DNA from: Flavobacteriales bacterium | GTDB taxonomy: Bacteria; Bacteroidota; Bacteroidia; NS11-12g; UBA955 | DNA: 47,448 nt | Direction of reading: 5' to 3' | NCBI GenBank assembly: GCA_002737625.1 | Contig: NSIB01000003.1 | Span: 1 to 47,448 of the forward strand | Part shown: positions 1 to 47,448 of the stretch, piece by piece | Layout: each line of letters starts with the position of its first letter | Position numbering within the stretch: the stretch's first letter is position 1 | Notes under the pieces: generated by a model | Told to the model about the DNA's origin: nothing | Database searches by the model: none | Seen by the model: only the letters and a program-made list of their open reading frames with translations | Translations under genes and position numbers: made by a program

Positions 1-185
1 CTAGCTGTATCGCAGAGTAGCTACGTGCGGAATAGATAAGCGCTGAAAGCATCTAAGCGCGAAACTAGTCTCAAGATGAGTTTTCCTTTAAGGGTCGTAG
101 AAGACTACTACGTTGATAGGCTACAGATGTAAATACAGTAATGTATGAGTCGAGTAGTACTAATTACCCGTAGACTTACCTTTAA
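1..185 (+). rRNA. 23S ribosomal RNA, 3' end (partial)
   Basis: Sequence resembles the conserved 3' end of 23S rRNA (gttgatagg...gtcgagtagtactaattacccg) and lies just upstream of 5S; the exact 3' boundary is approximate. Confidence 0.85.
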
Positions 186-236
186 CTCTTTATTATTTCT
201 TATTTCCAGCATTTGTCATAGACTTTTAAGACCTTA

Positions 237-345
<109 letters not shown>

Positions 346-356
346 TTTATTAAGAC

Positions 357-387
357 AAAAAACCTGACCTTACGGTCGGGTTTTTTT
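357..387 (+). terminator. Rho-independent terminator of the rRNA operon
   Basis: aaaaaacctgacc-ttac-ggtcgggtttttttt hairpin with T-tract just after 5S. Confidence 0.85.
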
Positions 388-491
388 GTTTATTGCGGTT
401 TTACGCAGAATGGGATTCAACATAGCATTTAGCTGGTACTTTGTCCAGCAATCTGTAATGAAAGTTATTTTTTTATTCTAATTAATTCAAG

Positions 492-1292
492 CTACTGCGA
501 TCTTTCAATCCGCTTCACCTCATCCCACATCGCATCCATTTGTTCCAATGTTAAATCATTGAGAGACAGCCCTTTCGATTCAGCAATGCTTTCAATCGCC
601 TTGAATCTTCTGATGAACTTATGGTTGGTTAACTCCAACGCATCATCTGGATTGATACCACTTAATCGTGCGAAATTTACCAGCGCAAATAAGTAATCGC
701 CAAATTCGGCCTCTTTATCCGCCTTGTTGTCCGCCTCCTGAAATTCTTGCCACTCTTCCTCCACCTTTTTATAAGCATCTTCCGGATTATTCCAATCAAA
801 TCCAACCTGAGATGCCTTCTCCTGCATGCGATAGGCCTTTACTATTCCTGTTAATCCCTTTGGAACGCCATTTAATATGCCATTCTTCTTGGTGCCCTTT
901 TCTTTGATTTTGATCTGCTCCCAATTCTGTTTCACCTTGTCTGAGTCGTTTGCTTCCACATCGCCATAAATATGTGGATGTCGTCGGACGAGCTTTCCAA
1001 TTAATGATTCGATGACATGCCCAACATTGAATTCATTGGTTTCCGAGGCGATCTTACAATAAAATACAATGTGTAGCAGAATGTCGCCGAGTTCTTTCTT
1101 TATCTCCTCTGAATCTTTTTGTATGATGGCATCCGATAATTCAAACGTCTCTTCAATTGTTAGCGTTCGGATGGTCTCCATAGTTTGCTCTTTATCCCAC
1201 GGACATTTTTCGCGCAATTCGTCCATCACATCCAATAACTTTGAAAATTGGTCTAGTATTTCGGCTCTGTGCATTTTGTGTTTTGTAATCAT
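492..1292 (-). CDS. mazG: Nucleoside triphosphate pyrophosphohydrolase MazG
   Basis: KCPWDKEQT...EETFELSDAI...ELGDILLHIVFY and a second MazG half (EEEWQEFQEA..EFGDYLFALVNFAR). Confidence 0.92.
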   Translation of the reverse strand: MITKHKMHRAEILDQFSKLLDVMDELREKCPWDKEQTMETIRTLTIEETFELSDAIIQKDSEEIKKELGDILLHIVFYCKIASETNEFNVGHVIESLIGKLVRRHPHIYGDVEANDSDKVKQNWEQIKIKEKGTKKNGILNGVPKGLTGIVKAYRMQEKASQVGFDWNNPEDAYKKVEEEWQEFQEADNKADKEAEFGDYLFALVNFARLSGINPDDALELTNHKFIRRFKAIESIAESKGLSLNDLTLEQMDAMWDEVKRIERSQ

Positions 1293-1355
1293 TCTTGATT
1301 TACCATCTTACTTCTTTACTGACTGATTGCTTAATAATTCGTTGCTTCTTGGAAT

Positions 1356-2423
1356 CTATTTGCTCTCAAGAATCAAATCCATAATGGCCAAGGCACACAT
1401 CGCTTCAACAATTGGAACAGCCCTCGGTAATACACAGGGGTCATGTCGGCCCGTGGCTGCAATTGTTACGTTTTCACCCAATTTATTCAGGGTGTTTTGT
1501 TCTTTGCCGATGGTTGAAGTAGGTTTAAAGGCCACCTGAATTTTAATGTCGTCCCCGGTACTCATGCCACCGATGATCCCTCCACTGTGATTGGTTCTTG
1601 TGCTAACCCCGTTTGAATCACTGACCCATTCATCGTTATGCTCCGAACCCTTCATCGTAGCGGCAGAAAAGCCATCGCCAAATGAAATGCCCTTAACCGC
1701 GTTGATATTCAATAAATACTGACCCAAAACGGATTGCAATTTACCGAATACGGGTTCTCCGATACCTTTGGGCATTCCGCTGATATTGCATTGGATTACT
1801 CCGCCTAAACTGTCTTTTTCTAATTTTGCCATTTCAATGGCCTCAATCATGGCTTCGCTTGTCTGTTCATCCCAGCATCGTACACGGCTTCTTTCAATGT
1901 CTGATGCAATAGGCGTGGATTGGGTTTTTGGGGCGATGATTGTATAGATTTGATTTACCCACCCGGTTATGGTGATGCCTTGTTTTTCTAAATATTGATT
2001 GGCCATTGCACCAGCGGCGACCCAGCCTGCGGTAGTTCTGGCACTGCTTCTTCCTCCACCACGGTGATCCCTATGTCCGTATTTGGCATCATATAACAAA
2101 TCAGCATGGCCAGGTCTGTAAATATCCTTTAATTCATCGTAATCCGCCGACTTCGCATCAGTATTTGGAATGAGAATGGTAATCGGAGAACCCAGGGTTT
2201 TTCCTTCAAACAGTCCAGAGATGATTTCCACTTCATCGCTTTCATTGCGGGCAGTAGTGATTGCACTTTGTCCAGGACGTCTGCGCTGCATAGATTGTTG
2301 CAATGCCGCCATATCAATCTCAACATTTGATGGATATCCATCTATCACAACCCCAATGGCAGTCCCGTGGCTTTCACCAAAAGAGGTGATGGTTAAATTC
2401 TTGCCGATGCTATTTCTTGCCAT
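1356..2423 (-). CDS. aroC: Chorismate synthase
   Basis: MARNSIGKNLTITSFGESHGTAIGVVIDGYPS...RRPGQSAITTARNE...HRDHRGGGRSSARTTA; start placed at the internal Met. Confidence 0.95.
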   Translation of the reverse strand: MARNSIGKNLTITSFGESHGTAIGVVIDGYPSNVEIDMAALQQSMQRRRPGQSAITTARNESDEVEIISGLFEGKTLGSPITILIPNTDAKSADYDELKDIYRPGHADLLYDAKYGHRDHRGGGRSSARTTAGWVAAGAMANQYLEKQGITITGWVNQIYTIIAPKTQSTPIASDIERSRVRCWDEQTSEAMIEAIEMAKLEKDSLGGVIQCNISGMPKGIGEPVFGKLQSVLGQYLLNINAVKGISFGDGFSAATMKGSEHNDEWVSDSNGVSTRTNHSGGIIGGMSTGDDIKIQVAFKPTSTIGKEQNTLNKLGENVTIAATGRHDPCVLPRAVPIVEAMCALAIMDLILESK

Positions 2424-2454
2424 GTTGTGTTTATTGTTCAAGTTATTTGTACGA

Positions 2455-3048
2455 CTACCAAGTATGGTCGATCTGGATTTTGGGTCCTTCTGGCGTTCCA
2501 ACAAAAATCAAACTGAAACGACCGCTCAAAGTATCGTGGGTAGGTGTATTTTTTTGAATGACTTCCCATCTTCCGATGACTTGCGCGATGTATGCCGATT
2601 CATTGACCCATCGGATTTCGTCGCGATGAAATGTGAGTTTCCCCATGGCGTCTTTATCTGGGTAGCCCTTTTTATAAGAATCCGTAATTTCTTGCCAGCT
2701 CGTTTTTACTTTTTTGCTGGTAATGAATCGTACGCTTGAATCTTTGATGTATCCCGACATAAAAACGTCGATGTTCGCATCATTCCAACCCTTCAGTTGA
2801 AAATCTAGAACTTTATTTACTTCGTCTAGCGTATATGCAAAAACACTTTGACTCTTGGATAGATTAGTTGCTGCGTCGGAACTACCACTTTGATAGCGAT
2901 AGATAAACGATATGATCGTGCACACCATGGCAAAAATTGCCAGAATCCAAGTTTTTCGGTTGTCAGGCCCCTTCTTCTCGTTAACAGTTTCTATTGTATT
3001 GTTGATTGGGTTTTGCGAATTCATAGGGTTGGCTATTAACTTATTCAA
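2455..3048 (-). CDS. Membrane-anchored NTF2/SnoaL-like (DUF4440-type) protein
   Basis: N-terminal TM segment (WILAIFAMVCTIISFIY) followed by an NTF2-like pattern (VLDFQLKGWNDANIDVFMSGYIKDSSVRFIT...GRWEV). Confidence 0.65.
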   Translation of the reverse strand: MNKLIANPMNSQNPINNTIETVNEKKGPDNRKTWILAIFAMVCTIISFIYRYQSGSSDAATNLSKSQSVFAYTLDEVNKVLDFQLKGWNDANIDVFMSGYIKDSSVRFITSKKVKTSWQEITDSYKKGYPDKDAMGKLTFHRDEIRWVNESAYIAQVIGRWEVIQKNTPTHDTLSGRFSLIFVGTPEGPKIQIDHTW

Positions 3049-4396
3049 AGGTACACTTCTTCAATTGCTCCCAAAACTGCGGGAAAGATTTTTCTACACA
3101 AGCGGTGTCGGTAAAACTCAAAGCGGGAATCCATGGTTTTAGCGCAGAGAATGCCATTGCAATTCGATGGTCTGATTGGGTATATACATGAAGTTGGGCA
3201 GGGAAGAAGCGGCCAGAACAATTCAATATCCAATGGTCTTCTGCCTCAGAACCCGACATTGTTAAAGTACATCCTAAGTATTTGATGTTTTCCTGTAATG
3301 CTGATATTCTGTCGCACTCTTTGAATCGCAAATTATGCATACCCGATATTATCACAGATTTTCCCATGATGCACCATCCAACCACCAACGCGGGAACCAA
3401 GTCTGGGTTGTTCTTGAGGTTGATATGTAAGATGTTATCCTGTTTTAAAATTTCTTCATCCTCCGAAAAATGCAAGGGAATATCAATGGTTGTTGGGTAC
3501 CTTGAAATCAGAATCCCGCTATCGGTTTCCCTCGTTTCAATGCCCAAATGAGTGCCCAAAGTGTACAACGCGGCATCGCCCTGGGAACTGTGCTTGTTTA
3601 AGTCAGTGATTTCTAGGTCTAAATTACCTAAAGAATTATCCATCTTCAATCCCAGGAGTTCTATCGTTGCATTCTTCGGCATACCCAATAGAAGTGGGTA
3701 AAAGAATGCGGCTGAACTCCAGTCAGATTCTAGTATATCTGCAGGTAATATTTTGTTTGAACTTTGATATTCGCCTTTTATTGTTATGTGGATTTCGGCG
3801 CCCACGGCAGCACTTACTGTTTCAATTCCCATGCGATTCATCAAATCAATGGTCATCTTTATATAAGCCTGGGAATGTGAACTGTCTGTGATGATCAGGT
3901 TTTTATTCCCTTTAAACAATGGGGCAATCAGCAGCAATGCACTGGCAAATTGAGAACTAACCGCCGCGCTGATGCGAACATCGGACCATTCTTTTATACC
4001 GCCTTTGATGGAAATTGGAGTAAATCCAGCTCGATCAGAATAACGAATATCGGAGCCCATAGAATTTAACGCAGTAACCAAAGGTTCAATACTTCGGCTG
4101 TTTAAACTGTCATTGCCGGCAATTTCGCAGGGTGCAGTAAAATTCGCAGCTGCGAATGCTGTAAATAGTCGACATGGTGTACCCGCATCTTGAAAGTAAT
4201 AGGAAGGTAATCCACTTTGATTTATACCGGTGAGAGCGTTTATCAGCAATTGCGTGTCTCTACAACCATTGGCGACAATGTGTGAATTTTTTTCAAGCCA
4301 TGTTTTTAGATTGCCTTGTCCGGCCATGGCGATCATAGCGCGGTTTAGCAAACTTTTACTTAACGGGAGCTCAATCTGGATGGCTAACATAGTCAT
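3041..4396 (-). CDS. aroA: 3-phosphoshikimate 1-carboxyvinyltransferase (EPSP synthase)
   Basis: LPLSKSLLNRAM, QDAGTPCRLFTAFAA, SSQFASALLLIAPLF, ESDWSSAAFFYPL, HNLRFKECDRI, QSDHRIAMAFSAL. Confidence 0.9.
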   Translation of the reverse strand: MTMLAIQIELPLSKSLLNRAMIAMAGQGNLKTWLEKNSHIVANGCRDTQLLINALTGINQSGLPSYYFQDAGTPCRLFTAFAAANFTAPCEIAGNDSLNSRSIEPLVTALNSMGSDIRYSDRAGFTPISIKGGIKEWSDVRISAAVSSQFASALLLIAPLFKGNKNLIITDSSHSQAYIKMTIDLMNRMGIETVSAAVGAEIHITIKGEYQSSNKILPADILESDWSSAAFFYPLLLGMPKNATIELLGLKMDNSLGNLDLEITDLNKHSSQGDAALYTLGTHLGIETRETDSGILISRYPTTIDIPLHFSEDEEILKQDNILHINLKNNPDLVPALVVGWCIMGKSVIISGMHNLRFKECDRISALQENIKYLGCTLTMSGSEAEDHWILNCSGRFFPAQLHVYTQSDHRIAMAFSALKPWIPALSFTDTACVEKSFPQFWEQLKKCTFE

Positions 4397-5459
4397 TCAA
4401 TACTTGAATTATGGCCTCGGGTGATACTACTATGTTATAATCACATTCTCCCGGGGCAAAGGCCATAGAGAACAATAGTTTTTCATGGTTATTCTTTTTA
4501 TCGGCACGGATATAGTTCATCAACGCCGGAATGTTATCCTGGCTAAAATGAATGGGAGTAAATAATTTTTGAATCATCGTTTTTAAATTCTGATGCAATG
4601 ATTCAGTCGCCTCCCGTTGGGGCGATGATTGAATGGCTAATGCCGATTCCATTACAAGTCCCCAAGCAATGGCGTAACCATGGGGAATGGACTTTTCCTG
4701 GTTGAGACTAAAAGATTCCAGGGCATGGCCGATACTATGACCCAGGTTTAACAATTTCCGCTGTCCTTTTTCTTCGAAATCAGCAGTCACAATGCGTGAT
4801 TTGATTTTAATATTCCATTTCAAGATACTCAACCAAACTTGGTGGTCGTGGGTGTTTGGAATCGGTTGCTGCACCTGTGTCCAAGCTTTTCCACCCAATA
4901 AGATTCCGTGCTTGATTACTTCGCCCCACCCGCTTAAAATTTCATTTTCGGGTAGGGTTTTTAACCAATGCGGGGTGATGAAAATGTGAGTGGCTTGAGA
5001 AAAAGTGCCGATGTAATTTTTGTAATGACCCAGATTGATTCCCGTTTTTCCACCAACCGAAGCATCAACCATCGCCAACAGGGTAGTAGGGATGTTCCAA
5101 AATTCAATGCCCCTTAAATAAGTGGATGCACAGAATGCCCCAACATCACAGAGTGCACCACCTCCAATATTTATAATTAGAGAACTGCGTTGCGCGTTAT
5201 TATCTTTTAGCCAAATATAAATCGTTTCGCAGATGGTGAGATTTTTGGCATCTTCGCCATCGGGAATAGATAGGATATGGGATTCGGGTATTCCACCTAC
5301 GCAGTCATCAATGAGCGATAAACAAAGGGAATGGGTTGATTGGCTGCATAAGAAAAAGACATCGGGTTTTGAAGCGATGTTGGCGTCTGAAATGTTATCA
5401 AACCTCGACGATAAAGCTTCAGAAAACTCTGTGGCGATATCCAAGCCACACCAAATCAT
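4371..5459 (-). CDS. aroB: 3-dehydroquinate synthase
   Basis: INIGGGALCDVGAFCASTYLRGIEFWNIPTTLLAMVDASVGGKTGINLG...LLNLGHSIGHALE. Confidence 0.95.
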   Translation of the reverse strand: MIWCGLDIATEFSEALSSRFDNISDANIASKPDVFFLCSQSTHSLCLSLIDDCVGGIPESHILSIPDGEDAKNLTICETIYIWLKDNNAQRSSLIINIGGGALCDVGAFCASTYLRGIEFWNIPTTLLAMVDASVGGKTGINLGHYKNYIGTFSQATHIFITPHWLKTLPENEILSGWGEVIKHGILLGGKAWTQVQQPIPNTHDHQVWLSILKWNIKIKSRIVTADFEEKGQRKLLNLGHSIGHALESFSLNQEKSIPHGYAIAWGLVMESALAIQSSPQREATESLHQNLKTMIQKLFTPIHFSQDNIPALMNYIRADKKNNHEKLLFSMAFAPGECDYNIVVSPEAIIQVLNDYVSHPD

Positions 5460-6367
5460 GATTTGATTTTTTCGTATCGTTGGCTGTTGGTGGGGTCGAT
5501 TTCTGATAGAAATTTCGACATCGCCGTTTTTTCAGGAACAGATGCTCCTTTGTATATTTCTATTAACTCAGGCCATTTGGTAGAGAAGAAGGATTTTTGC
5601 AATAAGCAGTTTTGAAATATCGACTGGGTTTCTTTGAGTTTTTTGATATTCTCGGTAATACTTTTTCTGGCTTGCTCGGGGTTTGCTGCAAATTGGTCCA
5701 TTCCCTTGCGATGATAATTGTAAGTAAGCAAACGAAGGTCTTTAAATCTTGGGTTTGTTAGGTTCTCGGCCAAGTAGAATCTGTTTCTGATACCTTTTCC
5801 GTCACCTTGATTCCATCCCATTTTATTGGTCATTATGGAAACCATGCTCTGCATTTTCGAGAAATAAGGGGATCCGCCCAATTCTGAAAAACTGTCGAAA
5901 TCCATTCCAATCGCTAAGTTGACATAATAAGCGAGTAGGGTGGTGAAGTCGTTCATGTTCATGTTTTCCTGATATTCGAGGTTTTCGAATTCACGATAGC
6001 TAAAATTGATGTCCTCGTCGTTGAACTGAAAAATGGTTGTCTTGTAAGTAGAATTATATGTCGGCCTAACCACCTGAAACTGCATGGAGCCTGAAAAGTC
6101 GTTGTTGTTGATTGCTGTGATATCGAAAAACAGGCTAAACTCAATTTTTTCCTGTGTTGTTATGTTCTCATCGGTCCATTTTCTCGTGTTGATGAACTGC
6201 TGAGCGGCATTTTGCAAAGTTTGTAACACCTGTTTGTCGGTCATTTGAACACGGGGTGCAACAATTTGGATGTTCGCTTTTATTTCTTGCGAAAAGAGGC
6301 TGGGAATAGTCATCGCAAGTGCAATAACAACGAGGAATTTCCTCAAGGGGGTTGCGGTGTAGTTCAT
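5456..6367 (-). CDS. DUF4835 family protein
   Basis: Signal peptide plus DUF4835-like body (IQIVAPRVQMTDKQVLQTLQNAAQQFINTRKWT...); in the conserved position after coaBC; ATGA overlap with the coaBC stop. Confidence 0.8.
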   Translation of the reverse strand: MNYTATPLRKFLVVIALAMTIPSLFSQEIKANIQIVAPRVQMTDKQVLQTLQNAAQQFINTRKWTDENITTQEKIEFSLFFDITAINNNDFSGSMQFQVVRPTYNSTYKTTIFQFNDEDINFSYREFENLEYQENMNMNDFTTLLAYYVNLAIGMDFDSFSELGGSPYFSKMQSMVSIMTNKMGWNQGDGKGIRNRFYLAENLTNPRFKDLRLLTYNYHRKGMDQFAANPEQARKSITENIKKLKETQSIFQNCLLQKSFFSTKWPELIEIYKGASVPEKTAMSKFLSEIDPTNSQRYEKIKS

Positions 6368-7590
6368 CAATGAGTTTGGTTTAACCATTCTGATAAAGAT
6401 TGAAGGAGTTGCTTTGCGATTTCGGTTTTGGAAGCGGTAGGAATTTGCCATTGTTTTCCATCCTTGCAGAAAACGGTTACGGAATTGGTATCCATACCAA
6501 ACCCGGCTTCGGGGTTGCTTTGTAAATTAAGAACGATGCAATCTAGGTTTTTCTTTTGCAATTTGCCTAGCGCATTTTCGTTTTCATTTTCTGTTTCTAG
6601 CGCAAATCCAATGGTGATTTGGTTTTGACGTTTTTGATTCGATAGTTCACTAAGTATATCGGGATTCTTTTTCAATGTAAGCGTAATAGAATCCTCAGAC
6701 TTTTTGATTTTCTGCGATGCGATTTCAACCGGAGCATAATCTGCAACAGCCGCCGCCATGATTAAGATATCGCAATGCGGGAAAAGGTCTAGACATTTAT
6801 TGTACATATCCTTGGCGCTGAGGGCAGGGTATACGTTACAATTATCAGGCAATGCTACACTAACCGAGCTATAAACCAAGTCCACTGTTGCGCCCGATTG
6901 AACCAATGCATCGGCGATCGCAAATCCCATTTTACCAGAACTATGGTTGCCAATAAATCTCACGGGATCGATGGATTCTTGCGTGCCACCAGCGGTGATC
7001 AAGACTCTCTTGCCTGTAAAATAATTGGGCGCGGGCAATAATTGACTTTCCAGGATAGCAAAAATTTGTTCGGGTTCTGCCATTCTGCCTTTTCCGGATA
7101 GGCCAGAAGCCAATTCACCTTCTTCGGGATCGATGATGTTAACGCCTTGATCAACGAGTGTTTTGATATTGGCCTGTGTTGATGCGTGGGTCCACATGTC
7201 CAGGTCCATTGCCGGGGCTACCCAAATGGGACATCTTGCGGATAGGACAACAGACATTAATAAATTATCGCATAAACCGTGAGCCATTTTAGCCAAGGTG
7301 TTTGCACCGGCTGGGGCGATTATAATGGCATCAGCCCACAGAGCTAGATGGACATGATTGTTCCATTCGCCCTGGCTATTTTTGAAAAAATCGGATAAAA
7401 CCGGATTTTCGGATAGAACCGAAAGGGTTTGGGGTGTGACAAAAGATTTTGCCGCCTCGGTTACAACGACCTGTACTTCGGCACCCTCCTTTTTGAGAAG
7501 TCGAACCAATTGTGGGATTTTATAAGCGGCGATGCCTCCTGTAATCCCAACAATGATTTTCTTGTTTTTAAAGTGGTTTTTCCGGAGCAT
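6367..7590 (-). CDS. coaBC: Bifunctional phosphopantothenoylcysteine decarboxylase/phosphopantothenate-cysteine ligase
   Basis: KIIVGITGGIAAYKIPQLVRLLKKEGAEVQVVVTEAA...AITAGGTQESIDPVRFIGNHSSGKMGFAIADA. Confidence 0.95.
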   Translation of the reverse strand: MLRKNHFKNKKIIVGITGGIAAYKIPQLVRLLKKEGAEVQVVVTEAAKSFVTPQTLSVLSENPVLSDFFKNSQGEWNNHVHLALWADAIIIAPAGANTLAKMAHGLCDNLLMSVVLSARCPIWVAPAMDLDMWTHASTQANIKTLVDQGVNIIDPEEGELASGLSGKGRMAEPEQIFAILESQLLPAPNYFTGKRVLITAGGTQESIDPVRFIGNHSSGKMGFAIADALVQSGATVDLVYSSVSVALPDNCNVYPALSAKDMYNKCLDLFPHCDILIMAAAVADYAPVEIASQKIKKSEDSITLTLKKNPDILSELSNQKRQNQITIGFALETENENENALGKLQKKNLDCIVLNLQSNPEAGFGMDTNSVTVFCKDGKQWQIPTASKTEIAKQLLQSLSEWLNQTH

Positions 7591-7891
7591 CGGGGATTCT
7601 CCAGTAGGTTTTTTGATCGTCAAACTCCTGCGTAGCCATCAAAGTAGGTTTTGGCATGCGCTCATACATCATCGAGATTTCAATTTGTTCTCTATTTTCT
7701 TGAATTTCTTCCAAGTTGTCTGAGTCATTAATAAATGGCTCCAAACGATTGTGCAACTCTTCTTTTTGCTTTTCAGCGATTTGATTTGCACGCTTAGAAA
7801 TGATGATTGCACTCAAGTAAATGTTGTCGGTCTCTTGCTCTAAATTGCGCAAGTCACGTGTTTCGGCATTACGGGATATGGGGTTGCTCAT
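7568..7891 (-). CDS. rpoZ: DNA-directed RNA polymerase subunit omega (Bacteroidota type)
   Basis: RDLRNLEQETDNIYLSAIIISKRANQIAEKQKEELHNRL plus synteny between bamD and coaBC. Confidence 0.8.
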   Translation of the reverse strand: MSNPISRNAETRDLRNLEQETDNIYLSAIIISKRANQIAEKQKEELHNRLEPFINDSDNLEEIQENREQIEISMMYERMPKPTLMATQEFDDQKTYWRIPDAPEKPL

Positions 7892-8706
7892 ATGATTTCT
7901 TTCAATTTTGTGATTTCTTTGATGATTTTGATTCGAGTTTCTGATGCATCAGAACTATGTGCGCCGGCAGATCTGTTTGCGTCTAAATAATCGTCGATCA
8001 GATCGATGGCTTTTTCCAATCGTTCGATGCGCTTGGATTCCACGGAGTTCATTCCGTACAAAAACTGTGCCTCGTAGGCTATATATTCCAATTCCTCTTT
8101 TTGTGGGATATCAGGATAAGATTTAAGTGCTAAAACAGCGGCAGCACTGGCCGCCTTAAATTCTGAAATTTGAAAATACTGATTTACCTGCTCAAAGGCT
8201 TTTTTATGAATGCGTTCTCTTAGATTATCGATATGTTCATTGCATTTAGGAATGTAATCCGAGTCCGGATAAGCATTCATGAATTCCTGAATCTCATTCA
8301 CGATGTCAATTGTATTTACTTGGTCTAAATCATAATCTGCCACAGACATATAATCGCAATATAGCGCCATGTAGGAACAATCAATCGCCTTTGGGCTACG
8401 TGTGAATTTGTATGTGAAATCCTTAAATAAGGTACTGGCATCTTCGTAAGCTTTTAAGTAGAAGTAGCAATAAGCAACTTTCACATAGGTTAGTTCAAGA
8501 CTGTCACGCTTGTTCTTGAAATATTCGTCTTTTAGCTGTTCGTACAAAGGCAATGCTCTACCAAAATCTTCTTTGGCATAGAGCTCTTCTGCCTTAGCTA
8601 GTTTGATGGATGCGTTCTTGCCTTTGAAAATTTTTCCATAGTCGCTGCAACCCCCAAGTATTGTAAGGATGGCAACCATTAAAATCAAAATAGACTTGAA
8701 CCGCAT
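7888..8706 (-). CDS. bamD: Outer membrane protein assembly factor BamD (lipoprotein)
   Basis: Lipobox (ILGGCSDYGK), TPR organisation AEELYAKEDFGRALPLYEQL...YLKAYEDASTLFKDF; synteny with rpoZ. Confidence 0.85.
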   Translation of the reverse strand: MRFKSILILMVAILTILGGCSDYGKIFKGKNASIKLAKAEELYAKEDFGRALPLYEQLKDEYFKNKRDSLELTYVKVAYCYFYLKAYEDASTLFKDFTYKFTRSPKAIDCSYMALYCDYMSVADYDLDQVNTIDIVNEIQEFMNAYPDSDYIPKCNEHIDNLRERIHKKAFEQVNQYFQISEFKAASAAAVLALKSYPDIPQKEELEYIAYEAQFLYGMNSVESKRIERLEKAIDLIDDYLDANRSAGAHSSDASETRIKIIKEITKLKEII

Positions 8707-8855
8707 AATAAACTTGCAAATATAAGCAAAATCAAGGATTTTTGTATTAAAATCGACTGGGATTCTAGGGTGTTGGTCAGATTATTGTGTATTGCACCAA
8801 TCTCTTGAAAACTTGTGCATACATAGCCGTCTTTTATCGTCAATTTTGAACCTTT

Positions 8856-9713
8856 ATGGAATCCCTCAATATTGTTTCATCCATGGTCACTATGGCTACA
8901 CAAATTCGGCGCGATATACTTCGCATGGTTCATGCTGTATCCAGTGGGCACCCTGGTGGTTCTTTGGGCTGTGTGGATTATTTTACTGCGTTGCATTTTC
9001 ATTTCATGAAGCACAATGCGGCCAATTTTAACATGAGTGGAAATGGGGAAGACGTTTTCTTTTTGAGTAATGGGCACATTTCGCCGGTTTATTACAGTAC
9101 GTTGGCTCGCTCGGGTTACTTTCCAGTAGCAGAGTTGGCCACTTTTCGTAAATTGAATTCAAGGCTACAAGGTCACCCCGCAACCCACGAGCACCTTCCA
9201 GGTATTCGTGTTGCGACAGGCTCTTTGGGACAGGGTTTGAGCGTAGCGTCCGGCTTGGCGCTTCAGAAAAAAATTGATCATGATACTCACACGGTTTGGG
9301 TGGTTACCGGCGATGGAGAATTGCAAGAAGGTCAGATTTGGGAGGCGGTAATGTTTGCGGCCCACCGAAAATTGGATAATATGATCGTTGCGGTTGATTT
9401 CAATCAGAAACAAATTGATGGATCTACAGGCGATGTGATGGGCTTAACGGAGTGGACGTCGAAATTCTTGGCCTTTGGCTGGGAAGTGTTGGAAATGGAT
9501 GGTAACAACTGGGATAGCATCATGAAAGTGATTCCCGAGGCCCAGTCTAAGTTGGGTGGCGGCAAGCCGATTGTGATCATCATGAAAACTGAAATGGGGC
9601 AGGGTGTTGACTTTATGATGGGCACACATGCTTGGCATGGTAAGGCTCCGAACGATGAACAGTTGGAGCGTGCGTTGGCACAATTGCCTGAGACGGCACA
9701 CGGAGATTATTAA
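8856..9713 (+). CDS. Transketolase, N-terminal (TPP-binding) subunit
   Basis: VHAVSSGHPGGSLGCVDYFTALHFHFM...GSLGQGLSVASGLAL...VVTGDGELQEGQIWEAVMFAAHRKLDN. Start codon uncertain (8856, or the downstream Met MATQIRRD). Confidence 0.9.
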   Translation: MESLNIVSSMVTMATQIRRDILRMVHAVSSGHPGGSLGCVDYFTALHFHFMKHNAANFNMSGNGEDVFFLSNGHISPVYYSTLARSGYFPVAELATFRKLNSRLQGHPATHEHLPGIRVATGSLGQGLSVASGLALQKKIDHDTHTVWVVTGDGELQEGQIWEAVMFAAHRKLDNMIVAVDFNQKQIDGSTGDVMGLTEWTSKFLAFGWEVLEMDGNNWDSIMKVIPEAQSKLGGGKPIVIIMKTEMGQGVDFMMGTHAWHGKAPNDEQLERALAQLPETAHGDY

Positions 9714-9761
9714 TGGCATGATAATGGATTGACGGGCATCGAGTTATCCAAAATACAAACT

Positions 9762-11132
9762 ATGAGAAAAATCACGCTATTGCTCTGCTTACTGATTGTG
9801 TCTTCTTTGGGCGCACAAGTAAAAAACGGGTATCCCGGACAAAAAACGCGGATGTTGTTTTTGCTTGACGGCAGTGGAAGTATGTTGGCGGAGATGGGGA
9901 ATTCAACGCGATGGGCGGTAGCTGTTACGTTGATGAATAAAATGGTGGATACGTTGCGGTCGGTTGAGAATTTGGAGGTGGGATTGCGTGTTTTTGGTCA
10001 TACCCAGCCCAACGAGAAAAAAGATTGTAACGACACGAAATTGGAAGTGCCTTTTGCGCCTTTCAATCACAAACAGTTCACGGCTAAATTAAAGACTATA
10101 AAGCCTTTGGGATATACGTCGATTGCGCAATCGTTGTTGGCATCGGCAAAAGATTTTCCTGCAGACCCTACGGCGAGAAATATCATCATCATCATCACAG
10201 ATGGGGTAGAAGAATGCGGCGGAGATCCTTGTGCAATTAGTATCGCCTTACAACAAAAGGGCATTATATTGAGACCGTTTGTTATTGGTTTAGGAACTGA
10301 TAGTGAGGCGTTTAGGAATGCCTATTCATGTACGGGGAGATACTTTAACGCAGAAACGCCAGCACAATTTCAAAAAATTATTGGGGTAATTATCAACCAA
10401 GCGTTGAACAATACAACGGTTCAAATCAACTTGTTGGATAACCAGGGTTTGCCAAGAGAAACGGACGTCCCTTTGACCATTTTTGATGCCGACAACGGTC
10501 AGATGGTTGAGAATGTGATTCATACAATGAACGGAAAGGGTGTGCCCGATACATTGTATTTGGATCCTGTACGTCGTTATAGAGTTGTGGCCCACACCAA
10601 GCCTCAGGTGAGTTCGGAGATTTTTGAAATGGTTCCAGGAAAGCACAATGTGATTCCGTTGCAGACCCCCCAAGGAAGTTTGTTGTTGAAGATGGGAGGA
10701 ATTACCAAATACCCTCGATTGCAGGCCATTGTGCGGAAGGGGAATACCATGCAAACAATCAATGCGCAAGAGTTCAACACAATAGAAAAATATATTGTTG
10801 GGGGTTACGATTTAGAGATTTTAACCATTCCGAGATTAAAATTCAACGGAGTTCAAATCAAACAAAATCAAACATTTACGATAGAGATTCCCAATCCTGG
10901 GGTTTTGCAATTGAGCATTGGCAAGGATGTTACGGGCGCTATTTTTCAGAGGGTGGATAATAAATTGGAGTGGGTGATGGATTTGAGTGGCACGGTGCCA
11001 AAGCAGATGATAAATATGCAGCCTGGCGAATACACGGTTGTTTATCGCACGGCTGGGGAGACACGCACTCTATACAGTAAATCGAAAATATTTAAAATCA
11101 ATTCAGGAACCAATACGCAATTATCTATCTAA
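9762..11132 (+). CDS. Secreted von Willebrand factor type A domain protein
   Basis: Signal peptide [24 protein letters not shown] motif [26 protein letters not shown]. Confidence 0.85.
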
Positions 11133-11137
11133 CACAC

Positions 11138-12094
11138 ATGAAATCATACGAAATTTTAGGACAAAAAGACACCCGCAGTGGTTTTGGTGCTGGATTACAC
11201 GAAGCTGGCAAGTTGGACAGCAATGTAGTTGCGTTGTGTTCGGATTTAACGGGTTCTTTGATGATGGATGCCTTCAAGGATGAATTCCCAGAGCGTTTTA
11301 TTCAGGCGGGGATTGCGGAGGCAAATATGATTAGTGCTTCGGCGGGATTGGCTACAGGTGGCAAGATTCCGTTTGCGGGTACGTTTGCGAATTTTGCAAC
11401 AGGCCGGGTATACGATCAAATTCGTCAGAGTGTGGCTTACAGTCATAAGAACGTGAAAATCTGTGCATCGCATGCAGGATTGACATTGGGAGAGGACGGC
11501 GCCACGCACCAAATTTTGGAAGATCTTGGATTGATGAAGATGTTGCCAGGAATGGTGGTGATTAACCCATGCGATTACAATCAGACGAAGGCTGCCACGA
11601 TGGCCATTGCCAAATATGATGGTCCTTGTTATCTGCGTTTTGGTCGTCCCAAGTGGCCCGTATTTATTCCTGAAGACATGCCATTTGAAATTGGCAAAGC
11701 GTTGATGTTGAGCGAGGGCAAAGACGTAACCATTTTTGCTACCGGTCATATGGTATGGAAGGCGATTGAAGCCGGACATGTTTTGGCGGAGAAGGGGATT
11801 GATGCGGAGGTGATTAATATTCATACGATTAAGCCTTTGGATAGGGATGCGATTTTGGCATCGGCGAAAAAGACGGGTTGTGTGGTAAGTGCGGAGGAGC
11901 ATCAGATGAATGGCGGTTTGGGTGATAGCATTGCTCAATTGTTGAGCAGGGAGTTGCCAACACCGATGGAGTATGTGGCTGTGAACGATTCATTTGGAGA
12001 GAGTGGCACGCCGGATCAGTTGTTAGAGAAGTACGGATTAACTACGGCGGCGATAGTGGCTGCGGCGGAACGTGCGATTGCTAGAAAGGCATAA
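11138..12094 (+). CDS. Transketolase, C-terminal subunit
   Basis: [77 protein letters not shown]. Confidence 0.92.
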
Positions 12095-12153
12095 AAGGTT
12101 AGACAAATTCAGATCGTTGCGGGTCGTTTCGATGCGTATGCGGTTGTATCTTT

Positions 12154-12183
12154 GAGGCCCGGCGAAGCCGGGCCTCTTTTTTT
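12154..12183 (+). terminator. Rho-independent terminator between the transketolase C gene and mfd
   Basis: GAGGCCCGGC-GAA-GCCGGGCCTC perfect 10-bp stem followed by TTTTTTT. Confidence 0.88.
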
Positions 12184-12205
12184 ACGGGGTAGTGAGCAAT
12201 ACACG

Positions 12206-15200
12206 ATGAATACGAGAGAAATTTTGGGTGCCTTTGCCCAAATCCAACCCATGCAAGCACTGTCGGCCGCGGCGGAGCACGCGGCCGAACCCATCTACCT
12301 CCAAGGGCTGGCTGGCTCGGGCTTCGCCCTCGCCACCGCCACCCTCTACGCTTCAATATCCCGTCCCATCATCGCAATCCTCCCCAACAAAGACGAAGCC
12401 CAATATTTTAAATCCGACCTCGAAAATCTCCTCGTCGGTGAATCCATCTATTTCCTCCCAGATTCCTTCCTCAAACCCTATAATGCCGCCCGTGAAAATG
12501 CCATGGGTGTGCAAGAACGTATCGAAACCCTCAATGCCCTTCGTAAAAATAACAAACGCATCTTCGTAACCTATGGCTCCGCCATAGCAGAATATGTGGT
12601 CGATAAAATTGAACTCGAAAAATCTTCCATCGATATCGCTAGAGGCCAAAATCTAGATACCGAATTTTTGATGGAATTTCTGGAAATCAATGGCTTTGAA
12701 CGACGGGATTTTGTGTTCGCTCCCGGTGAATTTAGCATCCGCGGGGGAATTGTCGACCTATTCAGTTTCGCCCACGAATTCCCCTTTCGCATAGAACTCG
12801 ATGGTGATATCATCGAAAGTATCCGTACGTTTGATGTCAACGACCAACTTTCCCTCAAAGAAATTGCCCATTTCTCGCTTCTCCCCAATATTCAAGATCA
12901 ACGCGATCAAGAAACCACAATATCCATTACCGATTACTTTGATCCTAAAACACTGGTTGTTGCGTTCGACCTTAGCTTTCAAATTGAAGAACTTGGCAAA
13001 GCCTGGGAAAAAGCCCTCCAAATCCATCAAGAAGCCGTTGATTTTGGCAGAGAAGTCATCCCCAAACACCCCAAACAAATTTGGAATACGCCCAAAGGCC
13101 TCATGTCGGCCCTACAGCCCTTCACTCAAATACATAATAGCGGCGCTAGACCCACCGGAAAAATTGAAATTATCGAATTCTTGCAACAGCCGCAACCGCT
13201 CTTCAAAAGGAATTTTTCGATGCTCACCGAATGGATGCAATCCAATAAAGCCGAAGGCCTATCAACACTTGTATTTAGTGAGAATAGCCGTCAGATAGAA
13301 CGACTCATTGCAATTTTAGCCGATACCCAGTCCCAAGTCAGCTTTGAACCCGTGTATCAGGGATTGTCGTCCGGATTTGTGGATCGCGACGTAAAAATTG
13401 CTTTTACAACAGAGCATCAGCTGTTTGATAAATATTATCGTCCGCGGGGACGACAAAAATATTCGTCGCAAACATCGCTCACGTTAAGAGAACTAAAACA
13501 CTTAAAACCCGGGGATTTTGTTACTCATATTGATCATGGCATCGGCAGATTTGCGGGCCTGGAGAAAATGGATGTTCACGGTGTAAAGCAGGAAGTGGTG
13601 CGCATCGTATACAAGGACAACGATTTACTCTATGTGTCTGTGAATAGTTTGCACAAAATAAGTAAATACACAGGAAAGGATGGCACACCCCCAAGCATGC
13701 ACAAGTTGGGGAGTCCACAGTGGGATAAACAGAAAAAGGCGACAAAAAAGAAGGTTAAAGATATTGCCCGAGAGTTGATTGCATTGTACGCAAAGCGGAA
13801 ATTACAGCAGGGATTTGCGTTTGGGCCAGACAATTATATGCAGATGGAGTTGGAAGCCAGCTTTTTTTATGAGGATACGCCGGATCAAGCCAAAGCGGTG
13901 GAGGATACAAAACGAGATATGGAATCTCCGCAGCCGATGGACCGATTGGTGTGTGGCGATGTGGGTTTCGGCAAAACAGAGGTCGCCATGCGCGCCGCAT
14001 TTAAAGCCGTTTGTGATAGTAAACAGGTGGCGGTTCTAGTGCCAACAACAATTTTAGCACAACAGCATTTCCGTTCATTCTCAAAGCGATTTGCGGGGTT
14101 TCCTATAACCGTGGATTATATAAACCGATTTAAATCGGCCAAGGAGCAAAAAGACACATTGGAGAAGGTGAAAGCGGGAAAAGTAGATGTGCTCATTGGT
14201 ACGCATCGTATTTTAGGCAAAGACATCGAGTTTAAAGATTTGGGGTTGATGATCATCGACGAAGAACAGAAATTTGGTGTGGCCGCCAAAGAGAAATTGA
14301 AGGAATTTAAAGTAAATGTGGATGCACTCACACTCACGGCTACACCCATACCGCGGACTTTGCACTTTAGCTTGATGGGAGCTCGGGATTTGTCTATTAT
14401 TAACACCCCACCGCCCAACCGTCAGCCTGTGCATACCGAATTACACATGTTCAACAAGGACTTAATTGCCGAGGCGGTTCAGCAAGAAATGGAACGGGGC
14501 GGACAGATCTTCTTTGTTCATAGCCGGGTGAAAGACATCCATGAGATGGCCAGAATTATTGGAGATCTGGTGCCTGGATGCAGGGTTTGTGTGGCTCATG
14601 GTCAGATGGAAGGACATGAATTGGAAGATGCGATGGTTCAGTTTATTGAGGGGGAGTTTGATGTACTCGTGGCAACAACCATTATTGAGAGTGGGTTGGA
14701 TATTCCCAATGCCAATACAATTATTATCAACAATGCGCACATGTTTGGTCTGAGTGATTTGCACCAAATGCGGGGTAGGGTGGGCCGTAGCAATACCAAG
14801 GCTTTCTGTTATTTGCTTTCACCTCCGGTATCTGTTTTGAGTGAGGATGCGCGGAAAAGATTGCGCACGTTGGAAGAATACAGTGAATTGGGCAGTGGGT
14901 TTCAGGTTGCGATGCGGGATTTGGATATCCGAGGGGCTGGAAATTTATTGGGCGGAGAGCAGTCTGGATTCATCAGCGAAATGGGGTTTGACATGTATCA
15001 TAAGATTTTGGATGAAGCGGTGAGGGAGTTAAAAAATGAAGAGTTTGATGCGTTGTTTGATCAACCCGACGATATCAGCAGCCGAGACTGTCAAGTAGAT
15101 ACCCAATTTGAAATGCTCATTCCATCGGAATACGTCACCCAAACCTCGGAACGATTGGCGTTGTACAGTGAATTATCAAATATTAATACGGAATTGGAAT

Positions 15201-15550
15201 TGCAGCGATTTGCAAACAATTTAAAAGATCGATTTGGTAAAATTCCAAATACGGTGGCGGCATTATTGGATACCGTTCGATTAAAATGGGCGGGCAAACA
15301 GCTTGGAATGGAGAAAATTTCACTCGGAAACGGTGGAATGCGTTGCTATTTTCCTGGCGATGCCAATGCGGCAGTATATCACAGCGACAGTTTTGTGGCC
15401 ATTATGGGTTTTGTTGCTAGCAATCCCAATAAGTTTAGCGTTAGACAAACCGATAAAGCGCTGATTGTGAGTGTGAAAGGGTTGGAAACGGTTTTCGAAG
15501 CGCTCCATGTATTGGGGGAATGGGACTTGCATCGGACAACAGAAATATAA
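12206..15550 (+). CDS. mfd: Transcription-repair coupling factor
   Basis: PGDFVTHIDHGIGRFAGL, DRLVCGDVGFGKTEVAMRAAFKAV, IIDEEQKFGV, LTATPIPRTLHFSLMGARDLS, GRVGRSNTKAFCYLL. ATG at 12206 lies downstream of the terminator; the listed 12152 start reads through it. Confidence 0.96.
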   Translation: MNTREILGAFAQIQPMQALSAAAEHAAEPIYLQGLAGSGFALATATLYASISRPIIAILPNKDEAQYFKSDLENLLVGESIYFLPDSFLKPYNAARENAMGVQERIETLNALRKNNKRIFVTYGSAIAEYVVDKIELEKSSIDIARGQNLDTEFLMEFLEINGFERRDFVFAPGEFSIRGGIVDLFSFAHEFPFRIELDGDIIESIRTFDVNDQLSLKEIAHFSLLPNIQDQRDQETTISITDYFDPKTLVVAFDLSFQIEELGKAWEKALQIHQEAVDFGREVIPKHPKQIWNTPKGLMSALQPFTQIHNSGARPTGKIEIIEFLQQPQPLFKRNFSMLTEWMQSNKAEGLSTLVFSENSRQIERLIAILADTQSQVSFEPVYQGLSSGFVDRDVKIAFTTEHQLFDKYYRPRGRQKYSSQTSLTLRELKHLKPGDFVTHIDHGIGRFAGLEKMDVHGVKQEVVRIVYKDNDLLYVSVNSLHKISKYTGKDGTPPSMHKLGSPQWDKQKKATKKKVKDIARELIALYAKRKLQQGFAFGPDNYMQMELEASFFYEDTPDQAKAVEDTKRDMESPQPMDRLVCGDVGFGKTEVAMRAAFKAVCDSKQVAVLVPTTILAQQHFRSFSKRFAGFPITVDYINRFKSAKEQKDTLEKVKAGKVDVLIGTHRILGKDIEFKDLGLMIIDEEQKFGVAAKEKLKEFKVNVDALTLTATPIPRTLHFSLMGARDLSIINTPPPNRQPVHTELHMFNKDLIAEAVQQEMERGGQIFFVHSRVKDIHEMARIIGDLVPGCRVCVAHGQMEGHELEDAMVQFIEGEFDVLVATTIIESGLDIPNANTIIINNAHMFGLSDLHQMRGRVGRSNTKAFCYLLSPPVSVLSEDARKRLRTLEEYSELGSGFQVAMRDLDIRGAGNLLGGEQSGFISEMGFDMYHKILDEAVRELKNEEFDALFDQPDDISSRDCQVDTQFEMLIPSEYVTQTSERLALYSELSNINTELELQRFANNLKDRFGKIPNTVAALLDTVRLKWAGKQLGMEKISLGNGGMRCYFPGDANAAVYHSDSFVAIMGFVASNPNKFSVRQTDKALIVSVKGLETVFEALHVLGEWDLHRTTEI
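12263..12288 (+). repeat. GC-rich inverted repeat at the 5' end of the mfd CDS
   Basis: TCGGCCGCG-gcggagca-CGCGGCCGA perfect 9-bp arms. Confidence 0.8.
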
Positions 15551-15577
15551 AAATCTTTGTAGGAATCACGCCATAAA

Positions 15578-16420
15578 TTATATCTTTCTAATGCCAGTTT
15601 CTTCGATGATGATTGCCTTGGCTTTGTACAAAACGCCAACGGTTTGTTTGAAAGCTTTTTTACTCATTCCCAATTTCGATTGAATGAGATTCGCATCAGA
15701 TTTGTCGTGCAGTGCTAAAAATCCCCCCGCAGCGGTGATAGCCTCTAATACAGTATCGGACAGGGTACTCACTTTCTTATGTCCCATCGGGGTAAGAGAT
15801 ACATCTACGTGTCCATTCTCTCTAACCAATCGAACATAGCCTTTTAATTGATCGCCCATTTCAATTCGTTGAAAGACTTCGTTTTTGTAAATAATTCCCT
15901 GATGCTTTTGGTTGATAATGACTCTAAACCCAATTTCAGTTTCTTCAAAACACAATAAATCAACGGCGGTATTATAAAGTAAGTGTACGTCCGTTTTTTC
16001 GAGCCATTTGGAAATTTTTGTACTGGCTAACAGTCGATCAGTGACTTCGTCGCGATACAAATATGCTACAGAGTGCTCTCCCTCCACCAGTTTGCGATGT
16101 TGTTCTTTGAAAGGTACGAAAAGGTCTTTCTCCAAACCCCAATCCAAGAATGCACCTATCCCAGTCGCTGAAACCACTTCCAAACATGCGAATTGCCCGA
16201 TTTCAATCATCGGAACAACGGTAGTGGCTGTTAAGCGGTCTTCTGAATCTCTAAAAATGAAAACATTAATTACATCCCCTTCAATGGCCTCGGACGGACA
16301 AAATTTATTGGGTAGTAATACTTCTACTCCCATTTCATCAACCAAATACCAACCTTGAGGTGTATCGTGATGAAAGGTCAAATCAAGGAATAGGCCGGTC
16401 TGAATCATATCAATTTGCAA
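15578..16420 (-). CDS. cvfB: S1-like RNA-binding protein, CvfB/YitL family
   Basis: CVFB-like S1 repeats: GVEVLLPNKFCP...GAFLDWGLEKDLFVPFKEQ...GYVRLVRENGHVDVSL and winged-helix C-terminus. Confidence 0.85.
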   Translation of the reverse strand: MQIDMIQTGLFLDLTFHHDTPQGWYLVDEMGVEVLLPNKFCPSEAIEGDVINVFIFRDSEDRLTATTVVPMIEIGQFACLEVVSATGIGAFLDWGLEKDLFVPFKEQHRKLVEGEHSVAYLYRDEVTDRLLASTKISKWLEKTDVHLLYNTAVDLLCFEETEIGFRVIINQKHQGIIYKNEVFQRIEMGDQLKGYVRLVRENGHVDVSLTPMGHKKVSTLSDTVLEAITAAGGFLALHDKSDANLIQSKLGMSKKAFKQTVGVLYKAKAIIIEETGIRKI

Positions 16421-16460
16421 AAGTCGGGGTAAACTTTCACATTCACACGATAATAGATGT

Positions 16461-18749
16461 TTATCTCAGCAGGGTAACGCTACCAGAAAAGTGTTGGAGT
16501 TCGTTCTCTGGGTTTTTGAAGATAGCATCGTAGACATAAACACCACCCTGGCAAAGTTCTCCGTTTACAAAGCCATCCCACAGCGTAGATTGGTCTTTGG
16601 CTTCAAAAATTTGTTGTCCGTATCGGTTGTAAATCATGAGTCTGTAATTGCTAACAGTGAGGGGAGAATAAAGCCCAAAGTAATCGTTCGTTCCATCAGA
16701 GTTTTTAGGTGTAAATGCCGTTGGAAACCAGTATAATGGAATGGATTTCACCTTTATACTCTTCGTCATTGTGTCGGCACAACCATATTGATTGTCGGTA
16801 ATCAGCATGATATTGTAATTGCCATACATTTTATAAATGTGCTGTGGATCTCTTACCAAATCGTAATAGCCATCGCCGAAATCCCAAGACCATTTCGTAT
16901 CAATTTTAGATTTATTGGTAAAGGCCACATTTTGCGTCATCAAAGGGATGTAAGGATCGTACTTAAAATCCGCAATGGCACGAGGATAGACTCTTAAGTT
17001 TTGGGCATTGGTATCACGACAGCCATAGCTATTGGTCACAATCAAGTTGACTTTATAAGTTCCGGAGTCGGGGTAAAGGATATTTTCGTTTCGCTGGCCA
17101 GATTTTCTACCATTGCCGAAATCCCACTTATAGGTGCTAATGGTTCCAATGCCAGCGGTTGATGCGTTTGCGAATGGGAACATCAAATCTTCACAATCGG
17201 GTTTAACCATGAAGTAAGCATAGGGTTTGTTCGCTATGAAAAGAGTGCGGATTATGGTGTCTTTACAGAGGTTGCTGTTGTACACTATGTATGTCACTGT
17301 AGGGTATCCTGCCGATCCATAAAAGTGTGTCGGGCTCTTTCCTGCTGTTGTTGTACCATCACCAAACCACCAATATTCTTTGGCAAGGAATCCACTGCCC
17401 GGAGCGGTAAGTGAGGTGAATTTTACGATTTCGTTTTCGCAGGTATCTTCTACAACGTAGTTGGCTTGCGGTGCGCCTAGGATGCTTACATTTTTGAGGG
17501 TAGTGTCCTCACAACCATTTGCAGCGCGCACTATCAATTGGACTTTGTAATTTCCTGCTGGTGAGAAATGGCCAACCGTTGAATCGCCACTTCCTTTATT
17601 GCCATTGCCATAATTCCAACGCCATTGAACGAGGGTGTCGTCAACTACGGTTGATTTATCTGTAAATAGGACAGAATCTTTTTCACAAACACCATAGGAT
17701 GCAAAATTTGCGATAGGGCAGGGCGTCGTGTCGCTTAAGGTCCAAATACCCGAGAATTTCTGTCCAGTATGAATGAGAAGCGTATTTCTTGATGCAATAA
17801 CTCTTGACTGCACGGGGTAACTCCATTTGTTGGATGCGGCCACCCAGTTAATGGCTCCCATATTAGATTCTTGGATGGTGTTGGTTCCTGTATTGTGTTC
17901 TGAGCCTCGGTATGAGAATCCTAGACTGATCTCTGGTTTTGTACTATAGCCGCCATCATTTAGTATCCAAAAGCGATCCAACATTCTGCGTGCGTTTTCC
18001 GTTCCGAATTCATTTTTGACATTGTTTACGCCTGTTGGCATCGGTCTGTTGTTAGGCAATGAAACGGTTGGTGTTGGATAGGTTGCGATGGTTACAAAGG
18101 CACTATCTTTGGTTTGCAGACCTACATTTTTGACATTGTAATCAAAGGGGATGTCGGCACCGGTTACCGTTTGGAATGGCACAGTGTATAGAGGGCCGGC
18201 ACCTGCATCGCGAATATTCCATTGGACATATCCATAACCAATGGATGGGAACGACTCGGAGACAATTCCGCCTGTAGTTTTGGCGATTGCCGTTTCGGAT
18301 CTATTATTAATGATTAATGTTCTGCCGTTTAGTTGAAGCTGTTTTGAAAATAGGTTGAGTTTTCCAATTCCGCCTCCTGAATGACCTCCACCCACAAGAA
18401 TGTTCACTTGCATGGTTGGATTTGCGCTACATAGAAGGTCGATGGCTGGGAATGCAGTTACTGTGGTTCCCATGAATAATTGTGCGGCTCCGTTGAGTGT
18501 GACCCGGCCATTGTTATTCATGAAGATGGCTCCTGCGGAGTTGTTGATCCAGTTTCCGGTATAAAACAGATTGACATCACCGTTAAAAATCAATCTGGAA
18601 GCGCCTCGGGCCTCGTAATTCCCTTTGGTACCTGATATGACAATAAAACTTCCCGAGTTGGCTACCACATGGGCGCCATTATGAACCCAACCCTGACCAT
18701 AGAGGAGGGAAGAGGCTAATAATGCTAGGGATAGCAGTAACTTTTTCAT
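16461..18749 (-). CDS. Secreted PKD-repeat protein with T9SS type-B (gliding-motility-associated) C-terminal domain
   Basis: Signal peptide; repeated PKD patterns (WRWNYGNGNKGSGDS..HFSPAGNYKVQLIV; YKWDFGNGRK; WSWDFGDGYYDLVRDPQHIY); C-terminus FPTAFTPKNSDGTNDYF...YNRYGQQIFEAKD...WDG...GVYVYDA. Confidence 0.9.
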   Translation of the reverse strand: MKKLLLSLALLASSLLYGQGWVHNGAHVVANSGSFIVISGTKGNYEARGASRLIFNGDVNLFYTGNWINNSAGAIFMNNNGRVTLNGAAQLFMGTTVTAFPAIDLLCSANPTMQVNILVGGGHSGGGIGKLNLFSKQLQLNGRTLIINNRSETAIAKTTGGIVSESFPSIGYGYVQWNIRDAGAGPLYTVPFQTVTGADIPFDYNVKNVGLQTKDSAFVTIATYPTPTVSLPNNRPMPTGVNNVKNEFGTENARRMLDRFWILNDGGYSTKPEISLGFSYRGSEHNTGTNTIQESNMGAINWVAASNKWSYPVQSRVIASRNTLLIHTGQKFSGIWTLSDTTPCPIANFASYGVCEKDSVLFTDKSTVVDDTLVQWRWNYGNGNKGSGDSTVGHFSPAGNYKVQLIVRAANGCEDTTLKNVSILGAPQANYVVEDTCENEIVKFTSLTAPGSGFLAKEYWWFGDGTTTAGKSPTHFYGSAGYPTVTYIVYNSNLCKDTIIRTLFIANKPYAYFMVKPDCEDLMFPFANASTAGIGTISTYKWDFGNGRKSGQRNENILYPDSGTYKVNLIVTNSYGCRDTNAQNLRVYPRAIADFKYDPYIPLMTQNVAFTNKSKIDTKWSWDFGDGYYDLVRDPQHIYKMYGNYNIMLITDNQYGCADTMTKSIKVKSIPLYWFPTAFTPKNSDGTNDYFGLYSPLTVSNYRLMIYNRYGQQIFEAKDQSTLWDGFVNGELCQGGVYVYDAIFKNPENELQHFSGSVTLLR

Positions 18750-18768
18750 CGTTTCTGTTTAGAGCGGA

Positions 18769-21700
18769 TTATTTTTTGTTCTGCAATTCAGTGATGGCTT
18801 TTAGCAAAGCTTCGTTTTGTTTCTTCAATAATTCGATTTGCGCTTGTTGTTCTTGGATGGCCTTAACCATAGGGACTACAAATTCGCTATATCTCAAACC
18901 GTAAAGGTCTGTTTCTGATTTCGCTTTGTCAACACCGGAGAAGTCGTATCCGATTTCCTTCGCCGCTTTTTCGACATCCTGCGCTACAAATCCTGAAAAT
19001 CTTACACCTGTATTTGGGTTATTTTCTGTGGTAATGTTTGCGCTTGCAACCCCAGGAGTAACAGGTTGGTCCGCACTTACTGGTTGTAAAGCTTTGTTTA
19101 ATTTATCGAAATCAAAATTGTAAGTAACTGGCTGAAGCTTTAAAATGAAATCTAAACCTGGTACATTTTTTTGGATGTTGGTTTTGAAGCGACCATCTGA
19201 TAGGTTGGTCCACGCTGCAAATCCCCCAATGGAAGTAACAAAGTTATTTCCAATACGCACTTGGTTACTGGCGGTTGTTACGGCTTGATAACCTACGGCA
19301 GTTGCGTTTGTATTTGCACCACCAGTCCAGTCTGGTCCGGCCTGGAATCCAATGGCAGTATTGTTACCACCACTTGCAACTCTGGCAAGCGCTTGATAGC
19401 CTATTCCTGTATTATTGTTTGCAGTAGATAAATCATTTAACACATCATAACCCACAGCTGTATTATTTCCGGCTGTTGTAGAACTGGGCATTGCGGCGTA
19501 TCCTATGGCTGTATTTAATTGACCGGTGGTGTTGTTGTCTAATGATTGATATCCTATGGCTGTATTGTATGATCCACTGGTAGTTCTATACATAGATTGG
19601 TAACCAACTGCGGTATTTCTACCAGTATTACTATTTGTGTTGTTAAAAGTTCTCAGTGCTTGAGCGCCTAAGGCAACATTAAATTCTGTAGATGTAGCTG
19701 AAAGCAAAGATTCAAATCCCAGAGCGACGTTAAGGTTTCCTGTAGAATTTGCATTTAACGACAAATCGCCGATGGCGATGTTTTGACTTCCAGAAGTCAA
19801 AGAAACGGATGCAGGTGCTCCAATGGCTATATTGTTTATTCCTGAGGTATTTGCAGTTAATGACCTGAATCCAATGGCAGTATTGTTACTTGCCGTGGTG
19901 CTGGTGGCCAAGGTTTGGAAACCGATGGCTGTGTTGTTTGCTCCTGTTGTATTTGCCAATAAAGCGTCTGAACCTAAGGCGGAATTGTTTGAACTGGTTG
20001 TTGTTGCAGCTAGCGCACGATTGCCCAGAGCTACATTGTCCGAGCCAGTAGTGGCTGCCTTTAATGCGTTATATCCATTGGCTAAATTTCTGTTACCCGT
20101 GGTGTTGGCGGCTAGTGCTTCTGACCCATTGGCTGTATTGTTAATTCCCGTTGTATTTTTTGCAAGGGTATTGTAACCAACAGCGGTGTTATCGCTAGCA
20201 GTGTTCGTTGTGTTTAATGCATTGGCACCAACGGCGGTGTTGTTATTTGCAGTAGTTCCGGCGTTTAAGGATCTGGTTCCCACTGCGGTGTTATTTGCTC
20301 CCGTGGAGTTTGACTGTAACGCCACAAAACCCAGAGCCGTGTTGTTTGATCCGGAAGTATTTGAAAATAGCGCCTTACTACCAACGGCAGAGTTAAACGA
20401 GGCCTGGCCAGCTGCGGAAGAAATTCCATTGTTGAAAAGTGCGGAATCACCTACGGCAACCATATTGCCGCGTATTGTGTTGTTGTATAGTGTAGCGACA
20501 CCGATTGCCACGTTTGAATAACCTGTTGTGTTTTTGTACAAAGAAGCATATCCAACCGCCGTGTTGTTGTCGCCTTTTGTTGTGGTGTTTAAAGCCGCAA
20601 ATGCCCCCATTGCCGTGTTGCTGTTGGAGCCATAGCTAGTGTATAAAGATTGATAGCCACTGCTTGTATTCCAATTACCGGACGTGTTAACGGTAAGAGC
20701 ATACATACCTGAAGCCGTATTGCCTACGCCACTGCTATTGTAAAGCAAAGAATAAAAGCCATAAGCACAATTGTAATATCCGTTTCCATTGTACAGCATT
20801 GCTCCATAACCTATGGCACAATTATAGTTTCCGGTTTGGTTGTAACTCATCGCATACATACCGATGGCGACGTTATAGTATGAGTTGTAGGTTTGCTTTA
20901 ACGCCTCAAAACCGATACCGATGTTGCCATAATTGAATTGACCGGTTTCCATAACACGTTGTCCTAAACCGATATTGTAACTGCCAGATCGATTGCCCGA
21001 CATGACCTTTGGGCCGATGGCGATATTTTCAACGCCTTGAGTGCTTCCCGTAGCTCCAATTCCGTTGGACGATAATGCATATTGTCCTATCGCAATAATA
21101 TCACCCTTGTTGTTTGCTGCTTTCTCTAAAGCGCTTAGCCCGATAGCAATATTTTGGGCGCCATTTGATGTGTTATTTGCATTGGTCCCCAATGAAATAT
21201 TGTCGTTTATTGGACTGATTTCCCCGGCCCACTTATTATTTACTCTAAATCTAAGTGCCTTGTTGTCTTGGGTTCCCAAGAAATGCTTTGTATCATCCGT
21301 TCCTTTGTTGCCTATGATTCTCCAACTCCACAGTGTGTCTGTTTTGTTTAAGAAGTTTGTAGCAATTGTTGTCGCCGCTATGATTTGTCCTTCGGAATTT
21401 ACAGTAACCACAGGAATAGAATCCATGGCGCCATATTTTCTTGCAGTAACACCTGTTGTTTTTAATGCAACGGTTCCTTTTCCTTGAATATAACCGCCTG
21501 TTAAACCTTTTCCGAAAGTGATTGAACGCATCACGGGTACCCATTTGGTGTTTTCGTAGTACCATAAACCCACGGTATCGTCGGTTTGATATACCAACAA
21601 TCCATTGGCTGGCGATGCAATTAGACTTTTCTGTGCTTTAGACAACCTAGGAATCAGCAACCCTTTGTTGCTAGTTGAAATATCCAACATCGCCGAAGGG

Positions 21701-21813
21701 TCTGGATTTGCTCCCGTTTCGTTGATACCCACGTTTTGGGCCTGAATGGATAACTGCGTTCCGATGGTTAAAATAAAAACAAATGCAATTTGTTTGAGTA
21801 AGTGCTTATTCAT
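18769..21813 (-). CDS. Repetitive surface protein with C-terminal peptidase S74 (endosialidase chaperone) domain
   Basis: Tandem ~17-aa repeats (TTGxNNTAxGxxALxxN) over most of the protein; C-terminus LSDGRFKTNIQKNVPGLDFILKLQPVTYNF...GFVAQDVEKAAKEIGYDFSGV...YGLRYSEFVVPMVKAIQEQQAQIELLKKQNEALLKAI. Confidence 0.9.
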   Translation of the reverse strand: MNKHLLKQIAFVFILTIGTQLSIQAQNVGINETGANPDPSAMLDISTSNKGLLIPRLSKAQKSLIASPANGLLVYQTDDTVGLWYYENTKWVPVMRSITFGKGLTGGYIQGKGTVALKTTGVTARKYGAMDSIPVVTVNSEGQIIAATTIATNFLNKTDTLWSWRIIGNKGTDDTKHFLGTQDNKALRFRVNNKWAGEISPINDNISLGTNANNTSNGAQNIAIGLSALEKAANNKGDIIAIGQYALSSNGIGATGSTQGVENIAIGPKVMSGNRSGSYNIGLGQRVMETGQFNYGNIGIGFEALKQTYNSYYNVAIGMYAMSYNQTGNYNCAIGYGAMLYNGNGYYNCAYGFYSLLYNSSGVGNTASGMYALTVNTSGNWNTSSGYQSLYTSYGSNSNTAMGAFAALNTTTKGDNNTAVGYASLYKNTTGYSNVAIGVATLYNNTIRGNMVAVGDSALFNNGISSAAGQASFNSAVGSKALFSNTSGSNNTALGFVALQSNSTGANNTAVGTRSLNAGTTANNNTAVGANALNTTNTASDNTAVGYNTLAKNTTGINNTANGSEALAANTTGNRNLANGYNALKAATTGSDNVALGNRALAATTTSSNNSALGSDALLANTTGANNTAIGFQTLATSTTASNNTAIGFRSLTANTSGINNIAIGAPASVSLTSGSQNIAIGDLSLNANSTGNLNVALGFESLLSATSTEFNVALGAQALRTFNNTNSNTGRNTAVGYQSMYRTTSGSYNTAIGYQSLDNNTTGQLNTAIGYAAMPSSTTAGNNTAVGYDVLNDLSTANNNTGIGYQALARVASGGNNTAIGFQAGPDWTGGANTNATAVGYQAVTTASNQVRIGNNFVTSIGGFAAWTNLSDGRFKTNIQKNVPGLDFILKLQPVTYNFDFDKLNKALQPVSADQPVTPGVASANITTENNPNTGVRFSGFVAQDVEKAAKEIGYDFSGVDKAKSETDLYGLRYSEFVVPMVKAIQEQQAQIELLKKQNEALLKAITELQNKK
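19270..21200 (-). repeat. Tandem degenerate 51-bp (17-codon) repeat array within the S74-domain gene
   Basis: Successive units TTGNRNLANGYNALKAA / TTGSDNVALGNRALAAT / TTSSNNSALGSDALLAN / TTGANNTAIGFQTLATS / TTASNNTAIGFRSLTAN each count to 17 residues; array boundaries are approximate and the periodicity drifts at the ends. Confidence 0.8.
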
Positions 21814-21972
21814 AGAATTAAATTAGGCTGCTAATATAGTGTATCTGCGATAAAGACACAATTAAAACAGATTGGGTTGCTTGGTTTTTTTGAGTGTATT
21901 GTCCCTTGTGGTTGATCTGTCAATTGATTATTGTTGGTTTTTCGACTTGCAATACTTTAATTTGTTTTTAAT

Positions 21973-22452
21973 ATGAAAAATAAATTTTTTAGCATTGGTC
22001 GCATCGCAATGATAATAATTGCCAGCGTTGTTCTTGTTTCATTGGCCGGTTGCGGTGATAAATCAACACCCACACCCACACCTTCAAAAACCGAATTGAT
22101 CTGCAAAGGCAAATGGGAAATCGCTTCCTTGCCTATCGAACCTGCCCTCGATTTGGGTGGTGGAGTGAAGTTGACGGACTATACTCAAATGTTGCAAGAT
22201 TGCGAAAAGGACAATTTTTATGCATTCAAAGCAGACAATACTTACACATTGGATGAAGGTTTATTAAAGTGCAATCCAGCAGATCCCCAAACAAAACCCG
22301 GTGTATGGAGTTTGAGTGCCGATGGCAAGATCTTTACATTGGATGGTGAAAAAGCGATCTTGATTTTGATTGATGACAATAACTTGCACACCAGAGTAGA
22401 CAGCTTCTTGCAAAATAGCAGTCTTACAGCGAAATTCCGCAAAAGACCTTAG
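21973..22452 (+). CDS. Lipocalin-like lipoprotein
   Basis: Lipobox VSLAGCGDK, TPTPTPS linker, lipocalin-like GKWEIASL...FYAFKADNTYTLDEG...GVWSLSADGKIFTLDG. Confidence 0.7.
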   Translation: MKNKFFSIGRIAMIIIASVVLVSLAGCGDKSTPTPTPSKTELICKGKWEIASLPIEPALDLGGGVKLTDYTQMLQDCEKDNFYAFKADNTYTLDEGLLKCNPADPQTKPGVWSLSADGKIFTLDGEKAILILIDDNNLHTRVDSFLQNSSLTAKFRKRP

Positions 22453-22476
22453 TCGTTTCGTTTAATGCGATTGATA

Positions 22477-22506
22477 TAAAGCGGGGCGCAATAGCGCCCC
22501 GCTTTA
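22477..22506 (+). terminator. Hairpin terminator downstream of the lipocalin-like gene
   Basis: TAAAGCGGGGCGC-AATA-GCGCCCCGCTTTA perfect 13-bp stem in the intergenic region. Confidence 0.75.
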
Positions 22507-22555
22507 TCGTTATTACCCATTTCGAAATACCGCCAATCCTAGATTCCGGCGATTA

Positions 22556-22587
22556 ATTTGGCACTTTAAAAGCTATCGCCTATCTTT
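22556..22587 (+). promoter_or_regulatory. Bacteroidota-type promoter of guaB
   Basis: TTTGG ... ~20 nt ... TATCTTTG, matching the -33 TTTG / -7 TAnnTTTG consensus, just upstream of ATG 22634. Confidence 0.6.
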
Positions 22588-22633
22588 GCACTGCAAATAA
22601 CCATTCCAATTTCTCTCTTAATTCGTTATTTGC

Positions 22634-24106
22634 ATGTCTACCCAAAACAATTCCAAAATCGCCACAGAAGGACTCACGTTTGATGATGTTCTTGTTGTTC
22701 CACGTTATTCTGAGGTTATGCCTCGCGACGTAAATACATCGGTTCAACTGACCCGCAATTTGCGCCTGAATATCCCTATTATGTCGGCCGCCATGGATAC
22801 CGTTACCGAAAGTGGCATGGCCATCGCAATGGCAAGGGAAGGGGGTATTGGCATCATTCATAAAAACATGACCATCGCCCGGCAGGCCGAGGAGGTGAAA
22901 AAGGTAAAACGATCTGAAAGTGGGATGATTATGGAGCCGGTTACATTGGGCGCGGATGCCGTTCTGCGAGAAGCGGTGAATTTGATGCGAGAACACAAAA
23001 TTGGTGGGATTCCGGTGGTAAATGAAAAGAATCAGTTGGTAGGGATTATCACGAATCGTGATTTGCGTTTCGAAAAGGATTTGGATAAAAAAGTGAGTGA
23101 CGTGATGACCCGTGAAAATTTAATCACGGCTGCGGTAGGTACAGACCTGAGAGGGGCGCAGGAGATTTTAGAGAAATACAAAATTGAGAAGTTGCCAATT
23201 GTAGATGTAGAGAATACATTGGTTGGGTTGATTACTTTTAAAGACATTCAAAAGGTAAAAAACCATCCAAAAGCCTGTAAGGATTCACATGGCCGTTTGG
23301 TTGTGGGGGCTGCGGTGGGTGTTACCGCCGATACGTTAGAGCGCGTGAGTGCTTTGGTTGCTGTGGGGGTGGATGTGATTGCGATTGATACTGCACACGG
23401 TCATTCGAGAGGTGTGATTAATGAAGTGAAGCGTGTAAAAACGGCTTTTCCTCAGCTTCAAATTATTGCGGGGAATATCGCCACGGGGGCGGCGGCGAAG
23501 GCCTTGGCCGAAGCCGGCGCAGATGCTGTTAAAGTGGGTGTGGGTCCAGGCAGTATTTGTACAACTAGAATTATTGCGGGTATCGGAATGCCTCAATTAA
23601 CGGCGTTGATGGAAGCGGCTGAGGCCTTGGAAGGCACCGGGGTTCCTGTGATTGCTGATGGGGGGATTCGTTACAGTGGCGATATCGTAAAGGCATTGGT
23701 TGCAGGTGCCAATGTGATTATGGCCGGTGGGCTGTTTGCTGGTACGGAAGAAGCACCCGGTGAAACTACTTTTTTTGAAGGTAGGAAAGTGAAAAGCTAT
23801 CGCGGAATGGGTAGCATCGAAGCGATGAAAGACGGGTCAAAAGATCGGTATTTTCAGGATGCCGAAGAAGAGGTTTCCAAACTGGTGCCCGAAGGGATTG
23901 TGGGCTCTGTGGCATATAAAGGACAGGTGTCTGAGGTGTTGTATCAGTTGGTTGGGGGAATTCGTGCGGGAATGGGCTATTGTGGTTCGGCCACTATAGA
24001 CGAGTTACAAACTTCAAAATTTGTCCGTATCACGAACGCAGGGATGAGAGAAAGTCATCCTCACGACGTGTCGATAACTCGCGAAGCGCCAAATTACAGT
24101 CGTTGA
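22634..24106 (+). CDS. guaB: IMP dehydrogenase
   Basis: [20 protein letters not shown] domains, [51 protein letters not shown]. Confidence 0.97.
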
Positions 24107-24149
24107 TATAAAGTTAATCTGGGAAGTGCAACTTCCATAGACAATTGCA

Positions 24150-24180
24150 TTTTTGCTTCGGTTGAGATATCTATCTTTGC
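24150..24180 (+). promoter_or_regulatory. Bacteroidota-type promoter of the EEP-family lipoprotein gene
   Basis: tttttgc...tatctttg immediately upstream of ATG 24187. Confidence 0.5.
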
Positions 24181-24186
24181 CATAAC

Positions 24187-25305
24187 ATGCGGAAAGTAAA
24201 TTCTTTTTTTGAAGTAAATTTAGTCCTGGGATTGGGTTTCCTATTGATTTTGGCTGGTTGCGGTGCAATGGGCTCCAAGAGACATGGGTGCAAGGTGGAT
24301 ACGCATCTTTTAGATTCGCTTCTTGCATCGGGTTCCAATCAACCACCGGTGGCTCCTCTTCGGGTGTCGTTTTATAATTTGGAGAATTTATTTGATACGG
24401 TAGATGGTCCAAACGACGATACGGAGTTTTTGCCGAATTCGGCGAATGCATGGAACGGTGAGAGGTATAAGAGTAAGTTGCGGAATATGGCGCAGGTTAT
24501 TGATAGTATAGCACCTGACATTTTGGGATTGGTAGAATTAGAGAATGCTTTTGTTTTGGAGGATTTGCGTGCCAACAGTGTGGTGATGAAGGGGAAGTTT
24601 GAGATTGCGCATCGGGAATCTCCGGATTTAAGGGGTATTGATGTTGCGCTGATGTATAATGCGGAGTTATTTAGAATTTCTGGGATATGTATGATTCCAA
24701 TTACTTTGCCTGATGGTTATGCCACGCGGAGTATTATGCGGGTTCATTTGGTTGAGAAGGGCACGGGTGATTCTTTGGCGGTATTTATTAACCATTGGCC
24801 AAGTCGTCGCGGCGGTGCGGCCAGTGCGGCAAGCCGCATGGCCGCCGCCGCCGCTCTCTTGCAAAACATTCAATCTTTACCCAATCTACCCAATAATTAT
24901 ATCCTTTTGGGTGATTTTAACGATGATCCAGAAGATAAATCAATCACCGAGGGTCTCAATGCTGGTGATTCATATCACCCCATTGTCAATTTGGCTTTTC
25001 TTGCGCGCGCGAAAGACACTACCGTGGGCACCATTGCTTGGTATGATGGCTGGAATATGTTTGATCAAATCATGTTGAGTAGGGCCCTGTATTTTGCCAA
25101 CTTGCACAACAATGAAACACTGGCCAACAAACAAATTGCCGTTGCTGAGCCTCGTATCAACGTATATAAACGCCCTTGGATGCTTCAGCATGGAGGGAAA
25201 TACGATGGTTGGCCCTTGCGAACCTTTGCCGGTAAAAAATACATGAATGGGTATTCAGATCACTTGCCCGTCTATACAGACCTGGTCCTCGTGCATCGTC
25301 ATTAA
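24187..25305 (+). CDS. Endonuclease/exonuclease/phosphatase (EEP) family lipoprotein
   Basis: Lipobox LILAGCGAM; EEP motifs FYNLENLFDTVD, LGLVELEN, NHWPSRRGG, ILLGDFNDDPED, GYSDHLPVYTDLVL. Confidence 0.88.
   Translation: MRKVNSFFEVNLVLGLGFLLILAGCGAMGSKRHGCKVDTHLLDSLLASGSNQPPVAPLRVSFYNLENLFDTVDGPNDDTEFLPNSANAWNGERYKSKLRNMAQVIDSIAPDILGLVELENAFVLEDLRANSVVMKGKFEIAHRESPDLRGIDVALMYNAELFRISGICMIPITLPDGYATRSIMRVHLVEKGTGDSLAVFINHWPSRRGGAASAASRMAAAAALLQNIQSLPNLPNNYILLGDFNDDPEDKSITEGLNAGDSYHPIVNLAFLARAKDTTVGTIAWYDGWNMFDQIMLSRALYFANLHNNETLANKQIAVAEPRINVYKRPWMLQHGGKYDGWPLRTFAGKKYMNGYSDHLPVYTDLVLVHRH
24809..24854 (+). repeat. GC-rich inverted repeat inside the EEP-family gene
   Basis: GCGGCGG.GCGGCCA.TGCGGC-aa-GCCGCA.TGGCCGC..CCGCCGC: 20 bp paired in 46 nt with one bulge and one small internal loop. 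Confidence 0.88.
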
Positions 25306-25309
25306 GCAA

Positions 25310-26965
<1,656 letters not shown>

Positions 26966-27032
26966 TTAATGTCTTAATGGGAAAGTAATTCGCTAGTTTT
27001 CAACAAAGGAGAGGGGGCCGCATCGCGGCGGT

Positions 27033-28028
27033 TCAATCGTTTAAGACTTGCTGACGTAATTTGTCGATACTCACATAAATCGCTCTAAAAAACTGATTTC
27101 TTGATTTTTCAGCCACCAAACTTAAATGGGTGCTTTTAGAAATCATATTTCTCAGCCATCCTTCATTGGATTCGTTGAAATAGCGATTGTTACTGCGCAT
27201 AAAATTGAATGAGTTGTAACTGATATAACTGGCTTGATGCGTATCAGATGTCAGGAAAACAGCATTATTTCCAATCATCAATTCACAACCATACATAGAA
27301 TATTCAACGTCATAGTATTGATCCTTGATAGGGTTGTATTTTTTACCCATTGCTGCTTGTTTTGTTGCCATTGCAAGGATTCCATCTAGATCTTCTAAGA
27401 TGGCGAGAATGGTTTCTTTCTTTTGAAAAAATCCGGCTTCCCAATAGAATTTGATTTGTTGAATGCTACTTTTCAGGGTATCGTCGTTCCAAATCTCTGT
27501 AGTTGGCATTTTAAGAAATACTTCTCTCACTTTAGGGACTTCTTCTAGCCAAGTGGGAGGCAATTGAATTTCTTCTATTGTTTTGCCTTGCAAGGCTTCG
27601 GCGTTAAGGATACTCTTATTCCAATACACCATTTTGAAAAGTGCGAGATTGGGGAAGAAGAAATGGTAGAATACGGGCAGGTCTTCTGCGGCATAGATGA
27701 GATGATGATTGGGGTATTTCATCATCCAGTTTAAATCGCCGTGGAGCACTTGTAAATATTGACTAAAACTTTCGGCGCTATTGGAAAGTTTGTTGATTCT
27801 AAAGGCGACCATATTGGAGTTGATTTCCGCTAGGGCCTCCAAAGGGATGTTAAAATGCTTGCAAATGGCGAATGTTTCCGACAAAGTGATATCGGTTTCG
27901 CATCTCAATCTTCTGTAGACAGAATCGAGTGAAATCTTCAATAGTTCGCTCAATTCCTCCGCTAGGCTAATGTGGGTGGCGGTTGATCGCTTTAGAAGTT
28001 CAATGAAATTCGATTGGATAGCTTCCAT
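27033..28028 (-). CDS. HTH-type (Cro/C1-like) DNA-binding protein with uncharacterised C-terminal domain
   Basis: N-terminal helix-turn-helix pattern ISLAEELSELLKISLDSVYRRLRCETDITLSETFAICKHFNIPLEAL; start placed at MEAIQSNF. Confidence 0.65.
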   Translation of the reverse strand: MEAIQSNFIELLKRSTATHISLAEELSELLKISLDSVYRRLRCETDITLSETFAICKHFNIPLEALAEINSNMVAFRINKLSNSAESFSQYLQVLHGDLNWMMKYPNHHLIYAAEDLPVFYHFFFPNLALFKMVYWNKSILNAEALQGKTIEEIQLPPTWLEEVPKVREVFLKMPTTEIWNDDTLKSSIQQIKFYWEAGFFQKKETILAILEDLDGILAMATKQAAMGKKYNPIKDQYYDVEYSMYGCELMIGNNAVFLTSDTHQASYISYNSFNFMRSNNRYFNESNEGWLRNMISKSTHLSLVAEKSRNQFFRAIYVSIDKLRQQVLND

Positions 28029-28063
28029 ATTTTTGCGATTTTCCGTAAAGGTATAAAAAAACT

Positions 28064-28080
28064 GTTGCAAAAAATGCAAC
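28064..28080. promoter_or_regulatory. Inverted repeat between lolD-like and HTH genes (candidate operator or intercistronic terminator)
   Basis: GTTGCA-AAAAA-TGCAAC perfect 6-bp arms, flanked by A6 and T6 tracts, upstream of the HTH gene start. Confidence 0.5.
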
Positions 28081-28095
28081 TTTTTTATCAATCGC

Positions 28096-28758
28096 TCAAT
28101 TTTGGATAATATCCAACTGTCCGTCTTTCATTTGAAGGATTCTGTTGGCGATGTTGGCCAAGGCCATGTTGTGTGTAACAATGACCAATGTTTGGTTAAA
28201 ATCGTCGCGCATTTTTTGGAAATAATCGTGGATCAGGCAAGCGTTTTGGGTGTCGAGATTGCCGGTGGGTTCATCGGCAAAAATTACTTTGGGTTGATTG
28301 AATTGGGCTCTTGCGATGGCCACGCGTTGTTGTTCTCCGCCAGACAGCTGTCCGGGTTTGTGGTGGATGCGATGGGAAAGTCCAAAATAGTCTAGGAGTT
28401 CTTTGCCTCTTTTTTCGGCGGTGCTAATGGAAGTTCCGGCAATCAATCCTGGCATCATAGCATTTTCCAATGCAGTAAATTCGGGTAATAATTGATGAAA
28501 TTGAAATACAAATCCCAGCGAAGAATTTCTAAAATGTGCAAGATGTTTTCCTTTGAGCGTAGAAAGGTTCTGTCCATCAATTTTGATATCTCCTTCATCA
28601 GCCTTATCAAGTGTTCCCAGGATTTGTAGTAAAGTGCTTTTGCCTGCGCCACTTTCGCCAATGATGGACAGGATTTCACCGGCTTCGATGGAAAGGCTTA
28701 CCCCTTTCACCACGTGAAGTGGGCCATAGTACTTGTGTAAATTGTTGCAGAAAACCAT
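28096..28758 (-). CDS. ABC transporter ATP-binding protein, LolD family
   Basis: Walker A GESGAGKSTLLQILG, LSGGEQQRVAIARA signature, Walker B VIFADEPTGNLD. Confidence 0.9.
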   Translation of the reverse strand: MVFCNNLHKYYGPLHVVKGVSLSIEAGEILSIIGESGAGKSTLLQILGTLDKADEGDIKIDGQNLSTLKGKHLAHFRNSSLGFVFQFHQLLPEFTALENAMMPGLIAGTSISTAEKRGKELLDYFGLSHRIHHKPGQLSGGEQQRVAIARAQFNQPKVIFADEPTGNLDTQNACLIHDYFQKMRDDFNQTLVIVTHNMALANIANRILQMKDGQLDIIQN

Positions 28759-28840
28759 CTTAAAGTTGCGTAATTATGCCTTTAATTGGGTCAAAGTTAG
28801 TTAATTTTGCAGCGCAATTATCTAGCATTCTCGCAACAAC

Positions 28841-30055
28841 ATGAATATTCACGAGTATCAAGCCAAAGAAATTCTTAAAAAGTACGGTGTAGCCGTTCAA
28901 GAAGGATTCGTAGCGGAAACAGCCGAACAAGCATCGGAAGCCGCCAAAAAAGTCAAAGAACAGTTCCAATCTGATTGGTGTGTGGTGAAAGCCCAAATAC
29001 ATGCCGGCGGGAGAGGAAAGGGTAAAATCCAAGGCAGCGAACAGCGCGGGGTTCAAGTGGCAAAAAGTGCGGATCAGGCCGGTGAAATAGCTACAAATAT
29101 GTTGGGAGGAACTTTGGTTACCATCCAAACAGGTGCTGCAGGTAAATTAGTAAGTAAAGTGTTGGTGGCTCAAGATGTATTTTATCCTGGAGCGAATGAG
29201 CCCAAGGAATATTATATGAGTGTGTTGTTGGATCGTGCTACCAAACAAAATGTAATCATTTACACTACAGAAGGTGGAATGGATATTGAGGAAGTGGCTG
29301 AGCAACATCCTGAAAAAATCCATAGAGAGTGGGTGAATCCAGCAGTGGGTTTGCAACCTTTCCAAGCGCGCAAAATTGCGTTTAACTTGGGTTTGGAAGG
29401 AAAGCCGTTCAAAGAAATGGTGACTTTTGTTACTGCTTTGTACAAGGCTTACGATGAAACCGATAGTGCGATGTTCGAGATCAACCCAGTATTGAAGACT
29501 TCTGATGATCGAATCATTGCGGTTGATGCGAAGGTGGATTTGGACGATAACGCTTTGTATCGCCATAAAGACTTCTTGGAATTGCGTGATTTGGCCGAAG
29601 AAGATCCAACAGAAGTTGAAGCCGGTAAATACAATTTGAACTATGTAAAATTGGATGGTAACGTGGGTTGCATGGTGAACGGAGCGGGTTTGGCGATGGC
29701 TACCATGGATATCATTAAATTGAGTGGTGGTGAGCCAGCGAATTTCTTGGATGTGGGTGGTACCGCCAATGCAGAAACTGTGGAGTCTGGATTCAGAATT
29801 ATAATGAGCGACCCCAATGTAAAGGCGATTTTGATCAATATTTTCGGTGGTATCGTTCGCTGTGATCGTGTGGCCAATGGAGTTGTTGAGGCGTATCGTA
29901 AAATTGGAGATGTTCAAATCCCAATCATTGTTCGTTTGCAAGGTACCAATGCTGTGGAAGCAAAACGTATCATTGATGAGAGTGGTTTGAAAGTGTATAG
30001 CGCAATTACTTTGTCTGAAGCAGCTGCTTTGGTAGAGCAGGTGTTAAAGGCCTAA
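28841..30055 (+). CDS. sucC: Succinyl-CoA synthetase (ADP-forming) beta subunit
   Basis: [22 protein letters not shown]...[12 protein letters not shown]...[32 protein letters not shown]...[10 protein letters not shown]. Confidence 0.97.
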
Positions 30056-30076
30056 TTATATAAGAATTTTCTTTGT

Positions 30077-30107
30077 AAAAAGGGAGCCCATGGGCTCCCT
30101 TTTTTTG
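30077..30107 (+). terminator. Rho-independent terminator after sucC
   Basis: AAAAAGGGAGCCCA/TGGGCTCCCTTTTT 28-bp perfect palindrome with T-tract. Confidence 0.88.
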
Positions 30108-30191
30108 GTACTGTACAATGAAATTGGCAGTGGGTCTGAAAGTGAATAAGGTGGTCCATTGTGCGAATTGTGATCCCATAACTTTGACATC

Positions 30192-33173
30192 ATGAGATTG
30201 GCATTCTATGTCTTGTTAATGACTGTCCTTGGTCCCTTGTTTGGGCAGGAAGGCAAACAAAATCAATTCCCCGAAACCCATTATGATCGGGGGATGGAGT
30301 TGTACCGTGAAGGGCGCTTTAATGCGGCTGTGGCTCAGTTTAGAAATTACCTGAATGTTGCGGGCAATAGTTCTCAGCGATCTGAGGCAGAATACTATTA
30401 TGCAATTTCTAAGTTAAAGGCTCAGCATACCGATGGAGTGGCGTATTTACAGCAGTTTTTGGACCAAAATCCGGGTTCATTAAAAACAAATGAGGCCAAT
30501 TTGGCCTTGGGTGATTTTTACTATTTGAAGCCGAGATATTCCAATGCGTTGCGGTATTATAAAAATGTGGATGAGAAATCGATCGACAAAGAACTTCGCT
30601 CTCGTTTGAACTATCGAAAAGGTTTTTGCTTGGTCAATGCCAAGAAATACAAAGAGGCGGTGGAAGTATTGAAGTCTGTTGCGGATGCTCCCGGCGAGTA
30701 TCGAGATTTGGGCAGTTATTACTATGGATATGCCTGTTTGATGATGGGGGATTATCCACAAGCCATTGCTGCTTTTGAGAGAATCAAGGACAAAGGATAT
30801 GATAATGTGAGATTTTATTTGGCTCAGGTGCATTACCAAATGAGCAACTATGATTTTGCGATTGCCGAATTGGATAAGGTGGGTAATAAAGTGCCTCAGA
30901 ATCAAGTATTTTGGTTGAAAGGCAAGTGTTATTTTAGGAAGAATTCTTTTGAAAAAGCGGCCGAAGCCTATCGTTTGGCGGAGCTTTCTCCGGATACGTT
31001 GAAAGTGGAAGAGCGTTATGAAATTGGATATTCATTCTATCGCACCGGAGATTATGAGGGGAGTTTGAAATGGTTGAGCAGTGTGGCGGCCGAGGGTGAT
31101 AGTTTGTCGCAGATTGCCAGCTTCCAACTCGGAAATGCCTTGATGAAGCAAAAGAACAACCGTGAGGCGATGAATGCTTATGCCGAAGCTTTCCGGACAG
31201 GGTTTGACCCATCCATTGCGGAAATGGCACTGTTTAATCAAGCCAAATTGGCGATTCAATTGGGCGATAACGGCAGCATCGGACTGCTGGATAAGTACGT
31301 CAAATTGTTCCCAAACAACCCCAATGCAAAAGAAGCCACCAAACTCAAAGCGAGGTTGTTGATTAATACGGATAGTTATCGCGAAGCGGTTTCGTTGTTG
31401 GATGGTCTGGGGGAGTTGGATGCGCAAACCGAAGAAGTGTATCAAAAAGTAACCCTGGCTCGTGGGATGGAGTTGTATAAGGCTCGCAATTTAAAAGGAG
31501 CAATAGAACTGTTCGATAAATGCGCATCAAAGCGAACCAATATGGATCTGAACGCGCAGTCGAAGTTTTGGAAAGCCGAAACTTTGATGCTCATGGGCGA
31601 AGAGGCGGCAGCAACAAAAGCCTATCAAGAATTCATGGATATGCCATCTGCCAGTTCAACGGAAATGTACCCGTACGCCTACTACGGTTTGGGTTACATG
31701 AAGTTTCAGCAGAAGAAATACGATGAAGCAGCGAGCAATTTTAGTCGTTTTACCACCCAAGCCGCTCAAGGTCGTTACGACGAAAGAATGGTTCACGATG
31801 GCTACTTGCGTTTGGGCGATTGTAACTTCATGACAAAACAATTGACCGAGTCAGTGAAGGCTTATGCTTATGTAACTGGTAAAAAGGGAACGGATGCGGA
31901 TTATGCTTTGTATCAAAGTGGGTTGATTTATGGCTTGCTAACAAAAAGCGAGGAGAAGGTGACTACCATGAAGCGGTTGATTACAGATTTTCCGAATTCT
32001 CGTTTTGTTGTGGATGCCTATTTTGAGTGTGCTGAGGAATATATGGTAATGGGCAGAAGCACAGAAGCAGAGAAGTATTACAGCGATATCCTTCAGAAAT
32101 TCCCAAACAACCCGAAAGCCAATCGTGCGTATTCTACGTTGGGTAGGATCTATTACAATAACAACAAGTTGAGCAATGCGGTGGAGGTTTATAGCAAGCT
32201 GTACGACAACTATCCGGGCACACCAGAAGCGCAAGCTGCCAACGATATGGTTCGTAAGATCTATTCTGAGCAGGGCGATGCAAAGTCGTATGTGCGATGG
32301 AAGAAAGATCGCGGAGGAATATCAGACAACGATCAAGACAGTTTGATGTATGAAACCGGTTACAATGCCTACGAAAAAGGGGAGTTTGCTGTTGCTAAGA
32401 AAGGTTTTGATGCGTATTTGGCTGACTATCCCAAGGGCTCTTTCTATTTGTCGGCCCATTATTACCTGGCTCAGACCAACGAAGAGTTGAAAAATTCTGG
32501 CGAAGCGATCAAACATTATTCGGTGGTTGCTTTGGCCAATAGCGGAGAGTTGAAAGAAGACGCAGCCTTGGCTGTGTTGAAGTTGAGCGGTGAGAATCCA
32601 ACCTGCGACCAGATATTGGCTTATGTTGAAGTTTTGGAGCCCATTACGCAATCACGTCAGACCAAGCAAAACTGCTGGAAGACGATGATGTATTGTTATG
32701 CGAAGAATGGCAATACAACGGGCTTAGAAACAATTTCTGCCAAGGTATTGGCCGACGAAGGCACTCCAGTAGAGTTGCGCACCGAAGCCAAGTTGATTTT
32801 GGTTAAGGCGGATATCAAAGCGGGTAAGACAGAAAATGCCATGACCGACTTAAAAGACATTTACAGCAAGGAGAACAATCGTTTTGCTGCGGAGGCCAAG
32901 TATTTGGAAGCGGAATTGTTGTATTCACGCGATAGTATTGCTGCTTGTCAGGCCTCTTGTTACATCATATTAGATGAGTTTAACGGGTACGATATGTGGG
33001 TTGGTAAAGCACTGATATTGTTGGGCGATGCGTTTAAAAAGGAAGGCGACTTCTTTAACGCAAAAGCCACTTGGAACGGTGTGATTGAGAATTTTGATGT
33101 TGCTGAGTTGGTCGCCATCGCCAAAGAGAAATTGGCACAATTGGCTGCCGAGCAAGCAAAGAATCCCAAATAA
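30192..33173 (+). CDS. Large secreted TPR-repeat protein (~993 aa)
   Basis: Signal peptide; many TPR/YbgF-like units (GMELYREGRFNAAVAQFRNYL, AEKYYSDILQKFPNNPKANRAYSTLGRIYYN). Confidence 0.85.
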   Translation: MRLAFYVLLMTVLGPLFGQEGKQNQFPETHYDRGMELYREGRFNAAVAQFRNYLNVAGNSSQRSEAEYYYAISKLKAQHTDGVAYLQQFLDQNPGSLKTNEANLALGDFYYLKPRYSNALRYYKNVDEKSIDKELRSRLNYRKGFCLVNAKKYKEAVEVLKSVADAPGEYRDLGSYYYGYACLMMGDYPQAIAAFERIKDKGYDNVRFYLAQVHYQMSNYDFAIAELDKVGNKVPQNQVFWLKGKCYFRKNSFEKAAEAYRLAELSPDTLKVEERYEIGYSFYRTGDYEGSLKWLSSVAAEGDSLSQIASFQLGNALMKQKNNREAMNAYAEAFRTGFDPSIAEMALFNQAKLAIQLGDNGSIGLLDKYVKLFPNNPNAKEATKLKARLLINTDSYREAVSLLDGLGELDAQTEEVYQKVTLARGMELYKARNLKGAIELFDKCASKRTNMDLNAQSKFWKAETLMLMGEEAAATKAYQEFMDMPSASSTEMYPYAYYGLGYMKFQQKKYDEAASNFSRFTTQAAQGRYDERMVHDGYLRLGDCNFMTKQLTESVKAYAYVTGKKGTDADYALYQSGLIYGLLTKSEEKVTTMKRLITDFPNSRFVVDAYFECAEEYMVMGRSTEAEKYYSDILQKFPNNPKANRAYSTLGRIYYNNNKLSNAVEVYSKLYDNYPGTPEAQAANDMVRKIYSEQGDAKSYVRWKKDRGGISDNDQDSLMYETGYNAYEKGEFAVAKKGFDAYLADYPKGSFYLSAHYYLAQTNEELKNSGEAIKHYSVVALANSGELKEDAALAVLKLSGENPTCDQILAYVEVLEPITQSRQTKQNCWKTMMYCYAKNGNTTGLETISAKVLADEGTPVELRTEAKLILVKADIKAGKTENAMTDLKDIYSKENNRFAAEAKYLEAELLYSRDSIAACQASCYIILDEFNGYDMWVGKALILLGDAFKKEGDFFNAKATWNGVIENFDVAELVAIAKEKLAQLAAEQAKNPK

Positions 33174-33209
33174 AGAGTTGTTGTAGTTTTATTTCATAGG
33201 GTTAAATGA

Positions 33210-33234
33210 GGGGGCGGGAGCGCCCCCTTTTTTT
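33210..33234 (+). terminator. Rho-independent terminator after the TPR gene
   Basis: GGGGGCG-GGAG-CGCCCCC + TTTTTTT. Confidence 0.88.
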
Positions 33235-33271
33235 GCTGTGAAGCAAATATGAAAATTGATTCTAATCGATC

Positions 33272-34177
33272 TTATTTCAAATCCAAAAGGGTAGAACCCA
33301 TTTTGTATCCTTCTGAGTAAATCTCCACCGTGTATTTTCCCGGCTTTAATTGCTCCGTAGGCTTCCAAACTGTGGGTTGTACAGGCTTGGTCTCGTTTTC
33401 AAATACCGCTGAAATCTTGTAGGTGTACTTGCTTGATTTACCATCAATGTCAAATGTCCCACCTTGACCAGAATTGGCAAGTGTTACACCTTCAGGGCCT
33501 GTGATTTTAACATACAAGGTTTTGTCGCCTGCTGCAGCTACATTGTTCTCGTTGATGCTAAAGCTGATTCTAAATGCCTCTACAGCGTTCGCCTTTAAGG
33601 TTCCAGTTTCTTTGCCGGTTAACCACTTCTTTTTCAAGGTTTCGATTTTAACCGCGCTGGCTTGAAGTCTAGATGCCAAACTTTTCAGTTTCGCTTTGTC
33701 AGCAGAAAGATTTGTATTTTCCTTGTTCAAATTATCGTTCTGATTCGTCAAAACTTCATTTTTAGTAATCAATTCTTCATTCTCAGATTCAACTTGGGCC
33801 AAACGGGCTAATAGATCAGCCAATTGCTTGTTTAAGTAATTCACTGCGGCCTGGCTATTCGCTTTATTCGACTTAAGATCGGCTACCAATTTTGCGATTT
33901 CTCTTTTACGACTTACCAATTCCTCAGAAAGAATTAGGTTGTCGCCGGCCAGTGCCAAACTATCCTTTTGATATTGTTCGAGAAGCAATTCTGCTTTCAC
34001 TAGGGCTTCTTCTTTCCCTTTGAGTGTTTCTTCAACTGCGGTTTTGGCTTTTTCCGTGTTGTCTTTTTCAACGCTTACATTGTTTAACATGTAAAGAAGT
34101 ACTGCGATGATTACAACCAAAATTGCGATAATGGTGTACAGCAGCGGCTTGTTGTTGGATTCGTTTTGGTTTTGCAT
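33272..34177 (-). CDS. Membrane-anchored coiled-coil protein of unknown function
   Basis: N-terminal TM (LLYTIIAILVVIIAVLLYML), long coiled coil (NEELITKNEVLTNQNDNLNKENTNL), beta-rich C-terminus. Confidence 0.75.
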   Translation of the reverse strand: MQNQNESNNKPLLYTIIAILVVIIAVLLYMLNNVSVEKDNTEKAKTAVEETLKGKEEALVKAELLLEQYQKDSLALAGDNLILSEELVSRKREIAKLVADLKSNKANSQAAVNYLNKQLADLLARLAQVESENEELITKNEVLTNQNDNLNKENTNLSADKAKLKSLASRLQASAVKIETLKKKWLTGKETGTLKANAVEAFRISFSINENNVAAAGDKTLYVKITGPEGVTLANSGQGGTFDIDGKSSKYTYKISAVFENETKPVQPTVWKPTEQLKPGKYTVEIYSEGYKMGSTLLDLK

Positions 34178-34262
34178 ATTGCTAAATGTTTAGAAATCTT
34201 GTGCAAGTAAATGACAAACTTCTTGCCAAAGCGGATTTTTGGGCAGTGATTTGTATTTATTT

Positions 34263-34802
34263 ATGCGAATAACGGAATTATTGCCCAATTTATTACTAAT
34301 CGAGCCAAAGGTTTTTGAAGACCATAGGGGTCATTTTTTTGAGAGTTTTCGTGAGGATGTATTAAAAGAACACGGATTAACTGCGCCATTTGTTCAAGAC
34401 AACCAGAGTCTATCTCATCGGGGCATACTTCGCGGGTTACATTTTCAGCAGGCCCCCTATGCCCAAGGCAAATTTGTTCGGGTTATCACGGGTGCTGTTT
34501 TGGATGTGGCTTTGGATATTCGCAAAGATTCCCCTACCTATGGCCAATTTGTTGCAGAGGAACTCACTGCCAGCAATAAAAGGATGCTCTATATACCGCC
34601 GGGTTTTGCGCATGGCTTTGCGACTTTGGAAGACAATACAATCTTTACCTATAAATGCACCGATTACTATTACCCTGAATCGGAGGGAGGCATATTGTGG
34701 AATAGCGCATCGTTAAACATCCCTTGGGGATTGGAAAATCCTGTTTTGTCGGCCAAAGATGAGTTATTGTCTGACTTTGCTCATTTTATTTCTCCTTTTT
34801 AA
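34263..34802 (+). CDS. rfbC: dTDP-4-dehydrorhamnose 3,5-epimerase
   Basis: EPKVFEDHRGHFFESFRED...FVQDNQSLSHRGILRGLHFQ...GAVLDVALDIRKDSPTYG...YIPPGFAHGFATLED. Confidence 0.94.
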   Translation: MRITELLPNLLLIEPKVFEDHRGHFFESFREDVLKEHGLTAPFVQDNQSLSHRGILRGLHFQQAPYAQGKFVRVITGAVLDVALDIRKDSPTYGQFVAEELTASNKRMLYIPPGFAHGFATLEDNTIFTYKCTDYYYPESEGGILWNSASLNIPWGLENPVLSAKDELLSDFAHFISPF

Positions 34803-34825
34803 TTGTCATTTTTGAGGAATTAACC

Positions 34826-35779
34826 ATGGAACAATCACAAAAAACGGAAGCATTAATTGTTGAATTGCGCGCAAAATTTGAGGCCAGCGGACAGAGTATT
34901 AATGATTATTTGGAGGGGATGTTGGTGGGGAACTATGAACCCTATTGGCGTTACATCGCGGTGGATGCGTTGTTGGGTTTGCAACAGCCCAAGACCGATT
35001 TACCCGATGAGATGATATTTATTGGGTATCACCAAATCACAGAGTTGTATTTCAAATTGATACTTCACGAATTGGATCAAATGCGTGATGTGAATTTGGG
35101 CGGCAAACGATTTGCGGATAAACTATGTAGGATTCGTAGATATTTTAATAACCTGATTTACAGTTTTGATATCATGATAGACGGGATGGAGAAGGAGCAA
35201 TTCTTGAAGTTTCGGATGGCTTTGTTGCCCGCGAGTGGGTTTCAAAGTGCACAATTCCGTTTGATTGAAATGGCGTTTACGGATTTAAACAATTTGGCAT
35301 TGGCCGAGCAACGCGAGGCCTTAATAGGACAGAATTTGGAAACGCAATACAACGCAATCTATTGGAAACAAGGTGCTGTGGTTGTAGAAACGGGTAAGAA
35401 AACACTGACATTAACTCAGTTTGAAGACGCTCATCAAGATCAGTTTTTGCAATGGGCCGCCAAATGGCAGGACAATAACCTATGGCAAATGGCTCAAAAG
35501 CTTATGTCGTTGGGAGAATTTACCGACGAACTCCGCGAAGAGTTCCGTATGTTAGATACTTGTCTGAATGTCAATTGGAGATTGTCGCATTATCGCTCCG
35601 CCGTTCGATACCTGGCCAATTCCGATTCAGGCGCTGATGCCCCCGCAACCGGTGGTACCAATTGGCAGAAGTTCCTGCCTCCGCGTTTTCAAAAAATCGT
35701 TTCTTTCCCTGGACTTTGGAGCGAAGAAGAATTGCAGAACTGGGGTAAAGGTTGGGTTGAAGAGCAATTGACGCGCTAA
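34826..35779 (+). CDS. Tryptophan 2,3-dioxygenase family protein
   Basis: DEMIFIGYHQITELYFKLILHELDQM...SGFQSAQFRLIEMAF motifs of the TDO family. Confidence 0.82.
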   Translation: MEQSQKTEALIVELRAKFEASGQSINDYLEGMLVGNYEPYWRYIAVDALLGLQQPKTDLPDEMIFIGYHQITELYFKLILHELDQMRDVNLGGKRFADKLCRIRRYFNNLIYSFDIMIDGMEKEQFLKFRMALLPASGFQSAQFRLIEMAFTDLNNLALAEQREALIGQNLETQYNAIYWKQGAVVVETGKKTLTLTQFEDAHQDQFLQWAAKWQDNNLWQMAQKLMSLGEFTDELREEFRMLDTCLNVNWRLSHYRSAVRYLANSDSGADAPATGGTNWQKFLPPRFQKIVSFPGLWSEEELQNWGKGWVEEQLTR

Positions 35780-35791
35780 TTATTAATTTCA

Positions 35792-36202
35792 ATGTCCAAC
35801 GAAACACCGCAATCTATTCCAAACGAAACGCCGCATTTTCAGGAAACTGTAATGCCGTCTGCTGAACCAATCACTTTGGTGGAGGCCCAGGCGATGGTAG
35901 ACAATTGGATTAAAACCGTAGGCGTTCGTTATTTTTCAGAACTTACCAATACCGCCGTTTTAATGGAAGAAGTGGGTGAATTGGCTCGTTTGATGTCGAG
36001 GAGCTACGGCGACCAATCCTTTAAATCCGGGGAAAAACAAGGTCCCGAAGCACTCGGCGATGAAATGTCTGATGTGCTATTTGTGTTGATCTGTTTGGCC
36101 AATCAAACAGGAGTTGACTTAACCCAAGCGTTTTATCGAGGTATGGAAAAGCGGACGAAACGGGATGCGGAACGACATAAAAACAATCCTAAGTTGGGTT
36201 GA
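35792..36202 (+). CDS. MazG-like nucleotide pyrophosphohydrolase (single domain)
   Basis: NTAVLMEEVGELARLMSR...EALGDEMSDVLFVLICLANQTGVDL. Confidence 0.85.
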   Translation: MSNETPQSIPNETPHFQETVMPSAEPITLVEAQAMVDNWIKTVGVRYFSELTNTAVLMEEVGELARLMSRSYGDQSFKSGEKQGPEALGDEMSDVLFVLICLANQTGVDLTQAFYRGMEKRTKRDAERHKNNPKLG

Positions 36203-36258
36203 TTGCAGAGGGCAAAGGGAAAACAAAGCGGCGATTTAATCGTTAACTTTGCGTTGCC

Positions 36259-37272
36259 GTGACAAATTCTACCATTAGTTCCCGAAAGTTAGACCACATT
36301 CAATTGGCATTTGAAGCGCAGTTGAGCGATGTGGATCGAAGGTTTTATTACGAACCGATGTTGGCGGCGCACCCAAAATTGGATGTAATTCCCAAGATAG
36401 AAGTGGCAGGGGCGTTCATGCTTGCTCCAATTTGGATTAGCAGTATGACAGGCGGCGCGGAGCTGGCAGGTAAAATCAATTTATTACTGGCCGAAGTATG
36501 TAAAAATCATGGGTTGGGTATGGGATTGGGTTCATGTAGACCCGTTTTGGAGAACTCGGCCTATTCAAACGACTTTGATATCCGCAAATACATTGGTGAT
36601 CAACCCTTATTTGCCAATTTAGGGATTGCACAAATAGAAGAATTAATTGCGTCAAATCAACTGCAAAAGCTCATCGATATGGTGCACCGCTTGCAGGCCA
36701 ATGGTTTGATAATACATGTAAATCCTTTGCAAGAATGGATGCAACCCGAAGGCGATCGATTTGAGTTATCGCCCATAGAAACGGTAAAACGTGTTTTGGA
36801 TGCAGTGAAATTTCCTATCATCGTAAAAGAGGTAGGTCAGGGGTTTGGCCCTAAGAGTTTAGAAGCTTTGTTGCAATTGCCCCTAGAAGCACTGGATTAT
36901 GGCGCTTTTGGCGGGACAAATTTTAGCAAATTAGAGAATTTACGTCGTGAATCGTTGGAGCGTGGCCTTCTAGAACCCGTTCAGCATGTGGGTCATACCG
37001 CTGAAGAAATGACACCTTGGGTAAACGCAATCGCGGAGAAATTGGGCCACAAGGTCCAGTGCAAACGAATCATTGTATCGGGTGGGATTTCGAATTTCTT
37101 AGATGGATATTACCATTTGCAAAAATTGCAAATGTCGTCGTTGTACGCCCAAGCATCGCCTTTCTTGAAATACGCTTTAGAAGGGGAAGATGCTTTAAAT
37201 CAATTTGTTGAATCCCAAATCAAAGGCTTGGCTTTGGCATATACCTATTTAACTTTGAAAGAGAACGCATGA
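36259..37272 (+). CDS. fni: Type 2 isopentenyl-diphosphate delta-isomerase (GTG start)
   Basis: ISSMTGGAELAGKINLLLAEVCKNHGLGMGLGSCRP...HVNPLQEWMQPEGD...IIVKEVGQGFGPKSLEAL. Confidence 0.9.
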   Translation: MTNSTISSRKLDHIQLAFEAQLSDVDRRFYYEPMLAAHPKLDVIPKIEVAGAFMLAPIWISSMTGGAELAGKINLLLAEVCKNHGLGMGLGSCRPVLENSAYSNDFDIRKYIGDQPLFANLGIAQIEELIASNQLQKLIDMVHRLQANGLIIHVNPLQEWMQPEGDRFELSPIETVKRVLDAVKFPIIVKEVGQGFGPKSLEALLQLPLEALDYGAFGGTNFSKLENLRRESLERGLLEPVQHVGHTAEEMTPWVNAIAEKLGHKVQCKRIIVSGGISNFLDGYYHLQKLQMSSLYAQASPFLKYALEGEDALNQFVESQIKGLALAYTYLTLKENA

Positions 37273-38615
37273 TTAAACCGGTCAAAGGATTTAGTAAATT
37301 AAGCAAAGAGGCCAAAATTGAATGGCTTGTCAATAATTACACATCAGACGCTTCATCCACCATGGAAATGTTGGAAGGCTACTGGCACAATCAGCCGGAG
37401 GTACAGAAGTTGCACGATGAATTCATCGAGAACACAATTAGCAATTTTTATATGCCTTTTGGCGTGGCACCCAATTTTCTGATTAACGGGAAGATGTATG
37501 CCATTCCATTGGCTATTGAGGAGAGTTCAGTAGTGGCGGCCGCGGCGAAGGCGGCGAATTTCTGGATCGACAGAGGAGGATTTACCACCAAGGTAATTGG
37601 TATGGTGAAAGTGGGTCATGTTCATTTCATTTGGGAGGGTTCCAATGTTGCGGGGCTGTATCGCGTTTTTGAGGAGCATAAGCATCGTTTTTTTGAAAAC
37701 ACGGAAGGAATTACCAAGAACATGCGCGCCAGAGGTGGTGGGGTGTTGGATTTGACGTTACAAGATAAAACAGATTTAGAGCCTGGTTATTATCAAGTGG
37801 AGGCTCGTTTTGAGACTTGCGATAGCATGGGGGCAAATTTTATTAATAGTTGCTTGGAATCGTTTGCGCAGACATTGAAAGACTTGGCGGCCGAATATGC
37901 TGCTGAATTGGGCGATGCTACATTGCAGGTGGTGATGAGTATTTTGAGCAATTTTACGCCGGAGTGTTTGGTAAGGGCAGAAGTGAGTTGTAAGATTTCG
38001 GAGATTGAGGAAGGCAGTGGCATCGGAAATCTCGAGTTTGCGGAAAAGTTTTGTAGAGCCATTCGCATCGCATCGGTGGAACCTTATCGGGCGGTGACGC
38101 ACAATAAAGGGATTATGAACGGGATCGACTCAGTGATTATTGCTACGGGTAATGATTTTAGGGCTACTGAGGCTTGTGCGCATGCTTTTGCTGCCAAAGA
38201 GGGCCGATATACGAGTTTGACGCATGCTTCAATTGAGGGCGATGAGTTTCATTTTTGGATTGAGTTGCCGTTGAGCATTGGTACGGTTGGCGGGATTACC
38301 AATTTGCATCCGATGGTGAGGTTTGCCCATGAATTATTGGGATATCCTTCTGCCAATGAATTGATGCAGATTACTGCTGTTGCTGGTCTGGCACAGAATT
38401 TTAGTGCGGTTCGATCTTTGATTACTTCGGGGATTCAAAAGGGTCACATGAAGATGCATTTGTTGAATATTTTGAATCAATTGGAAGCCACGGATGCAGA
38501 AAAGGAAGAAATTGTTTCGTATTTCAAAGATAAGGTGGTGAGTCATTCTGCGGCGGTGGAGGCATTTCTGCGGGTGAGGGGTTTGGCTGCGGTACATTCG
38601 AACAAAAACAATTAA
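37269..38615 (+). CDS. Hydroxymethylglutaryl-CoA reductase (class II-like)
   Basis: VAPNFLINGKMYAIPLAIEESSVVAAAAKAANFWIDRGGF...CDSMGANFINSC...ATGNDFRATEACAHAFAAKEGRYTSLTH. Confidence 0.92.
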   Translation: MIKPVKGFSKLSKEAKIEWLVNNYTSDASSTMEMLEGYWHNQPEVQKLHDEFIENTISNFYMPFGVAPNFLINGKMYAIPLAIEESSVVAAAAKAANFWIDRGGFTTKVIGMVKVGHVHFIWEGSNVAGLYRVFEEHKHRFFENTEGITKNMRARGGGVLDLTLQDKTDLEPGYYQVEARFETCDSMGANFINSCLESFAQTLKDLAAEYAAELGDATLQVVMSILSNFTPECLVRAEVSCKISEIEEGSGIGNLEFAEKFCRAIRIASVEPYRAVTHNKGIMNGIDSVIIATGNDFRATEACAHAFAAKEGRYTSLTHASIEGDEFHFWIELPLSIGTVGGITNLHPMVRFAHELLGYPSANELMQITAVAGLAQNFSAVRSLITSGIQKGHMKMHLLNILNQLEATDAEKEEIVSYFKDKVVSHSAAVEAFLRVRGLAAVHSNKNN

Positions 38616-38620
38616 AACAA

Positions 38621-39574
38621 TTGAAATCGTATTTTTCCCACGGTAAAATCATGCTTTGCGGCGAATATGCCGTCACAATTGGCATTGAGGCGTTGGCGAT
38701 TCCTGTTGTACCCGGTCAGTGGATGCATGTTTGGGAGTTTGATTCCCCTGGCGGCGGTGACCGATTGATTTGGGAGGCCAAAGAAAAAAATGGCAACACA
38801 TGGTTGAATGAGAGTTTCTCTTTGCCATTGGAAGTGATGGATGCGGCGGATGAAAAAAACAGCAGCGAAAGAGATCGCGACAGAAAAGTGCTTCATTCGA
38901 TGATTTCATTGGTGGAGGCGAGTTTTTGGAAGGCGGGGAAATCTTATCGCATAGAGACTCAATTGGAGTTTGAGCGCAGTAGCGGATTGGGTAGTTCCAG
39001 TACGATGGTCGCGAATTTTGCGAGATACGCAGGCTTGGATGCCCAGAAAGTGCAGCAAAACGTGTTTGGAGGCAGTGGGTACGACGTGGCTGTGGCAGAA
39101 TTGGGTAAAGGTTTGGTTTTTTGGAAAAATGGGGAAGACGCGAATTGGGATGCTTGGAAATTATCGCCCGAGCTAACCTCAAAGTGGAAAATCGTTTTTT
39201 TGGGAGAAAAGCAAAATAGCAGAAGTGCTTTGGACGATGTGAAAGGGAAACTAATAGAAATTCAGAAAGATGATTTTTTGATGCATCAGTTGCAACAAGT
39301 GTGTGCAGCGGTAAAATTGGCCAGTCAAGTCCCGATGTTGGAAGCGGGTTTGGAAATGTGGCAAGCGATTTTGGCGATGAGTTTGGGCTTGGAAACACCC
39401 TATCAGTATTTTAAATTTCAACCCACCAAAGGCGGTTTATGCAAGTGGTTGGGTGCTTGGGGTGGAGATATGTTATTGATCAACGAGATTTTTGCCGAGA
39501 GCGAGCAAGAAGCGTTAAAAAAATTCCAAACAGTGGCATGGAATGAGATAGTTGTGCAACAAAGTGTGTCGTAA
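38621..39574 (+). CDS. GHMP kinase (candidate phosphomevalonate kinase)
   Basis: SHGKIMLCGEYAV; ERSSGLGSSSTMVANFARYA; FGGSGYDVAVAELG; located in the mevalonate operon. Confidence 0.75.
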   Translation: MKSYFSHGKIMLCGEYAVTIGIEALAIPVVPGQWMHVWEFDSPGGGDRLIWEAKEKNGNTWLNESFSLPLEVMDAADEKNSSERDRDRKVLHSMISLVEASFWKAGKSYRIETQLEFERSSGLGSSSTMVANFARYAGLDAQKVQQNVFGGSGYDVAVAELGKGLVFWKNGEDANWDAWKLSPELTSKWKIVFLGEKQNSRSALDDVKGKLIEIQKDDFLMHQLQQVCAAVKLASQVPMLEAGLEMWQAILAMSLGLETPYQYFKFQPTKGGLCKWLGAWGGDMLLINEIFAESEQEALKKFQTVAWNEIVVQQSVS

Positions 39575-39575
39575 T

Positions 39576-40655
39576 ATGAGGGAAATGGATAACAATTTTA
39601 CATCGATTCGTGTGGGTTACCAATGTCCATCGAACATCGCGTTGGTGAAATATTGGGGCAAAAAGGAAGGTGGGGTTCAATTGCCTGCCAATCCAAGTAT
39701 CAGTTGGAGCCTGGGAGATTTGCATGCAACCACAACAGTTGAGATGGTTCCACGCAAAGGCGAGCAAGCTTTTGTATTTACTTTGGGTGGTGTTTTGAAG
39801 CCATCATTCGAGCCTAAAATTGAAGCATTTTTGGGTAAAATCGCCAATGATTGTCCTTGGTTATCGGATTACATGCTTTTGATAGATTCGCAAAACAATT
39901 TCCCTCACGGAACCGGTATTGCCAGTTCTGCCGCAGGTTTTGGTGCCTTGAGTTTGTGTTTGGCGCATATCGAACAATTGCTTTTGGGAGATACTTCCTT
40001 GCAGACCTTGGTTGGAGGAATGAATTTTTGGAAACGCAGCAGTTATTTGTCGCGCATGGGCTCTGGCAGTGCTTGTAGGTCCATGTTTTCTCGACCTGCT
40101 GTTTGGGGCGAAACTCCGGCAGTTGCCGGAAGTAGCAATTTGTTTGCGGTGGAAATAGATGCTGAGGTACACCCCAGTTTATCCTATTGGAAAGATGTTG
40201 TTTTGATCGTAGACGATGGGGAAAAATCGGTGAGTAGTTCGGCGGGACATGCCTTGTTGACGAATCATCCTTATGCAGAAGCTCGGTTTGGTCAGGCGCA
40301 AAAGAACTTGGATGGCATCGTTTTGGCGATGAGAAATGGCGATGTTAAATCGTTTATTGAAATTGTGGAATCTGAAGCCCTGCAATTGCACAGTATGATG
40401 ATGACATCGATTCCGTATTATGTGCTTATGCGACCCAATACGTTGGCGATTATCGAACAAATTTGGCGTTTCCGCGAACAAACGGGACTGTCGATTTGCT
40501 TCACCTTAGATGCCGGGGCCAATGTTCACTTCCTTTACGATGGAAAAATCGAAGAGACAGTGATGAACTTTGTGAATAATACATTGTTACCTTATTGCAA
40601 AAATGGGCAGTATCTTTGCAGCGATATAGGTAAAAGCCCTGTTCAAATCATATAA
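39576..40655 (+). CDS. mvaD: Diphosphomevalonate decarboxylase
   Basis: CPSNIALVKYWGKKEGGVQLPANPSISWSLGDLHATTTVE...FPHGTGIASSAAGFGALSLCL...RMGSGSACRSMF. Confidence 0.94.
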   Translation: MREMDNNFTSIRVGYQCPSNIALVKYWGKKEGGVQLPANPSISWSLGDLHATTTVEMVPRKGEQAFVFTLGGVLKPSFEPKIEAFLGKIANDCPWLSDYMLLIDSQNNFPHGTGIASSAAGFGALSLCLAHIEQLLLGDTSLQTLVGGMNFWKRSSYLSRMGSGSACRSMFSRPAVWGETPAVAGSSNLFAVEIDAEVHPSLSYWKDVVLIVDDGEKSVSSSAGHALLTNHPYAEARFGQAQKNLDGIVLAMRNGDVKSFIEIVESEALQLHSMMMTSIPYYVLMRPNTLAIIEQIWRFREQTGLSICFTLDAGANVHFLYDGKIEETVMNFVNNTLLPYCKNGQYLCSDIGKSPVQII

Positions 40656-41606
40656 ATGGGAGAAATGATTAAGGATTCACTTTATTACGCCAAGATTCTC
40701 TTGTTTGGCGAATATGGTATCATCGAAAATTCGATGGGTTTGAGCATTCCTTATCATTTTTTCAAAGGCAATTTTGATTTTGCGAAAGAGCCCAATGAAG
40801 TGCAGAAAAATTCCAACGAGAGCATCAAACAGTTCGTGTCTCATTTAGAGTGGTTGCGCGACACCGGAGGGCTTCCTTGCTCCTTAAATTTTGTTCAGTT
40901 GCAAACGGATATTCATTCGGGTTTGTATTTTGATAGTAGTATTCCACAAGGTTTCGGCGTGGGTAGTTCGGGTGCTTTGGTGGCCGCTTTGTATGCCAAG
41001 TATTCAGTATCGCCGTTGAAACAGTCTGATGTGATGGTTGGCGATAATTTGAAGAAACTCAAGTCTACACTGGCCACTATGGAATCGTTTTTTCATGGAA
41101 AAAGCTCTGGATTGGATCCGCTGATTTGTTATTTAAATTTGCCCATATTGGTTAAAGGTCAGGGCGATTTGGGTACTGTTGGTATTCCAACAGAAAATGC
41201 AGAGGGCAAGGGGGCTATCTTTTTATTGAATTCTGGTTCGCCAGGAAAAACCCAGAATATGGTTTCGATATTCTTGAATCGTTTGAAAGACGATGGATTT
41301 AGAAACATGGTGAAGACACAGTTGAAAAAACAAAACGACGATTGCGTGACATCGTTCTTGAAAGGTGATATTTCGCAGTTGTTTGGCCATTTGAAAGGAC
41401 TTTCTCAGTTGTTATTGGATAATTTCAGGCCTATGATTCCTGATCATTTTGAAAAGGTTTGGCGTGAAGGGATTGATAGCGGTGATTATTATTTGAAATT
41501 GTGTGGAAGTGGTGGTGGAGGATTTATATTGGGTTTTACCCAGGACTTTGAAAAAGCGCAATCCTTGTTGAAAGCGCATAAATTGCAGGTGATTTACAAA
41601 ATGTAA
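40656..41606 (+). CDS. Mevalonate kinase (GHMP kinase)
   Basis: YAKILLFGEYGIIENSMGLSIPY...IPQGFGVGSSGALVAALYAKY...FFHGKSSGLDPLICYL...LCGSGGGGFILGFT. Confidence 0.85.
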   Translation: MGEMIKDSLYYAKILLFGEYGIIENSMGLSIPYHFFKGNFDFAKEPNEVQKNSNESIKQFVSHLEWLRDTGGLPCSLNFVQLQTDIHSGLYFDSSIPQGFGVGSSGALVAALYAKYSVSPLKQSDVMVGDNLKKLKSTLATMESFFHGKSSGLDPLICYLNLPILVKGQGDLGTVGIPTENAEGKGAIFLLNSGSPGKTQNMVSIFLNRLKDDGFRNMVKTQLKKQNDDCVTSFLKGDISQLFGHLKGLSQLLLDNFRPMIPDHFEKVWREGIDSGDYYLKLCGSGGGGFILGFTQDFEKAQSLLKAHKLQVIYKM

Positions 41607-41610
41607 TCAC

Positions 41611-42510
41611 TTGATGCCAGGAATTCGAAAAAACCACATTACCAGATTCATGCTGTTATTGGGGATTGTACGATGGTACAACCTTGCTTTGATTGCCGCT
41701 TCTCAGTATTTGTTGTTCTGGCTCACATTTTCGCAGCATGAATTGTGGCGTGTGTTCTACGATGTTAAACTGCATTGCATCGTGGCAGCTAGCATTTTTT
41801 CTGTCGCCGCGGCCTTTATCATCAATGCCTTTTACGATGTTGACAAGGATTTGGTGAACAAGCCAAAGCAAGTGGTGATTGGGAAATTGTTGGGGGAGTC
41901 GAGTTTGCTCAATTTATACGTCGTCCTAAATTTATTGGCAGTAGCCTTTGCGATGATGGCCTCTGTGAAGGTGATGGTTTTTTTCCTGTGTTACACAGTA
42001 TTTTGTTGGTTTCACAGTCATAAATTGCAGAAATTGCCGGTGGTGAGAGAGGTATCGGCCTCCTTGTTAACGATGATTCCATTGCTCGCTATATGGTTTC
42101 ATTTTGGTCATTGGCATTGGGGCATGTTTTATTACATGGGTAGTTTGGCGATTTTATTGTTTACCAGAGAGGTGGTGAAGGATATGGCTGGACACAAGGG
42201 GAACTTGATTTTTGGGTATCAAACGGTTGTGGTTGCGGCTGGGATACGTCGTGCAAGATGGGGGTTGGTGGCAATGAATACGGGCTTTTTTGTGATGTAT
42301 TGGACGTTAAATTGGATTCAAATGGTAGATCCTGTTTTACCCAATTGGCATCCGGATTATTATTTGATTATCTCTGGAGTTTCGTTGTTCACCGCCTTTT
42401 GGGTTTCTTGGGCGATGTTTTTTATTCGAGATGATTCTAAAATTGTGGTAATGGATGCATTTTTAAAGTTGGGCGTGGTGATTCATTTGCTCAGTATCGT
42501 AACGCAGTAG
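41611..42510 (+). CDS. UbiA family prenyltransferase
   Basis: Multi-TM; first Asp-rich motif NAFYDVDKDLVNKPKQV and second motif TREVVKDMAGHKGNL. Confidence 0.85.
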   Translation: MMPGIRKNHITRFMLLLGIVRWYNLALIAASQYLLFWLTFSQHELWRVFYDVKLHCIVAASIFSVAAAFIINAFYDVDKDLVNKPKQVVIGKLLGESSLLNLYVVLNLLAVAFAMMASVKVMVFFLCYTVFCWFHSHKLQKLPVVREVSASLLTMIPLLAIWFHFGHWHWGMFYYMGSLAILLFTREVVKDMAGHKGNLIFGYQTVVVAAGIRRARWGLVAMNTGFFVMYWTLNWIQMVDPVLPNWHPDYYLIISGVSLFTAFWVSWAMFFIRDDSKIVVMDAFLKLGVVIHLLSIVTQ

Positions 42511-42552
42511 TTTTGGTGGGAGGGCTACGGATTTAATTTGTAACTTGCGATA

Positions 42553-45015
42553 GTGACGGAGATTCAGACCCTTTTTGCGCATGTGTTGGTGCCAGTGCCG
42601 GTGCCAAAGGCCTATACGTATCGGGTTCCTCACGATTGGAACGACTGGATTCATCAGGGTTTGAGGGTTGCGGTGCAATTTGGACCAAAGAAGATATATG
42701 CAGGAATTATTTTGGAGCTGAGTGATTCTCCACCGGAGGGTTATCAAGCTTCTTATATCTTGGATGTGTTGGACGATGCACCCATTGTGAATCACAAGCA
42801 ATTGCAGTTTTGGCGTTGGGTGGCCAAATATTATATGTGTTATTTGGGGGAGGTGATGGCTACTGCGTTGCCAGCGGGGTATCGACTTCAGAGTGAGACG
42901 AAGATTGTTTTGCATCCCGATGCAGATTTGGAAGCGATAAGTAGGACTGATGTTGAAGATTTGGAGTGGCAGATTTTGGAGTTGTTAGGGAAGAAGGATG
43001 GGATGTCGTTGGACGATATACATCAAAAGCTGGCGGTTAAGAATGTGCTGAAGCATGTTAAGTCGTTGTATTTAAGGGGTTTGGTGGTAATGGAGGAGGA
43101 GTTGAAGGAGAATTATCGACCTAAATATGAGGAGTTTTTAGAGTTGTGCAGTATTTGGGATGATTCGGAATTGGCAAATTCGAGTTTGAACGCGTTGGAG
43201 CGACGTGCACCGAAGCAGTATGAGGCGATTATGCATATTTTGGGGACGGGAAAGAGGGAGTTGACGGTGGAATCAATTGTGAAGGGATTTGAGATGGACA
43301 GGACGGTGCTGAAGCAGTTAGAGAAGAAGTCGTTGATAATGATTGTGAAGCGCCGCCGCGATCACCTTCAGGTGATCCGCGGCGGCGCGCAAGAATACCA
43401 ACTCACCGAATCTCAGTCGCGGGCCCTTGGAATCATTCGCGCTGGATTTGAAGAAAAACAGCCGGCCTTGCTTTACGGGGTTACGGGATCGGGTAAAACC
43501 CATGTGTATATGGAGTTGGTGAAGGAGACGTTGGCGGCGGGGAAACAGGTGCTTTATTTGTTGCCAGAGGTTGCACTAACGGAGCATATGGTGGCTCGGA
43601 TGGGTGCGTTTTTGCCGGTGGAAATTGGCGTTTGGCATCACTTTTATAGTTCTCACGAGAGGACGGAATTGTACGATCGGATATTGAAGGATCAAATCCA
43701 GTTTGTGGTGGGTACTAAAGGGGCGGTGTTTGCTCCTTTTTCTAATTTGGGGTTGATTGTGGTGGATGAGGAGCATGAATCAACGTATAAGCAGTTTGAT
43801 AAAAAGCCATTTTATCACGGTCGGGATTCGGCGTTTCAGTTGGCCAAGTATCATGGGGCCAATGTTTTGTTGGGTTCGGCTACGCCGAGTTATGAAATGC
43901 AGTTTGCTGTGCAGCAGCATCGTATGGTAATTGCCGAAATAACGGAGAAGTACGATGGCGGAAAACCGGCTGAGTTGATGTATTTGAATATCGGTGAGTT
44001 GAAGAAAACGGGTCAGATGAATTCGTTGTTTTCCGAGCCGGTGAGGATGGCCATTCAGAAGGCGATGGATGTGAAGCAGAAGGTGGTGGTGTATCACAAT
44101 CGAAAGGGGTATGTGCCTTATATTGAGTGTGGGGATTGTGGGTTGACAACGCAGTGCAAGCATTGTGATATTTCGATGACCTACTATAAGAGTTCAGACA
44201 ATCAGCGATGCAGTTATTGTGGGTTTCAGCAGCCGGTACCATCGAAATGTGTGGCCTGTGGTTCTCAGGATTTGAAGTTGAAGGGGACGGGCACGGAGAA
44301 GTTGGCGGAGGAATTGGGGCAGCTGTTTCCCAAGGCTAGGGTGGCGCGGTTTGACCAGCAGAGCATGCGGAAGCGGGATGATTTTCAGAATATTTTGACG
44401 GCGTTTGAGCGGGGTGATATTGATATTTTGGTGGGGACGCAGTTGTTATCGAAGGGGATTGATATAGAGAATATCGGCTTGGTTGTGGTGCCGGATGCGG
44501 ATATGTTGTTGCACATTCCTGATTTTAGGAGTCATGAACGGGCATTTCAGCAACTGCAACAATTGAGTGGTAGGATAGGGCGCCGCGCGGAGCGCGGCGT
44601 GATGATGTTACAGACATATCAACCGGAACATGAAGTATTGAAGTCCCTGAAAGCCGATGATTACCAAGGGTTGATGCAAGTGGAAATGGAGCAGCGCGAA
44701 GCCTTCGGCTATCCTCCTTACACAAAGTTGATTAAGGTGGATGTGAAGCACATAGATGCACAAGTGGCGACCGAGGCCAGCCGTTGGCTGGCCGACCAAT
44801 TGCGAAAGCAATTGGGGAACCTGGTGCTGGGGCCCCAGGTTCCTTCGGTCGCCCGCATAAAAAATCGATTCATCCAGCAAATTGTCATCAAGGTCCCCCG
44901 AGAAACCGCCCAACTGAACGCCGCAAAATTCCTATTGCAACAAGTTCGTGAAGCGGCCTTGGCTCACAACAGTTGGCGTTCGGTTCGCATCGATATTATC
45001 ATCGATCCCAATTAA
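42553..45015 (+). CDS. priA: Primosomal protein N' (replication restart helicase PriA), GTG start
   Basis: LLYGVTGSGKTHVYMELV, VDEEHESTYKQ, LLGSATPSYE, zinc-binding CGDCGLTTQCKHCDISMTYY...CSYCGFQQPVPSKCVACGS, QLSGRIGRRAERG. Confidence 0.96.
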   Translation: MTEIQTLFAHVLVPVPVPKAYTYRVPHDWNDWIHQGLRVAVQFGPKKIYAGIILELSDSPPEGYQASYILDVLDDAPIVNHKQLQFWRWVAKYYMCYLGEVMATALPAGYRLQSETKIVLHPDADLEAISRTDVEDLEWQILELLGKKDGMSLDDIHQKLAVKNVLKHVKSLYLRGLVVMEEELKENYRPKYEEFLELCSIWDDSELANSSLNALERRAPKQYEAIMHILGTGKRELTVESIVKGFEMDRTVLKQLEKKSLIMIVKRRRDHLQVIRGGAQEYQLTESQSRALGIIRAGFEEKQPALLYGVTGSGKTHVYMELVKETLAAGKQVLYLLPEVALTEHMVARMGAFLPVEIGVWHHFYSSHERTELYDRILKDQIQFVVGTKGAVFAPFSNLGLIVVDEEHESTYKQFDKKPFYHGRDSAFQLAKYHGANVLLGSATPSYEMQFAVQQHRMVIAEITEKYDGGKPAELMYLNIGELKKTGQMNSLFSEPVRMAIQKAMDVKQKVVVYHNRKGYVPYIECGDCGLTTQCKHCDISMTYYKSSDNQRCSYCGFQQPVPSKCVACGSQDLKLKGTGTEKLAEELGQLFPKARVARFDQQSMRKRDDFQNILTAFERGDIDILVGTQLLSKGIDIENIGLVVVPDADMLLHIPDFRSHERAFQQLQQLSGRIGRRAERGVMMLQTYQPEHEVLKSLKADDYQGLMQVEMEQREAFGYPPYTKLIKVDVKHIDAQVATEASRWLADQLRKQLGNLVLGPQVPSVARIKNRFIQQIVIKVPRETAQLNAAKFLLQQVREAALAHNSWRSVRIDIIIDPN
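43350..43388 (+). repeat. Long GC-rich inverted repeat inside priA
   Basis: GCGCCGCCGCGATCACC-ttca-GGTGATCCGCGGCGGCGC: 17 bp paired with one bulged base. Confidence 0.9.
44581..44599 (+). repeat. GC-only inverted repeat inside priA
   Basis: CGCCGCGC-gga-GCGCGGCG: perfect 8-bp stem. Confidence 0.85.
44766..44853 (+). repeat. Nested inverted repeats forming a potential four-way junction inside priA
   Basis: Outer stem GGCGACCGA/TCGGTCGCC (9 bp) encloses GGCCAGCC-gtt-GGCTGGCC, CCAATTGC-gaaa-GCAATTGG and GGAACCTGG-(10 nt)-CCAGGTTCC. Confidence 0.88.
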
Positions 45016-45079
45016 TGACATTCCTCATCATTTTTTCCCAATCGGATATCGTAAATTTGAAAAATATTATCACAATACC

Positions 45080-46204
45080 ATGGAAACATCAACCTTAGAA
45101 ACTGTAGCCACCGATGTGGATTTTTTACCCTTAAATGGTACGGATCACTTGGAATTTTATGTGGGCAATGCCAAACAGAGCGCCTACTATTATCAAACAG
45201 CTTGGGGCTATAAGCTAGTTGCGTATGCTGGACCGGAAACAGGAGTGAGAGATCGCGCTAGTTATGTGTTACAGCAAGATAAAATCCGCTTGGTTTTAAC
45301 CACCTCGATGGATCCAAATAGCGAAGTGACAAAGCATCAATCACAGCATGGCGATGGAGTTAAGTTTTTGAGCCTTTGGGTAGATGATGCAACGGCGAGT
45401 TTCAATGAAACAGTGAAGCGCGGTGCAAGGCCTTATATGGAGCCTACCACCATGGAAGATGAGTTTGGAACCGTTGTAGTGAGTGGTATTTATACCTACG
45501 GAGAAACCGTTCACAAGTTTGTTGAGCGTAAAAATTATAAAGGCGCCTTTTTGCCAGGTTACAAAGCCGTGCCAAACGCAATGGACGTAACCCCAGTGGG
45601 ACTCAAATACGTGGACCATTGCGTGGGTAATGTTGAGTTGGGTAAAATGGATGAGTGGGTTGAATTTTATGAGAATGTAATGGGCTTTAAGTTGTTGTTG
45701 ACCTTCGACGATAAGGATATCAGTACAGAATACAGTGCTTTGATGAGTAAGGTTGTGAGCAACGGAAACGGGTATGTTAAGTTCCCAATCAATGAGCCAG
45801 CCGACGGAAAGAAGAAGTCTCAAATTGAAGAGTATTTGGATTTTTATCGCGGCCCAGGTGTGCAACACATCGCCGTTGAAACCGATGATATTCTAGAAAC
45901 TGTAGCCGATTTACGTCGTAGAGGCGTGGAATTCCTTTACGTTCCAGAGACCTACTACGATGATGTTTTGGATCGTGTAGGTCATGTTGAGGAAGATTTA
46001 GTAGCGTTGAAAAAAATGAATATCCTTATCGATCGCGATGATAGTGGGTATTTGTTGCAGATTTTCACCAAGCCGGTTGAAGACCGACCTACGTTGTTTT
46101 ATGAAATCATCCAGCGCAAAGGGGCCAAGAGTTTCGGGAAAGGAAACTTTAAGGCCTTGTTTGAAAGCATTGAACGCGAGCAAGCCAGCCGCGGAAACTT
46201 GTAA
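45080..46204 (+). CDS. hpd: 4-hydroxyphenylpyruvate dioxygenase
   Basis: DHLEFYVGNAKQSAYYYQTAWGY...VDHCVGNVELGKMDEWVEFYENVMGFK...GPGVQHIAVETDDI...GYLLQIFTKPVEDRPTLFYEIIQRKGAKSFGKGNFKALFESIEREQ. Start at ATG 45080; the longer ORF overlaps priA. Confidence 0.95.
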   Translation: METSTLETVATDVDFLPLNGTDHLEFYVGNAKQSAYYYQTAWGYKLVAYAGPETGVRDRASYVLQQDKIRLVLTTSMDPNSEVTKHQSQHGDGVKFLSLWVDDATASFNETVKRGARPYMEPTTMEDEFGTVVVSGIYTYGETVHKFVERKNYKGAFLPGYKAVPNAMDVTPVGLKYVDHCVGNVELGKMDEWVEFYENVMGFKLLLTFDDKDISTEYSALMSKVVSNGNGYVKFPINEPADGKKKSQIEEYLDFYRGPGVQHIAVETDDILETVADLRRRGVEFLYVPETYYDDVLDRVGHVEEDLVALKKMNILIDRDDSGYLLQIFTKPVEDRPTLFYEIIQRKGAKSFGKGNFKALFESIEREQASRGNL

Positions 46205-46244
46205 TTCAGGAAATCGATTCCCGGAAAGCGAATTCCATAAAAAA

Positions 46245-47342
46245 TTAGTTCGGTGTGTTGAACTTGTTGGTATCGATAGAATAGTGTCGACCTACTTTGT
46301 TGTTTTTGGCCATCAATTCTTTGATCTTATTCAACTTTTCAATCATCTTTTCGCCGTCTTTGGCATCGTAATCATTTGCAATCAATGCATTACACGATTC
46401 GATTGCTTTGTCGGGCATATCCAAGATGGTATACAAAACAGCATTATTGTAATCACAAGCATATCTCAATTTTCGTTCTGATTTTTCATCGGCGGCATAC
46501 TTTGCAAGCACTCCGGTCATATATTCGATACTACTCATCAACTCGGCGCGTGTTGCAGCATCGATGCCATTGGCGGTTACCTTAGCAACGCTAGCCTTCA
46601 TTTTTGCCATGTTGGCAACCCAAGCTTCGTTTTCAGGGTGCTTCTTAGAATCTGTTGTCCACAAACTCGCTTGGTCTGTGCTTACTGGAAAACCATATTT
46701 GTCGTTGATAGAGTAATTCAAACTGTTCAACCAAGATTCCATATGTTCTTTTACCAATTTGTTAGAGATGGCCTGACGGTTGTTGCTGAAGTATCTTTCG
46801 GCTTCAGAATGGCTGCTGAATTCTGGGCTTTTCCACTCCATTTTGGTGGTGCTGTTGCTGATTGTGCTGCGGTTGATCAATACGTTGCTTTGCCAATCTT
46901 TTGCAGAATACGTTGCGCCAATGCTATAGTTTACCGTAGACCAATAGTAATAACGAGTTGCGGTAACAACACCCTCTTTGTTTTTGGTTTCTTCTTTGCG
47001 CTGATCGATTTTCTGACCATCGAACATCAAATCGTCAAAGTTTACGGTGAATTGGGCATGACCGCCTTCAATTCTTCGGCCTTCAAAATCTTCGAAGCCG
47101 CCATATACTTTTTTCCAACCCTGAAGGTTTACGCGCTCTTCGATGGAAGAAGCAGACATCGCATTGGAAATGGTAGAAGGAACTTCAACACGAACATTGT
47201 AGGTTCTCCAAGTGCTATCCAAAGGAGTTGAAGGCAAGTCACGGTATTGGTGAGGTACAAATACGCGATCTAAGTCGATTTTTTGAGCCGTTCCCATTCC
47301 TGAGAATACGATTGTAATGGCAATGATGAGTTGTTTTTTCAT
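46245..47342 (-). CDS. Secreted protein of unknown function
   Basis: Signal peptide MKKQLIIAITIVFSGMGTAQ and an intact 365-codon ORF; no family recognised. Confidence 0.7.
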   Translation of the reverse strand: MKKQLIIAITIVFSGMGTAQKIDLDRVFVPHQYRDLPSTPLDSTWRTYNVRVEVPSTISNAMSASSIEERVNLQGWKKVYGGFEDFEGRRIEGGHAQFTVNFDDLMFDGQKIDQRKEETKNKEGVVTATRYYYWSTVNYSIGATYSAKDWQSNVLINRSTISNSTTKMEWKSPEFSSHSEAERYFSNNRQAISNKLVKEHMESWLNSLNYSINDKYGFPVSTDQASLWTTDSKKHPENEAWVANMAKMKASVAKVTANGIDAATRAELMSSIEYMTGVLAKYAADEKSERKLRYACDYNNAVLYTILDMPDKAIESCNALIANDYDAKDGEKMIEKLNKIKELMAKNNKVGRHYSIDTNKFNTPN

Positions 47343-47448
47343 AGTTTGTAAATTTGATGGTATTGATTTTTTAAGTTTTTAAGGATTCGTGCACTACGTT
47401 AAGTCCATTTGGACGAGTGTTAAACAAAATCAATTGATTCGTTTAATT

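What the first reader, a model, noticed from the sequence alone, without database searches (positions are those of the whole stretch)
24809..24854. 20-bp inverted repeat in the EEP-family gene marks a sharp strand-composition switch
GCGGCGG-t-GCGGCCA-g-TGCGGC-aa-GCCGCA-TGGCCGC-cg-CCGCCGC spans the RRGGAASAASRMAAAAA codons. The ~600 nt before it are C-poor and G/T-rich with leucine almost entirely TTG/TTA (for example gggattggtagaattagagaatgcttttgttttggaggatttgcgt). The sequence right after is C/A-rich (ctcttgcaaaacattcaatctttacccaatctacccaataattatatcc). The composition changes at the palindrome, not gradually.
Basis: seen in the sequence. Interest (0 to 1): 0.7.

Follow-up and report, generated by a model that had tools for sequence, protein, structure and literature searches.

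The report
Gene hairpins that flip strand composition
In one group of freshwater Flavobacteriales, genes carry conserved DNA palindromes at which the base composition of the two strands abruptly swaps, in this gene and at dozens of similar sites across the genome, probably because each palindrome is a long-lived site of strand-biased mutation.

Summary
A 20-bp imperfect palindrome lies at 24809-24854 in an endonuclease/exonuclease/phosphatase gene (24187-25305). The third-position change-point is at 24790 (likelihood gain 19; best of 1000 shuffles 11.7). Palindrome and switch occur together in all eight intact genus orthologs that carry it; two congeners and 19 more distant orthologs lack both.

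It is not a one-off. In 1.1 Mb of this genome, internal coding hairpins are far above a synonymous-codon shuffle (17 vs 1 at score >=30), and third-position GC skew flips from about +0.30 to -0.24 at them. Many sharp G-to-C switches carry a strong hairpin; no sharp C-to-G switch does. In four more genes, orthologs with the hairpin show the switch; those without show little or none. E. coli shows nothing similar.

Recombinant gene halves, transcription direction and terminators do not explain it. Best guess (0.4): hairpins form in DNA, are broken or processed, and strand-biased repair mutates the flanks, while template switching keeps the arms matched. A clade-restricted Mre11-Rad50 pair fits this but is a single clade correlation. 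Against it: equally strong intergenic hairpins show little effect. The phenomenon is well supported; the mechanism is open.

The parts
24187..25305 (+). EEP-family gene (Exo_endo_phos_3, PF19580), 372 aa, host of the palindrome
   Evidence: ORF; Pfam E 9e-78, residues 60-365
24809..24854 (.). 46-nt imperfect palindrome, 20 pairs, encoding part of RRGGAASAASRMAAAAA; 29-nt core GCGGCCAGTGCGGCAAGCCGCATGGCCGC single copy in the held genome
24350..24808 (+). keto-rich (G/T), C-poor stretch before the palindrome (3rd positions C.06 G.39)
24855..25305 (+). C-richer, G-poorer stretch after the palindrome (3rd positions C.27 G.19)
12209..15550 (+). mfd (transcription-repair coupling factor), second case in the window
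   Evidence: Pfam TRCF, CarD_TRCF_RID, UvrB_inter; change-point gain 38
12263..12288 (.). mfd hairpin TCGGCCGCG-gcggagca-CGCGGCCGA
   Evidence: conserved in the hairpin clade, loop inverted in L165, absent with the switch in L167
12289..13363 (+). C-rich block after the mfd hairpin (first 100 codons C.54 G.05), ending near 13363
42553..45015 (+). priA, third case in the window
   Evidence: Pfam PriA_3primeBD, PriA_C; change-point gain 27
44581..44599 (.). priA hairpin CGCCGCGC-gga-GCGCGGCG at the helicase motif GRIGRRAERG
   Evidence: C.07>.25, G.55>.37
44775..44793 (.). second priA hairpin GGCCAGCC-gtt-GGCTGGCC
   Evidence: read
44816..44843 (.). third priA hairpin GGAACCTGGtgctGGGGCCCCAGGTTCC
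   Evidence: C.18>.39, G.38>.16

Best explanation
The palindrome is one of several dozen long-lived hairpin-forming sites inside genes of this clade. Proposed steps. (1) Inferred: the inverted repeat folds into a DNA hairpin or cruciform during replication or transcription. (2) Inferred: the hairpin is cut or otherwise processed, possibly by the clade's Mre11-Rad50 (SbcCD-like) pair, and the break is resected 5' to 3', leaving the strand that runs 3' into the break single-stranded on each side. (3) Shown as a pattern, cause inferred: that strand gains G (A to G, C to G), so each strand becomes G/T-rich towards the hairpin and C/A-rich beyond it, over about 1 kb. (4) Pattern shown, mechanism inferred: template switching across the hairpin rematches the arms and sometimes inverts the loop, so the palindrome persists while its sequence drifts.
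For: Flip at internal coding hairpins: mean skew change -0.20 at score 24-26 and -0.30 to -0.37 at score >=27, background 0.000 sd 0.116. At |z| 3.5-5, 40-60% of G-to-C switches carry a strong hairpin, and 4 of 4 above |z| 6; no C-to-G switch above |z| 3.5 does. Folded profile 0.28-0.33 near the hairpin, 0.10 at 1-1.5 kb, 0.02 at 2-3 kb, with GC3 falling .51 to .44 over the same scale. Nearly symmetric about the inferred fork direction (+0.15/-0.13), and codon positions 1 and 2 also shift, less. Orthologs: hairpin and switch go together in EEP, waaA, mfd, dnaE2 and spoU. Polarised changes: A>G 2.8x (p 1e-8) and C>G 2.1x (p .045) commoner on the strand running into the hairpin; A>G and C>G are among the strand-asymmetric types around human meiotic breaks, where ssDNA lies left of the break on the forward strand and right on the reverse (PMC7615360). 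Arm covariation in waaA: 13 double-sided cells, 0/500 shuffles; inverted loops in waaA and mfd. SbcCD cuts hairpins of palindromes above 20-36 bp in vitro (PMC4245961). An Mre11-Rad50 pair occurs in 11 of 13 other-than-hairpin-free genus genomes (all but G000 and G006), in neither hairpin-free congener, and its Mre11 gene in none of 43 more distant relatives.
Against: Intergenic hairpins of equal strength (mean stem 15 bp) have weak flanking skew (about 0.1 within 150 nt, then ~0), which a pure DNA-hairpin model does not predict. The effect is weaker beyond gene ends, near zero beyond the 3' end, while in long genes it persists past 1.3 kb inside the gene. C>T, the usual ssDNA change, is not asymmetric (ratio 0.75). 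The polarised changes do not balance the present composition, though parsimony is biased against rare-to-common changes. Mre11-Rad50 is missing from G006 (92% complete) and not found in the window's own genome (74% complete), and its distribution is a single clade event. E. coli, which has SbcCD, shows no such pattern in 0.26 Mb of coding sequence. Conservation of the EEP and mfd hairpins is not explained by damage alone.
Confidence: 0.4

Rival explanations
1. Transcript-level effect: the hairpin acts in the mRNA or during transcription (pausing, R-loops, Rho-type C>G loading sites, mRNA folding), and composition is shaped by selection or transcription-linked mutation within the transcript.
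For: Only coding hairpins show the flip strongly. The effect is weaker outside the gene, continues into codirectional upstream genes and is weak in opposite-strand neighbours of hairpins near gene ends. The two flanks have complementary composition.
Against: Transcription direction itself leaves almost no GC skew: convergent gene ends are about 0.01-0.02 beyond the first 75 nt. Upstream and downstream effects are equal and opposite, hence symmetric for both strands. The flanks do not fold to each other beyond composition in most genes. Some opposite-strand neighbours do carry the effect (0.09).
Confidence: 0.2
2. Selected functional element: the hairpin and its polar flanks are kept by selection, for example as polar recognition sequence for a DNA translocase or recombination enzyme (a Chi- or KOPS-like role).
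For: EEP 24-nt core unchanged, synonymous sites included, in six of eight species. mfd hairpin kept throughout the clade. A keto-rich strand pointing into the site is the polarity that Chi has towards a break (own knowledge).
Against: No short motif stands out convincingly beyond composition in the flanks. The waaA and dnaE2 hairpins drift in sequence.
Confidence: 0.2
3. Composition first: G-rich codons followed by C-rich codons make complementary sequence by chance, so palindromes are a by-product of a switch that has another cause.
For: A G-rich to C-rich step does favour complementary arms such as GCGGCGG...CCGCCGC.
Against: Many hairpins are perfect 13-22 bp stems with mixed bases. Synonymous-codon shuffles rarely make them (17 vs 1). 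Arms covary. spoU has the switch only where the hairpin is present.
Confidence: 0.07
4. Gene chimera: homologous recombination joined a 5' half and a 3' half of different composition.
For: The switch is sharp and inside the gene.
Against: Shared by species 60-77% identical in protein, repeated at dozens of hairpins with one polarity, fading with distance.
Confidence: 0.03

Closest known systems
Strand-asymmetric mutation around meiotic double-strand-break hotspots in humans (PMC7615360)
   Same: Asymmetry switches at the centre, spans about 1-2 kb, involves C and A on the left forward strand, with A>G and C>G among the asymmetric types.
   Different: Here the centre is a palindrome inside bacterial genes, no break has been seen, the asymmetry is written into base composition, and C>T is not asymmetric.
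Coding palindromes of nematomorph mitochondrial genes (PMC6649704)
   Same: Perfect inverted repeats within functional protein-coding genes, closely spaced arms, template switching discussed for their upkeep.
   Different: Those repeats are longer (up to 142-bp arms), mitochondrial, and the word skew does not occur in that paper's main text.
Template-switch mutations that create and maintain hairpins (PMC8794818)
   Same: Perfect stems and multi-base compensatory changes.
   Different: Does not by itself predict a kilobase-scale composition flip.
SbcCD/Mre11-Rad50 cleavage of chromosomal palindromes in E. coli (PMC4245961)
   Same: Palindrome hairpins as break sites; the in vitro size limit matches the hairpins here.
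   Different: E. coli work used 246-480 bp palindromes; natural short ones are thought to escape there.
Intrinsic transcription terminators
   Same: GC-rich hairpins.
   Different: No T-run (1 of 45 coding hairpins against 15 of 51 intergenic), inside coding sequence.

Membership tests
EEP nuclease/phosphatase family (host gene) | Exo_endo_phos_3 domain over most of the protein | tested here: met
   PF19580 E 9e-78, residues 60-365, gathering score exceeded
Intrinsic terminator | hairpin followed by a T-run | tested here: not met
   24855 onwards is TCTCTTGCAA-like, no T-run; 1 of 45 coding hairpins has >=6 T in 9 nt
Template-switch-maintained hairpin | arms change together between species | tested here: met
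   waaA: 95.8% cells paired, 6 of 12 pairs changed on both sides, covariation 0.40 vs 0.10, 0/500 shuffles; the EEP hairpin itself is too conserved to test
Template-switch-maintained hairpin | loop inversion between arms | tested here: met
   waaA GAA/TTC (L147), mfd GCGGAGCA/TGCTCTGC (L165)
Break-hotspot mutation signature | complementary asymmetry on the two sides, 1-2 kb range | tested here: met
Break-hotspot mutation signature | C and A preferentially mutated on the 3'-ended strand | tested here: inconclusive
   A>G and C>G enriched, C>T not, A>C and C>A depleted
Break-hotspot mutation signature | physical double-strand breaks at the centre | not testable with these tools
   no strain or reads
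Break-hotspot mutation signature | acts on any hairpin in DNA | tested here: not met
   intergenic hairpins show little
Replication terminus / skew maximum | single chromosomal switch between replichores | tested here: not met
   dozens of local switches within contigs of coherent overall skew
Multi-copy palindromic repeat (REP/RPE type) | shared sequence among copies | tested here: not met
   EEP core single copy with up to 3 mismatches; hairpin sequences differ
SbcCD (Mre11-Rad50) pair | adjacent calcineurin-type nuclease and SMC-type ATPase | tested here: inconclusive
   architecture met (PF00149; SMC_N/AAA_23) but best NCBIfam hits sbcd 50 bits and Rad50 76 bits are below cut-offs; activity untested

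The most novel reading that the evidence does not exclude
These hairpins are a dedicated, clade-specific set of recombination or break hotspots served by the acquired Mre11-Rad50 pair: a bacterial counterpart of meiotic hotspots with fixed, self-repairing DNA marks inside genes.
Probability: 0.12. Interest if true: 0.92.

Novelty: new variant of a known kind. Interest (0 to 1): 0.72.

Why it matters
A sequence feature of a few dozen bases seems to set the mutational direction of about a kilobase of surrounding coding DNA, amino-acid choice included, and to be inherited long enough to see across species. That would make intragenic palindromes a measurable source of local codon and protein bias, give a natural readout of hairpin processing in bacterial chromosomes, and link it to a specific candidate nuclease. 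It also warns that within-gene composition breaks are not proof of recombination.

Tried and rejected
Antisense read-through from convergent pyrG, stopping at the palindrome: rejected because convergent gene ends show no GC skew. Recombinant halves: rejected by conservation and repetition; half-gene trees not built. Long-range pairing of the two halves of the mRNA: within-half synonymous shuffles fold about as well in most genes. Mobile or repeated palindrome: single copy. Chi/KOPS-like motif: no convincing k-mer. Strictly gene-bounded effect: crosses gene ends in part. A second DnaE-type polymerase as cause: missing from the two hairpin-free congeners but present in many relatives outside the genus, so not specific; those relatives could not be tested for hairpins genome-wide.

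Full report
WHAT WAS CHECKED. The palindrome at 24809-24854 is present as described. It folds far better than dinucleotide shuffles. The EEP gene runs 24187-25305 and matches Exo_endo_phos_3. The palindrome encodes the stretch after the NHWPSR motif. In third positions the gene changes from G/T-rich and C-poor to C-richer and G-poorer. The likelihood change-point is at 24790 with or without the palindrome codons, and none of 1000 shuffles comes close. Of 37 ORFs tested in the window, two more switch with similar strength, mfd and priA. Both hold GC-rich hairpins where they turn from G-rich to C-rich.

RELATIVES. Matches were found in 41 of 58 genomes (the window's own included), and loci were taken for the best. 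Eight intact orthologs in the genus (L001-L008) keep the palindrome. Its 24-nt core GCGGCCAGTGCGGCAAGCCGCATG is identical, synonymous sites included, in six of them; L004 and L007 each differ by one base. In these eight a 66-nt stretch folds at -37 to -45 kcal/mol; in L009, L010 and 19 more distant orthologs the same stretch folds at -7 to -21. The change-points of the eight fall within about 20 codons of the palindrome. L009 and L010, congeners without it, have no change-point there, nor do the 19 others. L011 has an assembly gap (NN) inside the palindrome. The public records come from separate projects, so the feature is not an artefact of one assembly.

GENOME-WIDE. I fetched 1.1 Mb of the 1.46 Mb held, called ORFs mechanically, and searched for hairpins with 3-10 nt loops. 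Counting only hairpins at least 90 nt inside a gene, there are 44, 23 and 17 at scores of 24, 27 and 30 or more, against 14, 2 and 1 after shuffling synonymous codons within genes. At coding hairpins the third-position GC skew goes from about +0.30 to -0.24, against a background change of 0.000 with sd 0.116. Turning the question round, 40-60% of the sharp G-to-C switches at |z| 3.5-5 and all four above |z| 6 have an unusually strong hairpin. None of the three between 5 and 6 does, but one of those is the EEP gene itself, whose bulged stem the gap-free finder misses. None of the C-to-G switches above |z| 3.5 has one. The same tendency is present in G013 and weak or absent in G008. E. coli K-12 (0.26 Mb of CDS) shows no clear enrichment and no flip.

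SHAPE. Folding both sides together, the skew is 0.28-0.33 beside strong coding hairpins, 0.17 at 0.75-1 kb, 0.10 at 1-1.5 kb and 0.02 at 2-3 kb, and GC3 declines over the same distance. The effect is equal and opposite upstream and downstream of the gene direction and roughly symmetric about the inferred fork direction. Codon positions 1 and 2 shift in the same sense by about a third or less, which favours mutation over pure codon selection. Gene-end controls show that transcription direction leaves almost no GC skew. Two facts complicate a pure distance law. The effect drops at gene boundaries, especially 3' ends, and persists inside long genes. Intergenic hairpins of equal strength show it only weakly.

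COVARIATION BETWEEN SPECIES. In waaA, mfd, dnaE2 and spoU every ortholog with a hairpin has a strong flip (-0.28 to -0.73). Orthologs without one have values from -0.11 to +0.12, except mfd L168 at -0.29 on only 21 upstream codons. spoU is the cleanest contrast: six genomes with the hairpin flip, nine without do not. A wider, rougher comparison gives -0.24 (hairpin kept, n 13) against -0.06 (lost, n 15), p = 0.03; the 'lost' group includes the bulged EEP hairpin of G013 that the finder misses, and one G008 ortholog has a flip without a hairpin. The waaA arms change together, and loops are found inverted, as template switching would produce.

SUBSTITUTIONS. From five genes in six close genomes, polarised by parsimony, A to G is 2.8 times and C to G 2.1 times as frequent on the strand running into the hairpin as on the other; A to C and C to A are rarer; C to T shows no bias. 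This is gain of G, not simple cytosine deamination. Published work on human meiotic breaks reports strand-asymmetric A>G and C>G changes with the same geometry (PMC7615360). Parsimony counts common-to-rare changes too often, which works against the A to G result but also prevents a test of equilibrium.

CANDIDATE ENZYME. A two-gene Mre11-like and Rad50-like unit (L206:6838-7991 and 4400-6837, minus strand) is found in 11 of the 13 genus genomes other than G008 and G012, in neither of those two, and its Mre11 gene in none of 43 relatives outside the genus. It is missing from G006 and from the incomplete window genome. The family scores are below curated cut-offs. One clade-level coincidence is weak evidence, and I treat it as a lead.

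CONCLUSION. The phenomenon is well supported; the mechanism is not settled. I favour hairpin-provoked processing with strand-biased repair, plus template switching that preserves the arms, at 0.4. A transcript-level cause and direct selection on a functional element are each at about 0.2. In the open-access library I found no report of intragenic hairpins that mark local skew reversals (six searches; subscription papers are mostly not covered).

Noticed in passing
L206:4400-7991: Clade-restricted Rad50-like and Mre11-like gene pair, the Mre11 gene absent from 43 relatives outside the genus; weak similarity also to Gabija/LmuB-type defence ATPases, so a defence role is possible.
   Followed up: partly
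L065:633-3659: Second DnaE-type polymerase, closest models include error-prone DNA polymerase, with three tandem hairpins at codons 203-246; missing from G008 and G012 but common in other relatives.
   Followed up: partly
L063:5731-6759: Most extreme switch: third positions C.04/G.58 before and C.43/G.12 after two tandem hairpins, in a gene with no Pfam match.
   Followed up: partly
L083:6092-6246: Two very long perfect inverted repeats (49 and 48 nt) in the 5' part of a DUF4159 gene ORF; the first may lie before the true start.
   Followed up: no
L047, L062, L065, L074 and window mfd/priA: Hairpin genes include several DNA-handling genes (dprA, dnaG, a second dnaE, comEC, mfd, priA); not tested against chance.
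   Followed up: no
L011:1440-1520: Assembly gap (NN) inside the EEP palindrome of G014, a likely assembler failure at the palindrome.
   Followed up: no
L132: Public record titled Chryseobacterium gleum (CAMBTR010000057.1) groups by this gene with the uncultured freshwater genus; the label looks wrong.
   Followed up: no

What the first reader, a model, noticed from the sequence alone, without database searches (positions are those of the whole stretch)
44766..44853. 88-nt perfect four-way-junction fold embedded in the priA coding sequence
Seen directly: outer stem GGCGACCGA (44766-44774) / TCGGTCGCC (44845-44853), 9 bp. It encloses three back-to-back hairpins. H1 is GGCCAGCC-gtt-GGCTGGCC (44775-44793, 8 bp). 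H2 is CCAATTGC-gaaa-GCAATTGG (44796-44815, 8 bp, GNRA-type GAAA loop). H3 is GGAACCTGG-10nt-CCAGGTTCC (44816-44843, 9 bp). In total 68 of 88 nt are in exact Watson-Crick pairs, with only 3 unpaired junction bases (ga and t). The region also encodes the PriA C-terminal stretch VATEASRWLADQLRKQLGNLVLGPQVPSVARIK, so protein and nucleic-acid structure share the same bases. It ends 227 nt before the hpd start codon. Possible roles (inference): a structured RNA processed from or acting within the mRNA, an attenuator for hpd, a DNA cruciform or recombinase site, or a palindromic mobile element absorbed into the gene.
Basis: partly seen in the sequence, partly recalled or inferred. Interest (0 to 1): 0.85.

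Follow-up and report, generated by a model that had tools for sequence, protein, structure and literature searches.

The report
Template-switch palindromes in bacterial genes
A perfect four-way hairpin fold really is written into the priA gene, and it is one of many long perfect hairpins inside the genes of this lake-bacterium lineage whose two arms change together and whose loops flip, which points to DNA copying errors that repeatedly rewrite one arm from the other rather than to a new regulatory RNA.

Summary
The 88-nt four-way fold at 44766-44853 is exact (-64.4 kcal/mol), and none of 60,000 synonymous recodings reaches it. It lies in a genuine, uninterrupted priA; homologues align without gaps, so nothing was inserted.

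It is not a one-off. This genome carries 16 perfect CDS hairpins of at least 12 bp (loop 3-8 nt) in 0.89 Mb, against 0.2 in synonymous shuffles. Fewer occur in one same-genus genome, and none in the deepest genus member, two other genera or sampled E. coli.

Orthologues in the genus show three marks of hairpin-templated (template-switch) mutation. Both arms change together, often at the cost of amino acids. Triloops are reverse-complemented (tgc/gca, ttc/gaa). Shared cores carry different but still complementary outer arms. G-U intermediates are not enriched, codon-phase bias matches the coding palindromes of hairworm mitochondria, and the priA fold was built in stages.

Best reading: template switching makes and re-perfects palindromes, and the protein limits which survive. 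A function for the priA fold is not supported but not fully excluded, because the block is unusually conserved. The mechanism is known; a lineage-specific case in conserved bacterial chromosomal genes appears undescribed in the papers searched.

The parts
42553..45015 (+). priA, replication restart helicase PriA (primosomal protein N'), 820 aa, host gene of the fold
   Evidence: TIGR00595 E 7.6e-148; full-length homologues without gaps across the fold in same-genus genomes
44766..44774 (+). outer stem, left arm GGCGACCGA (9 bp)
   Evidence: sequence; pairs with 44845-44853 in the MFE
44845..44853 (+). outer stem, right arm TCGGTCGCC
44775..44793 (+). hairpin H1 GGCCAGCC-gtt-GGCTGGCC (8 bp); the oldest part, also present in L008-L011
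44796..44815 (+). hairpin H2 CCAATTGC-gaaa-GCAATTGG (8 bp); loop is ggaa in L007, L014 and L016
44816..44843 (+). hairpin H3 GGAACCTGG-10nt-CCAGGTTCC (9 bp)
   Evidence: one mismatch in L016
43350..43388 (+). second coding palindrome in priA, GCGCCGCCGCGATCACC-ttca-GGTGATCcGCGGCGGCGC; shared by L001-L006 and, apart from its outermost pair in L008-L010, by L008-L011; degraded in L007/L014; absent in L012/L013
44581..44599 (+). third coding palindrome in priA, CGCCGCGC-gga-GCGCGGCG
24809..24854 (+). coding palindrome of the same kind in another window gene (ORF 24187-25305), about 20 bp with two small interruptions
12263..12288 (+). short coding palindrome TCGGCCGCG-8nt-CGCGGCCGA in ORF 12152-15550

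Best explanation
The 88-nt fold is a cluster of coding palindromes made and kept perfect by hairpin-templated mutation during DNA replication. When the strand is single-stranded, an imperfect inverted repeat folds back and the polymerase copies one arm while making the other, then returns. One event rewrites several bases, makes the arms perfect complements, and can leave the loop inverted. Repeated events lengthen a hairpin outward from a core and add neighbours. In priA, H1 came first; H2, H3 and the outer stem are seen only in the window's clade and L007/L014. Once arms are coupled, a substitution survives only if the protein tolerates it in both arms, which slows change in the block. Shown: the fold, the genome-wide excess, its restriction to part of the genus, joint arm changes, loop inversions, lineage-specific arm rewriting. 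Inferred: that replication template switching is the agent, that no function is needed, and why this lineage is enriched.
For: (1) Genome-wide: CDS hairpins with stem >=12 bp and loop 3-8 nt number 16 in 0.89 Mb against 0.2 in synonymous shuffles, stems >=18 bp number 5 against 0; with looser settings, >=12 bp is 25 against 0-3. Lineage: G013 has 3 in 0.32 Mb, G008 0 in 0.31 Mb, G024 and G022 0 in 0.32 Mb together, E. coli 0 in 0.18 Mb. (2) Joint arm changes: DprA 18-bp stem t:a/a:t and G:C/A:T; DUF4159 23- and 22-bp stems; glycosyltransferase core CTGCGGCG/CGCCGCAG with outer arms GCCTGTTG/CAACAGGC, GCGT/ACGC or GCG/CGC (covariation 0.212, shuffled 0.062, slid at most 0.133); WD40-type gene with W->R in the second arm; DnaE-like polymerase, 13 both-side cells against 4.9 shuffled and at most 5 slid. 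(3) Loop inversion: DUF4159 tgc->gca between near-identical arms; DnaE-like gene CCTTC-tgc/gca-GAAGG and GCCACGGC-gaa/ttc-GCCGTGGC. (4) Singly changed cells are 25 G-U against 144 mismatched, so pairing through wobble is not favoured. (5) Codon phases 2-3: 1-3: 3-3 are 12:6:2 for stems >=11 bp, near-even in shuffles, the same trend as hairworm mitochondria (PMC6649704). (6) Loop inversion plus arm homogenisation is the described signature of template switching in yeast genes (PMC8604942). (7) The residues in which the window differs from L008-L011 in the H2-H3 part of the block (K->R, S->Q, D->N, R->L) lie in H2 or H3.
Against: The priA block itself shows no compensatory pair: L007 and L014 keep 29 of 30 codons identical where the rest of the gene keeps 55-57% of same-residue codons. 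Arm coupling lowers synonymous freedom (17 of 108 double changes against 61 of 216 single), but four third-third pairs were free to vary and did not. No ancestral reconstruction of single events was done, and the number of genomes per hairpin is small. Controls are only moderately strong on their own (5-6 sequences).
Confidence: 0.72

Rival explanations
1. The fold, and the other coding hairpins, are selected nucleic-acid structures in mRNA (stability, pausing, attenuation before hpd) or in DNA (cruciform or protein-binding sites); compensatory changes reflect selection for pairing.
For: The 88-nt block is identical across about 20% flanking divergence, with edges near the outer stem. Covariation exists at other loci. 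9 of 13 triloops are GNA or TNC, a loop class I recall as unusually stable in DNA (own knowledge).
Against: Hairpins sit in unrelated genes at scattered positions. They come and go between close relatives: 43350-43388 is degraded in L007/L014 and H2, H3 and the outer stem are absent in L008-L011. G-U pairs are not enriched. Loops invert, which selection for pairing does not predict. No Rfam match or terminator.
Confidence: 0.18
2. The 88-nt block moved recently between the window's clade and the L007/L014 lineage by homologous recombination, so its identity reflects a short shared history; its origin may still be template switching (compatible with the best explanation).
For: 29 of 30 identical codons against 55-57% in the rest; leaving the block out, FastTree places L007/L014 with L008-L011 (support 0.92), which lack H2, H3 and the outer stem.
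Against: Identity stops within a few nucleotides of the outer stem on both sides, shorter than usual recombination tracts; the placement is only moderately supported and reads differently with the block included (0.70).
Confidence: 0.2
3. A mobile palindromic element inserted into priA in frame, like the Rickettsia palindromic elements.
For: Palindromic, in-frame, within a coding gene.
Against: No insertion: all homologues align without gaps across it down to about 40% identity. No second copy in the genome. Other coding hairpins share no sequence family (by eye).
Confidence: 0.01
4. Chance, or an assembly artefact such as fold-back chimeras in metagenome assembly.
For: The genome is a fragmented draft (61 contigs, 73.6% complete).
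Against: 0 of 60,000 recodings; the same fold is in separately assembled genomes from different studies; arms covary between species while the frame stays open.
Confidence: 0.01

Closest known systems
Coding palindromes in mitochondrial genes of Nematomorpha (Mikhailov et al. 2019, PMC6649704)
   Same: Perfect inverted repeats inside conserved protein-coding genes, both arms coding, gains and losses between species, depletion of third-third codon phase in long repeats, template switching or repeat conversion suggested.
   Different: There: animal mtDNA of about 15 kb, arms up to 142 bp, mean distance 37 bp. Here: a bacterial chromosome, arms of 8-23 bp, loops mostly 3-4 nt, with direct loop inversions and lineage-specific arm rewriting seen in orthologues.
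Template switching in Saccharomyces cerevisiae coding genes (Abraham & Hazkani-Covo 2021, PMC8604942)
   Same: Arm homogenisation and complete spacer inversion (for example tcc -> gga with 3-nt spacers) inside coding sequence, with amino-acid changes.
   Different: Individual events between strains (39 genes, 10 inversions); here long-lived palindromes recur in many genes of one bacterial lineage.
Template switching creating and maintaining RNA hairpins (Monttinen & Loytynoja 2022, PMC8794818)
   Same: The same mutational mechanism, giving perfect stems and multi-base compensatory changes.
   Different: Studied in RNA genes where structure is selected; here in protein genes where the structure conflicts with the protein.
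Excess of short inverted repeats in prokaryotic genomes (Huang & Mrazek 2014, PMC4060949, citing Ladoukakis & Eyre-Walker)
   Same: Inverted-repeat excess in coding sequence, template switching suggested.
   Different: Those are statistical excesses of mostly short repeats, near normal in most coding DNA; here stems reach 23 bp with phylogenetic evidence of the process.
Rickettsia palindromic elements
   Same: Palindromes within coding sequence.
   Different: Those are inserted repeat families; here there is no insertion and no repeat family.

Membership tests
Coding palindrome maintained by template switching | Perfect inverted repeat inside a real coding sequence, beyond synonymous expectation | tested here: met
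Coding palindrome maintained by template switching | Arms homogenised: joint changes of both arms between relatives | tested here: met
   Met at DprA, DUF4159, glycosyltransferase, WD40-type and DnaE-like loci; not seen in the priA 88-nt block, which hardly varies
Coding palindrome maintained by template switching | Spacer (loop) inversion between otherwise equal arms | tested here: met
   tgc/gca and ttc/gaa in the DUF4159 and DnaE-like genes; not observed in priA
Coding palindrome maintained by template switching | Single replication events seen directly | not testable with these tools
   Needs mutation accumulation or dense population sampling
Rickettsia-type palindromic mobile element | In-frame insertion relative to homologues | tested here: not met
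   Gapless homologues
Rickettsia-type palindromic mobile element | Several similar copies in the genome | tested here: not met
   One match in the held assembly
Structured regulatory RNA / attenuator | Match to a known RNA family or a terminator hairpin | tested here: not met
Structured regulatory RNA / attenuator | Covariation supporting this structure at this locus | tested here: inconclusive
   Block almost invariant where complete, absent elsewhere
Structured regulatory RNA / attenuator | Effect on expression of priA or hpd | not testable with these tools
   No expression data

The most novel reading that the evidence does not exclude
This clade of lake bacteria has a DNA-level system or defect that actively forms and copies hairpins across the chromosome, possibly tied to its clade-limited Mre11/Rad50-like gene pair or second DnaE-like polymerase, so that DNA symmetry is a standing force that rewrites conserved proteins, with some sites such as the priA four-way junction kept for a use.
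Probability: 0.12. Interest if true: 0.85.

Novelty: new variant of a known kind. Interest (0 to 1): 0.62.

Why it matters
Compensatory base changes in a stem are usually read as proof that the RNA structure is functional. Here they appear in protein-coding genes, together with loop inversions and amino-acid costs, which is what a copying mechanism gives without selection for structure; covariation searches in such genomes could therefore produce false RNA families. It also offers a natural bacterial lineage, with near relatives lacking the trait, in which the genetic cause of strong hairpin-templated mutation could be sought, and shows template switching as a source of multi-residue change in conserved bacterial proteins.

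Tried and rejected
Mobile element: rejected (gapless homologues, single copy). Known RNA family, tRNA, terminator or attenuator: nothing found. In-frame insertion in the DnaE-like gene: an extra stretch of roughly 200 nt at codon 412-414 in relatives, read in two of them, is an ordinary variable segment without long perfect hairpins. Loss of SbcCD as the cause: no match above cut-off in any of 37 same-family genomes, including genera without coding hairpins, so absence alone does not explain it. Loss of exonuclease VII: patchy and not matching the hairpin distribution. Long intergenic hairpins: stems >=18 bp occur in G000, G013 and also G008, which lacks long coding ones, so the intergenic trait may be genus-wide; the samples are small. 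Lavi et al. 2018 is not held.

Full report
Observation. The fold is exactly as described. Outer arms at 44766-44774 and 44845-44853, H1 44775-44793, H2 44796-44815 and H3 44816-44843 are all in the sequence and form the predicted minimum-energy structure at -64.4 kcal/mol. Sampling 20,000 synonymous versions of the same peptide under genome codon usage, priA codon usage and a GC3-boosted usage gives none as stable; the best reach -47.6, -51.2 and -56.7. The gene is a normal full-length priA.

What it is not. Homologues in the genus and beyond align without a gap across the block, so no element was inserted. The sequence occurs once in the held assembly. No Rfam family reaches its threshold, and there is no tRNA or terminator-like site. 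The hpd gene downstream carries no special link: the same type of hairpin is found in many unrelated genes.

History in priA. The full fold is present in L002-L006 and in L007 and L014, whose PriA is only 82-83% identical; L016 has it with one mismatch in H3. L008-L011 have only H1. L012, L013 and outgroups have none. The residues by which the window's H2-H3 part differs from L008-L011 (K->R, S->Q, D->N, R->L) fall in H2 or H3. A second palindrome at 43350-43388 is shared by L001-L006 and, apart from its outermost pair in L008-L010, by L008-L011, but is degraded in L007/L014. So the palindromes are gained in stages and lost.

Genome-wide picture. About 1.1 Mb of the assembly was read. In ORFs of at least 150 aa with ends trimmed, perfect stems of at least 12 bp with loops of 3-8 nt number 16, against a mean of 0.2 in shuffles that keep protein and codon usage; stems of at least 18 bp number 5 against 0. 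Looser settings give 25 against 0-3. The genes are real: a DnaE-like polymerase, Pol IV, DprA, a SpoU methylase, a glycosyltransferase, a DUF4159 protein and a rhodanese-thioredoxin protein match Pfam families. In the same genus, G013 shows a smaller excess (3 in 0.32 Mb) and G008, on a deep branch, none; two other genera of the family and 0.18 Mb of E. coli show none. Intergenic stems of at least 18 bp are seen in G000, G013 and G008 but not in the other genera or E. coli, on small samples.

Mechanism. Orthologues supply the test. In the DprA stem, pairs change together (t:a to a:t; G:C to A:T with Gly to Glu). In the DUF4159 gene, stems of 23 and 22 bp change on both sides, and one loop is tgc in one genome and gca, its reverse complement, in another. 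In the DnaE-like gene, loops gaa/ttc and tgc/gca alternate and the outer arms of the first hairpin were extended with different sequences in different lineages. In the glycosyltransferase gene, a common core CTGCGGCG-CGCCGCAG carries different but complementary outer arms in different genomes. In the WD40-type gene, two pairs change together, with Trp to Arg in the second arm. Counted pair changes exceed shuffled and slid controls in the DnaE-like and glycosyltransferase genes and moderately in the other two; sequences are few and related, so these counts are not probabilities. Among singly changed cells, 25 are G-U and 144 are mismatches, not the surplus of wobble expected if RNA pairing were selected. 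Codon phases of long stems are 12:6:2 for 2-3, 1-3 and 3-3 pairing, as in hairworm mitochondrial coding palindromes (PMC6649704). Arm homogenisation with complete spacer inversion is the published signature of template switching in yeast genes (PMC8604942), and the mechanism is known to make and mend perfect stems (PMC8794818).

The hard point. In L007 and L014 the priA block keeps 29 of 30 codons although only 55-57% of same-residue codons are kept elsewhere. Arm coupling explains part: only 17 of 108 double changes are synonymous in both arms, against 61 of 216 single ones. Four third-third pairs could still have changed. Recent exchange of the block is possible, since without it the tree places L007/L014 with L008-L011 (0.92), and so is selection on the structure. 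This is why confidence is 0.72 and not higher.

Status. The kind is known: template-switch palindromes, and coding palindromes in an organelle. The searches made found no description of a bacterial lineage with long coding palindromes in conserved chromosomal genes, but the library lacks most subscription journals. Why this lineage has them is open. SbcD above cut-off is missing throughout the sampled family, not only here. A Mre11/SbcD-like gene next to a Rad50-like ATPase gene and a second DnaE-like polymerase are seen in the hairpin-bearing part of the genus and not in G008/G012, but that is a single split on the tree and only a correlation; the Mre11-like gene was also not found in G000 itself, whose assembly is 73.6% complete.

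Noticed in passing
L299:2-1812 (G014 contig C54): Mre11/SbcD-like phosphoesterase (385 aa, PF00149, below the SbcD cut-off) next to a Rad50-like AAA_23 ATPase. SbcD-like hits of this strength occur in 11 of 15 genus genomes, not in G000, G006, G008 or G012 nor in other genera of the family.
   Followed up: partly
L069:702-3659: Second DnaE-like polymerase gene, itself carrying three adjacent coding hairpins; close orthologues in the genus except G008 and G012, which show only a ~30% identical paralogue.
   Followed up: partly
L046:14177-14237, L059:18994-19048, L051:13441-13492: Very long perfect hairpins outside long ORFs (29, 26 and 21 bp stems), longer than a terminator needs.
   Followed up: partly
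L250-L265, between the two hairpins of the WD40-type gene: The stretch between the two hairpins varies in length between relatives and in L257 holds a third perfect hairpin (CTTCCCGCGTTG-gaa-CAACGCGGGAAG), so hairpins may also seed in-frame length changes.
   Followed up: no
genome-wide coding hairpins of G000: 9 of 13 triloops are GNA or TNC (GNA on the other strand), suggesting DNA rather than RNA hairpin stability matters.
   Followed up: partly
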